53,439 nucleotides of DNA from positions 1 to 53,439 of the forward strand of contig JADZEM010000194.1 in assembly GCA_020850535.1 (NCBI GenBank), given 5' to 3'. Made by a program: the position numbers and the translations under genes. The DNA is from Chloroflexota bacterium. GTDB lineage: Bacteria; Chloroflexota; UBA6077; JACCZL01. Shown piece by piece: positions 1 to 53,439 of this stretch. The notes beneath the pieces are model-generated. The model ran no database searches and was not told the DNA's origin. It was given only the letters and a program-made list of their open reading frames with translations. Each line of letters starts with the position of its first letter. The stretch's first letter is position 1.

Positions 1-21
1 CCCATCCTTGCCATCCTCCTA

Positions 22-85
22 GCGGGTCCATCATCTGCCTCCCTTCGGTCATTCAACCTCCGGGTTCCGCAGATGGTGGACCCGC
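22..85. repeat. 17-bp inverted repeat with 30-nt loop
   Basis: Arms at 22-38 and 69-85 are complementary over 17 bases with one T/G wobble position (left arm begins GCGGGTCCATCATCTGC). No coding region is convincing between the left window edge and the regulator gene. It could be the terminator of a gene ending left of the window, or an operator; the sequence does not decide. Confidence 0.6.
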
Positions 86-125
86 CTTCGCAATAACTGT
101 CGGGAAGTCAGCCCCCGACCCCGAG

Positions 126-244
126 GGAGGCCCTCACCCCCCGACCCCCTCGCCCTGTGCGCGGGCGGGGGGGAGACACACGGCAGTTTCGTTCCTCCCC
201 CTCGCCCGCGCACAGGGAGAGGGGGTCGGGGGGTGAGGGCCTCC
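126..244. repeat. Long near-perfect palindromic repeat (about 50-bp arms)
   Basis: Left arm about 126-175 and right arm about 194-244 are complementary with only two or three mismatches around an 18-nt loop. Both outer ends carry GGAGGCCCTCACCCC, the same core that forms the terminator palindrome at 16428-16458 and appears as a half copy near 45122. It therefore belongs to a dispersed intergenic palindrome family, MITE-like or REP-like, with no coding capacity. Confidence 0.8.
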
Positions 245-288
245 AGCCTGGAGCCATGCGATTGCCCTGTGACCGCATCGACACCCCA

Positions 289-317
289 TTGACGAGGCTG
301 CCGCACACTGCTACACT
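289..317 (+). promoter_or_regulatory. Sigma-70-type promoter of the GntR gene
   Basis: TTGACG (289-294), a 17-bp spacer and TACACT (312-317) give a near-consensus housekeeping promoter. The predicted transcription start near 324 lies immediately before the palindrome at 326-347. Confidence 0.7.
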
Positions 318-325
318 CGCCGCGC

Positions 326-347
326 GGTCGATGGTTAACCATTGACC
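326..347. promoter_or_regulatory. 22-bp palindromic operator candidate
   Basis: The palindrome has core ATGGTTAACCAT flanked by GGTC and GACC, with one mismatched pair over 22 bases. The centre TGGT-TA-ACCA resembles the TNGT/ACNA half-sites of FadR/FCD-type GntR regulators. Its place right at the predicted transcription start, 5' of a GntR gene, suggests autorepression. It also covers the TTG at 342, arguing against that codon as the translation start. Confidence 0.6.
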
Positions 348-401
348 GTCAAGGGGTCTCGCGCGCCGCGGCCCCTTCGGCGAGGAGGCCGATCCGCCCG
401 C

Positions 402-1151
402 ATGGCCGCCGAATCCTCCGACATCTCTGCCCGGCGTCCGGCCGGCCGGCGCTTCAAGCGCGTGCCCGTCGCGGCCCTCCACGAGGAAGTCGTTCGCGCG
501 TTCTGTGACGCCCTGCTGACCGGCCAGATCAAGCCGGGGCAGCGGATCGTCGAGCGGGACATGGCCGAGGAGATGGGCCTCAGCCGTGGGCCGATCCGCG
601 ACGGGCTGGCGGTGCTGGAGCGGCATGGACTGGTGGTGCGCGCACGCCACAAGGCGAGCTACGTCGCCTCGCTCGATCAGGCGGACGTGCAGGACGTCTA
701 CACCGTCCGCCGCATGTTCGAGACGTTCGCGCTGCGGCTGGCGGTGGAGCAGGGGCGGCTGACCGAGGCCGCGCTCGATCCGCTGCGGCAACTGGTGGCC
801 GAGATGGAGCGGGCCGGTGAGTCTGGCGACCGTGTCTCGATCCTGGAGCGGGATATCGCGTTCCACCGCGCCCTGTGCGAGATGAGCGGCTCGCCACGCC
901 TGCTCGACCTGTACGACCAGACGCGGCTGCTGCGGCTGCTGGTCTTCACCATCTCGCAGCTTCCGCACATCGATCTGCAGGTGCTCGGGCCGCAACACCA
1001 GCAGATCGTCGACGCCCTCGCCGAGGCGATTCACCACCGCGATGCGGCTCCGGCCGTCGTCGCCCTCGAACGGCACCTTGAGAGCTCGTGTCAGCTCGCG
1101 ATTCGCCAGATCGCCCAGGCGGGAGGGGAGGAGCAGGAAGTCCCGGGGTAG
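402..1151 (+). CDS. GntR-family transcriptional regulator, FCD (FadR-like) type
   Basis: A 249-residue DNA-binding regulator. The N-terminal winged helix (about residues 25-90) contains the typical GntR run with MAEEMGLSRGPIRDGL and ERHGLV; the C-terminal half is an all-helical FCD ligand domain with a D-x3-H motif (DIAFH) and further histidines (QHQQI, ERHLE) at the usual metal-binding places. I chose ATG 402 because GAGGAGG lies at 382-388; the frame stays open to TTG 342, but that lies inside the operator palindrome. FCD regulators usually sense organic acids or sugar acids and sit beside the genes they control, so the likely target is the sugar importer starting at 1319. Confident family, inferred target. 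Confidence 0.9.
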   Translation: MAAESSDISARRPAGRRFKRVPVAALHEEVVRAFCDALLTGQIKPGQRIVERDMAEEMGLSRGPIRDGLAVLERHGLVVRARHKASYVASLDQADVQDVYTVRRMFETFALRLAVEQGRLTEAALDPLRQLVAEMERAGESGDRVSILERDIAFHRALCEMSGSPRLLDLYDQTRLLRLLVFTISQLPHIDLQVLGPQHQQIVDALAEAIHHRDAAPAVVALERHLESSCQLAIRQIAQAGGEEQEVPG

Positions 1152-1204
1152 GCAGCAGCAGGGGGCGCTGGCTTCCTGAGCCGCCGCCACATCGCCTTGA
1201 ACGA

Positions 1205-1233
1205 TTGTCCATCAATCAGTGGACTGGTACGAT
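1205..1233 (+). promoter_or_regulatory. Probable promoter of the first ABC importer operon, with internal inverted repeat
   Basis: TTGTCC (1205-1210), 17-bp spacer, TACGAT (1228-1233). Between the two boxes lies an inverted repeat GTCCA-N8-TGGAC (1207-1224) that a repressor could use. It is 86 bases before the lipoprotein start. Confidence 0.5.
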
Positions 1234-1318
1234 CCACCCTATCGACAACGAAGCACGCGCACCCCTGGTCTGGTGGGCCTGCTCCGTCGGTTCGGCACTC
1301 CAATGGCGGAGGCATCAG

Positions 1319-2827
1319 ATGTCACGTCCTGCACCGAAGATCACCCGTCGCCGCTATCTCGGCCTGAGCATCGGGCTGATGAGCGCCTCGCTGCTGGCCG
1401 CCTGCGGGCAGTCGGCTGCGCCGGCGCCCACGGCTGCGCCGGCCAAGCCCGCCGAAGCCGCGAAGCCGGCCGAGGCAGCCAAGCCCGCCGAGGCCGCGAA
1501 GCCGGCCGCCCCGGCCGCGGCGCCAGCCGCCACCACCGCCCCGCCGGCCGCCGCTGCCCAGGCCGCCCCGGCGAAGGTCGATCCGGCCAAGCCCACCGAT
1601 GCCGCCTTCGACTGGCAGCAGTTCAAGGGCCAGTCGATCAACGTCCAGTTCAACAAGCACCCGCACAACACCGTCATCGAGCAGAACATCCCCGAGTTCA
1701 CCAAGCTGACCGGCATCAACGTCCAGTTCGAGGATCTGCCGGAGATTCAGGGTCGCCAGAAGCTCGTGGTCGAGTTCGCGGGCGGCGGCGGCAACCTCGA
1801 CGCCTTCAACGCCAGCTACCACGTCGAGAAGGTCCAGTTCTCGAAGAGCGGCTGGTTCATGCCGCTGAACGAGATGATCGCCGACAAGAAGCTGCTCAGC
1901 CCGGAGTTCGACTGGAACGACGTGCCAGAGCCGGGCAAGAAGGAAGTCACGCTGGCGGACGGCAAGATCGTCGGCATCCCCTCCTTTGTGGACGTCAGCA
2001 TCATGGCGTACCGCAAGGACCTGCTCGACGCGAAGGGCCTGAAGGTTCCGACGGACCACACCGAGCTTGAAGCGGCCATCAAGGCGCTGCACAACCCGTC
2101 CGGGGGCGTCTACGGCTGGTGCGCGCGCGGCCTGAAGAACGCCAACATGACCCAGTGGCCGTGCCAGTTCCTCAACTGGGGCGGCAAGTACTTCGAGAAC
2201 GGCAAAGCAACCCTCGACACGCCGGCCGGCGAAGGCTCGCTGGACTGGTACGCGCGCATGAACCGCGAGTACGGCGTCCCCGGCGTGGTGAACTTCAACT
2301 GGTCCGAGGTGACCGCCGCCTTCATGCAGGGCCAGGTCGCGTTCATGGAAGACGGCATCAACTTCCTGAGCCAGTACGAGGACGAGACCAAGTCGAAAGT
2401 CAAGGGGAAGGTCGGGTACGCGCTGGTGCCGAAGGGCCCCGGCGGCCAGATCCCGCCGACCTACACGCCGGGCTTCGCGATCAGCGCGAAGTCGAAGAAG
2501 GCCGGCCCGGCCTTCCTGTTCACCCAGTGGGCGACGGGCAAGACCATGGGCATCAAGGCGCAGGTCGCCGGTGTGGGCGTCGCGCGGCTCTCGACCTGGG
2601 ATGACCCGGCCGTGAAGGCTGCCCAGAAGATGCCGCAGGATTGGGTGGACGCGTTCATCCAGGGCAACAAGATCGGCTCGCCGGGCCTGCCGGCCATCGC
2701 CGCCGTCAGCGAGTACCGCGACACGGTGGGGGCGCTCTTCCAGGGCGCCATCGAGGGCGGCAGCGCCAAGGAGATCATCAAGAAGGCGAACGACGCCTTC
2801 CAGGCGATCCTGGACAAGGAAAAGTAG
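1319..2827 (+). CDS. Sugar ABC transporter substrate-binding lipoprotein (family 1)
   Basis: A 502-residue extracellular solute-binding protein that captures an unknown, probably carbohydrate, ligand for the two permeases downstream. The N-terminus has a Tat-like TRRRYLG motif and a lipobox LLAAC with Cys29 as the lipidated residue. Residues 30 to about 95 are an Ala/Pro/Lys linker with repeated AEAAKP units, then the SBP_bac_1 fold. ATG 1319 is preceded by GGCGGAGG at ideal spacing; the frame is open much further upstream but that part overlaps the regulator. It is the first gene of a three-gene importer operon, separated from the permeases by a strong hairpin. No ATPase is encoded here, so a shared MsmX/UgpC-type ATPase elsewhere is likely. 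Confidence 0.92.
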   Translation: MSRPAPKITRRRYLGLSIGLMSASLLAACGQSAAPAPTAAPAKPAEAAKPAEAAKPAEAAKPAAPAAAPAATTAPPAAAAQAAPAKVDPAKPTDAAFDWQQFKGQSINVQFNKHPHNTVIEQNIPEFTKLTGINVQFEDLPEIQGRQKLVVEFAGGGGNLDAFNASYHVEKVQFSKSGWFMPLNEMIADKKLLSPEFDWNDVPEPGKKEVTLADGKIVGIPSFVDVSIMAYRKDLLDAKGLKVPTDHTELEAAIKALHNPSGGVYGWCARGLKNANMTQWPCQFLNWGGKYFENGKATLDTPAGEGSLDWYARMNREYGVPGVVNFNWSEVTAAFMQGQVAFMEDGINFLSQYEDETKSKVKGKVGYALVPKGPGGQIPPTYTPGFAISAKSKKAGPAFLFTQWATGKTMGIKAQVAGVGVARLSTWDDPAVKAAQKMPQDWVDAFIQGNKIGSPGLPAIAAVSEYRDTVGALFQGAIEGGSAKEIIKKANDAFQAILDKEK

Positions 2828-2841
2828 CTCGCGATCACGCT

Positions 2842-2874
2842 GGAGGGCCGTCACGCACACCGTGACGGCCCTCC
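2842..2874 (+). terminator. Perfect 14-bp hairpin between binding protein and permease genes
   Basis: Arms 2842-2855 and 2861-2874 pair perfectly around CACAC. No T-run follows. Placed 14 bases after the binding-protein stop and before the permease ATG, it probably acts as a partial terminator or 3'-end protector so that the binding protein mRNA is more abundant than the permease mRNA, as in mal operons. Confidence 0.75.
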
Positions 2875-2903
2875 GTGTGTCTCTGGCCCCCACCGAGGTC
2901 ACC

Positions 2904-3845
2904 ATGGCCGATCACTCTGTCGCAAGCCCTCGCCCTGCGCCAGCCGCGCCCGCCGCTTCGACGCACGGGCTGTCCGCATGGTTCGAGCGGCGCGCGTCGT
3001 TCGTCCTGCCGTTCCCGGCCGTGGCGACCGTCGCCCTGATGCTGGCGTTCCCGCTGGCGTACACCCTCTACCTGAGCGTTCAGGACTTCTCGCTGGCGAG
3101 CACCGCCGCGCCGAAGTTCGTCGGGCTGGACAACTACATCACCCTCTTCACGACCGATACACGCTTCAAGAACTCGATCTTCGTGACGTTCTACTTCACC
3201 CTGCTTGGGGTGACCGTCCAGACGTTCCTCGGGGTGACGCTGGCGCTGCTGTTCAATCGGCAGTTCTGGGGGCGGGGGTTGCTGCGAACCCTGGCGATCC
3301 TGCCGATGGTCGCCACGCCCGTCGCCATCGCCCTGATCTTCGTGCTGATGTACCACCCGACCCTCGGCGTGATGAACTATTTCCTGTCGGTGATCGGGCT
3401 GCCGCCGTGGAGTTGGACCTACGCCTCGGGGACGGTCATCCCGGCGCTGGTGATCGTGGACACCTGGCAGTGGACGCCGCTGATCATGCTGATCGTGCTG
3501 GCCGGGCTGGCGGCGCTTCCCGGCGAGCCGTACGAGGCGGCGATGATCGACGGCGCGAGCAAGGCCCAGATGCTCTGGACGATCACCCTGCCGCTCCTGC
3601 GCCCGACCATCGTGACGGCGGCCCTGTTCCGCCTGATCGACTCGCTCAAGACGTTCGACATCATCTTCGTGATGACGCAGGGCGGCCCGGGCGGGGCATC
3701 GGACACCATCAACATCTACCTGTTCAACACCGCGTTCTCGTACTTCCACATGGGGATGGCGTCCTCGATGGTGGTCATCTTCTTCGCGATCATCCTGGGG
3801 GTCTCGGTCCTGGCGATGAGGATCCGGAGGGCGTCATGGCTCTGA
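2904..3845 (+). CDS. ABC sugar transporter permease, MalF/UgpA type
   Basis: A 313-residue inner-membrane permease with about six transmembrane segments starting with a helix near residue 40. The cytoplasmic EAA loop that docks the ATPase is seen as EAAMIDGASKAQMLW followed by LPLLRP. ATG 2904 has GAGGT five bases upstream and lies clear of the 2842-2874 hairpin; a GTG at 2862 is inside the hairpin and is less likely. The 3' end overlaps the next permease by ten bases, so the two are translationally coupled. Confidence 0.9.
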   Translation: MADHSVASPRPAPAAPAASTHGLSAWFERRASFVLPFPAVATVALMLAFPLAYTLYLSVQDFSLASTAAPKFVGLDNYITLFTTDTRFKNSIFVTFYFTLLGVTVQTFLGVTLALLFNRQFWGRGLLRTLAILPMVATPVAIALIFVLMYHPTLGVMNYFLSVIGLPPWSWTYASGTVIPALVIVDTWQWTPLIMLIVLAGLAALPGEPYEAAMIDGASKAQMLWTITLPLLRPTIVTAALFRLIDSLKTFDIIFVMTQGGPGGASDTINIYLFNTAFSYFHMGMASSMVVIFFAIILGVSVLAMRIRRASWL

Positions 3846-4666
3846 TCCGCAAGCATGGCGAGACGGCGGCCTACACCATCCTGATGCTGATCCTGATGGC
3901 GCCGATGGCGTTCGTCTTCTTCTGGATGGTCTCGATCTCGTTCCGCACCAACATCGAGGCGACGGCCTCGCCGCCGCTGTTCATCCCCCGCAACCCGACC
4001 CTGGACGGCTACCGCTACGTCTTCGACAACCCGTCCAACCCGTTCTTCAAGTACGTCATGAACAGCACCATCGTGGCGTTCGGCTGCACCGCCATCGGGA
4101 TGCTGCTGGGCGTCCCCGCCGCGTTCAGCATCGCGCGGTGGAAGCAGAACGGCCTGGCGCTCGGCATCCTGCTGGCACGCATCACCCCCGGCCTGAGCTT
4201 CCTGGTGCCCTGGTTCATCACGTTCCGCTGGTTCGGGCTGATCGACACGCACGCCGCCCTGATCCTCAGTCACCTGATCGTGGGCCTGCCGATCATCGTC
4301 TGGGTGATGATCGGCTTCTTCGAGGACTTGCCGACGGAGCTGGTGGATGCCGCGCTGATCGACGGCAGCTCGATCTACGGGGTGCTCTGGCGCATCGCCG
4401 TGCCGCTGGTCAAGCCGGGCCTGGTGGCGACGGCCATCCTGAGCATCATCTTCTCGTGGAACAACTTCAACTTCTCGGTCATCCTGGCCGGCCCGAACAC
4501 GCGGACGCTGCCCGTCGCCGTGTTCAACCTGATGAGCTTCGAGCAGTTCAACTGGGGACCGCTGGCCGCCGCCGCCACCATGATCACGCTGCCGGTCGTG
4601 GCGATGGCGCTGGTGATGCAGCGGCACATCGTGAGTGGGCTGACCCTGGGGGCCGTCAAGCAGTAG
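3836..4666 (+). CDS. ABC sugar transporter permease, MalG/UgpE type
   Basis: A 276-residue second permease of the importer, with about six transmembrane helices and the EAA loop visible as VDAALIDGSSIYGVLW then VPLVKPG. ATG 3836 lies inside the end of the preceding gene and is preceded by CCGGAGGG. The partner permease upstream supplies the other half of the channel. It closes the operon; no ATPase gene follows before the PAC2 gene. Confidence 0.9.
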   Translation: MALIRKHGETAAYTILMLILMAPMAFVFFWMVSISFRTNIEATASPPLFIPRNPTLDGYRYVFDNPSNPFFKYVMNSTIVAFGCTAIGMLLGVPAAFSIARWKQNGLALGILLARITPGLSFLVPWFITFRWFGLIDTHAALILSHLIVGLPIIVWVMIGFFEDLPTELVDAALIDGSSIYGVLWRIAVPLVKPGLVATAILSIIFSWNNFNFSVILAGPNTRTLPVAVFNLMSFEQFNWGPLAAAATMITLPVVAMALVMQRHIVSGLTLGAVKQ

Positions 4667-4772
4667 CCGTTCGTTCGATGGCGCTCACCCCAGGCGTCTC
4701 GCCGACTTTCGCCGCCTGCTCCGCAGGGCAATTGCAGGTTCGTTGGTGCTCCCAAAAGTCGCAAGACGCGCA

Positions 4773-4903
4773 GTCGGGGGCTGAAGCCCCCGCCTACACT
4801 CATTCCGTCGCTGCGCGACGGACGCCCGGAACAGCGTTGATCGGTGGGACTGGAGCGTCGCGAAGCGACTGCAGGATGGTAGGCGGGGCTTTCAAGCCCC
4901 GAC
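4773..4903. repeat. Composite palindromic repeat element, about 130 bp
   Basis: Outer arms 4773-4797 (gtcgggggctgaagccccc...) and 4879-4903 are complementary over about 25 bases with small indels. Inside lie two more hairpins: TCCGTCGC-TGC-GCGACGGA (4804-4822) and GTCGC-GAA-GCGAC (4857-4869). The rest of the 4667-4992 gap shows no gene. This architecture is that of a dispersed, non-coding palindromic element rather than a simple terminator, though it may also end transcription of the importer operon. Confidence 0.75.
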
Positions 4904-4980
4904 CACGCCGCACGACCCGCCCATCATGCAATCGCCCTGGCCTGCTCCGCGCATTCCGGGGAGCAGGCAGCGCCGCTCGC

Positions 4981-4986
4981 TACAAT
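4981..4986 (+). promoter_or_regulatory. -10 hexamer TACAAT six bases before the PAC2 ATG
   Basis: TACAAT ends only six bases before ATG 4993, which would place the transcription start at or beside the A of the start codon (a leaderless mRNA). There is no Shine-Dalgarno sequence, consistent with this. No good -35 box is visible. Confidence 0.45.
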
Positions 4987-4992
4987 TCCGCC

Positions 4993-5931
4993 ATGAGTGT
5001 TCTACGGATCGCCGACCGGCCGGACCTGCGCCGGCCGATCCTTCTGGCGGGGTTCGGCGGTTGGGGCGATGCTGGCGCCGCCGCGACAGGCGCCCTCTCC
5101 TACCTGCTGGGCGACCCGCCGCCGTCGCCGTGCGCCGTCCTCGACCCTGAAGCCTGCTTCGACTTCACCGTGCAGCGGCCAGTCACGCGCCGCGATGCGA
5201 GCGGACGCTGGAAGCTGGAGTACCCCGAGATCACGCTCCACGCCCTCGTGCGGCCAGACGCCGAGTGCGATCTGCTGGTGCTGCGCGGTCCGGAGCCGCA
5301 CGCATCCTGGCCCACCATCGCGCGGGCCGTCGCCGAGTACGCCCTGAGCCTGGGCGTCGAGAGGGCAGTGACGTTCGGTGCGTTCATCGGACCGGTCTCG
5401 CACCGGCGCATCCCGATAGTGCGACGCACGCCGAACGCCGACCTCGACGCCCGGCTCGCCGCGCTCGGCTTCGAGGACACGGCCTACGCCGGACCGACGG
5501 CGTTCGTGACGGCGCTGCTGCACGGGCTGGACGAGGCCGGCATCCCCGCCGCCAGCCTCTGGGCAGCCAGTCCCGGGTACCTGGGTGCGCCGAACCCGGC
5601 CGTCTCCCTGTCGCTGCTGGAAGCCGCCGAGCGCGCCCTCGACGCCGATCTTGAGCTGGGACGGCTGCAAGGCATCGCCACCGACTTCCTGCGGAAAGTC
5701 GAGTCAGCGATCCGGGCGAACCCGGAGGTAGCCGAGCGGCTGAACCAGCTGCTGGAAGCCGATCCGGCCGACGATTCCCCGCCTGACGCAGACCCACCGA
5801 CGCCCACAAGCGAGGCCGACGAGTCGGCGAGCGACCTGCCATCCGGGCGCGATCTGGTGGAGGAGCTGGAGCGGTTCCTGCGCGGCGAGCGCGGGAGCGA
5901 GAGCAGCGATCCTGAAGGCGGCACCGGCTGA
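4993..5931 (+). CDS. PAC2 family protein (proteasome-assembly-chaperone-like)
   Basis: A 312-residue protein of the PAC2 fold. It opens with RRPILLAGFGGWGDAG and continues with TFGAFIGPVSH and a WAASPGYLG segment, the pattern of bacterial and archaeal PAC2 proteins of about 300 residues. The last 60 residues are acidic, Pro-rich and end in a short helix. PAC2 proteins in Actinobacteria, archaea and Chloroflexota are of uncertain role; a link with proteasome assembly is by homology only. It stands alone, with the TACAAT box directly upstream and a strong convergent terminator downstream. Confidence 0.85.
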   Translation: MSVLRIADRPDLRRPILLAGFGGWGDAGAAATGALSYLLGDPPPSPCAVLDPEACFDFTVQRPVTRRDASGRWKLEYPEITLHALVRPDAECDLLVLRGPEPHASWPTIARAVAEYALSLGVERAVTFGAFIGPVSHRRIPIVRRTPNADLDARLAALGFEDTAYAGPTAFVTALLHGLDEAGIPAASLWAASPGYLGAPNPAVSLSLLEAAERALDADLELGRLQGIATDFLRKVESAIRANPEVAERLNQLLEADPADDSPPDADPPTPTSEADESASDLPSGRDLVEELERFLRGERGSESSDPEGGTG

Positions 5932-5994
5932 CAGCCCGCCGTCGTGGGGCGCGGGCCGGCCGACGCCCAGGTGGGCTTGCCATCGCCCCACCGT

Positions 5995-6034
5995 GGGGCG
6001 TGGCATGCCACGCCTGCAGGGCATGCCACGCCCC
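5995..6034. terminator. Bidirectional terminator hairpin between convergent genes
   Basis: Perfect 15-bp arms GGGGCGTGGCATGCC (5995-6009) and its complement (6020-6034) around a 10-nt loop. It lies between the plus-strand PAC2 gene and the minus-strand lipoprotein gene and can serve both. T-runs are absent, as is common at this G+C content. Confidence 0.75.
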
Positions 6035-6074
6035 CGCCGGGCCGCTTCCCGACGTACCGCCGACCTCCTGCCGA

Positions 6075-7607
6075 CTACACCTCGTACACCTGCTTCAGCT
6101 CGGTCTCGGCCCACTTGACGGCCGCCTCGGGGGATTCGCCCTGGATCGCCTTGGCGAACATGTCCACGACGATGTACTTCGACCAGGCCAGGCCGGCCTT
6201 CTGGTTGGCCGGGCCAGGGAACCCGACGGCCCGCGCGACCGGCCCGAGGTCTCGGAAGATCTTGACGACCGGCGGGAGCTTGTCCCAGCCGAGCATCTGA
6301 TCGTGCTTCGGGCTGACGCCAGCGATGTAGCTCTGGTTCTCCTGGAAGCGGGCCTCGTAGATCTCCGGCTTCATCAGGTGCCGCAGCAGCTCCTTGGCCG
6401 CGTCGATGCTCTTGCTGTACTTCGGGATGCAGTAGTGGTCCGTGCCGACGAGCAGCGCGCGCTCCTTCGGGCCGGCCGGCATCAGCGAGAGGCCGATGTC
6501 GTCGAAGAACGGGCTCTTGTCGTTGCGGGCCACGAACCAGATGCTCGACCCGTTCTGCGTCGCGGAGATCTGCTCGGCCAGGAACGAGCGGTTGTTGGCC
6601 GAGTCATCCCAGGCGAGGCCCGTGTCGTCGAAGCAGTCCTTGAACGCAACGGCCATGTCCGCGACGGCCTTGATCGTCTCGGGCGAGTTGATGGCGACCT
6701 TGCCCTGCTCGTTGACCTCGCGGCCGCCGTAGCCCCACATCATCGAGTAGCACCAGCCCGGCGGATCCCCGAAGCTGTGCCCGAACGCCTGCCCGTACGG
6801 CTGGTTCTTCGCCTTCAGCTTCTTGCCGACCTCAAAGTAGGCGTCCAGCTTTTCCGGGAACGCCGACGCGCCGGCATCCTTGAACCAGGACTGCCGCCAG
6901 TGCATCGCGCCGCCGCTGTTGTCGTGCGGCATGGCGTACCACTTGCCGTCCGGACCGACGTCGTTCGCCTTGAAGATCGGGTAGAAGTCGCCGTACAGCT
7001 TCTGGATGTCCGCCACCAGATCCGAGATGTCGCTCATACCCTGGATGAAGGTCTGCGCCCAGTTGTCGCGGATGTGGACGATATCGGGGCCGCTGCCGCC
7101 CTGGATAGAGGCCGCGAGCTTCGGCTGAATATCGTTCGTGTTGACGAACTCGACGCTGACCCTCGCGCCGACATCCTTGGCCCAGTCCTCGATCTGCTTC
7201 TTGATGAAGGCGTCCGCCGTCGGGATGAACGAGGCCCAGCCAAGGTAACTGACCTGCGCGCCCGAGAGGTTGACCTTCGGCACGGCCGGAGCCTGGGCTG
7301 CCGCGCCGGCGGCTGGCGACGCCGCTGCCGCTGGCGAGGAGGCCGGGGCGGCTGCGGCTGCGGCCGGTGACGCCCCCGCTGCTGGCGCGGCAGCGGCCGG
7401 CGACGATGCCGGCGCGGCGGCGGGGGCGGCAGGCTTCGGGGCCTCCGTTGGCTTGGCCGGAGCAGCGGTCGGCTGCTGGGGCGCGGTGGCGCCGCCACAG
7501 GCTGTCAGCAGCAAGAGGCCAGTCGGCCCCACTGCCGTCTGCAGAAAGCCTCGGCGGCTCAGGTGGCTCCTCACGCGGGCACGTCGATCACGATCGTCTG
7601 GCATCAT
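6075..7607 (-). CDS. Sugar ABC transporter substrate-binding lipoprotein (orphan)
   Basis: A 510-residue Tat-type lipoprotein: SRRGFLQ motif, hydrophobic stretch, lipobox LLTAC, then about 80 residues of Ala/Pro/Ser linker with repeated ASPAAAA and PAAAASP blocks before the SBP_bac_1-like domain. The start has two consecutive ATG codons (7607 and 7604) after GGGAGG; the second has the better spacing. No permease genes are adjacent, so it either serves a transporter elsewhere in the genome or uses one of the two in this window. Its binding domain is clearly different from the lipoproteins at 1319 and 17917. Confidence 0.88.
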   Translation of the reverse strand: MMPDDRDRRARVRSHLSRRGFLQTAVGPTGLLLLTACGGATAPQQPTAAPAKPTEAPKPAAPAAAPASSPAAAAPAAGASPAAAAAAPASSPAAAASPAAGAAAQAPAVPKVNLSGAQVSYLGWASFIPTADAFIKKQIEDWAKDVGARVSVEFVNTNDIQPKLAASIQGGSGPDIVHIRDNWAQTFIQGMSDISDLVADIQKLYGDFYPIFKANDVGPDGKWYAMPHDNSGGAMHWRQSWFKDAGASAFPEKLDAYFEVGKKLKAKNQPYGQAFGHSFGDPPGWCYSMMWGYGGREVNEQGKVAINSPETIKAVADMAVAFKDCFDDTGLAWDDSANNRSFLAEQISATQNGSSIWFVARNDKSPFFDDIGLSLMPAGPKERALLVGTDHYCIPKYSKSIDAAKELLRHLMKPEIYEARFQENQSYIAGVSPKHDQMLGWDKLPPVVKIFRDLGPVARAVGFPGPANQKAGLAWSKYIVVDMFAKAIQGESPEAAVKWAETELKQVYEV

Positions 7608-7868
7608 TGCCTCCCTGTACGCGTGCGTGGGATACCCTCAGCGGACCCGTCGCCGTCAGAAGCGCCGGCGTACAGCGCCAGTGCTGCAGGCCGCCCGGCC
7701 AGAAACCGCTGTCGCCTGGGGCCAGGATATCGGACAGGCCCGGTGCGCCATTGCCTCGGGAGCGGTCACCATCCGTGTCAACAGGCGATAGGGCTTCGTC
7801 GCCGGTGCTCGTCAACGCCGTGTCTCGCCGCAGAGCATCCACACGGACGCCCTGCGAATGGCGGGCGG

Positions 7869-7897
7869 AGTGTAGCATCCGCAGACAATCATGTCTA
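7869..7897 (-). promoter_or_regulatory. Promoter reading toward the orphan binding-protein gene
   Basis: On the minus strand TAGACA (7897-7892), a 17-bp spacer and TACACT (7874-7869) form a good sigma-70 promoter. The mRNA would carry a leader of about 255 nt before the start at 7607. The rest of the 7608-7997 gap between divergent genes shows no gene and no clear plus-strand promoter. Confidence 0.55.
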
Positions 7898-7997
7898 CAA
7901 GAAGGTTTTTGCCAGTATGGGCGCACAATCAGCCTGCCCGCCGCGCGCCGAATCGCACAACAATAGGCACGCAGTTCGTCCGCGATGGAGCTGACCG

Positions 7998-8966
7998 ATG
8001 TTTCAGGATCTCACGATCATCGACTTCCACTGTCACTTCCCGGCTGCCAACGACCTGTCGATGTCAGGCGCGGCAGCCCGCACCTACGAGCCTGGCAGCG
8101 CGGCCGGCGCGAAGGCCGACTACCTGAAGCAGCAGGCTGAGAAGTACCGTGTCGCCTGGCGCCAGGCCTGGGACTTCCCCGAGCCGGAGAGGGAAGCGCC
8201 CAGCCTGGAGGTGCAGGCGGACCGCTGGCTTGCCGAGCTGGACCGCTACGGCATCAGCCATGTCGGGTTCGCCACCGGCGGCGGCAACGACTCGCTGGCC
8301 TCCGTCGTAGCCCGCCACCCAGGCCGCTTCATCGGGTTCGCTCACCACAACCTGTTCGAGCCGGGCGCCGCTGAGGAGCTGGAGCGCGCTGTCACGCAGC
8401 TCGGCCTCAAGGGTCTGAAGATCCTGGCCCCGGCCCTGGAGCGCCCCGTCAACGAGCGCGAGCTCTACCCCATCTGGGAGGTCTGCGAGCGGCTGGGTAT
8501 CCCGGTCCTGATCCACTTCGGGATGCTGGGGGCGGGCGGCGGCATCTCGTGGAACGGCCGCGACAACCCGGGCCTGCTCGAGCAGATCGCCAGGGACTTC
8601 CCGACCGTCGAGTTCGTGGTGCCGCACTTCGGGATTCAGTACGTCAAGGAGCTGCTGTTCCTCTGCTGGGCCTGCCAGAACGTCAACGTGGACACCTCAG
8701 GCTCGAATCAGTGGATCCGCTGGATGCCGTACCCGCTGACCCTGGAAGACCTGTTCCGCAAGTTCTACGAGACAGTCGGGCCGGAGCGGATCGTCTACGG
8801 GAGCGACTCAAGCTGGTTCCCGCGCGGGTACAGCATCCGCTACTTGCAGGATCAGATGCGGGCCTGCCGCTTCCTGAACTTCCCGGAGGATGCCATCCAG
8901 AAGATCTTCGGCGGGAACGCCGCGCGGCTGTTCGACATCCCGCTGGGCGCGGATGGTGGATCGTAG
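7998..8966 (+). CDS. Amidohydrolase family protein (amidohydrolase_2, TIM-barrel metal-dependent hydrolase or decarboxylase)
   Basis: A 322-residue soluble enzyme. The HxH metal motif is at H11/H13 in IDFHCHFP, followed by LIHFGM and VVPHFG segments with further histidines and a VYGSDSSWFPRG segment near the end with the usual late catalytic Asp. This is the order seen in the Amidohydro_2 family, which includes aminocarboxymuconate-semialdehyde decarboxylase-like and related enzymes. The substrate cannot be read from the sequence. The stop codon lies inside a tandem 21-bp repeat (8951-8992). It is divergent from the orphan binding-protein gene. Confidence 0.82.
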   Translation: MFQDLTIIDFHCHFPAANDLSMSGAAARTYEPGSAAGAKADYLKQQAEKYRVAWRQAWDFPEPEREAPSLEVQADRWLAELDRYGISHVGFATGGGNDSLASVVARHPGRFIGFAHHNLFEPGAAEELERAVTQLGLKGLKILAPALERPVNERELYPIWEVCERLGIPVLIHFGMLGAGGGISWNGRDNPGLLEQIARDFPTVEFVVPHFGIQYVKELLFLCWACQNVNVDTSGSNQWIRWMPYPLTLEDLFRKFYETVGPERIVYGSDSSWFPRGYSIRYLQDQMRACRFLNFPEDAIQKIFGGNAARLFDIPLGADGGS

Positions 8967-9065
8967 GTCGAGGATGGTGGATCGTAGGTCGAGGGTGGTG
9001 GGGGAGACGCCCCACGCCCCATGCCCCACGCCCTATGACCCACGATCCATGCCCCACGCCCCATG
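8951..9065. repeat. Tandem 21-bp duplication plus CCCACGCCCCATG-type array between two genes
   Basis: An exact 21-bp unit (ggatggtggatcgtaggtcg + a) occurs twice, at 8951-8971 and 8972-8992, with a third partial copy. From about 9008 to 9065 follows a C-rich array of variants of CCCACGCCCCATG, ATCCATGCCCCACG and so on. The two halves are partly complementary (GTGGATCGTAGGTC against GACCCACGATCCAT). The array supplies the stop of the upstream gene at one end and the ATG of the downstream gene at the other. Confidence 0.8.
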
Positions 9066-10676
9066 ACTCAGCATCTGCCGCTCGCACTGATCCTCCTGCT
9101 GGGGCTGGGCCTGCGCCTCTTCCTGCTCGACGGCCAGAGCCTCTGGTACGACGAGGGTGTCAGCGCCTACATGACGCCCAGGAGCTTTGCCGAGATCGCC
9201 GTTGCCACGTCCGTCGATATCCACCCGCCGCTCTACTACTGGCTGCTGGCAACCTGGGCCGCCACCTTCGGGCAGGGCGAGATCGCGCTCCGCTCGCTGT
9301 CCGTCCTGCTGGGAATGGCAACCATCTGGGTGACCTGGAGACTTGGGCTGCTGGTGGCCGGGCGCGTCGCCGGGCTGGCGGCAGCGGCGGTGCTCGCCGT
9401 CTCGCCGCTGGCCGTGCAGTACAGCCAGGAAGTACGCATGTACGCGCAGGCCGGGCTGCTGGCGGCGGCGAGCAGCTGGGCTGCGCTCGTGCTGCTGCGC
9501 GCCCTGGCCGACGCTGCCACGCCCAGACGACGGCGGCTGGCGCAGTTGGCCGCGCTCTACGGACTCCTGGCCGGCGCGCTGCTCTACACCCACTACTACG
9601 GCTCGCTGGTGGTGGTGGCGCAGGGCCTCTACGCCCTGCTGCTGGTCGCGCTGACGCGCCGCTGGCAGATCCTGGTCTGGTTCGGGCTGGCCGGCAGCAT
9701 CGCCACGCTGCTGTTCCTGCCGTGGCTGCCGGTAGCGCTGCGTCAGACCGGCTACTACCCGGGCCTGGGCTCCCCCCAGCCGGCCTGGGCGCTGGCGCTG
9801 GACGCCGTCAACGTCCTCTCGCTGGGCATCGCGACCACGCGCTTCGCGTTCCGGGCCGGGCTGGCGCCGTTCTTGGGACTGGCAGCGCTCGGAGCCGGGT
9901 GGCTGAGCGGCCTACTGCCCCCCCGAAGCCCGACACCCGACACCCGACACCATCTCGTCCTGCTCCTCCTCTGGCTGCTCCTGCCCATCGTCGGCATCGT
10001 CATCCTCTCGCGCACCCGCCCCCTCTACGAGCCGCGCTTCCTGCTGCTGGTGCTGCCCGCCTGGGCCGTCCTGCTGGGGGCCGGGCTGGCGGCGCTCTGG
10101 AGCGGCGCGGGCCGGCTGCTGGCCGCTCGCACGGGTTTCCCGCCCATGGCCCGGCAACTGGCGGTGATCGCCGTGGCGGTCGTGCTGGCCGGGCTGCTGC
10201 TGATCCCGACCGTCCGCTCGCTGGCCTCGTACTACTGGGATCCGGTCTACGCCCGCGACAACTATCGCGGCCTCGCGCAGACGGTCATGCTCCGCGAGCA
10301 GCCCGACGACGCCATCGTGCTGACCGCGCCCGGCCAGATCGAGATCTTCAACTACTACTACCGTGGACCGTCCGACCTGTTCCCGCTGCCACGCCAGCGC
10401 CCCATCGACGTGGCCGACACCCGCGCGCGCCTGGACACCCTGGCGGAGACCCATGACCGCGTCTGGCTGGTGCGCTGGGCCGCCAACGAAGCCGACCCTG
10501 ATGACCTGATTCTCGGCTGGCTTGAGGGACGCGGCCGGCGGCTCGGGACGCAGAGCTTCGGGCGAGTGGAATTGCGGCTGTACGATCTGCGCGCAGTCGC
10601 CAGCGCGCCGTCACCGTGGGTGTTGGCGCGGGCTACCGTCAGCGCGCCAGATTCGTTCACACTGAGAGCGCCATGA
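9063..10676 (+). CDS. Membrane glycosyltransferase, PMT/ArnT-like (GT39/GT83 type)
   Basis: A 537-residue polytopic membrane protein with about 10 to 12 hydrophobic segments. The first periplasmic loop has LWYDEG (catalytic-type Asp30-Glu31) and later DIHPPLYYWLL, the hallmarks of the dolichyl/polyprenyl-phosphate-sugar glycosyltransferase superfamily; the C-terminal 170 residues are soluble. The family transfers a sugar from a lipid carrier to protein or lipid on the outer face of the membrane. Near residue 287 the sequence PRSPTPDTRHH is encoded by repeated CCCGACA units and looks like an in-frame simple-repeat insertion in a loop. It overlaps the next gene by ATGA. Confidence 0.85.
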   Translation: MTQHLPLALILLLGLGLRLFLLDGQSLWYDEGVSAYMTPRSFAEIAVATSVDIHPPLYYWLLATWAATFGQGEIALRSLSVLLGMATIWVTWRLGLLVAGRVAGLAAAAVLAVSPLAVQYSQEVRMYAQAGLLAAASSWAALVLLRALADAATPRRRRLAQLAALYGLLAGALLYTHYYGSLVVVAQGLYALLLVALTRRWQILVWFGLAGSIATLLFLPWLPVALRQTGYYPGLGSPQPAWALALDAVNVLSLGIATTRFAFRAGLAPFLGLAALGAGWLSGLLPPRSPTPDTRHHLVLLLLWLLLPIVGIVILSRTRPLYEPRFLLLVLPAWAVLLGAGLAALWSGAGRLLAARTGFPPMARQLAVIAVAVVLAGLLLIPTVRSLASYYWDPVYARDNYRGLAQTVMLREQPDDAIVLTAPGQIEIFNYYYRGPSDLFPLPRQRPIDVADTRARLDTLAETHDRVWLVRWAANEADPDDLILGWLEGRGRRLGTQSFGRVELRLYDLRAVASAPSPWVLARATVSAPDSFTLRAP

Positions 10677-11707
10677 CCGCACCCACGTCCCAGGTCGTTG
10701 CCGCTGATATGCCGTCGCCTGCCAGGAGAACGGTTGCCCTCTGCCTGACCGTCCTCAACGAGGCGGACAACCTGGACGCCCTCTTCTCCAGCCTGGCGGG
10801 GCAGACCCGCCAGCCAGACGAGATCGTGGTGGTGGACGGCGGCTCACAGGACGGCACGCCAGCCGTCGTGGAGGCGTGGCAGGCGCGCGGCCTCCCCATC
10901 ACCCTGGCGATCATCCCTGGCGCGAACATCTCGTCCGGGCGCAACGCCGCCATCAGCCGCGCCCAGTCCGAGATCGTGGCCGTCACCGACGCCGGCGTGC
11001 GGCTGGAGCCGGGCTGGCTGTCAGCCCTCGCCGACCCGTTCCAGGAGGCTGACCCGCCGGACGTGGTGGCGGGCTTCTTCCAGTCCGACCCGCGCACGCC
11101 CTTCGAGATGGCCCTCGGCGCGACGACCCTCCCCGCCGTCGACGAGATCCGCCCGGAGCGGTTCTACCCATCCAGCCGCTCGGTGGCGTTCACGCGGGCG
11201 GCCTGGGAGCTGGCCGGCGGCTACCCGGAGTGGCTCGACTACTGCGAGGATCTGCTCTTCGACTTCGCGCTGGAGGACGAGGGCTGTCGGCGGGCCTGGG
11301 CGCCAGACGCCCTGGTGCACTTCCGCCCCCGCTCCACGCCCCGCGCGTTCTGGCTCCAGTACTACCGCTACGCGCGCGGCGACGGCAAGGCCGATCTCTG
11401 GCGCAGGCGGCACCTGATTCGGTACGCCACCTACCTGGGTCTGCCCCTGGGGCTGGCGCTGGCGCGGCGGCGTCCGTGGCTGCTCCTGCCGATGCTGCTG
11501 GCGGCGGTCGGGTACGTTCGCAAGCCGTACCGCCGGCTGCGTCCACAGTTTGCCGGCCTGGACACGCGCGGGAGGCTTGTGGCGCTGGCCTGGGTGCCGC
11601 TGCTCCGGCTGGTTGGCGACGCGGCCAAGATGGCGGGCTACCCGGCCGGCCTCTGGTGGCGGCTGCGGCACCGCGACGCGATCCCTGACGGTCACCCACG
11701 CCGGTAG
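10673..11707 (+). CDS. Glycosyltransferase family 2
   Basis: A 344-residue GT-A-fold transferase. After a short tail the domain begins VALCLTVLNEADNL, followed by EIVVVDGGSQDGT (the nucleotide-binding loop) and VTDAGVRLEPGWL (the DxD-like position reads DAG). The C-terminus carries a hydrophobic stretch suggesting membrane association. ATG 10673 overlaps the stop of the preceding membrane glycosyltransferase by ATGA, so the pair is co-translated and probably acts in the same glycan pathway. Sugar donor unknown. Confidence 0.88.
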   Translation: MTAPTSQVVAADMPSPARRTVALCLTVLNEADNLDALFSSLAGQTRQPDEIVVVDGGSQDGTPAVVEAWQARGLPITLAIIPGANISSGRNAAISRAQSEIVAVTDAGVRLEPGWLSALADPFQEADPPDVVAGFFQSDPRTPFEMALGATTLPAVDEIRPERFYPSSRSVAFTRAAWELAGGYPEWLDYCEDLLFDFALEDEGCRRAWAPDALVHFRPRSTPRAFWLQYYRYARGDGKADLWRRRHLIRYATYLGLPLGLALARRRPWLLLPMLLAAVGYVRKPYRRLRPQFAGLDTRGRLVALAWVPLLRLVGDAAKMAGYPAGLWWRLRHRDAIPDGHPRR

Positions 11708-11922
11708 GCCGAGCCGGTCAGGCACGCCATTGCCCTTTGAGAGTCCGTCGCGAGTCCACCGAGAGTCCACCCGAAAACGCCCCCTTGGGCGCTTGCTGGA
11801 AACGTCGTGACGGCAGTATCCTCCGAAGACATGGATCGCTCGACGCGGCTCGAACCTGCGCCTCCGGGCGCCACGCGCGCCGCGGCACGACCACGCCCTC
11901 TCAGGCGCGGCCGACCCGTGCC

Positions 11923-13392
11923 GTGACGGATACGCTCACACGTCCACCCGAGGTCACGGTCGCTCCAGCGCCCACTGGTGACCCGCCTCGGCGGTGGCGG
12001 CTCCTGCGCGCGCTCCAGGTCATCGCACTCATTACCGCGGACCTGGCGATGCTCCATGCTGCCTATCGGCTGGCGTACCTCATCCGCTACCGTCTGGTGA
12101 TGCGGCCGGGCGTCGAGATCCCTCCGCCCGAGGCCTACACCGACACCGTCATCGTGATGGCCGTCTGCCTGTTCGGCGTGCTGGCGTTCTTCCGCCACTA
12201 TATCCCCAGGCGCGGCCTTTCGCGCATCGACCTGCTCTACTCGCTGTTCCTGGGGGTCAGCGCGGCGTTCATCGTGGGGCTGGCCGTGCTGACGCTGGCC
12301 TTCCGCGAGCTTGGCCTGCCGCGCGTGGTGCTGGCCGGCTGGTGGGTCTCCTCGATCCTCCTGATCTGGCTGGCGCGTGTCATCCTTGACACCGGCTTAC
12401 GCCTCGGGCGGGCGCACGGCGTGGACACCGCGAACGTGCTGATCGTCGGGGCCGGCGAGTCCGGCGAGATCATCCGCGAGAAGATCCGCCACGCGCCGGA
12501 GCTGGGCTACCGGATCGTCGGGTTCGTGGACGACGTCCACCTTGACCTCTTCGAGAACAGCACGCCGATCCTCGGGACGCTCTCGGACGTGCCCCGGCTG
12601 ATCGAGCAGCACCACGTCAGCGAGCTGATCATCGCCGCGCCCCGGCTGGAGCAGCGCGACGTCCTGGAGCTGGTCTCGAACTGCGCTCGCGCTCACGTCA
12701 ACGTCAAGCTGTTCCCGGACATCGTGCAGATCATGTCCAGCGAGGTCACCACCAGCGACCTGACCGGCTTGCCGATGGTCCAGGTGCGCGACGTCGCCCT
12801 GCGCGGCTGGAACCTGACCATCAAGCGGGCCATGGACATCGTCGTCAGCGCCATCGCCCTGGTGCTGATCTCGCCGTTTCTGATGGCGCTCGCCGTGGCC
12901 GTCAAGCTGTGGGGCGGTGCGGGGCCGGTCTTCTACACGCAGGAGCGCGTCGGGCTGGACGGCAAGCCGTTCCACCTGATCAAGTTCCGCTCGATGCGCG
13001 CCGACGCCGAGGCCTCGACCGGGCCGGTCTGGGCCACCCAGGATGACCGCCGCCGGACCGTCATCGGGACGTTCATCCGCCGCTGGAGCCTCGACGAGCT
13101 GCCGCAGCTGGTCAACGTGCTGGTGGGCGAGATGAGCCTTGTCGGGCCGCGCCCCGAGCGCCCGCACTTCGTGGAGCAGTTCAGCCGCGAGGTCCCGCGC
13201 TACGCCGAGCGCCACAACGAGAAGGCCGGGATGACGGGGTGGGCGCAGGTCAACGGCCTGCGCGGCAACACCTCGATCACCGAGCGCACCAAGTACGACC
13301 TGTTCTACGTGGAGAACTGGTCGCTGGCGTTCGACGTGAAGATCTGCCTGAAGACGATCGGGGCGATCTTCCGGGACAAGAACGCCTACTAG
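11923..13392 (+). CDS. Undecaprenyl-phosphate sugar phosphotransferase (exopolysaccharide priming enzyme)
   Basis: About 489 residues. Four or five N-terminal transmembrane helices (about 25-160), a central CoA_binding_3 / Rossmann-like domain beginning ANVLIVGAGESGEI, then the C-terminal Bac_transf catalytic domain with KRAMDIVVS, FRSMRADAE, SLDELPQLVNV and SLVGPRPERP. It attaches the first sugar phosphate to the polyprenyl carrier that starts repeat-unit synthesis. I use GTG 11923 because about 62 residues upstream to TTG 11737 look non-coding; no clear Shine-Dalgarno is seen, so the start is uncertain. With the two preceding genes it forms an envelope glycan group. Confidence 0.88.
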   Translation: MTDTLTRPPEVTVAPAPTGDPPRRWRLLRALQVIALITADLAMLHAAYRLAYLIRYRLVMRPGVEIPPPEAYTDTVIVMAVCLFGVLAFFRHYIPRRGLSRIDLLYSLFLGVSAAFIVGLAVLTLAFRELGLPRVVLAGWWVSSILLIWLARVILDTGLRLGRAHGVDTANVLIVGAGESGEIIREKIRHAPELGYRIVGFVDDVHLDLFENSTPILGTLSDVPRLIEQHHVSELIIAAPRLEQRDVLELVSNCARAHVNVKLFPDIVQIMSSEVTTSDLTGLPMVQVRDVALRGWNLTIKRAMDIVVSAIALVLISPFLMALAVAVKLWGGAGPVFYTQERVGLDGKPFHLIKFRSMRADAEASTGPVWATQDDRRRTVIGTFIRRWSLDELPQLVNVLVGEMSLVGPRPERPHFVEQFSREVPRYAERHNEKAGMTGWAQVNGLRGNTSITERTKYDLFYVENWSLAFDVKICLKTIGAIFRDKNAY

Positions 13393-13563
13393 GCCGCCGA
13401 GTACCCCGGCTCGGTCCGATGCGGCCCCGGACGCGATTTCCTACATTTCGTCTGATCCCGCCCCGCTAATCCGTCCCTCTGCCTGCTGCCGCCTCGTTTT
13501 CACGGTCGATGGGCGCCCCATAGCCGGGCGCGACGCCGATGAGCTGGCACAGACTGGGTCAGC

Positions 13564-16407
13564 ATGAAGGGGTGGAAACAGGTGGCCCACGACGAGCATG
13601 TGCCCTCCGCGTTCGTATCAACGTTCCGGCAGCGTTTCGCACCACTTTTCGGCCGCAAGATCGGGCGGCAGCGCGCCGAGCAGTATCTCGGCGGCCTGCT
13701 GAACGGCAAGGCTGAGCGCCGGAATGTGACCAGCCTGGCCGACACCGTCGATGGCGCGAGCGCCCGCGCGCTCGGCTGGCTGCTCAACAAGTCGCCCTGG
13801 CCGACGCGCCCCGTCGTCGACGCGCTGCAGTTGTACGTCGGCGAGACGTTTGGCACGCCGGACGGCCTCTACACGCTGAACATCGACAACTTCGTGAAGC
13901 GTGGCGACAACGCCGTGGGCGTCGAGAAGCAGTTCGTCCACCACCTCGGACGCACCTCGAACTCGCAGATCGGCGTCTTCCTGGCCTACGGCTCGCTGAC
14001 CTCCAGCGCCCTGGTGGACGCGGCGATCTACATGCCGCACAGCTGGATTGACGACGCCGACCGCCGCGAGAAGGCCGGCGTGCCGGCCAGCCTGGAGTAC
14101 AAGTCTCGCAGCACGCTCGCCATCGAGCTGCTGCGCGAGGCGCGCCAGCTCGGCCACCTGCCGGGCCAGTGGGTCACCTCCTGGCATGGCGAGGGCTTCG
14201 AGGAGGATCTCCGCCCCCGCCTCGACGCCGATGGCTGGCGGTATCTGCTCCCGGTCCCGGCTGCCGCCACGTTCCTGGACGCCCCCAACGCCGCCGAGCC
14301 GCGCCCGTACACGACGCTGCTCGCGGGCCAGCCCCGCAGCCCGCTCCAGCTCTGCCGCGTCTGGCTGCCTGCCGACGTGGCCCGTGCCGACGTGGCCCGT
14401 GCCGACGTGGCTCACGCCGATGCGGCCCGTGCCGTCGAGGCCCAGCGCGCGCACTGGCTGCTCGGCTGCACCGACGCGCTCAGCGGCGCCCCCGTCGCGT
14501 TCCTCTCGAACGCTCCAGAGGATGAAGCCGCCGAGATGTTCGAACGCGTCATGGCCGCGCGCTGGCAGTCCGTCCGCATGCTCGCGGAGCGCTGCGCGGG
14601 CGTCAGCCTCGACGTGTACCGCGTTCGGGGTTGGGATGGCTGGCACCGCCACGTGGCGCTCGCCCTGCTCGCGAGCGTCTTCCGGGCCTGCCTGCCGGTG
14701 CTTCCCTCCGCATCCGATCTTGAACCCGAGATCATCGCAGAACCAGACGCCGTTCCCGTTGCCCTCGCAGAGACCCCTCCGGCTCCTCCAGCAGCCCCGC
14801 TCACAGAGCACCCTGTCGACGCTCCGTCCGATGCGGTCCCCGCTGTCTCGGCGCCGGTCATCCCACATGTGGAAGAGGAGATGGCCGTGTCCATCGATGA
14901 GCCTGCCTACAGCGCCGAGGAGGCGCCCGACGAAGCCCCTGTCGCCGTCCCAGACGCCATCCCAGGCGCCGCCCCTGCCGTGCCGACCGTCTACCGACTG
15001 ACCGTGGACATCAGCGAGTCTGAGTGGCGGGCCGTGCGGGCCTTCCAGGTCTACCTGGTGGCCGACGAGGCTGGCTCCATCCAGTCCTGCGTGCCGTCCA
15101 AGGCCGAGATCGAGCGGCAGGAAGTCGGGCAGCGGATCGACATCACCTTCCTCTCGCCCCGCAGCCGCGACGAGCTTCTCCTGGCGCTCGACGAGGTGCC
15201 AGAGGTCAGAGTGATGGAACTACAGGCCGAGGGTGAGACTGCCCCGGCGGCCGAGGCCGAGGCTGCTCCCGCGCCGGCGGCGGCTGCACCGAGTGGCCCC
15301 ATCCGCTACGTGCTCGACGTCAACATCGAGGAGACGGACTGGCGGGCCGTGCGAGCCTTCCAGGTCTGGCTGGTGGCCGACGAGGCTGGCTCCATCCAGT
15401 CCTGCGTGCCGTCCAAGGCCGAGATCGAGCGGCAGGAAGTCGGCCACCAGATACACGTCGAGTTCGACTCGCCGCGCAGCGTCGAGCAGATCATGGCGTC
15501 CCTCCGCGAGGTACCTGAGATCTCGGTGCTCTCGCTGGTGACCGCTGGTGCAGAGCTGCCGGTCGAGTTGGTGGCGGCCATCGCCTCGGTGGAGCAGGCC
15601 GACGCCGACGAGCACCTGGACCTGAGCGATGCCGACGACATGCTGGCGGCGCTGGAAGCCGAGCTGAGCGAGCGCACCACCGCCCGCGAGGCCGGCCTGA
15701 TGCCAGCGTTCGAGGGGCCGATTGAAGTCGTCGGGAACGCCGTCATCGAGGCAAGCATCATCCTCGAAGAGTCGCGCGAGCTGGTGGTGGCCGGCACGAA
15801 TGGCGCCAACGGCCACACCAACGGCGCTGGCGGCGGGTCTGCCACGCTGACCGCGCCGATAGAGCCGCCCGTCGCCCCGGCCAACGAGGCCCCGGCCCGC
15901 GCGGCGGCTGCCGCGCAGCCGTCCACCGCCCCCGTCGCCGAGAAGCCGGCCGAGCCGAAGGAAGCGGCCGAGCGGGCGCGCCCCGAGGAAGAGCAGATGG
16001 TGGTGCTGGACGTCGGCAACGAGTCCTACGGCATCCCCGTCAAGCAGGTCCGCGAGATCATCCGCGTCCCGCCGATCACCCGCGTGCCGAACGGCCCGGG
16101 CTTCCTCGAAGGCGTCATCAACCTGCGCGGCCAGGTGATCCCGGTCATGGATCTCCGCAAGCACCTCGGCATCGAGGGCGGTGGGGAGACGCGCCGCAGC
16201 CGGGTCGTCGTCTCCGAGCTGGGGCGGCACACCGTCGGCCTGATGGTGGACGCGGTCTCCGAGGTCGTGATGATCTCCACGACGGACATCGAGCCGCCGC
16301 CAGCGATCATCGCCGGCGCGAACGACGGCCAGATCCGTGGCGTCGCGCGGCTGGGCGACCGGCTGGTGTTGTTCCTGGACCCCGAGCGGGTGCTGCCGAA
16401 CAGCTGA
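13564..16407 (+). CDS. Fusion: inactive IS701/DDE_5-like transposase domain + two CheA-P2-like domains + CheW domain
   Basis: A 947-residue protein in one uninterrupted frame. Residues 1 to about 375 follow the IS701-type DDE_5 transposase fold from RFAPLFGRKIGRQRAEQYL through VGVEKQFVHHLGR, QIGVFLAYGS, MPHSWIDD, REKAGVP to WDGWHRHVALALL. The first catalytic Asp is kept (D108 in NIDNFV), but the second is lost (WVTSWHGEG at 203-211 where active enzymes read like WVTADEVYG) and the third acidic residue is replaced (CAGVSLD, G346). A Pro/Ala/Glu linker follows, with four ADVAR-type repeats at 14371-14430. Residues about 477-555 and 580-660 are two near-identical copies of a domain resembling the CheA P2 CheY-binding domain. 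Residues about 810-947 are CheW. Likely a domesticated transposase turned into a signalling scaffold. No other che gene is in the window. Confidence 0.82.
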   Translation: MKGWKQVAHDEHVPSAFVSTFRQRFAPLFGRKIGRQRAEQYLGGLLNGKAERRNVTSLADTVDGASARALGWLLNKSPWPTRPVVDALQLYVGETFGTPDGLYTLNIDNFVKRGDNAVGVEKQFVHHLGRTSNSQIGVFLAYGSLTSSALVDAAIYMPHSWIDDADRREKAGVPASLEYKSRSTLAIELLREARQLGHLPGQWVTSWHGEGFEEDLRPRLDADGWRYLLPVPAAATFLDAPNAAEPRPYTTLLAGQPRSPLQLCRVWLPADVARADVARADVAHADAARAVEAQRAHWLLGCTDALSGAPVAFLSNAPEDEAAEMFERVMAARWQSVRMLAERCAGVSLDVYRVRGWDGWHRHVALALLASVFRACLPVLPSASDLEPEIIAEPDAVPVALAETPPAPPAAPLTEHPVDAPSDAVPAVSAPVIPHVEEEMAVSIDEPAYSAEEAPDEAPVAVPDAIPGAAPAVPTVYRLTVDISESEWRAVRAFQVYLVADEAGSIQSCVPSKAEIERQEVGQRIDITFLSPRSRDELLLALDEVPEVRVMELQAEGETAPAAEAEAAPAPAAAAPSGPIRYVLDVNIEETDWRAVRAFQVWLVADEAGSIQSCVPSKAEIERQEVGHQIHVEFDSPRSVEQIMASLREVPEISVLSLVTAGAELPVELVAAIASVEQADADEHLDLSDADDMLAALEAELSERTTAREAGLMPAFEGPIEVVGNAVIEASIILEESRELVVAGTNGANGHTNGAGGGSATLTAPIEPPVAPANEAPARAAAAAQPSTAPVAEKPAEPKEAAERARPEEEQMVVLDVGNESYGIPVKQVREIIRVPPITRVPNGPGFLEGVINLRGQVIPVMDLRKHLGIEGGGETRRSRVVVSELGRHTVGLMVDAVSEVVMISTTDIEPPPAIIAGANDGQIRGVARLGDRLVLFLDPERVLPNS
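14371..14430 (+). repeat. Four tandem 15-bp units inside the transposase-like domain
   Basis: Unit GCCGACGTGGCCCGT encodes ADVAR; copies at 14371, 14386, 14401 and 14416, the last two with three or four changes. The reading frame is preserved. It inserts an Ala/Asp-rich hydrophilic loop in the domain. Confidence 0.85.
15025..15443 (+). repeat. Two 104-bp near-identical direct repeats within the fusion gene
   Basis: Bases 15025-15128 and 15340-15443 differ at only three positions, 315 bases (105 codons) apart. The neighbouring sequence of the two P2-like domains is far more diverged, which points to a recent partial duplication or to gene conversion limited to this block. Confidence 0.85.
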
Positions 16408-16427
16408 GACCGGAGAGCCAGGAGTCA

Positions 16428-16458
16428 GGAGGCCCTCACCCCCGGGGTGAGGGCCTCC
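16428..16458. terminator. Bidirectional terminator palindrome
   Basis: GGAGGCCCTCACCCC (16428-16442) and its perfect complement (16444-16458) flank one base. It lies between the convergent fusion gene and binding-protein gene. The sequence is the same core as the ends of the repeat at 126-244, so a dispersed palindrome serves here as terminator. Confidence 0.75.
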
Positions 16459-16462
16459 CGCG

Positions 16463-17917
16463 TTACTCCGCGCGCGGCTTGTCGAGCACCGCCTGCAGCT
16501 GCTTCTCGATGTCGTCGATCTTCGCTTCGAGCGTTGCTTCCTTGCTGGCGATCGGCCCCACCAGCTGATCCATCAGGCTGCGGGCCTCCTCGATCCGGAG
16601 GTTGGCCGGCTCCAGCCACCCCTGCGCGATCCCGAAGTGCGGGCGCTGAATCGTGTGGCCCTTGAACTTGCCCATCAGCTCCGGGTGATCGAGGATCAAC
16701 TTGCGCGGCGCTGGCCGCCCAGCCCCCGACTTCACGAGGTCGATCTGGGTCTCCTGGTCCATCAGGTACTTCATGTACAGCCAGGCGCCCTCCGGGTTCT
16801 TCGCCTTGGCGGCCATTGTGATGCCGTTGATGGTGAAATTCGTGGGGATCTTGCCGTTGGCGCCCGGGCCCTTCGGCATGGAGACGGCGTCCCACTTGAA
16901 CTTGTCGCCGATGCCCTTCCCGGGGTTCCAGTCGATCTGGTAGCCGGACTGCATCATCGCGATGCGCCCGCCCGCGAAGAACTGCTGATACATCGTCGCA
17001 GCGGTCGAGACCGGCGAGAGATCCTGGACGTAGTATTCGGCCCAGGCCTTGAAGCCGGCCAGGCTCTCGGGCGACTTGATGGTGATCTTCTGGCCCTTCT
17101 CGTCCCAGGGGTTGCCGCCGTACGCCCGCATCCACTGGAAGATGTCGGTCGCGGCCGGCCCCGGGGTGAAGCCGAAGACCTCGGTCTTCCCGTCCTTGAC
17201 CACCTGCAGCTTCCTGGCGGCTTCCATCAGCTTCTCGTAGCTGTCCAGGTCCGCCGCCTTGACGCCTGCCTTGTCCAGCATGTCGGCGTTGTACAGCAGC
17301 ACCGACGAGCCGGCGTGCGCACCCCACGGCAGGCCGTAGAGCTTGCCGTCCCAGGTCATCTCCGAGATACCGATCTTCTCGTAGTCGCTCATGTCGTACT
17401 TGTCGGCAGTCGCGAGGTCGTCGACGGACCGCGAGATCTTGCGGACTGCCAAACTGCGGAAGCCGGCCATCGACGCCCAGATCACATCGCCGATGGTGCC
17501 CGTCGCGTGGAGGGCCGCCACTTTGGGGAAATACTCCGGCTGGTCCGGCAGGATCTCCTGCACCACCTTCAGACCGGGGTTCTTGGCGTTGAACGACGGG
17601 ATGAACTTGTCGTCCTGCCACTTGGCATCGTCGTTGTTGCGGAAGTGGACCTTCACCTCGCCCTGCGCCTGCTTCGGCGCAGCGGCGGGCTGGGCGGCGG
17701 CCGGTGCGGAGGTCGCCGCGGCGGCAGCAGCCGGCGCGGCCGGCTTGCTCTCGGCCGGCTTGGCGGCCTCGGCGGGCTTCGATTCGGCTGGCTTGGTCTC
17801 GGCCGGCTTCGCGGGCGCGGCGGCTGGCTGGCTGCCGCAGGCCGCCAGCACCACCGCTACAGCCGAGCTGCCGGTCAGCGCCAGGAGATGTCGTCGGGAG
17901 AGCGTGCGACGCTGCAT
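16463..17917 (-). CDS. Sugar ABC transporter substrate-binding lipoprotein (family 1)
   Basis: A 484-residue lipoprotein that is the ligand-capturing part of the second importer. The signal region has a Tat-like LSRRHLLAL and lipobox VLAAC; the linker to about residue 80 contains ETKPAESKPAEAAKP-type repeats. The mature domain is an SBP_bac_1 protein close to bacterial multiple-sugar or glycerol-phosphate binding proteins. ATG 17917 is preceded by AAGGAGG at ideal spacing. It is the third gene of a minus-strand operon after the two permeases, 90 bases after the second permease stop, and ends against a bidirectional terminator. Confidence 0.92.
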   Translation of the reverse strand: MQRRTLSRRHLLALTGSSAVAVVLAACGSQPAAAPAKPAETKPAESKPAEAAKPAESKPAAPAAAAAATSAPAAAQPAAAPKQAQGEVKVHFRNNDDAKWQDDKFIPSFNAKNPGLKVVQEILPDQPEYFPKVAALHATGTIGDVIWASMAGFRSLAVRKISRSVDDLATADKYDMSDYEKIGISEMTWDGKLYGLPWGAHAGSSVLLYNADMLDKAGVKAADLDSYEKLMEAARKLQVVKDGKTEVFGFTPGPAATDIFQWMRAYGGNPWDEKGQKITIKSPESLAGFKAWAEYYVQDLSPVSTAATMYQQFFAGGRIAMMQSGYQIDWNPGKGIGDKFKWDAVSMPKGPGANGKIPTNFTINGITMAAKAKNPEGAWLYMKYLMDQETQIDLVKSGAGRPAPRKLILDHPELMGKFKGHTIQRPHFGIAQGWLEPANLRIEEARSLMDQLVGPIASKEATLEAKIDDIEKQLQAVLDKPRAE

Positions 17918-18007
17918 GGTTGCCTCCTTGCGTGCGAGCGATCAGTTGTCAGCGCGGGCCTGTGGCGCTTGTCCACCGATCGCTGAGAACTGAGAACCGA
18001 TGACTCG

Positions 18008-18928
18008 TCAGCCCTTGATGCCGGACATCACGATGCCGCGCACGAAGTACCGCTGCATCGTGAAGAACAGGAGAATGCAGGGCAGCGCCATCAGCAACGC
18101 CGCCGCCATCAGCAGGTGCTCGCGCGGCTCGCTGGCCTCCAGCGGCAGCTGCTGGAACCACCGCAGGCCCAGCGAGAGCGGGAACTTCTCGCGCGAGTTC
18201 AGGTAGATCAGGGGGTGGATGAAGTCCCGCCAGTGGTTCAGGAAGGAGAAGATCGCCACCGTGGCGATGGCCGGCTGCGTCAGCGGCAGCAGGATGCTCC
18301 AGAGGATCCGGAACGGCCCGGCCCCGTCGATCTTGGCGGCCTCGTCCAGGTCACGCGGGAGCTGCATCAGGAACTGGCGCAGCAGGAAGACGTTGAACGC
18401 CCCGCCGCCGATCCACGACGGGAGGATCAGCGGCCACCAGGTGTTGATCCACGACGTGCCGAACAGGAACTCGGGAACGATGTGGAACATCAGGAACTTG
18501 GGGATGATGACGACCTCTTCGGGGATCACCAGGGTGCTCAGCAGCACCATGAAGCAGATCTCGCGTCCCCGCCAGCGGAACCGCGCGAAGCCGTACGCCG
18601 CGATGGACGCGCAGATCACATTCCCAATCGTCGCCGTGACCGCGATGATGACGGTGTTCAGGTAGAACACGCCGTACGGCGCGACCTGGAAGACCCGCGC
18701 ATAGTTGAACGGCTGCGGATCGGCCGGGAAGATCGACGGCGGGAACGTGTGCAGCTCAACGGGTGTCTTGAGCGAGGTCGAGATCGCGAAGAAGAACGGC
18801 GCGGTGAAGATCACGGCCAGCAGCACCGCAAAGGCGTGCAGCAGCACCCGCCCCGCCAGGTAGGACGCCGGCCAGCGCGGCGCGGTCGGGGTGGCCGAGG
18901 CCGCCCGGCCCATCGTCTGGACGGTCAT
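18008..18928 (-). CDS. ABC sugar transporter permease, MalG/UgpE type
   Basis: A 306-residue permease with about six transmembrane helices. The EAA loop reads LDEAAKIDGAGPFRILW and then LPLTQP; the C-terminal RYFVRGIVMSGIKG is the typical end of MalG-type permeases. ATG 18928 has GGAGGAGAAGG just upstream and overlaps the preceding permease stop by ATGA, so the two are coupled. It pairs with the permease at 18925-19896. As in the first importer, no ATPase gene is present. Confidence 0.92.
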   Translation of the reverse strand: MTVQTMGRAASATPTAPRWPASYLAGRVLLHAFAVLLAVIFTAPFFFAISTSLKTPVELHTFPPSIFPADPQPFNYARVFQVAPYGVFYLNTVIIAVTATIGNVICASIAAYGFARFRWRGREICFMVLLSTLVIPEEVVIIPKFLMFHIVPEFLFGTSWINTWWPLILPSWIGGGAFNVFLLRQFLMQLPRDLDEAAKIDGAGPFRILWSILLPLTQPAIATVAIFSFLNHWRDFIHPLIYLNSREKFPLSLGLRWFQQLPLEASEPREHLLMAAALLMALPCILLFFTMQRYFVRGIVMSGIKG

Positions 18929-19896
18929 GCCTTCTCCTCCCCCTCGTAGTAGACCCAGCGCTTCGAGAGCTGGACGTTGATGATGGTGAGGGTGACCACG
19001 ATGATGAAGAAGACGCCGGCCAGCGCCGAGGCATACCCCATCTCGATGTTCTGAAACGCCGTCTGGTACAGGTGGACGATGAAGAACCAGGTGGCGAAGT
19101 TCGGGCCGCCCTTGGTGGCCACCAGCGCCGCCTCGAAGACTTTGAGCGCGGCGATCACCCCGATGACGAGGTTGAAGAAGATCGTCGGCGTCAGCAGCGG
19201 CAGCGTGATCGTGAAGAAGCGCTGGACCGCGCCGGCCCCGTCGATCTCGGCGGCCTCGTGCAACTCGGCCGGAACGCCCTGGAGGCCGGCCAGGAAGATG
19301 ATCATCGTGCTGCCGCCGATGGTGCCCCAGAGGGCCATCACCATCAGCGAGGGCAGCGCCGACCGCGAGTCCGAGAGCCAGAGCGGCCCCTTGATGCCGA
19401 CCATCGCCAACAGGCCGTTGATGGCCCCAAAATCCGGCTGGTAGAGCCACTGCCAGAGGACCGCCGAGGCCACCACTGGCACCAGCGACGGCAGGAAGAA
19501 CATCGTCCGGAAGAGGGCCACCGCCCGCAGCTTCTGGTTGAGCAGCACGGCGATCAGCATCGAGCCGGCCAGCCCGATCGGCACGATCATCCCGGCGTAG
19601 AGGAACGTCCGCCCGAGCGACGGCCAGAACTGGGCGTCCTTCCCGAGCAGCGCCTTCTCATAATTGGCCGTCCCGACCCACTTCGGCGGGTTGGCGATGC
19701 TGTACTCGGTGAACCCGAGGTAAAACGAGGCGAGCATCGGGCCGGCCGTGAACACCAGGAAGCCGATGATCCACGGCGAGGCGAAAAGCCAGCCGTACAG
19801 CTCCTCACGGCGGGCCATGTTGCCCGCCCCGCGAGTCGCCGGCGACGCTGAAGAGGCTCGTTCCTGCGTGGCTGAGCGCAGCCTGAGAGCCATCAT
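18925..19896 (-). CDS. ABC sugar transporter permease, MalF/UgpA type
   Basis: A 323-residue permease; first transmembrane helix near residues 36-58 (LFASPWIIGFLVFTAGP), about six in all, EAA loop LHEAAEIDGAGAVQRFF then LPLLTP. Two adjacent ATG codons at 19896 and 19893 follow GGGAGCA; either may be used, and an internal ATG at MARREELYGW is a further option. It is the first gene of the minus-strand importer operon and diverges from the ThDP enzyme gene. Confidence 0.9.
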   Translation of the reverse strand: MMALRLRSATQERASSASPATRGAGNMARREELYGWLFASPWIIGFLVFTAGPMLASFYLGFTEYSIANPPKWVGTANYEKALLGKDAQFWPSLGRTFLYAGMIVPIGLAGSMLIAVLLNQKLRAVALFRTMFFLPSLVPVVASAVLWQWLYQPDFGAINGLLAMVGIKGPLWLSDSRSALPSLMVMALWGTIGGSTMIIFLAGLQGVPAELHEAAEIDGAGAVQRFFTITLPLLTPTIFFNLVIGVIAALKVFEAALVATKGGPNFATWFFIVHLYQTAFQNIEMGYASALAGVFFIIVVTLTIINVQLSKRWVYYEGEEKA

Positions 19897-19927
19897 TGCT
19901 CCCGGGAGTCTGTCCTACATGGAGAGA

Positions 19928-19943
19928 TTGACGACACCGTCAA
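19928..19943. promoter_or_regulatory. Inverted repeat TTGACG-N4-CGTCAA in a divergent promoter region
   Basis: A perfect six-base palindrome lies 31 bases upstream of the permease start in the 19897-20253 gap between divergent genes. Each arm also matches a -35 box, one for each direction, although -10 boxes at the right distance are weak. It may be an operator or back-to-back promoter elements. Nothing else recognisable was seen in the gap. Confidence 0.35.
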
Positions 19944-20253
19944 CGGGGCGGCGTATGAGCGTTCAGAACACACCGCGCCACCAGCAACGAACGGAGAAGC
20001 CGGCGGCGTGCGGGGACTCTACCAGGGAATACGCGGCCTGTCAATCATTGGACTTCCGGATCCCAGAGACCGTCTGGCAACCCCGGCAGCCGCCGTGGAT
20101 AATGCACCGCCCACGGGATCTCACCGGTTTCGGAACCTGGGCGAGCTTCACCTCGGCTCCAGACCGTTCGTGACGTCCGGCCGCGCTCGGCATCCCGCGG
20201 CCGGCTCGTCTGCATCCCCCCGCACGACACACCGGACCGGGAGACGTCAGACC

Positions 20254-21900
20254 ATGAAGGCGAACACCGCCATCGCCCGCATCCTCAAGCGTGAGGGCGT
20301 CGAGTACCTGTTCTGCTACCCCAGCAACACGCTCATCGAGGCCTGCGCCGTCGAGGGCATCCGCCCGATCCTCGCCCGCACCGAGCGCACCGTTCTGAGC
20401 ATGGCGGACGGCTACACCCGCATGCACAACGGCCGAAAGATCGGCGTCTGCTGCTTCCAGCGGGCGTCCGGCTCCGAGAACATGTTCGGCGGCGTGGCGC
20501 AGGTCTTCTCCGACAACACCCCGATCCTGGTCCTGCCGGGCGGCAACCCGCGCACGCAGCACGGCGTGCCGTACTCGTTCGAGGCCAAAGACCACTACCG
20601 CAACACCACCAAGTGGGTCGAGAGCATCAACCTCGTCGAGCGGCTGCCCTCGATGATGCGACGGGCGTTCAGCCAGTTGCGGAACGGGCGGCTCGGGCCG
20701 GTCATGCTGGACACGCCGATGGATGTCACCCGCGAGGACGTGGACGATGCGGCTGTCGAGGCGTACGTCCCGCCGAAGCGGTTCGTCTCACAGGCGGACC
20801 CGGCCGGCGTGGCCCAGGCCGTCGAGCTGCTGCTCGCGGCCGAGCGGCCGGTCCTGTTCGCCGGGCAGGGCGTCCTCTACGCCGAGGCCTGGGACGATCT
20901 CCGCGAGCTGGCCGAGCTGCTCCAGATCCCCGTTGCCGCGACCATGAACGCCAAGAGCGTCTTTCCAGAGGATCACCCGCTCTCGCTGGGGACGGCTGGC
21001 GCGGCCTGCACCGAGTTGAGCGACACCTTCCTCAACGGAGCCGACCTGATCTTCGGCGTCGGGGCCAGCTTCTCGGCGAACACCTACTCCTACCCGATGC
21101 CCCAGGGGAAGCAGATCGTCCAGGTCACCACCGACGAGCGCGACCTGAACAAGGATCTGCCGACCGATCTCGGGCTCATCGGCGACGCCAGACTGGTGCT
21201 CCGGCAGTTGATCGAGGCGGCCTCGGCGAAGCTCCGTGGCAAGGGCCGCGACGGCAGCGCTGTCCAGGCCGAGATCGCCAAGGTCAAGGCGGCCTCGCTG
21301 GAGAAGTGGCTGCCGCGCCTGACCTCGGACTCCGAGCCGATCAGCCCGTACCGGGTCATCCATGAGATGAATCGGGTGCTCGACCGCAAGAACGCCATCG
21401 TCACCCACGACGCCGGCAACCCGCGCGATCAGATCCTGCCGTTCTACGAGGCCGTCACGCCGCGTGGCTATCTCGGCTGGGGCAAGTCCACGCACCTCGG
21501 CTGGGGCCTGGGCCTGGCGATGGGCGCGAAGCTGGCCGCCCCGGACAAGCTCGCCATCAACTTCATGGGTGACGCCGCGTTCGGGATGGTCGGCATGGAG
21601 ATCGAGACGGCGGCCCGCGAGCGCATCGGCCTGCTGACCATCCTGATCAACAATCAGGGCATGGCCGGCTACCCGAACGGCTACCCGACGGCGGTACAGC
21701 AGTTCGGCTTCGCCAACCTGACCGGCCAGTATGCCAGGATGGCCGAGACGCTCGGTGGCTACGGCGAGCGCGTGGAGAAGGTGTCGGAGGTCGGGCCGGC
21801 GCTGCAGCGCGGCGCGCAGATCGCGATGGAGGGCCGGCCAGCCCTGCTGGAGATCATGACCCGGCCCGACACGGTGATCTCGCGGTCATCCCGGCGGTAG
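20254..21900 (+). CDS. Thiamine-diphosphate-dependent enzyme, acetolactate-synthase-like
   Basis: A 548-residue soluble enzyme with the three-domain ThDP decarboxylase layout: N-terminal PYR domain containing RTERTVLSMADGYTRM with the activating Glu, central domain from about 190, and C-terminal PP domain with the ThDP/Mg site MGDAAFGMVGMEIETA to ILINNQGM. The domain order fits acetolactate synthase, glyoxylate carboligase, benzoylformate decarboxylase and relatives; the sequence alone does not say which. ATG 20254 is preceded by GGGAGAC. No small regulatory ilvH-type subunit is adjacent, which argues against canonical branched-chain synthesis. Substrate unknown. Confidence 0.85.
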   Translation: MKANTAIARILKREGVEYLFCYPSNTLIEACAVEGIRPILARTERTVLSMADGYTRMHNGRKIGVCCFQRASGSENMFGGVAQVFSDNTPILVLPGGNPRTQHGVPYSFEAKDHYRNTTKWVESINLVERLPSMMRRAFSQLRNGRLGPVMLDTPMDVTREDVDDAAVEAYVPPKRFVSQADPAGVAQAVELLLAAERPVLFAGQGVLYAEAWDDLRELAELLQIPVAATMNAKSVFPEDHPLSLGTAGAACTELSDTFLNGADLIFGVGASFSANTYSYPMPQGKQIVQVTTDERDLNKDLPTDLGLIGDARLVLRQLIEAASAKLRGKGRDGSAVQAEIAKVKAASLEKWLPRLTSDSEPISPYRVIHEMNRVLDRKNAIVTHDAGNPRDQILPFYEAVTPRGYLGWGKSTHLGWGLGLAMGAKLAAPDKLAINFMGDAAFGMVGMEIETAARERIGLLTILINNQGMAGYPNGYPTAVQQFGFANLTGQYARMAETLGGYGERVEKVSEVGPALQRGAQIAMEGRPALLEIMTRPDTVISRSSRR

Positions 21901-21910
21901 GTGATCGCGG

Positions 21911-22005
21911 CCCCTCACCGCACCGGACTCACCCCCCGCCCGCGTACGGGAGATGATGTCGACGAAGTCGATGTGTGCGCCGCGCAGCGGGGCGGGGGTG
22001 AGGGG
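21911..22005. terminator. Inverted repeat between convergent genes
   Basis: CCCCTCACC (21911-21919) pairs with GGTGAGGGG (21997-22005), and inner C-rich and G-rich tracts (about 21931-21944 and 21988-21999) can extend the stem. The arms share the CCCTCACC motif of the repeats at 126 and 16428. It lies between the ThDP enzyme and the minus-strand 881-residue gene and may end both transcripts. Confidence 0.45.
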
Positions 22006-22027
22006 CGAATCTGGAGCTGTGGGTGAC

Positions 22028-24673
22028 TCAACCTTGCCGGACGATCGCGTACGGCGCCGTGGCCAGGGAGTCGTCGAGGCCCGGGTAGCGCCAGGCTCGG
22101 CCGTCCGCCGCGTGCAGCTCGAACAGATAGAGCAGCGAGTACGGGGCGTCTGTGTACGCACCCGGGATCGTGGCGCGGAGCGTCGAACCGTCTGCCTCCA
22201 GGCCGACCGCCTCCCAGCTTTCGGCCTGATTCAGGTGGCGGTAGTGCAGCCGCCCCGTCAGCGGCGAGCCGTCCGCCGTCCGGGCCGTCAACGCCACCGC
22301 GACGGCCGCGCCGCGCCGGAATGAGGACGGCGGCGTATGGGCATAGGTCACGGCGGGCGGCAGCGGATCGAGCGTCGCCAGCGGCCGGTGTACAGCGCTG
22401 CCGTCGCTCGCCGGGGTCGCGGCAAGCTCGGCCTCCATGTCGCCCAGGTCGTCCTCTATCGCCTGGATCCGGTCAGCCCACTGGCCGCGCAGCCAGGCCT
22501 CGCCGCCGACGGTGATATCGTCGCGATACGCCTTGCCGTGCTCAACCACGCCGGCCCAGGCATCGCGAGCCGCGCGGTACGCCTGGACGGCCTCCTCCAG
22601 GGAGTCACGGGCGCCGGTCCGCTTGAAGAGGGCGTACCCGACGCCCGCCCGCAGCTTGTCGGCGAAGAACTGCCCCAGGCCGGCCACGATCCGCACGTCC
22701 ACGGCCACCTGACGGAACGGGACGGTGCTCGCATCGCCGACAGCCTGCTCGGCCTGAGCGAGCGCCGCCAGGGCCGCCTCGGCGGACGCCTGGAGCCAGT
22801 CGGCCACGCGCAGCGGCGAGTACCGCCCGTCTGACCGGCCTGCCACCACCCCATCCGCGAAGTCCTCGATGCTGGAGAAGGTGACCGGGTCATGCGGGCT
22901 GACGGTCCCGAACCGACGTGGGAACACCGTGTCGCGGTACGGATGCGGCCGGTCCCGTTCGAGGATCGGCATGTTGGTGTAGACCTCGGGCCAGAAGCGG
23001 TTGTTGGCGGCCGAGGGGTGGTGCGCCGTGGTGATCAGCGGCAGGATACGGCTCGCCTGGGCCAGCGCCGTCTCGACCGCCCCCGCTGCCGCCCCGAACT
23101 CGGCCCGCAACTGCCGCTGCCACGTCTCGGCGTCGGCGTCCGGGTTGTAGAGCAGCCGCCCGAACAGCCGGAACGTGTAGGTGAACTTCTCCCAGTCGCG
23201 CTCGGGCTTCAAGCGCTCGTCGGCGTAGGCGTTGCGCCCGCCCGGCAGCCCGGAGCCGCGTCGGCCCTTGAAGGAGAGCGGCTCCATCAGCTCGACGCCC
23301 AGCGAGCCGCCGATGGTCCCGTGCCGGCCGTAGCCCGCCGCGAAGGCCGGGCTGCCCCAGAGCAGGATGCGCTGCGTGCCCGGCCAGATGCGGTAGTAGA
23401 CCCCGAACGTCCGCCCTTCCTCCAGGAAGTCGGCGTAGCCGTAGCGAGTGTAGCTCAGGTCGAAGTGGCTGCGGTTCATCAGCCCCTGCACGAAGTGATC
23501 GCCGTCAAGCCGACGGGGGGCACTCTCGGTCGGGCGGATCGCCGCCTGGTGACCGGGCAAACCCAGGTGCTCGGCGGTGTACTTCGGCGAGACGTTGATC
23601 TGCAGGCCCGTCTCCAGGCCCACATCGATCATCTCGCGGTCAACGCCTTTCGGGTGCAGGTCAAGCTCGACCGGCCGCCCGCACGCCACGATCCCCTTGA
23701 AGACGATCCGCCAGAAGTCGTAGTTGCCCTCGGGGACGCCGCTCTCGCCGTGGACGCGCAGGGTCACCCCTGCGATGCCGGGGCACGCTTCGAGGATACG
23801 GCGCAGCGCATCGCGGCAGTAGGTGGCGTGGTTGGCCTCAGACAGCCCCTCGGTGATGTAGCTGGCGTTCGGGCTCTCGGTCCACTGGTACTGCTGGGTC
23901 CAGATGCCAAGCTGGAAGTGCAGACCGCGTCGCGCCGCCTCGTCGCTGATGAAGCGGAGGGTGTCGAGATTCTTCGCGCGCTCCTCGTCGGGGAGGGGTG
24001 TGCCGTCCGATGTCCTGATGGCTCGAACATTTTCGCCAGGCACGTCGATCAGGAACGGGTACGGGAACAGCAGGTAGGCGTCCAGGACGTTCCGCAGGAA
24101 ATCGTGCCCGATGCCGAACGCGAGGTGGATCCGGTTGAACCGCTGCGTCGCGAGCATCGTCAGGTAGCGTTCCCAGCCCTCGCGGTCGTGGAACCAGGGA
24201 AGGTCCTCCACGTCGCTGACCTGCAGCTTCGTGACGCCACGGATCGGGTTGGCTGGCCGCTCCACGATGGCTGACGGTGCAGACAGGGCGGCCCCCACGT
24301 CTGCACCGTTCCGAAGTCGGTCGGCAAGCTCCAGCACGGCGTAGACCACGCCGCGCGGGTCCGCCCCGGCCGCCAGCAGGACTGTTCGCCCCTCCAGCGT
24401 GCCTGAGACCAGCGCCAGCGATTCGGCTTCGGTCGGCAAGGTGACGCCGCCCGCCCGGGCCACCGTCTGCGCTGCCGCCGACCCCGTGCCAGCCACCACC
24501 ACGACGGCATCTGCGTCGGCGGTCTCCCTGACGCTGCCCACGGCTCGGACGGTCGCCCCGCGCATCTCAAGCGCCGACTGTAGCTCCGAGACGGCCCATC
24601 CGCCCGGCCCCGCCGAGGCCACCGCATCTGACGGATCGCGCACTACCGCAACCGCGATCGCTCCATCGCTCAT
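22028..24673 (-). CDS. Large glycoside-hydrolase-like protein with GH20/GH67-type N-terminal domain
   Basis: An 881-residue protein without a signal peptide. Residues about 1-135 form an alternating beta/alpha domain with LLAAGADPRGVVYAVLELADRL, the pattern of the non-catalytic N-terminal domain before GH20 hexosaminidase and GH67 glucuronidase barrels. Residues about 145-600 look like a TIM barrel: RFNRIHLAFG, LGIWTQQYQWTES, LRVHGESGVPEGNYDFW and a YYRIWPGTQRILLWG stretch. The catalytic acids are not certain; Glu in HGESG is a candidate. The C-terminal part is helical, then a short beta-rich domain. A cytoplasmic enzyme acting on imported oligosaccharides would fit the importers nearby. Exact family not recognised. 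Confidence 0.65.
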   Translation of the reverse strand: MSDGAIAVAVVRDPSDAVASAGPGGWAVSELQSALEMRGATVRAVGSVRETADADAVVVVAGTGSAAAQTVARAGGVTLPTEAESLALVSGTLEGRTVLLAAGADPRGVVYAVLELADRLRNGADVGAALSAPSAIVERPANPIRGVTKLQVSDVEDLPWFHDREGWERYLTMLATQRFNRIHLAFGIGHDFLRNVLDAYLLFPYPFLIDVPGENVRAIRTSDGTPLPDEERAKNLDTLRFISDEAARRGLHFQLGIWTQQYQWTESPNASYITEGLSEANHATYCRDALRRILEACPGIAGVTLRVHGESGVPEGNYDFWRIVFKGIVACGRPVELDLHPKGVDREMIDVGLETGLQINVSPKYTAEHLGLPGHQAAIRPTESAPRRLDGDHFVQGLMNRSHFDLSYTRYGYADFLEEGRTFGVYYRIWPGTQRILLWGSPAFAAGYGRHGTIGGSLGVELMEPLSFKGRRGSGLPGGRNAYADERLKPERDWEKFTYTFRLFGRLLYNPDADAETWQRQLRAEFGAAAGAVETALAQASRILPLITTAHHPSAANNRFWPEVYTNMPILERDRPHPYRDTVFPRRFGTVSPHDPVTFSSIEDFADGVVAGRSDGRYSPLRVADWLQASAEAALAALAQAEQAVGDASTVPFRQVAVDVRIVAGLGQFFADKLRAGVGYALFKRTGARDSLEEAVQAYRAARDAWAGVVEHGKAYRDDITVGGEAWLRGQWADRIQAIEDDLGDMEAELAATPASDGSAVHRPLATLDPLPPAVTYAHTPPSSFRRGAAVAVALTARTADGSPLTGRLHYRHLNQAESWEAVGLEADGSTLRATIPGAYTDAPYSLLYLFELHAADGRAWRYPGLDDSLATAPYAIVRQG

Positions 24674-24983
24674 GCCACGTTCGCCTCTCTCGACCGGTCA
24701 GCAGACCTTGCCAGCCGGTGTCATCGCTCATCTAGGGCGGTCAGAATCGCGGCCGCCATCCACCGATTATGATCGGGCGGAGGCGGCAGGCGCACCGCTC
24801 GAAAGGTCCGGACCGGACGGTGACCGCCGGCCGATGCACAGGAATGCGCACCAGCTCCCCTGTCATCGTGAGTGACATGGGGCGTCGCACGTATGCACCT
24901 GATACGACCGCGTGTCACGCTGAGAGACTGTCCGCTCCCCAAGCGCACGAAGCTGGCAACCCCGGGGTGAGGGGCGCCCGGGG
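24674..24983. other. 310-bp gap with remnants of dispersed repeats, no gene
   Basis: The gap holds a GATGCACAGGA-containing stretch from 24833 that closely resembles 37128 onward (both continue to CTCCCCTGTC or TTCCCCTGTC and then a TGAG motif), plus GTCATCGTGAG and GTCACGCTGAG fragments of the GTCATCCTGAG-type repeat. A GGGGTGAGGGG fragment lies at about 24964. No open frame with coding character was found. Confidence 0.55.
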
Positions 24984-26297
24984 CTACGCCATCGGCGGCC
25001 GCGCGGGGCGCTGCCCGCCGGCGCCCATCGTGTGGGGCGGCCGGCCGGTCACACCGCCTGGCACCTCGCGCACGAAGCGCGGCTGCGGCAGCGGGATCGA
25101 CACCTCGGGCAGCCCGCCGACGGCCGGGTCGTACAGACAGGTCTCGTCCTCGGCCAGGTAGTCGCCGGTCAGGCCGTAGGCCCGCGCGCGACTCCCGCCG
25201 CAGACGCGCCGGTAGTCACACGCGCCGCAGCGTCCCTTCAGCAGCTCTGGCGTGCGCAGCTCGCGGAACAACGGCGACTCGCGATAGATCTCCACCAGCG
25301 AGTGCTCGCGGACGTTGCCCGCCGAGACCTGGAGGAAGCCGCTCGGGTAGACCTCCCCGCGATGGGAGATGAAGGCGAACCCCTTGCCGTCGTTCACGCC
25401 CTGCTCGGCCGGCGCCTGCCCGCCCCGGAAAGCGTAGCCCGCCCCCGTCAAATCCCAGCGCACGGCGCTCGACTCGCCATCGGCGGCCTCGCCGCGCGCC
25501 AGCCGCTCCCGCTGGATGACGACGCGCCGGTAGTGCTGGGCCGCCGTCGTCCGCACCGCGAACGGCGCGCGCTGCGAGACGGCGTGCAGCCACTGGAGAA
25601 CGCCCTCGTGCTCGGCGGCGTCCAGCATGTCAGACACCTGCCCCCGGCCCGTTGGGACCAGGAAGAAGACGCTCCACATCCGCACGCCCAGCCGCTCGAC
25701 GATCTCCGCGACGGCCGGCAAGTCCTGCCAGTTGCGGCGCGTGACCGTCGTGCCGACCTGGATCGGCAGGTTCAGACGCTGGGCGTAGGCCAGGATCTCC
25801 AGCGTGCGGTCGAAGGAGCCGCCGACGCCCCGGAAGGCATCGTGGGTCTCGGCCGAGGAGCCGTCCAGGCTCAGGTGGACCATCGAGAGGCCCAACGCCT
25901 GGAGCCGCTCCAGCCGCTCGTGGGTGACCAGTGACGTGGCGCTCGGCGAGAGGCCGACGCGGAGACCGCGCCCCACGGCGTACTTCACCAGCTCTTCCAC
26001 GTCACGCCGCATCAGCGGATCGCCGCCCGTCACGATCAGGATCGGTCGCCCGATCTCCACCAGCGAGTCGATCAGGCGGAAGCCCTCGTCGGTGGTCAGC
26101 TCACGCGGATCGCGGCGCGGGATGGCCTCGGCCCGGCAGTGGATGCAGGCCAGCGCGCAGGCCCGGGTGATCTCCCAGGCGACCGTGAACGGGGTCTGGT
26201 CGAAGTCCACGGCGAAGTAGCTGGGCTTGGCGGTGGGGATCGGCGGCGCGGCGGTCTCAGCCGGGGCGCTGGTCGGGGCGGAGGGTCGGTCAGGCAT
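24984..26297 (-). CDS. Radical SAM/SPASM domain protein (haem-biosynthesis-like or TIGR04053-like)
   Basis: A 437-residue enzyme. The radical SAM cluster motif is CALACIHC (CxxxCxxC) near residue 48, followed by VTGGDPLMR (the GGE-type motif reads GGD) and HLSLDGSSAETHDAFRG. The C-terminal SPASM-like part has CGACDYRRVCGGSRARAYG and a later Cys, giving auxiliary cluster ligands. A FDQTPFTVAWEITRACALACIHC-type opening (shown here as two parts of one motif) is typical of the NirJ/AhbC/AhbD-related group and of TIGR04053. It overlaps the upstream AhbD-like gene by eight bases. Probably a partner in haem or other cofactor maturation. Confidence 0.8.
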   Translation of the reverse strand: MPDRPSAPTSAPAETAAPPIPTAKPSYFAVDFDQTPFTVAWEITRACALACIHCRAEAIPRRDPRELTTDEGFRLIDSLVEIGRPILIVTGGDPLMRRDVEELVKYAVGRGLRVGLSPSATSLVTHERLERLQALGLSMVHLSLDGSSAETHDAFRGVGGSFDRTLEILAYAQRLNLPIQVGTTVTRRNWQDLPAVAEIVERLGVRMWSVFFLVPTGRGQVSDMLDAAEHEGVLQWLHAVSQRAPFAVRTTAAQHYRRVVIQRERLARGEAADGESSAVRWDLTGAGYAFRGGQAPAEQGVNDGKGFAFISHRGEVYPSGFLQVSAGNVREHSLVEIYRESPLFRELRTPELLKGRCGACDYRRVCGGSRARAYGLTGDYLAEDETCLYDPAVGGLPEVSIPLPQPRFVREVPGGVTGRPPHTMGAGGQRPARPPMA

Positions 26298-27483
26298 GGA
26301 CGGCCTCCCGCTGCATCACTTCGGCATCCGTCAAATAGCAGCCCGGGTCGTCGGCCCAGGGGTCGCCGGTCAGCCCCTCGGCGCGTGCGCGGAAGTTCCC
26401 GTTGCAGATGTCCAGGAACCGGCAGCTGCCGCAGCGACCCTGGAGCTTCTCGCGCCGATTCCGCATCGCCTGGAGGAACGGCACGTCCTCGCCAGACCAG
26501 ATCTCGCTGAACGGGCGCTGGCGGACGTTGCCAAGCTGCTGCTTCCACCAGAACTGATCCGGGTGGACGTTGCCGAGGTTGTCTACATGCGCGAGCCTGG
26601 CACCCGAGCTGTTGCCGCCGTTGCGGCGCAGCAGCGCGAGCACCTCGGCCGCCCGCTCGGGGCCATCCTCGCGGAGCACCTTCAGGTAGAGCAGAACGCC
26701 GTCCGCATGGTTGTCTACCGTCAGCAGCTCCTTCTCCAGCCCGCGCCGGTGGAAGTCCTGGGCCTTCGCGAAGATCCGCTCGACGGCGTCGCGGGCCTCC
26801 TCGGGCGAGAGCAGGTCGCCGGCGATCTGCCGCCCGCGCCCGCTCGGCACGAGGTGGTAGAAGCAGACGCGGTTGATCCGCTCCTGCTCGACCAGCGCGA
26901 AGATGTTGTCCAGGTCGCGGACGGTGTGGCGGGTGAGCGTCAGCCGCAGTCCGACCCGCTGGCCGACGGCCACGCAGTTGCGGATGCCGCCGAGCGCCGC
27001 CTCGAACGCGCCATCCTGCCCCCGGAAGTAGTCGTGGCGCGCACCGATGCCGTCCAGGCTGATGCCGACGTACCCGAACCCGACGTCCTTGATCCGCTGG
27101 GCCACCTCGCGGGTGATGCGCGTGCCGTTGGTCGAGAGGGTGGTGCGAATGCCCTGCTCGTGCGCGAACGCCGCCAGCTCGAAGATGTCCGGGCGGATCA
27201 GCGGCTCGCCGCCGGAGAGCAGCAGCACCGGCACCCCGAACCGCCCGAGGTCCGCGATGAACGTCTGCGCCTCCTCGGTCGTCAGCTCGCCCTTGAAGGG
27301 ACGGTCGGCGGCAGCGGCATAGCAGTGCAGGCAGTCGAGGTTGCAGCGGCGGGTGGTCGTCCAGACCACCACCGGACGGGGGATGCCGTCCTCGAAGCGT
27401 CGATGCGTGGGGCCATAGCGCAGGCCATCGGTTTCGGTTGTCGTGCCACAGAGCAGCCGCGTTACACCAAGCACGAGGAGCAC
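26290..27483 (-). CDS. Radical SAM/SPASM enzyme, AhbD/NirJ-like (haem biosynthesis)
   Basis: A 397-residue enzyme very close in pattern to AhbD (Fe-coproporphyrin III decarboxylase) and NirJ (haem d1 synthesis): VVVWTTTRRCNLDCLHCYA with the CxxxCxxC cluster, LLSGGEPLIRPD, VGISLDGIG, VCFYHLVPSGRGR, LTVDNHADG, NGGNSSGA, PDQFWW, and SPASM ligands CGSCRFLDICNGNFRARAE. AhbD makes protohaem; NirJ acts on didecarboxysirohaem, and the sequence does not separate them surely. Start GTG 27483 is tentative; GTG 27474 is also possible. Located directly upstream (divergent) of the cupin and the molybdoenzyme genes, which need haem b. Confidence 0.85.
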   Translation of the reverse strand: MLLVLGVTRLLCGTTTETDGLRYGPTHRRFEDGIPRPVVVWTTTRRCNLDCLHCYAAAADRPFKGELTTEEAQTFIADLGRFGVPVLLLSGGEPLIRPDIFELAAFAHEQGIRTTLSTNGTRITREVAQRIKDVGFGYVGISLDGIGARHDYFRGQDGAFEAALGGIRNCVAVGQRVGLRLTLTRHTVRDLDNIFALVEQERINRVCFYHLVPSGRGRQIAGDLLSPEEARDAVERIFAKAQDFHRRGLEKELLTVDNHADGVLLYLKVLREDGPERAAEVLALLRRNGGNSSGARLAHVDNLGNVHPDQFWWKQQLGNVRQRPFSEIWSGEDVPFLQAMRNRREKLQGRCGSCRFLDICNGNFRARAEGLTGDPWADDPGCYLTDAEVMQREAVHA

Positions 27484-27614
27484 CCCCGAAGTGGGAAATC
27501 AGATCAGATGATCAGCAGAAGCCCTCGCGCGCGGGCGCGCGGAAGCGTTTGGAACCACCTACTCCAGCTACCTCGGAGCGTACCGGTCGGCGTTCGCCAG
27601 CAGCCCTACCCGAA

Positions 27615-27702
27615 GGGGTAGGCCGGTGTCCTCGATTCCGTCGACGGCGTCCCGGGACATCCGTCCCCTCCGAAAACCACCCCGACAGGTGGGGTAGGCC
27701 GG
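27615..27702. promoter_or_regulatory. Direct repeats GGGGTAGGCCGG in a divergent control region
   Basis: GGGGTAGGCCGG occurs at 27615-27626 and 27691-27702, 76 bases apart; the first copy is also the right half of a CCTACCC-N4-GGGTAGG hairpin. The region separates the divergent radical SAM and cupin operons, so the repeats may bind a shared regulator. A palindrome GTGATCAC follows near 27736. Confidence 0.4.
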
Positions 27703-27761
27703 GCTTGATGAGGCTGACAATGGATGGCGACTCTGTGTGATCACGACCAGAAGGATGCCCT

Positions 27762-28154
27762 GTGAGCATTGCCACTGAGACGCTGCTGCCAATCATCGTG
27801 ACGAACTACCGGGACCGGGCGGCGTTCCTCCCGAATCGCTTCTCGCCAGTGATCCTCGGCCAGTCCGACCGCACGAAGGTCGTCCTGGCATGCTTCGAGC
27901 CCGGCCAGTTCATTCCCGTGCACACCCCTGGCGCAGACGTGACCCTGATCGTCCTCGAAGGCGAGGGCGTCATCGTGGCGGGCGACGAGGAGCAGGCAGT
28001 CGGTCCGGGCGCGATCGCGGTGGTGCCGGCCGGGTCGGCTCGCGGCATCAAGGCCACGACCCAGCTGATCGCCGCGCACGTCGTGACCCCGCCGCCCACC
28101 GAGGAGGATCACGTCGAGGTTCACGCCAAGCTCAAAGCGCGCACCTTCCGATGA
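27762..28154 (+). CDS. Small cupin-domain protein
   Basis: A 130-residue single-domain cupin. The first motif region reads PGQFIPVHTPGADVTLIVLEG and the second GPGAIAVVPAGSARG, with only one His in the first motif and none in the second, so a complete metal site is not evident. GTG 27762 follows AAGGA at good spacing. It overlaps the next membrane-protein gene by ATGA. Small cupins are often found beside nitrogen-oxide respiration genes; a role as sensor, scaffold or enzyme cannot be read from the sequence. Confidence 0.8.
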   Translation: MSIATETLLPIIVTNYRDRAAFLPNRFSPVILGQSDRTKVVLACFEPGQFIPVHTPGADVTLIVLEGEGVIVAGDEEQAVGPGAIAVVPAGSARGIKATTQLIAAHVVTPPPTEEDHVEVHAKLKARTFR

Positions 28155-29299
28155 ACGCCGAGCCGCCCCGCCGCCCGCCCTACCGGCTGCTGCTGATGGC
28201 GCTCGCCGCCGTCAGCCTGCTGACGGGCCTCTGGGCCGGCCTGGTCCGGCTGGGGTGGGCGCTGCCCGGCGAGACGCTGACCCCGCGGCACGGGCCGTTG
28301 CTGGTGGCCGGCGTGCTGGGTGTGGTGATCGGGCTGGAACGGGCCGTTGCCCTGGGGCGGGGCTGGGCCTACGCTGCCCCGCTGCTGGCCGGCGCGGGCG
28401 GGCTCGGCCTGATCGCCGGGCTGCCGACGACCCTGGTGGCTGCCGCCTTCCTGGCTGGCAGCCTTGTCGTCGTCGCCGTCTACGTCGAGGTCTACCGCCG
28501 TCGTCCTGAATGGGCGACGGCCGTCATGGCGTCCGGCGCGCTCGCCTGGGCGGCCAGCAACGCGCTCTGGCTCTCGGGTCGGGCGGTCGTCGAGCTGGTG
28601 CCATGGTGGGCCGCCTTCCTGGTGCTGACCATCGTCGGCGAGCGGCTGGAGCTGGCGCAGGTGCTGTTGGCGCACCGCGTCCGACTGCTGCTGCTGGCGG
28701 CTGCTGCCGTGCTCGGCGCGGGCGTCGTGCTCTCCACCCTGGCGCTGTACCCTGGCATCCAGGTGGCCGGCCTCGGGCTGCTGCTGCTGGCCGCGTGGCT
28801 GGTCCGCTACGACGTCGCCCGCCGCACCGTTCGCCGGGCCGGGCTGCCCCGCTTCAGCGCCGTCAGCCTGCTCGTCGGGTACGTCTGGCTCGGCGTGGCC
28901 GGGCTCTGCTGGGTCGTCGGGCCGGGCCACTTCCCGGGCGCGTTCTGGTACGACGCCATGCTCCACACGCTGTTCCTCGGCTTCGTCTTCTCGATGATCT
29001 TCGGCCACGCCCCGACGATCATCCCCGCCGTGACCGGCATCGCCGTCCCGTTCGACCGGGTCTTCTACCTGCACCTCGGCCTGCTCCACGGCAGCCTGCT
29101 GGTCCGCATCCTGGCCGATACCACCACCCAGCCCGATCTGCGGGCCTGGGCCGGCCTCGTCAACGCCCTCGCCATCCTCGTCTTCGCCGCGCTGACGCTC
29201 CGCGCCACGCGGCGTTCGCCCGGTACGCGCTCAAAACGCGCCTGCCCTCGTCAATCCTCGCTGCCATTGGCGGCAGCGGTAACCTCAGCCCAGCCCTAG
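28151..29299 (+). CDS. NnrS-like polytopic membrane protein
   Basis: A 382-residue protein with about 10 to 12 transmembrane helices. The conserved-looking block near residue 275, WYDAMLHTLFLGFVFSM then IFGHAPTIIPAVTG, has two His in membrane helices as in the NnrS haem- and copper-containing family linked to nitric oxide or denitrification physiology. ATG 28151 overlaps the cupin stop. The last 30 residues are polar and may be a tail produced by read-through into repeat-like DNA; the stop lies in the arm of the terminator at 29287. Function by analogy only. Confidence 0.65.
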   Translation: MNAEPPRRPPYRLLLMALAAVSLLTGLWAGLVRLGWALPGETLTPRHGPLLVAGVLGVVIGLERAVALGRGWAYAAPLLAGAGGLGLIAGLPTTLVAAAFLAGSLVVVAVYVEVYRRRPEWATAVMASGALAWAASNALWLSGRAVVELVPWWAAFLVLTIVGERLELAQVLLAHRVRLLLLAAAAVLGAGVVLSTLALYPGIQVAGLGLLLLAAWLVRYDVARRTVRRAGLPRFSAVSLLVGYVWLGVAGLCWVVGPGHFPGAFWYDAMLHTLFLGFVFSMIFGHAPTIIPAVTGIAVPFDRVFYLHLGLLHGSLLVRILADTTTQPDLRAWAGLVNALAILVFAALTLRATRRSPGTRSKRACPRQSSLPLAAAVTSAQP

Positions 29300-29323
29300 G
29301 CCCCCCACGCCAGGCTGGGCTTT
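29287..29323 (+). terminator. Rho-independent terminator overlapping the stop of the NnrS-like gene
   Basis: AGCCCAGCC (29287-29295) pairs with GGCTGGGCT (29313-29321), followed by TTT. The stop codon (29297-29299) sits in the loop. It separates the cupin/NnrS unit from the molybdoenzyme operon. Confidence 0.7.
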
Positions 29324-29377
29324 CGGTATGACTGGCTCGCGGCCGCTGACGGCCGGCGAGCGGAAGGGAGGCAGAAC

Positions 29378-32300
29378 GTGCGTCGTCTCTCGCGACGAAC
29401 GTTCGTCAAGGCATCAGGAGGGGCGCTCGTCGCAACGGCGGCGGCAGCGATGCTCAAGGATCTCGCGTTCCTCCAGACCGTTCCCGAGATCCCGAACCCG
29501 CTCAAGTTCTACCCGAACCGAGCGTGGGAAAAGGTCTACCGGGATCTCTATCAGGTGGACTCGGAATACACCTTCCTGTGCGCTCCGAACGACACCCACA
29601 ACTGCCTGCTGACGGCCAAAGTCCGCAACGGCATCGTCACCCGTATCGAGCCGACCTACAAGTACGGCAAGGCAACCGACAACTACGGCAATCAGGCGTC
29701 CCACCGCTGGGACCCGCGAGCCTGCTCGAAGGGGCTGGGCCTCACCCGCAAGTTCTACGGCGACCGCCGCGTCAAGGGCGCGATGGTTCGCAAGGGCTAC
29801 CTGGAGTGGGCGCGCGCTGGCTACCCGCGCGACGCCGCCACCGGCCGCCCGGACGAGCGCTACTTCCAGCGCGGCAAGGACGAGTGGGTCAAGCTCCCCT
29901 GGGACGAGGCGTATACCCTCGTCGCGAAGTCCATCGTCAACATCGCCAAGACCTACACCGGCCATGACGGCGAGGAGCGGCTGCTCAAGCAGGGCTACGA
30001 TCCGGCGATGGTCGCAAAGCAGCACGGCGTCGGCACCCAGGTGCTCAAGTTCCGGGGCGGCATGCCGTTCCTCGGGGCGACGCGCCTCTTCGGGCTGTAC
30101 CGCGTGGCGAACAGCATGGCGCTGCTCGACGCGAAGCTGCGGAACGTCGGACCAGACGAGGCCATCGGTGGCCGACCCTGGGACAGCTACACCTGGCACA
30201 CCGACCTGCCGCCCGGCCATCCGATGGTCACCGGCCAGCAGACCGTCGAGTTCGACCTGTTCACCGTCGAGAACGCCAAGCTGGTCACGGTCTGGGGGAT
30301 GAACTGGACCACCACCAAGATGCCCGACAGCCACTGGCTGACGGAGGCCCGCATGCGCGGCGCACGGGTGGTGGTGATCTCCGCCGAATACCAGGCCACC
30401 GCCAACAAGGCCGACGACGTGATCGTGCTGCGGGCCGGCACCGACGCGGCGCTGGCGCTGGGCATCGCCCGGATCATCATCGACGAGAAGCTGTACGACG
30501 AGAAGTTCGTCAAGCGGTTCACGGACCTGCCGCTGCTGGTCCGCATGGACACCCTCAAGAAGCTCCACGCCAAGGACATCATCCCGAACTACCAGCCGGC
30601 CGAGCTGACCAACTTCGCCAAGGTGATCGAGCCGGGTGCAGCGGGCAACCCGAACGTCATGCAGAACGCCCTCGAGATCCCGAAGGCGATGCGCGACGCC
30701 TGGGACGACTCGGTCGTCTGGGACACCCGCACGAACACCCCGAAGGTGGTCACGCGGGATCAGGTGGGCGACTACTTCGACGCCCTGAACATCGATCCGG
30801 CCCTGGAAGGCACGTTCGAGGTCACCCTGGTGGACGGCACGAGGGTGCCGGTCCGGCCGGTCTTCGGGCTGGAGCGCGAGTACCTGGATGCCCTGCCCAT
30901 CAAGGCCGTCTCCGAGCTGACCTGGGTTCCCGAGGCTGGCATCCGCTTCCTGGCGCGCGCCATCGCCGAGAACGCCGGTTCCACCCTGCTGATCCACGGC
31001 GTCGGCCCGAACCACTTCTTCAACGCCGACCAGAAGGACCGTGCGCTGTTCCTGGTCGCCTCGCTGACCAAGAACATCGGCAACATGGGCGGCACGCCCG
31101 GCGCCTACGCTGGCAACTACCGCGTCTCGATGTTCAGTGGCCTGCCGCAGTACATCAACGAAGATCCGTTCAACATCACGCTCGATGCTTCGCAGCCCTC
31201 GAAGGTCAAGAGCTACGCCAAGGGCGAGTCCGCGCACTACTTCAACTACGGCGACCGCCCCCTGCGTATCGGCAACAAGGTCTTCAACGGCGACACCCAC
31301 ATGCCCACGCCGACGAAGCTGTTCTGGTTCGCCAACTCGAACTCGCTGCTCGGCAACATCAAGGGCTTCTACGACGTCATGCACAACACGTTGCCGAAGG
31401 TCGAGACGATCGTCTGCAACGAGTGGTGGTGGACGCTCTCCTGCGAGTACTCCGACGTCGTGTTCGGGGTGGACAGCTGGGGCGACTTCAAGCACCCGGA
31501 CATGGCCGGCTCGGTCAGCAACCCGTTCGTCAGCGTCTACCCGCGCTCACCGCTCAAGCGGATATTCGACACCGTCGCCGATGTCGAGACGTTCGCAGGG
31601 GTCGGCCGGGCGCTGGCCGCCGAGGCGAATGAGCCGCGCTTCGCAGACTACTGGCGTTTCATCAGCGACGGTCAGACCGACGTCTACCTGCAGCGGATCG
31701 TCAACGCCAGCAACACGCTGCGCGGCTACCAGTTCACCACGATGGAGAATCTGGCGAAGCAGGGCCAGCCGGTCCTGATGCAGTCGCGGACCTACCCGCG
31801 CGTCGTCGGCTGGGAGCAGACCAACGAGAGCCGCCCCTGGTACACCCGCTCCGGTCGGCTGGAGTTCTACCGCGACGAGAACGAGTTCATCGAGTACGGC
31901 GAGAACCTCTCCGTCTACCGCGAGCCGGTCGATGCGACCTTCTACGAGCCGAACGCCATCGTCGGCAACAAGTTCCACCCGGCCCTGCGGCCGGCCCCGC
32001 CCGAGCAGTACGGCCTGCGCCGCGACGACTTGAGCACCGACGTTCGGCAGGTCCGGAACGTCGTCATGCAGTGGTCCGAGCTGAAGCAGACCAAGCCGGC
32101 CCGCAACAAGGACGGCTTCACCCACCTGTTCCTGACCCCGAAGTACCGCCACGGAGCGCACACCACGCCGACCGACCTCGACTCCTCGGCCATGCTGTTC
32201 GGGCCGTTCACCGACGTGTACCGCCGGGACAAGCGCATGCCGTGGGTCAACGAGGCCTACGCCGACATCAACCCGTCGGACGGTCGGGCGCTCGGCCTGG

Positions 32301-32839
32301 AGGAAGGCGACTACATCTGGATCGACGCCGATCCAGAGGACCGGCCGTATCGCGGCTGGAAGAAGGACGACCCGGACTACAAAGTCTCGCGGCTGATGTG
32401 CCGGGCGCGCTTCTACCCGGGGATGCCCAAGGGCGTCATCCGGATGTGGTTCAACATGTACCAGGCCAGCCACGGCAGCGTGGAAGGCCACGAGACACGG
32501 CCAGACGGCCTCGCCAAGAACCCGCGCACCAACTACCAGTCCTCGTTCCGGTACGGCGGCCACCAGTCCGCCACCCGCGCCTGGCTCCGCCCCACCCTCC
32601 TGACCGACACGATGGCCCGCAAGAACAACATCGGGCAGGTCATGGGGGCCGGCTTCGAGTCCGACGTGTACTGCGCGAACGGCGCCCCGAAGGAGGCGTT
32701 CATCCGCGTCACCAAGGCCGAGGACGGCGGCATGGGCTCGAAAGGCATCTGGCGCCCGGCCACGCTCGGCATCCGGCCCACCTACGAGAACGAAGAGATG
32801 AAGCGCTACCTCGGCGGTGGCTTCATCGAGAAGGGGTGA
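29378..32839 (+). CDS. Tat-exported molybdopterin oxidoreductase catalytic subunit, NarG/NxrA-like (type II DMSO reductase family)
   Basis: A 1153-residue molybdenum bis-MGD enzyme. A Tat signal ([12 protein letters not shown]) means the subunit faces outside, unlike cytoplasmic NarG. The FS0 cluster region reads C68-x3-D72-x3-C76 with C116 further on, aligned with NarG His49/Cys53/Cys57/Cys92. The Mo-ligand Asp lies at D276 in [12 protein letters not shown], which matches the CDLPP segment of NarG. Further typical blocks are [12 protein letters not shown] and the C-terminal molydopterin-dinucleotide domain. Length and Tat signal resemble archaeal periplasmic nitrate reductases and Nitrospira-type nitrite oxidoreductases; chlorate, selenate or other type II substrates are possible. 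First gene of a five-gene unit. Confidence 0.85.
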
Positions 32840-32845
32840 TCTTCC

Positions 32846-33982
32846 ATGCCAAAGGTGTTCAACTGGCAGATCAACCGCGAGATGGAGTACCCGTACGACG
32901 CTGCGTTCCCGAAGAAGCAGTTCGGGGCCGTCTTCGACATCAATAAGTGCATCGCCTGCCAGACCTGCACCATGACGTGCAAGACGGCCTGGACCTCTGG
33001 CCGGGGGCAGGAGTACATGCTCTGGAACAACGTCGAGACGAAGCCGTACGGCTTCTACCCGACGGGCTGGGATCTGAACATCCTCAAGATGCTCGGCCCC
33101 CAGACCTGGAAGGGCTCGACGTACACGGGCAAGACGATCTTCGAGGCCGCGCCCACGGCCGGCGACGGCCACGCCGTCACCGGCTGGCTGCCCGAGGGCG
33201 AGGACTGGGCCGCGCCCAACCTCGGCGAGGACGAGCCGTTCGGGCAGATCGACGGCGGCACCTACTTCACGCTGCCGCACCCGGTCTGGTCGTTCTACCT
33301 GCAGCGGGTCTGCAACCACTGCACCTATCCCGCCTGCCTCGCTTCGTGCCCGCGCCAGGCGATCTACAAGCGCGAGGAGGACGGCATCGTCCTGGTGGAC
33401 GAGGAGCGCTGCCGAGGGTACCGCGAGTGCGTGCGGTCGTGTCCCTTCAAGAAGGTCATGTACAACGCCGCCACCCGCGTCTCGGAGAAGTGCATCGCCT
33501 GCTTCCCACGCGTCGAGCAGGGCTTGCAGCCGTACTGCACCATCAGCTGCATCGGGCGCATCCGGATCAACGGCTGGATTCACGATCCGGCCAACGCCGA
33601 CCCGGAGAACCCGACCGACTTCCTGATCCACACCCGCAAGGTGGCGCTGCCGCTCTATCCACAGTTCGGGCTGGGCGTGAACATCTACTACGTCCCGCCG
33701 ATCCACGTGCCGCCGCGCTACCTGGAGCAGATGTTCGGGCCGGGCGTCGAGAACGCCATCACCACCTACAAGCAGATGCGCGACGACCCCGAGCTGATGG
33801 GCGTGATGATGCTCATGGGCTCGACGGATCGCTGGATCGAGAAGTTCCGCGTCAAGGGTGACCGCGTCTACGGCTACGACGCCAAGGGCGATGAGATCGC
33901 CAACGTGCCACTCAAGGAGCCGATCTTCGTACGGCCGCTGCTCGACATCGAGCGCGGGGTGTACCGCCACAACATCACCTGA
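32846..33982 (+). CDS. narH: Four-cluster iron-sulfur subunit, NarH/NxrB-like
   Basis: A 378-residue electron-transfer subunit with four cysteine groups: C35-x2-C38-x2-C41-x3-C45; C156-x2-C159-x4-C164-x3-C168; C189-x2-Y192-x2-C195-x3-C199; C216-x2-C219-x11-C231-x3-C235. Tyr192 replaces the second Cys of the third group, where NarH has Trp, indicating a [3Fe-4S] cluster as in NarH and relatives. It has no own signal peptide, so it is expected to be co-exported with the Tat-bearing catalytic subunit. It starts six bases after the catalytic gene and passes electrons toward the haem subunit. Confidence 0.9.
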   Translation: MPKVFNWQINREMEYPYDAAFPKKQFGAVFDINKCIACQTCTMTCKTAWTSGRGQEYMLWNNVETKPYGFYPTGWDLNILKMLGPQTWKGSTYTGKTIFEAAPTAGDGHAVTGWLPEGEDWAAPNLGEDEPFGQIDGGTYFTLPHPVWSFYLQRVCNHCTYPACLASCPRQAIYKREEDGIVLVDEERCRGYRECVRSCPFKKVMYNAATRVSEKCIACFPRVEQGLQPYCTISCIGRIRINGWIHDPANADPENPTDFLIHTRKVALPLYPQFGLGVNIYYVPPIHVPPRYLEQMFGPGVENAITTYKQMRDDPELMGVMMLMGSTDRWIEKFRVKGDRVYGYDAKGDEIANVPLKEPIFVRPLLDIERGVYRHNIT

Positions 33983-34041
33983 GACGAGTCCCCTGGGAGT
34001 CCGCTCCAGTGCTCGTACAGCGCAACGTCAAAGGCAAACGA

Positions 34042-34187
34042 GTTGTCACCCCGACCGCGGCGAGGTACGAACACTCCCTCTTGTCATCCCGACCGCGGCG
34101 AGGTACGAGCGGAGTGGAGGGATCTTCCTCCTGACGCCAGAAGAAGATCCCTCGACTTCACTCGCAAGCTCGTTCCGCTCGGATGAC
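34042..34187. repeat. GTCATCCCGA-type dispersed repeat: direct copies plus inverted arm
   Basis: TTGTCA(C/T)CCCGACCGCGGC and the following bases to GAGGTACGA occur at 34042-34069 and 34080-34107 with one difference. The second copy continues to GGAGGGATCTTC, whose imperfect complement lies at about 34141-34187 (GAAGATCCCTCGACTTC onward to GGATGAC). A further copy of the left arm is at 49912-49959. The element fills most of the 33983-34289 gap inside the oxidoreductase operon; no gene is present there. Confidence 0.75.
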
Positions 34188-34289
34188 GGAGAGCCCTGCA
34201 ACTGCATCGCGGTCACATACACGCTCCCAGGCACATATCTGAAACGTTCGTCCGAATTTGCACCTGGCGCTCAACGCTCGGAGACGCCG

Positions 34290-35366
34290 ATGAAACGATT
34301 CGCACGCACCCCGCAGGTCGTCGTCGGACTGCTCGTCGCAGTCGCCGTCGCCCTGTCGTTCAACGGTTCTGCACTCGCACAACAGGTTCCTACCGTCAGC
34401 GCCACCCACGTCCAGCGCGTGTCCGCGGACCCGTTCGATCCGTCCTGGTCCACGGCGCCGCTGTCGGTCGTGCCGCTGACGTCCCAGATGGTCGCGCTGC
34501 CACGGCTGGCCACGCCCTCCGTGTCCACGGTCTACGTCCGCGCGCTCAACGACGGCGAGCGGATCGGCTTCCGGCTCGACTGGGACGATCCAACCCGTGA
34601 CGCGCACGCGCTCCAGCCCACCGAGTTCCGCGATGCCGCCGCCGTCATGCTGGCCGCGCCGCAGGGCACGCCCAACATCTGCATGGGCTCGCCCGGGCAG
34701 GTGACCAACCTCTGGCACTGGAAGGCCGACTGGCAGGAGGATCTCGACAAGGGCTACCAGGAGGTCGTCGACGCCTATCCGAACTTCTTCAAAGACTACT
34801 ACCCGTTCGTCACGGGCACGCCCCCGTACCGCATGCCCGTCGATTTCGCATCCCCGGATGCGAAGCGCTACATCATCGGGCAGGCGGCCGGGAACCCCAT
34901 GAGCCAGCCGGCCCGCACGACGCCCGTCGAAGAGATGCTCTCGGCCGGCTTCGGCACGACCACCCACCGCGCTCAGCAGACGGTCGAAGGCAAGGGCGTC
35001 TGGACGAACGGCCACTGGCAGGTGACCTTCGTGCGGCCACTCGCCACGACGGGCGCTGAGGCGGCCAGCCTCGCCAACGAGAAGCAGGCCCCCGTCGCGT
35101 TCGCCGTCTGGAACGGCTCCAACGCCGAGGTCGGCGCGCGCAAGCAGCTCTCCGGCATGGCGACGGTCCGCATCCTGCCCCCGGAGGTTCCCGCGCCACC
35201 GCCGGCCGCGCCCCAGCCGATCACCAGCGGCGCTGCCGCGTGGGAATGGTGGCACGTCGCCGTCGGGCTGTCCATCGTCGGCCTGCTGGTGGCCATGGGC
35301 GTGCTCGGCGAGTCGCATGGCCGCCGCTGGGCCCGCCGATCGGAGCGGCGAGATGACGATCAATGA
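34290..35366 (+). CDS. Haem-binding gamma subunit, ethylbenzene-dehydrogenase type (EB_dh), C-terminally anchored
   Basis: A 358-residue exported protein. It has a Sec signal peptide (positive KRFAR, hydrophobic core, cleavage likely after SALA), a beta-rich EB_dh-like domain (about 45-300) with WSTAPLSVVPLTSQ, RIGFRLDWDD and FRDAAAVMLA typical of the b-haem subunit of ethylbenzene, selenate, chlorate and dimethylsulfide enzymes, a Pro-rich linker and one C-terminal transmembrane helix (WWHVAVGLSIVGLLVAMGVLG). In those complexes a Met and a Lys or His ligate haem b; I cannot assign them surely. The start ATG 34290 follows GGAGA. It overlaps the chaperone gene. Confidence 0.8.
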   Translation: MKRFARTPQVVVGLLVAVAVALSFNGSALAQQVPTVSATHVQRVSADPFDPSWSTAPLSVVPLTSQMVALPRLATPSVSTVYVRALNDGERIGFRLDWDDPTRDAHALQPTEFRDAAAVMLAAPQGTPNICMGSPGQVTNLWHWKADWQEDLDKGYQEVVDAYPNFFKDYYPFVTGTPPYRMPVDFASPDAKRYIIGQAAGNPMSQPARTTPVEEMLSAGFGTTTHRAQQTVEGKGVWTNGHWQVTFVRPLATTGAEAASLANEKQAPVAFAVWNGSNAEVGARKQLSGMATVRILPPEVPAPPPAAPQPITSGAAAWEWWHVAVGLSIVGLLVAMGVLGESHGRRWARRSERRDDDQ

Positions 35367-36111
35367 CACGTTGATGGCACGCGCGACCCTCTGGAGCTGG
35401 GTCGCGCGCGCCTTCGCCTACCCGCTCCCGGCGCTCGAACAGGCGCTCAGCGATCCAGCCGGGCGCACCCGGCTGGCCCTCCTGGCCGAGTCCGCCGACG
35501 AGACCGGCGCCCTCGGGCCGTTGTTGGAGGCCGTCTGGCAGGCCGTCGACCTGCCAGACGCCAGCAACGTCAGCCTGACCGAGGAGCACACCTTCCTCTT
35601 CGGGCGGCACGTGCGGGTGCCCCCCTACGAGAGCAGCTACGTGCTGCAGCGTGGCGCGGACCGCTCGACGCACCTCTCGGAGATCGGCGGGCTGTACGCG
35701 GCGTTTGGCCTCAGCATCGCCGAGGACGCGCCCGAGATGCCCGACCACCTGGGCGCGGAGTGCGAGCTGCTGGCCGTCCTGCTGATGAAGGAGGCGTATG
35801 CCCGGGAGGAGGGCTGGTCAGGGCGGGCCAAACTGACCCGTCATGCTCGCCGCAAGCTGATCGCCGAGCATCTGCAGCTCTGGCTGCCGACCTTCGTCGA
35901 GCGGCTCGACAAGCACCACCGTCGCACGTTCTACCCGGCGGTTGGCGCACTCCTGCTGCGGCTGCTGGAACTGGAGGAGGCACAGCTCAACACCGCACGC
36001 CCGGCCCCGATCGAGGCGGCCGAGCCGGTGTCCGACGAGGGTGTGCAGCAGTCACCGGTCGATGCGCCGTGGCCCTCGATGGCCGAGTGCGCCGGGAGTG
36101 CTTCGAGATGA
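35353..36111 (+). CDS. TorD/NarJ-type molybdoenzyme assembly chaperone
   Basis: A 252-residue all-helical cytoplasmic chaperone that would hold the catalytic subunit until the cofactor is inserted and guard its Tat signal. Typical TorD-family features: RVPPYESSYVL, YAAFGLSIAEDAPEMPDHLGAECELLAVLLMKEA. ATG 35353 follows GGAGCGGCGAG and lies within the end of the gamma-subunit gene; the stop overlaps the next ATG. The last 40 residues are a poorly conserved tail. Its place in the operon supports a dedicated role for this oxidoreductase. Confidence 0.88.
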   Translation: MTINDTLMARATLWSWVARAFAYPLPALEQALSDPAGRTRLALLAESADETGALGPLLEAVWQAVDLPDASNVSLTEEHTFLFGRHVRVPPYESSYVLQRGADRSTHLSEIGGLYAAFGLSIAEDAPEMPDHLGAECELLAVLLMKEAYAREEGWSGRAKLTRHARRKLIAEHLQLWLPTFVERLDKHHRRTFYPAVGALLLRLLELEEAQLNTARPAPIEAAEPVSDEGVQQSPVDAPWPSMAECAGSASR

Positions 36112-37055
36112 GCGCGCTGCGCCGGCAACTGGTACTGGCCGTCCTCGTGGCCCTGCTCACCGAGGTCGTGCTGCTGCGGCTGGCGCTACGGCTCGGGCCG
36201 GTCCTGCCCACCGGCGTCGATCTGCTCCCGCTGTTCGCCATCGTGGAGCGCGTCGGCGTCATCGCGCTCAACGTGAGCGTGCTGGCGGCGGCAGCGTTGC
36301 TCGCACTGGCCGCGGGCGAGGCGTTGCGGGCGACCCAGAGCACTCGCTGGCTGCTCGGGCTGGCCCTGGCCGGCGTGGTCGCGGCCAACCTTGGTCTGTC
36401 AGTGCTGCTGGCCGTGCTCTCGACGGATGACCTGGCATCCCTGCACGCGCTGCTGACCGGCCTTGGCGTGGCCGCGATCCTCGGCGCGTACGTGTGGCGC
36501 ACGCAGCTGGGTGGTCCGCTCGTACTGGCCGGCGCGGCGCAGGTGTTGGCGGTGATCCCGGCGGCAAGCGCGGCGAGGCTGTCTGCGTACGGCCTGCCCC
36601 CGAGCGCTCTGACTGAGCTGCTCGCCGTGCTGGCCGCGCTCGCGCTGCCCTGGGCCGGCCGCATCCGGCCCACCCGCACCGAGGCCGCGCTCGGGCTGGC
36701 AGCCGGCGGCCTGCTGACCCTGGGCACGTCGATCCAGCCGTGGGGCATGGCGACGGTCGCCATCTGGACGCTCGGGTTCAGCCTCTACCTGCCACCACTC
36801 CTGTACGGTGCGGCGCTGGCAAGCGTTGTGGTGACGCTGCTGGCCGGGCGGCGGCTGGGCTGGGACGCCGACATCCTGGTCGGCCTGACGATGCTCGGGC
36901 TGGCCGGCCTGAAGCTGGATGTCTCGTCGGCGGCGCTGGTGTCGGTGGCCGGGCTGCTGCTGGTGGCGCAGACGCCGCTGCGCGCAGCCCAGCCGGTGGC
37001 CGAGCCCGAGCCAACGCCAGCCCTGATCGTGGCGGGAAGCGGCGGCCACGCCTGA
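36108..37055 (+). CDS. Polytopic membrane protein of unknown function in the oxidoreductase operon
   Basis: A 315-residue protein, mostly Leu/Ala/Val, with about nine or ten transmembrane helices. It has hardly any His (one in a loop, one at the C-terminus), so it is not a NarI-like or NrfD-like cytochrome subunit. It starts on the ATGA overlapping the chaperone stop, so it is translated with the complex. A role as transporter, anchor or insertion helper is possible; I do not recognise the family. Confidence 0.7.
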   Translation: MSALRRQLVLAVLVALLTEVVLLRLALRLGPVLPTGVDLLPLFAIVERVGVIALNVSVLAAAALLALAAGEALRATQSTRWLLGLALAGVVAANLGLSVLLAVLSTDDLASLHALLTGLGVAAILGAYVWRTQLGGPLVLAGAAQVLAVIPAASAARLSAYGLPPSALTELLAVLAALALPWAGRIRPTRTEAALGLAAGGLLTLGTSIQPWGMATVAIWTLGFSLYLPPLLYGAALASVVVTLLAGRRLGWDADILVGLTMLGLAGLKLDVSSAALVSVAGLLLVAQTPLRAAQPVAEPEPTPALIVAGSGGHA

Positions 37056-37127
37056 CCGGAAACCTGCTCACCCCCCTCCCACACGCGGGATTCGGGGTGG
37101 GCAGTTTCAACAGCGTGACCAACGGCA

Positions 37128-37360
37128 GATGCACAGGAGCGCCTGCGAGTTCCCCTGTCGTCCTGAGCACCTCTGTCGCCCTGAGCACCTCTGTCATCCT
37201 GAGTACCTCTGTCGTCCTGAGCTTGCGAAGGACCTCACCCGCTGACGCGGTAGTTGACGGTCAGCGGGTGCGGTCCTTCGCAAGCTCAGGACGACAGTGG
37301 CGCTTGCGTCCTTTGCACGAGGAGCACGCCTGACACTTGCACGAGGAGCACGCCTGACAC
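37128..37360. repeat. Complex repeat region: 18-bp tandem array, 85-nt perfect hairpin, 24-bp tandem duplication
   Basis: Within the 37056-37412 gap: (a) 18-bp units of the form CTGTCGTCCTGAGCACCT at 37155, 37173, 37191 and 37209; (b) a hairpin 37211-37295 with perfect 24-bp outer arms (37211-37234, 37272-37295) and 11-bp inner arms (37236-37246, 37260-37270); (c) an exact 24-bp duplication (ttgcacgaggagcacgcctg...) at 37313-37336 and 37337-37360. No gene. It lies between convergent genes, so the hairpin may also terminate both. Confidence 0.85.
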
Positions 37361-37412
37361 TGCGGGAAGCGATCCGGCCCTGGGGCCGCGTGCGACCAGC
37401 AGGCCATCGTGC

Positions 37413-38138
37413 TCAGAAGTCCGCCAGGAACGCCTCCATCGCCTCGTAGTCCACCGTCTCGTCGAACGGGATGCCCTGCCGCTCGTAGAGCCGGCGGCGC
37501 TTCTTCGCATCGTCGATCAGGATGCCCTTGGCGATGGTGATCACGTCCTGCACCACCTCGGCCGGCACCACCACCGCGCCGTCGCCGTCCACTCCGACGA
37601 TGTCGCCCGGCCGCACCAACACGCCGCCGACGGCTGCCGGCTCGTTGAGGCCCGTGAAGGTGACCCGGCCAGGGATGATCGGGCGGCCACGGGCACGGCA
37701 GGCAATCGGCGTCTTCTGAAGGATCAGTTCGTCGGTGTCGCGGGCGTAACCGTCCGTCAGCACGCCGACCGCCCCCCTGTCGATCATCGCCAGGGTGTTG
37801 TTCGAGCCCCAGATCCCCGTCTCGGGGCAGCCAGCCGTCGCCGTCACCACCACGCAGCCCGGCTTGACGGCGTCGCCCACCAGCATGCCGCCATGCTCGG
37901 CAAACCAGATCTGGTGCGAGCGGATCGCTTCCTCGGGCGTCAGCACGGGCATCCGCTTGTTGGCCGGGATCGCCCGGACCGTCACGGCGGGCCCCCAGAA
38001 TCGGATGCCCTGCCAGAGCGGCTTGACGCGCTCATCCATCAGGGTCAGGTCGGCGCGGCCCACGGCGTCCAGCCCGTCCACCACGTCGGTCGTGCGGAAG
38101 TGCTTGAAGTACTGTGCCAGTTGGTAGGTGTCTGTCAC
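37413..38138 (-). CDS. RraA/HMG-aldolase-like family protein
   Basis: A 241-residue protein of the RraA-like (dimethylmenaquinone methyltransferase-like, 4-hydroxy-4-methyl-2-oxoglutarate aldolase) fold. Diagnostic blocks are TTDVVDGLDAVG near the start, GSNNTLAMIDRGAVGVLTDGYARD (given here as the central helix-strand motif in parts), and PGDIVGVDGDGAVVVP. The canonical GD(L/I)-LA and R-D motif is present as RDTDE. GTG 38138 is preceded by GGGAGGAG. Members cleave C4-acid aldols or decarboxylate oxaloacetate, or inhibit RNase E; the exact role is not readable. Divergent from the beta-propeller gene. Confidence 0.8.
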   Translation of the reverse strand: MTDTYQLAQYFKHFRTTDVVDGLDAVGRADLTLMDERVKPLWQGIRFWGPAVTVRAIPANKRMPVLTPEEAIRSHQIWFAEHGGMLVGDAVKPGCVVVTATAGCPETGIWGSNNTLAMIDRGAVGVLTDGYARDTDELILQKTPIACRARGRPIIPGRVTFTGLNEPAAVGGVLVRPGDIVGVDGDGAVVVPAEVVQDVITIAKGILIDDAKKRRRLYERQGIPFDETVDYEAMEAFLADF

Positions 38139-38282
38139 CGGTCACGCTCCTCCCTGGAGGCGCGGCACGTGGGATCATCCAAGCAGCGCCGCGCAGCACG
38201 TCAAGTGTGGCAGGCCGGGCGACCCGCCGCATACCGCGCCGGCCCGCACAGGCCGGGGCATCCGGCCTGTACGCATCCAGCC

Positions 38283-38288
38283 TATACT
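38283..38288 (+). promoter_or_regulatory. -10 hexamer TATACT upstream of the beta-propeller gene
   Basis: TATACT lies 53 bases before ATG 38342 in the gap shared with the divergent RraA-like gene. No clear -35 box was found. Confidence 0.35.
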
Positions 38289-38341
38289 CGGGGACTGGCA
38301 GGTGCGCAAGGGCATTGTCGCCTCGGGCGCGACATGGGAGG

Positions 38342-39283
38342 ATGAGCAGCGTGGCAAAGCGATTCGGGATTGACGGTATCCAGTTCGAGGTCGTGGAGAA
38401 CTGGCCGGCCGAGCCAGTCAAGGGCGTCGCGGCAACGGTGGCAGTTGACTCGAAGGGCCGCGCCTACGTCGGCGTCCGCAACATCCCGCCGGGCGGCGGC
38501 GTCGCCAACATCCTGCCCGGCGTGGGCCACATCCTCGTGCTCAACCCCGATGGCACGGTCGCCGACAACTGGGGAGACACCTTCTCCTCGCCGCACGCCG
38601 TCTGGATCAACGCCGCCGACGAGGTCTTCGTGGCGGACACGGGCCTGCACACCATCACCAAGCACGCCCCGAGCGGCGAGCTGTTGATGACGCTCGGGAC
38701 GAAGGGCGAGCCGGGCGCGCCCGGAAAGCCGTTCAACATGCCGACCGGCATCGTCCAGGCGCCCAACGGCGACCTCGTGGTGTCTGACGGCTACGGCCAG
38801 AACTGGATGCACCGCTTCACCGAGGCTGGCGACCACATCCTCTCCTGGGGCGGCGGCGATCCGGTCTTCATCCAGAAGTTCCGGGGCGAGCCGGTCACCG
38901 GCCGCACCGCCACCGAGCCGGGCAAGTTCAACCTGCCGCACGACGTGATGGTCACGCCCGACTCGAAGGTCTACGTGATGGACCGCGAGAACCTGCGCTG
39001 GCAGGTCTTCACCCTGGACGGCGCGTTCCTCTCCGAGGTCACCGGCGTCAACCGCCCGTGCGACGTGGCCGTAGACGCCGACGGCATCTTCCACATCGTC
39101 GGCGGCGGGGTGGTCGAGATCTGGACGGCGGACGGCAAGAAGCTGGGAGCGTGGGGCGAGAAGGGCGCCGAGCGGGGCCAGTTCGCCTACGGGCCGCACG
39201 GCTGCTGGATCGACGGGGAGGGCAGCTTCTACGTGGGCGAGGTCGGCGGGAACAACGGCCTGACGAAGTTCCGGCGGGTCTAG
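38342..39283 (+). CDS. NHL-repeat / six-bladed beta-propeller protein
   Basis: About 313 residues built of repeated 40-50-residue blades: AVDSKGRAYVGVRN, GHILVLNPDGTVADNWG, FSSPHAVWINAADEVFVADTG, FNMPTGIVQAPNGDLVVSDG, FNLPHDVMVTPDSKVYVMDREN, RPCDVAVDADGIFHIV, YGPHGCWIDGEGSFYVGEVG. This is the NHL or peptidyl-alpha-hydroxyglycine lyase-like propeller pattern. No signal peptide. GGGAGG (38335-38340) is too close to ATG 38342 but well placed for GTG 38351, which may be the true start. Ligand or enzyme activity unknown. Confidence 0.8.
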   Translation: MSSVAKRFGIDGIQFEVVENWPAEPVKGVAATVAVDSKGRAYVGVRNIPPGGGVANILPGVGHILVLNPDGTVADNWGDTFSSPHAVWINAADEVFVADTGLHTITKHAPSGELLMTLGTKGEPGAPGKPFNMPTGIVQAPNGDLVVSDGYGQNWMHRFTEAGDHILSWGGGDPVFIQKFRGEPVTGRTATEPGKFNLPHDVMVTPDSKVYVMDRENLRWQVFTLDGAFLSEVTGVNRPCDVAVDADGIFHIVGGGVVEIWTADGKKLGAWGEKGAERGQFAYGPHGCWIDGEGSFYVGEVGGNNGLTKFRRV

Positions 39284-39288
39284 CCGTC

Positions 39289-39311
39289 GTCGGGGGGCGC
39301 CGCCCCCCGAC
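39289..39311 (+). terminator. G/C hairpin terminator after the beta-propeller gene
   Basis: GTCGGGGGGC (39289-39298) and GCCCCCCGAC (39302-39311) pair perfectly around GCC, six bases after the stop codon. Confidence 0.7.
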
Positions 39312-39358
39312 TCCCACGCTGCGACGCTCCTGTAACCGCCCGACAACCCGGCGCCGGG

Positions 39359-39400
39359 TATACTCTTCGGTGAGTGGCAGTGTGGCCGGACGTCATGACG
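39359..39400 (+). promoter_or_regulatory. Purine operon control region: TATACT box and CGTCATGACG palindrome
   Basis: TATACT (39359-39364) is a good -10 hexamer about 100 bases before purQ. Downstream, at 39391-39400, CGTCATGACG is a perfect 10-bp palindrome in the predicted 5' leader and could be an operator. No -35 box or riboswitch fold is clear. Confidence 0.4.
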
Positions 39401-39464
39401 GCCGTGTCCCAGCGTTCTGTTGGGCCACCCTCCGGCGGCCGGACCGTTCTCCTCGGGAGCCGTC

Positions 39465-40238
39465 TTGCGAATCGCGGTCGTCGTCTTCCCAGGCACGAAT
39501 TGCGACCAGGAAACCCTCTACGTGCTGGGAGCAGTGCTCGGGCAGGATGCCGAGCCGGTCTGGCACGCCGACACCGACCTCGCCCGCTTCGACGCCATCG
39601 TGCTGCCGGGCGGCTTCTCCTACGGGGACCATCTCCGGGCCGGGGCCATCGCTCGCTTCTCGCCGGTCATGCGCTCCGTGGCCGAGCAGGCGAAGCGTGA
39701 CCGCATCGTCGTCGGCATCTGCAACGGCTTCCAGGTCCTGTGCGAGGCCGGCCTGCTGCCGGGCGCGCTGCTGCCGAACGCCGGCGGAGCGTTCGCCAGC
39801 CAGTGGGTCCACTGCCGCGTCGAGAGCGAGCAGTCCGCGCTCACGGCTGGCGTGCCAGCAGGCACGGTCCTGCGCCTGCCCATCGCGCACGGCGAGGGCC
39901 GCTACGTCGCGCCGCCCGAGACGCTGGCCGAGCTTGAGTCGAGCGGCCGCGTCATCTTCCGCTACGCCGATGCGGTCGGGGCCGTCACCGACGCCTCGAA
40001 CCCGAACGGCTCCCTCGGCAACATCGCCGGGATCGCCAGCGCCGGCGGCAACGTGGTCGGGCTGATGCCGCACCCGGAGCGCGCCGCCGAGTCGGAGCTG
40101 CCCTCACAGGATGGGTTGCCGCTACTGCGGGCGCTGATCTCATACGGGAGCCGCGCCGCCGCGCACCTGACGGGGAGCGCTGCTCACGGCAGCACCGTCC
40201 AGGTTGGGGCGGCCCGGACGGGGGCGGCCAGCCGATGA
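39465..40238 (+). CDS. purQ: Phosphoribosylformylglycinamidine synthase glutaminase subunit
   Basis: A 257-residue class I glutamine amidotransferase supplying ammonia to PurL in step four of purine synthesis. It begins [15 protein letters not shown] and has [15 protein letters not shown], the nucleophile Cys in GICNGFQVL, and the His/Glu pair in MPHPERA. TTG 39465 is taken as start because GGGAG precedes it and the sequence matches the family N-terminus; upstream residues look non-coding. About 25 extra C-terminal residues beyond the usual length. It overlaps purL by ATGA. Confidence 0.93.
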
Positions 40239-42499
40239 GCGAGCTCGTGCGTCAGTTGGTCCCTTCTCCCACCTCCGACCTGACCGACGCCGAGTACACC
40301 AGCATTCTGGAACGTCTGGGCCGCACGCCCAACCACGTCGAGGTGGGCATCCTCTCGGCGATGTGGTCTGAGCACTGCGGCTACAAGAACTCCCGTCCGC
40401 TGCTGCGCCGCCTGCCCACGACCGGGCCGCGCGTGGTGCAGGGGCCGGGCGAGAATGCTGGTGCGGTGGACATCGGCGACGGCCTGCTGGCCGTCCTCAA
40501 GATGGAGTCGCACAACCACCCGAGCGCCGTCGAGCCGTTTCAGGGCGCGGCGACGGGCGTCGGCGGCATCCTGCGCGACATCTTCACGATGGGCGCGCGG
40601 CCGATTGCCCTGCTCGATTCGCTGCGCTTCGGCCCGCCCGACGAGGGGCGCAACCGCTACCTCTTCAACGGCGTGGTAGCGGGCATCGGGCACTACGGCA
40701 ACTGCATCGGCGTGCCGACCATCGGCGGCGAGATCTACTTCGACCCGAGCTTCTCCGAGAACCCGCTGGTCAACGCCATGTGCGTGGGGATCGTGGAGCG
40801 GGAGCGGCTGACGCTGGCGAAGGCCGGCGACCCCGGCGACGTGGTCCTGATCGTCGGCGCGCCGACCGGCCGCGACGGCATCCACGGCGCGACCTTCGCC
40901 TCGGCCGAGCTGGCCGACGACCGCGAGGCCAGCCGCCCGAACGTCCAGGTCGGCAACCCGTTCCTCGAAAAGCTGCTGCTGGAGGCGTGCCTCGCGCTGC
41001 TCCCGAAGGGTGTGGTGCGGGCGATGCAGGATCTCGGGGCGGCCGGCCTGACCTCCTCCAGCGTCGAGGTGGCGGCCCGTGGCAAGCGCGGCATGCGGCT
41101 GGACGTCGGCAAGATCAGCCGTCGCGAGTCGGGCATCACGCCGTACGAGATGATGCTCTCCGAGAGCCAGGAGCGGATGCTGCTGGTGGTGCCGCCAGCG
41201 GCCGTCGCGGAGGTCGAGGCCCATTTCGCAACGTGGGAGCTGCACTCCGACCTGGCCGGCGAGATCACCGACGACGGCGACTTCGTGGTGCTGGAGCACG
41301 GCGTCGAAGTCGCCCGGCTGCCGATCCCGCTGCTGACGGACGACGTCCCGACCTACACCCGCCAGGGCTTGCCGCGCCCTGAGCCGGAGATGCCCCCGCC
41401 GCCCGCGATGCCCGCCGACCTGAACGCCGTGCTGCTCGGGCTGCTGGCCTCCCCGAACATCCGCAGCCGGCGGCCGGTCTTCCAGACCTACGATCACACC
41501 GTCCGCGCGGATACGGTGGTCGAGCCGGGCCTGGGCGCGGGCGTGGTGCGGATTCGCGGCACCAACAAGGCGCTGGCGTTCACCACCGACTGCAACCCGC
41601 GCTACGTCTACGCCAACCCGAAGCGCGGCGCGGCCATCGCCATTGCCGAGGCGGCCCGCAACCTGGTCTGCCGGGGCGCAGAGCCGATTGCCGTCACCGA
41701 CTGCCTGAACTTCGGCAACCCCGAGAAGCCGGAGGTCTACTGGGAGCTGTCGGAGGCCATCGACGGGCTGGGCGAGGCCTGCCGCGCCCTGGATGTCCCG
41801 ATCATCTCCGGCAACGTCAGCCTCTACAACGAGAGCAACGGCGTCGCCGTCAAGCCCTCCCCGATCGTCGGGATGGTCGGCCTGATCGAGGATCGCTCGA
41901 AGATCGTCCCGAGCGCCTTCCAGCAGGCCGGCGACTACGTGTACCTGCTCGGAACCACGGCCCCAGAGATCGGCTGTTCCGAGTATCTCGCGCAGCAGCT
42001 TGGCCGCGCCGACGACCTCGGCCCGGCCCCAGGCCTCGATCTGGAGATCGAGCGGCTGGTGCAGCAGATCGTCCTGGAAGCTGCCCGCGCCGGCTTCCTG
42101 CGCTCAGCCCAGGATTGCAGCGAGGGTGGCCTGGGCATCGCCCTGGCCGAATCGTGCATCGGCGGCGGCCTCGGCTTCCGGGGCGACGCCGCATCCCTGA
42201 CCGCACTCACGCGGGTCGGCGACGATAGCTCCGTTCGGTCGCGCCTCGACGGCGTCCTGTTCGGCGAGGGGCAGTCGCGCTTCGTGCTCTCGTGCTCGCC
42301 CGAGGCCCGCTTCCAGCTTGCCGAGCTGGTGGGCCGCATCCTCGACCCCCTGCTCTCCGATGCTGGTCAGTCGCTCCGTCTCGCGCGGGCGGTTGGCTTC
42401 CAGTACCTTGGCGTCGTCGGCGGTGACACGCTCGAATGGTCAGACGCGCTCTCCATCCCCGTGGAGGACCTTGCCCGTGCCTGGAACACCCCCTTCTAA
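40235..42499 (+). CDS. purL: Phosphoribosylformylglycinamidine synthase, synthetase subunit (small PurL)
   Basis: A 754-residue ATP-dependent enzyme of the Bacillus-type small PurL, which converts FGAR to FGAM using ammonia from PurQ. Characteristic: [13 protein letters not shown] near residue 45, [23 protein letters not shown], and a repeated AIR-synthase fold with [11 protein letters not shown] in the second half. Small PurL needs PurQ and PurS; purQ overlaps upstream, but no purS-sized frame is present before it, so purS must lie elsewhere. Confidence 0.95.
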
Positions 42500-42551
42500 C
42501 AGGGCCGCGTGGGCTGATTCGTCGTTGGACACCCTGGACCGGCCGACCGGC

Positions 42552-44003
42552 ATGCGGGAGGCGTGCGGCGTCATCGGGATCTACGCGCCTCAGGAGGACG
42601 TTGCGCGGCTGGCCTACTTCGGCCTCTACGCGCTCCAACACCGGGGCCAGGAGAGCGCCGGCATCGCCACGGCGGACGGCGACCGACTCCACGTCCATAC
42701 CCGCATGGGCCTCGTGGCCCAGGTGTTCGACGAGCCAGACCTCGCCCGTCTGACCGGCTTTGCCGCCATCGGCCACACTCGCTACTCCACCACCGGGTCG
42801 AGCCGCGTCGAGAACGCTCAGCCGCTCGTCGTGGACAGCGACCTCGGGCAACTGGCCGTCGCGCACAACGGCAACCTGACCAACACGCCCACCCTCGGGC
42901 GGATGCTCGACCAGCTCGGCATCGTCCCGACCTCCACCACCGACTCGGAGATGCTGGCCCACCTCTGCGCCAACGCCGAGGGTGCCACCTGGATCGAGCG
43001 CATCCGCGCCACCCTCCCGTTGCTCGGCGGCGCCTTCTGCCTGACGCTGCTGACCCGCGCCGCCCTCTACGTCGTGCGCGATCCACTCGGCATTCGGCCG
43101 CTCTGCGTCGGGCGCCTCGACGGCGGCGGCTGGGTCGTGGCATCTGAGAGCTGCGCGCTCGACACCATCAGCGCGCGCTTCATCCGCGAGGTCGAGCCGG
43201 GCGAACTGCTCCGGATCGACGCCGACGGCATCCACACCGAGAAGTTCGTCACCGCGCCCGAGGCCACGGCCCACAGTCAGCGCGTCGGCGCGCCGATCTC
43301 CCTGCCGATGGTCGGCTTCCCACGCCGGGCGGCCTGCTCCTTCGAGCACATCTACTTCGCGCGGCCTGACAGCGTCATCGACGGCAAGCTGGTCTACGCC
43401 GCCCGCGAGCGCATGGGCCAGATCCTCGCCCGCGAGCAGCCCGTCGAGGCCGACATCGTGATCGCAGTGCCGGATGCGTCGGTCCCGGCTGCCATCGGCT
43501 ACGCCACCGAGGCTGGCATCCCGCTCAAGGAAGGGTTCGTCAAGAATCGCTACATCGGGCGGACCTTCATCCAGCCGGCCCAGGGCCAGCGCAAAGGCTC
43601 GGTGGCTCTCAAGCTCAATCCCCTGCCCGAGGTGCTGCGCGGCAAGCGTGTCGTGGTCGTGGACGACAGCATCGTACGCGGGACCACCACGCCGCGCGTC
43701 GTCTCGCAGCTGCGGCGGGCTGGCGCGAAGGAGGTTCACATGCGGATCTCCTCGCCGCCGATGATGTGGCCCTGCTACCTGGGGGTGGACACCGCCGCCA
43801 TCGAGGATCTGATCGCCGCCAACATGACGGTGCCGCAGATCCGCGAGCACATCGGCGCGGACAGCCTCGGCTACCTCAGCCTGCCGGGCCTGATCGAGGC
43901 CATCGACCTGCCGGAAGCCATGCTCTGCAACGCCTGCTTCCACGGTCGCTACCCGCTGCCCATCGAGACCGATGCGGGCAAGTTTGTGCTGGAGCGCCAC
44001 TGA
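42552..44003 (+). CDS. purF: Amidophosphoribosyltransferase, [4Fe-4S] type
   Basis: A 483-residue enzyme for the first committed purine step. MREACGVIGIYAP: the Cys at position 5 is the Ntn nucleophile, so a four-residue propeptide must be removed. The glutaminase domain has HRGQESAG and GHTRYSTTG; the PRTase domain has VVVVDDSIVRGTTT. Four Cys match the cluster ligands of B. subtilis PurF: RAACSFEH, WPCYLGVD and LCNACFHG. ATG 42552 has no strong Shine-Dalgarno, so an upstream TTG at 42519 remains possible. TGATG links it to purM. Confidence 0.93.
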   Translation: MREACGVIGIYAPQEDVARLAYFGLYALQHRGQESAGIATADGDRLHVHTRMGLVAQVFDEPDLARLTGFAAIGHTRYSTTGSSRVENAQPLVVDSDLGQLAVAHNGNLTNTPTLGRMLDQLGIVPTSTTDSEMLAHLCANAEGATWIERIRATLPLLGGAFCLTLLTRAALYVVRDPLGIRPLCVGRLDGGGWVVASESCALDTISARFIREVEPGELLRIDADGIHTEKFVTAPEATAHSQRVGAPISLPMVGFPRRAACSFEHIYFARPDSVIDGKLVYAARERMGQILAREQPVEADIVIAVPDASVPAAIGYATEAGIPLKEGFVKNRYIGRTFIQPAQGQRKGSVALKLNPLPEVLRGKRVVVVDDSIVRGTTTPRVVSQLRRAGAKEVHMRISSPPMMWPCYLGVDTAAIEDLIAANMTVPQIREHIGADSLGYLSLPGLIEAIDLPEAMLCNACFHGRYPLPIETDAGKFVLERH

Positions 44004-45112
44004 TGCCCTCGACCACCGACCCTGCCGGCTCGGGCAGCTACCCGCCCGCCGCCTCGGCCTACGCCCGGGCCGGGGTGGACATCGTCGCCGGCGAGCGGGC
44101 GGTGGACCTGATCAAGCCGTCCGTCCGAGCCAGCTGGGCCGGGCTGGCGGCAGCGTTCGGCGGCCCGGACAGCAACGGCCCCCGCGTGCTGGGCGACCTC
44201 GGCGCGTTCAGCGGGATGGTGGCCCTCGGGAGCCGGTTCGAGGAGCCGGTCCTCGTCAGCAGCACGGACGGCGTCGGCACCAAGCTGAAGATCGCCATCG
44301 AGCTTGACCGTCACAACACCATCGGGCGGGATCTCGTGGCGCACTGCGTGGACGACATCCTGACCTGTGGCGCGGTGCCCCTGTTCTTCCTGGACTACGT
44401 CGGGATGGGCAAACTGGTCCCCGAGCGGCTGGCGGCCATTGTGGACGGCATGGCCGCCGAGTGTCAGGCCAACGGCTGCGCGCTCGTCGGCGGCGAGACG
44501 GCCGAGATGCCGGACCTCTACGCCCCCGACGAGTACGACCTGGCCGGCTTCATCGTCGGGGTCGTCGAGCGGGACGGCATCATCGACGGCTCGAAGATCG
44601 AGGAGGGCAACCTCGTCTGGGGGCTGGAGTCCACGGGCCTGCACACCAACGGCTACACCCTGGCCCGCAAAGTGCTGGCCGACTTCCCGCTGACGGACCC
44701 GTACCCCGGCCTCGACGGGACCATCGGCGATGTGCTCCTCGCCACGCATCGCTCGTACCTGCCCACCATGCGCCCCTTGCTGACGGCCGGCATCGTGCGG
44801 GGCATGGCCCACATCACTGGCGGCGGCTTCGAGGGGAACATCCCGCGCATGCTGCCGAAGGGGCTCGGCGTCGAACTGCGCTGGGGCGGCTGGCGCGTCC
44901 CGCCGATCTTCGACCTGATCCAGCGCCAGGGCGGCATCGCCTTCGAGGAGATGACCCGCGTCTTCAACATGGGGCTGGGCTGGGTCTTCGTGACCTCCGA
45001 GGCGGACGGCGCAGACGTGCAGCAGATCGCCCCAGACGCGCTGCTGGTCGGCCGGATCGTGCGCGCCGACGGCGAGGGCGGCCCGCGCGTGCGCCTGCTC
45101 GGCGCACCTTGA
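44003..45112 (+). CDS. purM: Phosphoribosylformylglycinamidine cyclo-ligase (AIR synthase)
   Basis: A 369-residue enzyme that closes the imidazole ring (FGAM to AIR) with ATP. Motifs: SYPPAASAYARAGVDI at the start, STDGVGTKLKIA, CVDDILTCGAVPLFFLDY, LVGGETAEMP and HITGGGFEGNIPR. ATG 44003 shares one base with the purF stop, with GGAGC upstream. A typical full-length PurM within the purQLFMN cluster. Confidence 0.95.
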   Translation: MPSTTDPAGSGSYPPAASAYARAGVDIVAGERAVDLIKPSVRASWAGLAAAFGGPDSNGPRVLGDLGAFSGMVALGSRFEEPVLVSSTDGVGTKLKIAIELDRHNTIGRDLVAHCVDDILTCGAVPLFFLDYVGMGKLVPERLAAIVDGMAAECQANGCALVGGETAEMPDLYAPDEYDLAGFIVGVVERDGIIDGSKIEEGNLVWGLESTGLHTNGYTLARKVLADFPLTDPYPGLDGTIGDVLLATHRSYLPTMRPLLTAGIVRGMAHITGGGFEGNIPRMLPKGLGVELRWGGWRVPPIFDLIQRQGGIAFEEMTRVFNMGLGWVFVTSEADGADVQQIAPDALLVGRIVRADGEGGPRVRLLGAP

Positions 45113-45205
45113 CGGAACGCCGGGAGGCCCTCACCACCAGGTGTGGGCGGACGCCCCTCTCCCGCACTCCGGGGATGCCGCTCACCTCCCGTCGTGAGAG
45201 GACAC
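45113..45205. repeat. Half copy of the GGAGGCCCTCACC repeat before purN
   Basis: GGGAGGCCCTCACC from about 45122 matches the outer end of the palindrome at 126-244 and of 16428-16458; a CTCACCTCCCG stretch follows near 45182 and can pair with it imperfectly. Confidence 0.45.
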
Positions 45206-45823
45206 ATGCCTGACCTCTGCCGCGTCGCCGTCCTGATCTCCGGCCGCGGCTCCAACCTCCTGGCCCTCATCGAGGCCATCGAGCGCGGCGACGTGCCCGC
45301 TGAGATCGTCCTGGTGGCCGCCAACCGCCCCGACGCCGGCGGCCTGGAGTACGCCCGCGGCCGCGCCATCCCCACGCTCGTGGCCGACCGCGCCCGCTTC
45401 CCGAAACGCGCAGCCCGCCAGGAGCGCATCCGGGCAGCGCTGCTGGCGTCGGACATCGACCTCGTGGTGTGCGCGGGCTTCGACGAGATCCTCCAGCCGT
45501 CCATCGTAGGCGACTTCTCCGGGCGCATGCTCAACGTGCATCCGTCGCTGCTGCCGGCCTTCGGGCAGACGCTCCACGCCCAGGCCGAGGCGCTGGCCTA
45601 CGGCGCCAAGGTCAGCGGCTGCACTGTCCACCTCGTCACCGACGACCTCGACGCCGGCCCGATCATCCTGCAACGGGCCGTCCCGATCCTCGAAGACGAC
45701 ACCGTGGAGAGTTTGTCGGCGCGCATCCTCGCGGAGGAGCACCAGGCCCTGCCGGAGGCGGTCCGCCTGTTCGCCGAGGGCCGCCTGACGCTCGACGGCC
45801 GCTGCGTACGCATCCTGGCCTGA
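45206..45823 (+). CDS. purN: Phosphoribosylglycinamide formyltransferase
   Basis: A 205-residue folate-dependent GAR transformylase. VAVLISGRGSNL is the phosphate-binding start, NVHPSLLPAFGQTLHAQAEAL (shown here as the catalytic region with HPSLLP) and VTDDLDAGPIILQ contain the catalytic His and Asp; the catalytic Asn is in the usual place at the start of the HPSLLP block. ATG 45206 follows GAGAGGA. Separated from purM by 93 bases of repeat-like DNA, so probably in the same operon. Confidence 0.93.
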   Translation: MPDLCRVAVLISGRGSNLLALIEAIERGDVPAEIVLVAANRPDAGGLEYARGRAIPTLVADRARFPKRAARQERIRAALLASDIDLVVCAGFDEILQPSIVGDFSGRMLNVHPSLLPAFGQTLHAQAEALAYGAKVSGCTVHLVTDDLDAGPIILQRAVPILEDDTVESLSARILAEEHQALPEAVRLFAEGRLTLDGRCVRILA

Positions 45824-45850
45824 ATTCGCAGATGCGCGGTCCCCGCCCGG

Positions 45851-45856
45851 TACACT
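45851..45856 (+). promoter_or_regulatory. -10 hexamer TACACT seven bases before an ATG
   Basis: TACACT ends at 45856 and the ATG of the toxin-like gene is at 45864, so transcription would start at or beside the start codon. No Shine-Dalgarno is present. A clear -35 box is not seen. Confidence 0.45.
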
Positions 45857-45863
45857 CTGGGCC

Positions 45864-46514
45864 ATGCGATCTCCAATTGTGCGGGCGGCTGTCGTCGTCG
45901 GGATCCTGCTGCTGTTCGTGGCCGGCGCGCTGTTCTTTATGGCCGGGCGGGCTGGCACGCCGCCGGTCGCACCGGTCGCACCAGTGGCAGCGACGGCCAC
46001 CGAGCGCCCAGCCAGCCCGTCAGCGGCAGCCAGTCCGTCAGCAGCGGCACAGGCCAAACCAACCGCTGCAGCCGCTGCTCAGCCGAACGCCACATCGGTT
46101 GCCAAACCGACCGCTGCTTCGGCCACGAAGCCGACCGCCGCGTCGGCGGCGCAGCCGACCGCTGCTGCCCCCGCGAAGCCGGCCGATCCGGCCGGTATCG
46201 ACCGTGAGCGCATCGTCCGCGAGGCGACCTGGACGCCCGGCCAGTTGGCCTCGCACTTCGAGAAGCATGGCGACGAAGGCCCCTGGGCCTCCGAGTCCGC
46301 CTACGACGCCTCGGCCCGTGAGACGGTCCGCGGCGGGACGCTCTTCACCTACGTGGATCGTGAGTCCAACGCCCAGCGGCTTGGCTTCTACGACAAGTCC
46401 GGCAACCGCTTCACCAGCCTGACGCAGGACGGTCGCCGCATCACCACCCACTTCCGCCCGGACCGTGGCGAAGCGTACGTGCGCGGCCTGACCCGCTCGA
46501 CGTACCGCCCATGA
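45864..46514 (+). CDS. Membrane-tethered protein with C-terminal BECR-type RNase-toxin-like domain
   Basis: A 216-residue protein: N-terminal transmembrane anchor (residues about 8-30), an Ala/Pro/Thr linker of about 80 residues with repeated KPTAASA units, then a 100-residue C-terminal domain. That domain has SHFEKHGDEGPW, SAYDASARE, LGFYDKSGNRF and TTHFRPDRGEAYV, the order of motifs I associate with CdiA-CT/colicin-D-like BECR-fold RNase toxins (His-x-Lys-His-Gly, then a strand ending in T-x-F-x-P). The domain would lie outside the cell membrane. ATGA overlap with the next small gene suggests a toxin-immunity pair. Toxin identity is a motif-level inference; a non-toxic domain is possible. 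Confidence 0.55.
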   Translation: MRSPIVRAAVVVGILLLFVAGALFFMAGRAGTPPVAPVAPVAATATERPASPSAAASPSAAAQAKPTAAAAAQPNATSVAKPTAASATKPTAASAAQPTAAAPAKPADPAGIDRERIVREATWTPGQLASHFEKHGDEGPWASESAYDASARETVRGGTLFTYVDRESNAQRLGFYDKSGNRFTSLTQDGRRITTHFRPDRGEAYVRGLTRSTYRP

Positions 46515-46825
46515 CCGGCCGTCAGGAGCGTGGCCGCGCCCGCTCACCCGAGCGGCAGGCTATCCACCGTCTGCTGGCCGAGCACGGCATCCGCCGGTAC
46601 GCGCTGTTCCTGATGCAGCAGGAAGGCCGCCTGCTGCCGAACGGCCTGGAGACAGTCTCCGGCTTCGTCCTCGAGGGCACGGCGGCCGTCCACAGCTTCT
46701 GGCTCTCCTGGGACGCGGCGCGCGATGCTCCAACGCTCGCCCCGTTCGCGCCCATCTCCGAGCCAGAGACCGTCTTCGCCGACGACCGCGAGTACCTCGC
46801 GGCACGGCGGACCCTCGGGCTGTAG
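46511..46825 (+). CDS. Small cytoplasmic protein, possible immunity or antitoxin partner
   Basis: A 104-residue protein with no signal or membrane segment: a basic N-terminal helix (ERQAIHRLLAEHGI) followed by a beta-rich part (YALFLMQQEG, VSGFVLEGTAAVHSFWLSW) and an acidic tail. It starts on the ATGA that ends the toxin-like gene, the usual layout of effector-immunity and toxin-antitoxin pairs. No family recognised. It is followed by a strong hairpin terminator, so the two genes form a closed unit. Confidence 0.6.
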   Translation: MTGRQERGRARSPERQAIHRLLAEHGIRRYALFLMQQEGRLLPNGLETVSGFVLEGTAAVHSFWLSWDAARDAPTLAPFAPISEPETVFADDREYLAARRTLGL

Positions 46826-46839
46826 AGCCTGCGCGCCTC

Positions 46840-46875
46840 CTGGCCCCGGAGCGCACAGCCGCGTTCCGGGGCCAG
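46840..46875 (+). terminator. 11-bp hairpin terminator
   Basis: CTGGCCCCGGA (46840-46850) pairs perfectly with TCCGGGGCCAG (46865-46875) around a 14-nt loop, 15 bases after the small gene's stop. Confidence 0.65.
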
Positions 46876-47026
46876 GTCACGAGATCGCACCAGCGGCGTC
46901 AACCGCCCATCACACCGCACCGACATCTGCTCTCCAGCGCCGCTGCTCCCCGTACCATCGGCCCACTTGCCGCAGCGGGCTGCCCGCTCACTGCGCCGTA
47001 TCCCTTACGCCCTGGGAGAGTTGACC

Positions 47027-47650
47027 GTGATCCTGAGCGACCGCACGATGCGAGAGGAGATTGCTCGCGGACGCATCCGCGTCGAGCCGCTCGCCGAGGA
47101 CGCGATCCAGCCGTCGAGCATCGACCTGCGGATGGACAACAAGATCCGCGTCTTTCACAACAGCCACATCTCGCACATCGACCTGCGGAACGACACCGCC
47201 GATCTCACCGAGGTCGTCGAGCTGAAGCCGGGCCAGCCGTTCTTCCTGCGCCCGCTGGAGTTCGCGCTCGGCGTCACGATGGAGCACATCACGATCCCCG
47301 AAGACCTCGTCGGCCGGCTCGACGGCAAGAGCTCGCTGGGGCGGGTCGGCCTGCTGATCCACGCGACGGCCGGCCTGGTCGATCCCGGCTGGGAAGGCCG
47401 GCTGACCCTGGAGCTGATGAACCTGGCGCCGTTCCCGATCACCCTGTTTGCCGGGATGAAGATCGGCCAGATCTCGTTCATCCAGATGACCAGCCCCGTG
47501 GACAACCCGTACGGCGGCGGCGGTCTCGCCAGCAAGTACCAGGGCGACACCGAGCCGACGCCGAGCCGCTACCACCTGGAGCTGCGGAATCTGCCGCCCG
47601 AGACCTGCGCGGCCGGCCCCGACCCCGTCGCCAACGGCCGCCTGCACTGA
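47027..47650 (+). CDS. dcd: dCTP deaminase
   Basis: A 207-residue trimeric nucleotide deaminase of the dUTPase fold that makes dUTP from dCTP (or dUMP if bifunctional). It has ILSDRTMREEI at the start, PSSIDLRMDN, and the active-site block DGKSSLGRVGLLIHATAGLVDPGWEGRLTLEL (given as parts: GKSSLGR and DPGWEGRLTLEL with the catalytic Glu). GTG 47027 has GGGAGAG at good spacing; a TTG two codons earlier is too close to it. Stands alone. Confidence 0.92.
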   Translation: MILSDRTMREEIARGRIRVEPLAEDAIQPSSIDLRMDNKIRVFHNSHISHIDLRNDTADLTEVVELKPGQPFFLRPLEFALGVTMEHITIPEDLVGRLDGKSSLGRVGLLIHATAGLVDPGWEGRLTLELMNLAPFPITLFAGMKIGQISFIQMTSPVDNPYGGGGLASKYQGDTEPTPSRYHLELRNLPPETCAAGPDPVANGRLH

Positions 47651-47787
47651 CATGCCGCCCGCGACGCGCTCGCGCCCTCGGACCTTGCCGCTGCACGATC
47701 CGCTCTGGCGCGAGCACTCGCCGTGGCCCGCACAAACTGACCATAACAATGTCCCTACGGCCTGTCAGAACGGCGTGTTGTGGGGTC

Positions 47788-47793
47788 TACACT
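47788..47793 (+). promoter_or_regulatory. -10 hexamer TACACT upstream of the SH3-domain gene
   Basis: TACACT lies 69 bases before the GTG at 47863. No convincing -35 box. Confidence 0.35.
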
Positions 47794-47862
47794 TCGGTAT
47801 CCTAGCGGTGCCCTCAGCGACTGGCGACCTCTCGCCCGCCGCGAGGTTCGAACGAGGGGGAC

Positions 47863-48789
47863 GTGCTGCAGCAGCTCGGAGGATTCTGGCGCTGGCTCCA
47901 GGCGCAGCCACCAGCTCTACGGGTCGCGATGCTGGCGACGCCGGTGATCGTCGCGGCGCTGGTGGTGCTTGGCGGATTGATGGTCTGGTCCGTGGCTCGG
48001 TCTGCTGGCGCGCAGCCGACCCCGCCGACGCCAGCCCCCGCTGCTGCCGCGCAGCCGAACCCGACGCCGACGCCGCGGCCTGGCTCGCAGAGCGTGGTGG
48101 TCATCGCCACGGCAACCAGTGCGCCGGCCGCTGCCACCCTGGCCCCGACACAGGCCGTGCTGGTGCCCGGCCGCGACGCCAGCCCCGGCGCAGCCGTCTC
48201 CCCAACGCCGGCTGCCAGCCCCACAGCCACCAGCACCCCGACTCCGGAGCCGGCCCGCAGCGCTCGCATCGTGAACACCGAGGGGCAGGGCGCGAACATG
48301 CGCCGTGCCGCCAGTGTCTCGGCCCAGCGCGTGAAGGTGGTCCCCGAGGGGACCGTCGTGGAGCTGGTCGGCGGCGAGCAGCGTGGCGACGGCTACACCT
48401 GGCGCAACGTCCGCGACGTGGACGGCAGCACCGGCTTCGTGATCGTCGAGTATCTCCAGCCGATCCAGTCCACCCCGGGGCAGCCTGCTCTGCTGCCGCC
48501 GCCGTCGATCCGCGTCGAGGAGATCACCTCGCCAGCAGCGCGCGGCGGCGAGGCGACGCTCAAGATCGTCACGCGGCCGGGCACCAGGTGCGAGCTGCGC
48601 GTGTTCATCTTCGGGCCGCAGACCGCGCCGACGGATGGCCTGGGCTTCACAACCGCCGACGCCGACGGCTTCTGTTCCTGGACCTGGAAGGTGCCCGAGG
48701 ATGCGATCCCGGGGACCTGGCGCTACCGGATCAGCGCCGGCGAGGGCGATGGCCGCGCGACCCGCGAAGTGCCGATCGTCATCTCATGA
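47863..48789 (+). CDS. Membrane-anchored bacterial SH3-domain protein
   Basis: A 308-residue protein. Residues about 20-45 form one transmembrane helix, followed by a Pro/Thr/Ala linker to about 145, then a bacterial SH3 (SH3_3) domain recognised by ANMRRAASVSAQRVKVVPEGTVVELV in parts: NMRRAAS, VPEGT, and WRNVRD to GFVIVEYL, and finally a beta-sandwich of about 90 residues with two Cys (GTRCELR, GFCSWTW) that could form a disulfide outside. GTG 47863 follows CGAGGGGG. Such proteins bind the cell wall or other surface partners; the partner is unknown. Confidence 0.8.
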   Translation: MLQQLGGFWRWLQAQPPALRVAMLATPVIVAALVVLGGLMVWSVARSAGAQPTPPTPAPAAAAQPNPTPTPRPGSQSVVVIATATSAPAAATLAPTQAVLVPGRDASPGAAVSPTPAASPTATSTPTPEPARSARIVNTEGQGANMRRAASVSAQRVKVVPEGTVVELVGGEQRGDGYTWRNVRDVDGSTGFVIVEYLQPIQSTPGQPALLPPPSIRVEEITSPAARGGEATLKIVTRPGTRCELRVFIFGPQTAPTDGLGFTTADADGFCSWTWKVPEDAIPGTWRYRISAGEGDGRATREVPIVIS

Positions 48790-48793
48790 GAAA

Positions 48794-48817
48794 GGGACGT
48801 CCGCGCTTCGGACGCCC
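48794..48817. terminator. Hairpin terminator between convergent genes
   Basis: GGG-A-CGTCCG (48794-48803) pairs with CGGACG-CCC (48809-48817) leaving one bulged A, and a pyrimidine tract CCTCTT follows. It lies just after the SH3-protein stop and before the convergent cupredoxin gene. Confidence 0.6.
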
Positions 48818-48848
48818 CCTCTTGCACAGCCAGAACCGGTTGCTGCCG

Positions 48849-49217
48849 CTACGGCGTGACGACGATCACGCCCTTCATGTGCGGGTACGGCACGCAAAAG
48901 TAGCGGAAGGTGCCGGGCGTATCGAACACATGGCTGAACGAGCCGCCGGGCGCGACCGTCTCAGAGTCGAAGAGGCCATCAGGCGAGGTGATCGTCACGG
49001 GCGTCGATCCACTGTTGACCCAGGTCACCGAGGAGCCAACCGAGATCGACTGGGACGACGGCTCGTAGCGCAACGTCATCGTGTCGCCCGGCTGGACGAT
49101 CGAGATCTGGGCGTCGGCGGCGAGCGCGTCGCCTGGAAGTCCGACGATCACCGCCACGGCGAACAGGAGCGTCAACCACCTGCGCCAGGACGTGTGAACC
49201 AGCCGCAACACGAGCAT
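48849..49217 (-). CDS. Secreted cupredoxin-like protein (plastocyanin/amicyanin type) lacking one Cu ligand
   Basis: A 122-residue exported protein: signal sequence with a hydrophobic core LTLLFAVAVIVGLPGDALA and a cleavage site after ALA, then a cupredoxin fold. The C-terminal copper loop is present as RYFCVPYPHMKGVIVV with Cys108, His113 and Met114. The first His ligand, usually in a VTWVN...PHT stretch, is missing: the sequence reads VTWVNSGSTPVTIT with Val73 at the place of His. ATG 49217 has CGGAGAC upstream; the open frame extends to 49397 but that part looks non-coding. Electron carrier by family, but the site may be altered or non-functional. Confidence 0.78.
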   Translation of the reverse strand: MLVLRLVHTSWRRWLTLLFAVAVIVGLPGDALAADAQISIVQPGDTMTLRYEPSSQSISVGSSVTWVNSGSTPVTITSPDGLFDSETVAPGGSFSHVFDTPGTFRYFCVPYPHMKGVIVVTP

Positions 49218-49469
49218 CAGCGAAACGTCTCCGATCGCGTCAAAGCGTGCCGCGTCGGGCGGCATGCTCCTGGTGACGATGAATGTACGCGCAAGGACCG
49301 TCGTTCGGTTGTCCATCTCCGCGCGCATTAGGGGAAACGGACGTCTCGGACCTCGGTTGCGGCTTACGGTGGCCGCCTCGGGGGTTCTGCTGCCCATCGG
49401 TCAGGGCGATTCGGGCCGCCCGGCCTGCCGTTCTGCACAGTTCAACGCACCGAGGGTACGGAGGGTGTC

Positions 49470-49859
49470 ATGCAACAAGACCCGGCACAGCCGGTCAGCG
49501 CGCCAGCCATCGGGCTGCTGGTGGCAGGGGGGCTCAGCCTCGCCGGGACCGTCGTCTGGCTGATCGTGCTGCTCTCGGCCAGCACGCTGATCTTCGTCTC
49601 GGAGGACAGCAAAGACGCGCTGTTCGGCGTCGGCCTCTGGGTCGTGCTGGCGCTGCTGCGCGTCGTGCTCGACGGCGTGACGATCTACGGCGGGCTGCAG
49701 ATGCGGAGCCTCCGCAACTGGAACTGGAGCATGGCCGGCGCGGTGGCCGCCTGCATCCCCTGCACGTTCTGCTGCGTGGTGTCGCTGCCGCTCGGAGTGT
49801 GGGCGCTGGTGGTGCTGCTGAAGGACGAGACAAAGGCCCTGTTCGCCGACCAACGCTAG
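49470..49859 (+). CDS. Small membrane protein of unknown function
   Basis: A 129-residue protein with four predicted transmembrane segments (about 12-40, 50-72, 85-100 and 100-118). The third segment has a Cys cluster, CIPCTFCC. ATG 49470 follows CGGAGGG. It stands alone between the cupredoxin gene (divergent) and the convergent DUF1501 gene. Resembles generic four-helix membrane proteins with no assigned role. Confidence 0.65.
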   Translation: MQQDPAQPVSAPAIGLLVAGGLSLAGTVVWLIVLLSASTLIFVSEDSKDALFGVGLWVVLALLRVVLDGVTIYGGLQMRSLRNWNWSMAGAVAACIPCTFCCVVSLPLGVWALVVLLKDETKALFADQR

Positions 49860-49911
49860 ATACCCTGTCAATCGTGAGCTGTCGGGTCGCCTCGCTGACG
49901 GCGTTTCCTCC

Positions 49912-49959
49912 GTCATCCCGAGCGCAGCGAGGAACGAGCGCAGTCGAGGGATCTTCCCC
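49912..49959. repeat. Half copy of the GTCATCCCGAGCG repeat
   Basis: GTCATCCCGAGCGCAGCGAG and the following bases through GAGGGATCTTCCCC match 34082-34128 with several differences. It fills most of the 142-bp gap between the small membrane protein and the DUF1501 gene. Only the left arm is present here. Confidence 0.65.
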
Positions 49960-50001
49960 GGCGAACCATGTACGGGCTTTCCGGAAACCCTCCCAGCCGG
50001 C

Positions 50002-51591
50002 TCAGAAGCCTGTTGTGCCGGCCCCGCCGCCCACGAACGTGTTCCACGCGCCACAGTCGTCGGTCACCACGATGGGCACCGTCACCGGGCCGGGCGCTTG
50101 CCGCCGCACGTAGAACGCCTGGGCCGTCGCCGGCGAGGCGAACGTCCGCGTGAACGTCCCCGTCTGCGAGGTCAGCCCGTCCACGTCGATGAGCGCGTTC
50201 TGGGTCGGTCCGAAGCGGATCGAGCGGACCTTGCCGCCGCCCGCCGTGACCGTCACGTTCATCCGACCACCCGAGACGCTCGTGGCGACGCGCACCTGCG
50301 GTCGCGGCGAGCAGTTGACCGGCTCCTCAAACAGGCTCAGCGTCGGGAACGTGCCCTCCAGCAGCGTGGCCGAGGGCACGTTGAGCCACTTCTCCAGCAC
50401 CGCCGCGTACACCGAGCGGAAGTCCACGGACATCTTCAGGTCGCCGCTGGTCAGGTCGGTCAGGCTCGGGTAGGTCCCGTGCAGGCCGCCCTGCACCCCG
50501 CCGCCGATCACGAACATCGGCGCGGCGACGCCGTGATCCGTCCCGGAGCTGCCATTCTGGGCCACCCGCCGCCCGAACTCGCTGAACGTCATCAGGGTGA
50601 CGTCGTCCAGCTTGCCGATCTGCTCCATGTCGTAGAGGAAGCCATCCACCGCCTGGTCGAGCGTCGCCATCAGGCTGGCATGCGCCGCGAGCTGGCCGGA
50701 ATGGGTGTCGAAGCCGCCCAGCGAGACGTAGAAGATCGAGGTGCCCACGTCCGCCGCCACCAGCTGCGAGATCAGCTTCATGCTGTTCCCGAAGCCGTTG
50801 GCCGGGTAGGTGCCCCGTGGAGTGTAGCTGGCTGCCGCCGCCGCCAGGATGTCGGCGTCGGTGAGCGCCGTCAGGATCGACTGGCGCAACAGCTCGCCCT
50901 GCTGGGTCCCCTCGGACTGGGCCAGCGCCGTCCGCAGCGTCGCGATCTCCGAGCTGCGCTGCGTCGTGTTGCCGTTGTTCACGCTGGTGTAGCGAAAGTT
51001 GCTGATGCTCGCCACGGCCGGCACCAGCGCCATCTCGGTCCAGAAGGCGCCGGCCGTCTGGCTGCTCCCGACCGTCATCGCTTCCAGGTGGTCGGCCCGC
51101 TGGCAGCCGCAGGTCTCCAGGTAGCGGCCCACCCACCCCTTCGCCTCCAGGCGCGTCGGAACCGCCGACTCCCAGATGTCCGTGCCCCGGAAGTGCGAAC
51201 GGTTCGGGTTCGGGTAGCTGACGCCCTGCACCACGCCCACCTGCCCGAGGTCGTAGCGGGACTTGAGGCGGGTCAGGCTGGGGTGTAGCCCCACCGACCC
51301 GTTCAGCGAGAGGATCTGCGCGTTCGGAATGGCGATGCCCGGGCGGGCGGCGGTATAGGCCGCGTTGTTGATCGGGATGACGGTGTTCAGGCCGTCGTTG
51401 CCACCCGCCAGTTGGATGATGACCAGGATGCGGCGGCCGGCCGCGTGGACCGTTGGCGTCAACTGGATGCCGCTCTCGAAGATGCGGGCGGTCTCGGCGA
51501 TGAACGACGGCACCGCCATGCCGGCGGCGACCAGCGTCGCGCCCTTCGCCAGCAGGCTGCGCCGCGAGATCGTGTTGGAGAGGATGGCCAC
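50002..51591 (-). CDS. DUF1501 family protein, Tat-exported
   Basis: A 529-residue exported protein. The Tat signal is NTISRRSLLAKGA; the DUF1501 core has VIIQLAGGNDGLNTVIP, HPSL, NRSHFRGTDIWES, GGFDTHSGQ and FSEFGRR with TDHGVAAPMFVIG. These motifs are shared with the sulfatase/alkaline-phosphatase superfamily and include likely metal-binding Asp/His residues. The C-terminal 90 residues are an extra beta-rich domain with two Cys. It follows the DUF1800 gene by 63 bases on the same strand; the two families almost always occur together, in proteins of unknown function. Confidence 0.9.
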   Translation of the reverse strand: MAILSNTISRRSLLAKGATLVAAGMAVPSFIAETARIFESGIQLTPTVHAAGRRILVIIQLAGGNDGLNTVIPINNAAYTAARPGIAIPNAQILSLNGSVGLHPSLTRLKSRYDLGQVGVVQGVSYPNPNRSHFRGTDIWESAVPTRLEAKGWVGRYLETCGCQRADHLEAMTVGSSQTAGAFWTEMALVPAVASISNFRYTSVNNGNTTQRSSEIATLRTALAQSEGTQQGELLRQSILTALTDADILAAAAASYTPRGTYPANGFGNSMKLISQLVAADVGTSIFYVSLGGFDTHSGQLAAHASLMATLDQAVDGFLYDMEQIGKLDDVTLMTFSEFGRRVAQNGSSGTDHGVAAPMFVIGGGVQGGLHGTYPSLTDLTSGDLKMSVDFRSVYAAVLEKWLNVPSATLLEGTFPTLSLFEEPVNCSPRPQVRVATSVSGGRMNVTVTAGGGKVRSIRFGPTQNALIDVDGLTSQTGTFTRTFASPATAQAFYVRRQAPGPVTVPIVVTDDCGAWNTFVGGGAGTTGF

Positions 51592-51654
51592 GGCTCGGTG
51601 CTCCAGACTGGCGCTGACGGGTGCGCGCCGCCAGCCGCCAACGTGCGGACGGGG

Positions 51655-52998
51655 TCAGTTGAGCTGGTGTGACGGCAGCGCCAGAATCAGGTTGAACAGG
51701 CCGCGAATCTTCTCGTCGCTGGTCCCCATGCTGTTGGCGTAGGCGATCAAGGCGTCACGGGTGGCCGTGTTCACGCTCGAGTCGACGAGCATCGCGAGGA
51801 TCAGGTCGACTTTGCCGGCCGCCGTTGTCTGGCCGGTCAGGTGCGATGCGACAGCCGGCCCGCCGGCCTCGGTCGCCGCCACCTTCCCCATGCTGTTCAC
51901 GATGGATGCGCCCATGTTGCACCGCGAGAGGACGGTGCTGGCGTTGATCCATGACGAGCCGCTCGGCCAGCCCGAGACGTCCGGCGGGTGGAACAGCCGC
52001 ATGCCCTGCTCGGTGAGGCGGCTCAGCACGCCGCCGTTCGGGATGCGCTCGGCGCTCAGGATGTGGAGCGTCTCGACGGCCAGCTCGACCGGCGACTTGA
52101 TGAGCGCCCGGTAGGCGGCGTTCGAGGAGAACTCCGGCGACTTGAGGATCATCTCCACCAGCCAGATGATGCTGTGGCCGCTGGCGGCGAAGCCAGGAGC
52201 CAACCGCGTGACCACCGCATCGTCGGGGGTGACCGGGTAGGCGAACCAGCTGAACAGCTTGGCCGTCAGGTAGTGGGCGCAGACCTTCCGGCCGTTCTTC
52301 GTGTACGCCACCAGGATCGAGTGGACCTGATCGCCCGACTCGCAGGTCGTCCCGAGCACCGTCTTCGTGGAGCCATCATGCTGGTTGGCGTTGAGGATCC
52401 AGTTGCCGTTGGTGTCCAGGGTGTAGCCAGTAAAGGCCTTCGTCGCCTGACGGATGTCGGACTCGGTGTAGTTTGGGTCGTTCGGGTTGCCGATCCCCAG
52501 CGCGAACAGCTCCATGACCTCGCGGGCGTAGTTCTCGTTCGGGCTGTTCTTGCGGTTCAGCGTTAGATCCAGCCAGATCATCATGGCCGGATCGCGCGAG
52601 ACGGCGTTCAAGAACGGCTCGAACTGCCCCATCCCCATCGTGCGGAAGAGGAGGTTCTGCGCCTGCATCTTCGGCACGTCGATGCCGTCCTTGTCGAACG
52701 AGGTGGCGAAATGGTCGTGCCAGAACAGCACCACCTTTTCGAGCAGGGGACGGCTCGTGCGGACCATCCGGTCCAGCCACCAGCGAATCAGGGTGTCCTT
52801 GTTCGCCGGATCGACCGTGACCTGATCGGGCACCTCGGCCACGGCGTTGTAGTTCAGCAGGGCGTCCACCGTCATCGCGAACGCCGTGTCCTCGTCGGGG
52901 TGCCGTGCCATCGCATCGCTGACCTGATTCAGCGTGCCGCCGAAGCCAGCTCGCCGGAACAGGTGGTTGAAGCGGCGTCGCCCTGTCAGCTCGGCCAT
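51655..52998 (-). CDS. DUF1800 family protein
   Basis: A 447-residue protein, largely helical. FNHLFRRAGFGG at the N-terminus, KVVLFWHDHFATS, ENYAREVMELFALGIGN, TESDIRQATKAFTGY and PPDVSGWPSG are the landmark blocks of DUF1800. No signal peptide is clear with ATG 52998, which follows GGAGGTGGG; the frame runs on to 53049 but adds no signal. It is the first gene of the DUF1800-DUF1501 operon. Function unknown; a link with extracellular polymers is proposed in the literature only by association. Confidence 0.88.
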   Translation of the reverse strand: MAELTGRRRFNHLFRRAGFGGTLNQVSDAMARHPDEDTAFAMTVDALLNYNAVAEVPDQVTVDPANKDTLIRWWLDRMVRTSRPLLEKVVLFWHDHFATSFDKDGIDVPKMQAQNLLFRTMGMGQFEPFLNAVSRDPAMMIWLDLTLNRKNSPNENYAREVMELFALGIGNPNDPNYTESDIRQATKAFTGYTLDTNGNWILNANQHDGSTKTVLGTTCESGDQVHSILVAYTKNGRKVCAHYLTAKLFSWFAYPVTPDDAVVTRLAPGFAASGHSIIWLVEMILKSPEFSSNAAYRALIKSPVELAVETLHILSAERIPNGGVLSRLTEQGMRLFHPPDVSGWPSGSSWINASTVLSRCNMGASIVNSMGKVAATEAGGPAVASHLTGQTTAAGKVDLILAMLVDSSVNTATRDALIAYANSMGTSDEKIRGLFNLILALPSHQLN

Positions 52999-53393
52999 CG
53001 GTCCCACCTCCGCCACGCCGCGGCTCCGAGCAGCTCCGCGTGCCAGCACTTCGCGTTGTAAACCCGTTCGCTCCCAGGGAAGCCCAGGCGCCTATCCATA
53101 TCGAGTGTGTCCCGCATCCCAGATCGGTCAGGTGGTGACAGGCAGGCTCACCAGATCCCGCCGCCGTGTGCTCCGAGGTAACGAGATCACGGGCGATTCA
53201 GAGACGGCCCGGTGGGCCAGATTGGGGGCGTCCGACCAGGAATAGCGCGATCGTACTACTGGCCCAGACAGGTGGACGTTAAGCGTGCGTAAAGGTGGCG
53301 AAAACGACGTAAAGGAATCGCCGAGAAATAAGTGTCGCATTGTGATGGCAGTGTGACGGGCGGCAGGGGCGGCGCGAGCTAGACTATCGGGCG
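52999..53393. other. Gap with few recognisable signals before the right-edge gene
   Basis: This stretch holds CGTAAAGG twice (53288-53295 and 53308-53315, 20 bases apart) in a more A-rich segment, and a TAGACT -10 hexamer at 53380-53385. The A-rich part could be the left end of the element encoding the right-edge gene. No coding region was found. Confidence 0.4.
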
Positions 53394-53439
53394 ATGGAGC
53401 CATTGGAGGCAATCAAGCGGCGCTTCGAGCTGCTGGCGC
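53394..53439 (+). CDS. Start of a gene cut by the window edge, possibly an ISAzo13-type transposase
   Basis: Only 15 residues are visible: MEPLEAIKRRFELLA. This resembles the N-terminus of ISAzo13-family transposases, which commonly start with an acidic residue pair, then AI(K/R)xRxxxLxP. TAGACT (53380-53385) lies eight bases upstream and no Shine-Dalgarno is present. Too short for a firm call. Confidence 0.35.
   Translation, partial: MEPLEAIKRRFELLA

Follow-up and report, generated by a model that had tools for sequence, protein, structure and literature searches.

A CheW-type chemotaxis protein joined to an apparently inactive IS701 transposase domain in a draft Chloroflexota genome

The fusion gene and its domains

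The window, the whole stretch of 53,439 nucleotides analyzed here, comes from one draft metagenome-assembled genome (MAG) of a flagellated Chloroflexota bacterium. It carries a gene whose 947-amino-acid product is composed of an IS701/DDE_5 transposase domain, a linker, two P2 domains, a second linker, and a CheW domain (Table 1). A first, sequence-only reading of this DNA had described a single uninterrupted 947-codon gene with the order transposase-P2-P2-CheW; the open reading frame is indeed intact, and the order is borne out by Pfam and NCBIfam matches above their cut-offs. The Pfam scores of the three domain types are about three to six times the curated cut-offs: DDE_5 matches residues 25 to 271 (E = 2.8e-26, 93 bits, cut-off 27), P2 matches two stretches, the best being residues 476 to 554 (4.6e-21, 75 bits, cut-off 23), and CheW matches residues 811 to 944 (1.5e-39, 135 bits, cut-off 23.5). 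The NCBIfam equivalog for IS701 transposases, NF033540, covers residues 19 to 374 with 210.5 bits against a cut-off of 150. These domain matches are far beyond chance. An unusual composition is common to both linkers. A model of the P2-P2-CheW part folded without an alignment was poor (pLDDT 43), and the possible short helix that it places at about residues 686 to 709 of linker 2 is of low confidence.

Table 1. Features of the fusion gene and its flank, with positions in the window
Feature	Position	Strand	Remarks
Fusion gene	13564..16407	+	947 codons, ATG to TGA, frame unbroken
IS701/DDE_5 transposase domain, predicted catalytically dead	13618..14691	+	residues 19-376; DDE_5 2.8e-26, NF033540 210 bits, Tn5-like fold Z 21
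N-terminal helical region, Tn5 DNA-binding counterpart	13618..13851	+	residues 19-96; net charge +6 vs 0.4 +/- 2.9 in relatives
First catalytic acid lost, D106N	13879..13881	+	relatives with a residue there: D 89/90, N 1/90
Second catalytic acid lost, D207W	14182..14184	+	relatives: D 91/92, E 1/92
15-nt tandem repeats, VARAD-type peptide	14370..14444	+	in low-confidence insert of the transposase fold; pLDDT <50 at residues 267-286
Third catalytic acid lost, E337V	14572..14574	+	relatives: E 90/90
Conserved lysine of R-E-K signature lost, K344C	14593..14595	+	relatives: K 88/90
Linker 1, acidic, Pro/Ala-rich	14692..14988	+	residues 377-475; 22 Pro, 22 Ala, 19 Asp+Glu, zero Lys/Arg
Possible internal start GTG, codon 442	14887..14889	+	GAGGAG upstream; consensus only
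First P2 (CheY/CheB-docking) domain	14992..15234	+	residues 477-557; Pfam P2; groups with CheA P2s of the order
Second P2 domain	15307..15549	+	residues 582-662; tandem duplicate of the first
Linker 2	15553..15975	+	residues 664-804; mostly low complexity; Pro/Ala-rich, acidic
CheW domain	15994..16398	+	Pfam CheW 811-944; V829, G850, R855 kept
Perfect 15-bp inverted repeat, possible terminator	16428..16458	.	just past stop; z -3.7; no T-run

The transposase domain

The transposase half was aligned to 92 relatives taken from genome collections. We take the third acid of the IS4-like superfamily to sit in an R-x3-E-x6-K signature, which corresponds to column 337 of the fusion. All three catalytic acids and the signature lysine are replaced (Table 1). 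The inactivity claimed by the sequence-only reading is thereby strengthened, and the loss of the second acid stands as claimed, with W207 in the place of an almost invariant D. That reading had also supposed that the first acid was kept and that the third was represented by G346; the former is in fact N106, and the latter belongs to column 337, where the fusion has V, whereas column 346 holds E in just 60 of the 92 relatives and is not catalytic. With no catalytic residue left, the transposase half is, as judged from the alignment, catalytically dead. The segment 13564-14691 is an example of a protein that passes the NF033540 cut-off without any catalytic residue.

Columns with the same residue in at least 90% of the relatives were counted as conserved. 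Of 57 such near-invariant columns, 35 are retained (61%), including W79, W161, W203, and W360, and the lowest share in any relative is 69%. That all four catalytic-signature residues are among those lost is non-random with respect to the conserved columns (Fisher p 0.019). The nearest relative of the transposase half has about 35% identity, and a close copy is absent from the genome, whose only other detected IS701-type gene belongs to a different subfamily and lies at a contig end. Inverted repeats around the fusion gene are at chance level only, and no recognizable IS ends were found there.

A PDB sequence search with the transposase half gave no match; only the fold search did. The AlphaFold2 model of this half, built from 53 sequences, has a pLDDT of 82.7 and a pTM of 0.86, and its best PDB match is the Tn5 transposase (Z 21.2 over 315 residues, rmsd 4.6; Foldseek E 4e-7), the match running from the N-terminal DNA-binding region through the C-terminal helix. 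Structure prediction thus places the first 375 residues in the DDE fold, and the fold-defining blocks, said in the sequence-only reading to be kept, belong to an RNase H-like DDE fold predicted at high confidence.

DNA binding is an ancestral noncatalytic property of the DDE transposase fold. The N-terminal region of the fusion is more basic than that of most relatives (Table 1). The net charge of the entire domain (+1) is not unusual (3.8 +/- 5.6 in relatives), so that DNA binding is not predicted by overall charge. Tn5-type transposases dimerize, and Tn5 also produces an inactive inhibitor whose action relies on oligomerization. The dead transposase might accordingly be a dimerization or oligomerization module that clusters CheW/P2 units and binds no DNA. 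Besides this known behavior of Tn5-type proteins, the near-neutral overall charge and the presence of the Tn5 inhibitor structure (1b7e, Z 13.2) among the fold matches are in line with such a scaffold. However, the counterpart of the N-terminal DNA-binding region has been retained, with its raised basic charge, and we regard a pure scaffold as quite unlikely.

The P2 pair and the CheW domain

Among solved structures, CheW proteins match the CheW domain with E values down to 8e-29. Its residues V829, G850, and R855 are the counterparts of V36, G57, and R62 of Escherichia coli CheW, which we take to contact receptor and CheA. A tree of 34 CheW domains places it in one group with the two other CheW proteins of the genome and one CheW of the same order (97% SH-aLRT). 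The P2 pair groups with CheA P2 domains of the host's order (tree support 82%). Both parts descend from che genes of the bacterium's own order. Pfam matches to Hpt, H-kinase_dim, HATPase_c, or REC domains were not found in the fusion protein.

The two P2 domains arose by a tandem duplication that is visible as a 205-nt repeat with 80% identity. The central 25 residues of the copies are identical at 74 of 75 nucleotides, while the flanks have diverged (15003-15522), a pattern that points to homogenization by recent gene conversion. The overall Ka/Ks values between the copies (0.28/0.36 by NG86) are uninformative because the core has been homogenized. To judge by their family, the P2 domains may bind CheY or CheB. 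In relatives, P2 homologs lie in open frames of their own, mostly of CheA length, and none is joined to CheW without a kinase; nor was a P2-P2-CheW gene without transposase found in the relatives searched. The P2-P2-CheW arrangement itself therefore also seems unusual.

Genomic setting and expression signals

The genome measures 7.65 Mb in 227 contigs, with 96% completeness and 4.6% contamination. Besides a single CheA, it encodes about 15 receptors and, counting the fusion, three CheW domains that are not part of CheA. A simple scan detects no hydrophobic segment in two of the receptors, which are possibly cytoplasmic. The sequence-only reading had noted that no other che genes lie nearby. 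This holds for the contig of the fusion, on which no other match to CheW, CheA P2, or MCP was found; the same genome nevertheless has a full che/fli cluster on another contig (C13), where CheR, CheB, CheD, CheC, CheA, and CheW are encoded beside MotB, FliM, FliN, and FliO.

The fusion gene begins 171 nt after a sugar-transferase gene. No sigma-70 promoter is recognizable for it, and the ribosome-binding site at ATG1 is weak. A start at GTG442 would yield a P2-P2-CheW product without the transposase. Elsewhere in the window, the minus strand encodes two adjacent radical SAM/SPASM proteins (24984-27483), possibly of a peptide-modifying or cofactor pathway, and an 881-codon open reading frame without any Pfam match (22028-24673).

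Two unrelated genes might have been joined by the assembly, since the genome is a fragmented draft with some contamination and no second copy of the fusion was seen in any other assembly. Yet the frame is continuous through all joins, the two linkers resemble each other in their unusual composition, and the lineage of the CheW and P2 parts is the expected one. Furthermore, composition fits the genome, as does the tetranucleotide usage of both the gene and its contig (r 0.97-0.99 with the che cluster). An assembly artifact is therefore very improbable.

Distribution

Searches with the full protein found no second fusion in the genomes of 61 relatives, in the sets covering the order (16 genomes), the class (29), and the phylum (400), or in GTDB contigs and viral contigs. 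A scan of GTDB contigs with the transposase alignment yielded 547 relatives, the loci of 80 of which were kept; neither at these loci nor at those from the genome searches does any open reading frame join DDE with P2 or CheW. Among plasmids, 844 records match, and none covers 80% of the query. Because the only genome of the genus in these searches is that of the fusion, the age of the fusion can hardly be judged from its absence elsewhere.

Two kinds of candidates were rejected. (i) Open frames upstream of CheW in four genomes (G007, G010, G008, and G025), which resembled N-terminal extensions, read as out-of-gene high-GC translation with no recognizable domain. (ii) A protein of a same-family genome (G001, L037:10792-12420, minus strand) has three tandem CheW domains, an architecture different from that of the fusion, and its gene follows receptor genes. 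That three-CheW gene adjoins a gene for a receptor signaling domain without an obvious membrane part.

The sequence-only reading knew of no described protein with this arrangement, and none was found in the literature or in the genomes searched. A 2023 survey of CheA architectures reports duplicated P2 and multiple CheW domains and does not contain the word transposase (PMC10782961), and chemotaxis goes unmentioned in a review on the recruitment of mobile elements in prokaryotes (PMC8987985). Our literature search found no paper that combines CheW, P2 domain, domain architecture, and transposase.

Is the transposase half maintained?

The sequence-only reading had held that a missing ortholog together with neutral drift would speak for the chance insertion of an IS fragment. 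The first half of this holds, since an ortholog is absent from all collections searched. For the second half, the indirect signs favor maintenance: the frame is open, the GC3 of the transposase half is 0.90 (0.89-0.94 in neighboring genes, with an upstream intergenic GC of 0.68), fold residues are kept, the loss has fallen preferentially on catalytic residues, and the N-terminal region is basic. Pointing against it are the share of conserved columns, the lowest of all relatives (61%), the repeat expansion in the insert, and the plausible internal start at codon 442 by which the transposase could be bypassed. The 61% of retained columns could also mean decay. The label "domesticated" that the sequence-only reading gave to the transposase is, in the strict sense of maintenance by selection in a new role, a putative one.

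The main null hypothesis is that an IS701 element inserted in front of a P2-P2-CheW gene, that the frames were joined, and that the transposase half is now tolerated and drifting as a passenger, while P2-P2-CheW works, possibly from codon 440-442. The single known occurrence of the fusion would fit this, as would the low share of conserved columns, the tandem repeats inside the transposase insert, and the good GAGGAG before GTG442 in combination with the weak site at ATG1. On the other hand, 376 codons have been kept without a stop or a frameshift, where about 7 stops would be expected if the sequence were fully randomized (an estimate from GC), GC3 is as high as stated above, and the fold blocks are kept with high model confidence. 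The remnant is also old, given its distance from the nearest relative and the lack of a close genomic copy, so that slow decay with an unbroken frame is unlikely, and no P2-P2-CheW gene free of the transposase was found in the relatives searched. A mere passenger is, in our judgment, unlikely.

Comparison with known systems

Residues 19 to 376 align end to end with IS701 family transposases (NF033540, DDE_5 PF13546) and share the Tn5-like fold. Unlike these transposases, the fusion lacks the three acids and the Lys, is joined to signaling domains, has no recognizable IS ends, and is present in one copy. Its CheW domain falls into one clade with the CheW proteins of the genome and keeps the key contact residues of CheW adaptors, although an ordinary CheW of about 150-170 amino acids stands alone, whereas here 800 residues precede the domain. 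With CheA (a P1-P5 kinase), the fusion shares P2 and a CheW-like domain, and duplicated P2 also occurs in some CheA proteins (PMC10782961); however, Hpt, dimerization, and ATPase domains are missing, and the CheW domain is of the CheW type and not of the CheA P5 type.

CheV, which joins CheW to a receiver and is known as an auxiliary adaptor (PMC4742279), likewise combines a CheW adaptor with a second, phosphorelay-interacting module. By analogy, CheV would be the functionally nearest relative of the fusion, though built differently, since the fusion has P2 docking domains and neither a receiver domain nor a phosphorylation site. It is probably an auxiliary CheW adaptor, a known kind of protein, with an unprecedented partner domain.

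Two further systems are similar in principle. In Myxococcus xanthus, chemosensory arrays are assembled on the nucleoid via a DNA-binding part of FrzCD (PMC5716589), and the divergent CheW protein FrzB shapes the FrzCD nucleoid clusters (PMC6952110). The FrzCD/FrzB arrays, with chemosensory components on DNA, serve here only as a model of how the fusion might work, the DNA-binding part of FrzCD being a short basic tail on a receptor, where the fusion has a transposase fold attached to CheW. Animal host-transposase fusions such as SETMAR also arose by in-frame capture of a transposase domain by a host gene, but these are eukaryotic, have chromatin or transcription partners, and show no link to chemotaxis.

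Proposed function and implications

We tentatively propose, as a reading with not quite an even chance of being right, that the protein is an auxiliary CheW adaptor that offers docking sites for CheY/CheB and that has kept a dead transposase as a noncatalytic, most likely DNA-binding, module. The gene product would act in the flagellar chemotaxis system of the bacterium. Its CheW domain would place it in receptor arrays instead of an ordinary CheW, and the two P2 domains would keep CheY and/or CheB beside the arrays, so that their local supply is raised or they are buffered, with no added kinase activity. The long acidic Pro/Ala linkers would allow the three modules to move independently. The transposase would have been retained for a noncatalytic property, most likely DNA binding; some of the arrays, or a pool of response regulator, could in this way be anchored to the nucleoid, similarly to what the basic tail of FrzCD accomplishes in Myxococcus.

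The adaptor part of this proposal is well supported, and the DNA tether only plausible. The tether is the weakest step; the chief alternative is that the domain serves for oligomerization. Against the proposal as a whole, we count the position of the gene apart from the che operon, the lack of a recognizable promoter, the weak ribosome-binding site, the low share of conserved columns, the unremarkable overall charge of the transposase domain, the poor model of the P2-P2-CheW part, and the occurrence in one MAG with no ortholog found. The specific idea that a captured dead IS transposase became the DNA-binding arm of the adaptor, tying arrays or CheY/CheB pools to the chromosome, is doubtful.

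If it is true, the physical link between the arrays or the CheY/CheB pools and the chromosome would let chemosensing act directly on nucleoid position or gene expression. Provided that the protein is produced and maintained by selection, bacteria would have in it a clear example of a transposase captured by a signaling protein, and chemosensory arrays a second possible link to DNA besides FrzCD. The gene also marks a blind spot of annotation: the N-terminal half scores above the cut-off of the IS701 equivalog, for which reason automatic pipelines are expected to name the entire chemotaxis protein "IS701 family transposase", and relatives may be hidden under that name.
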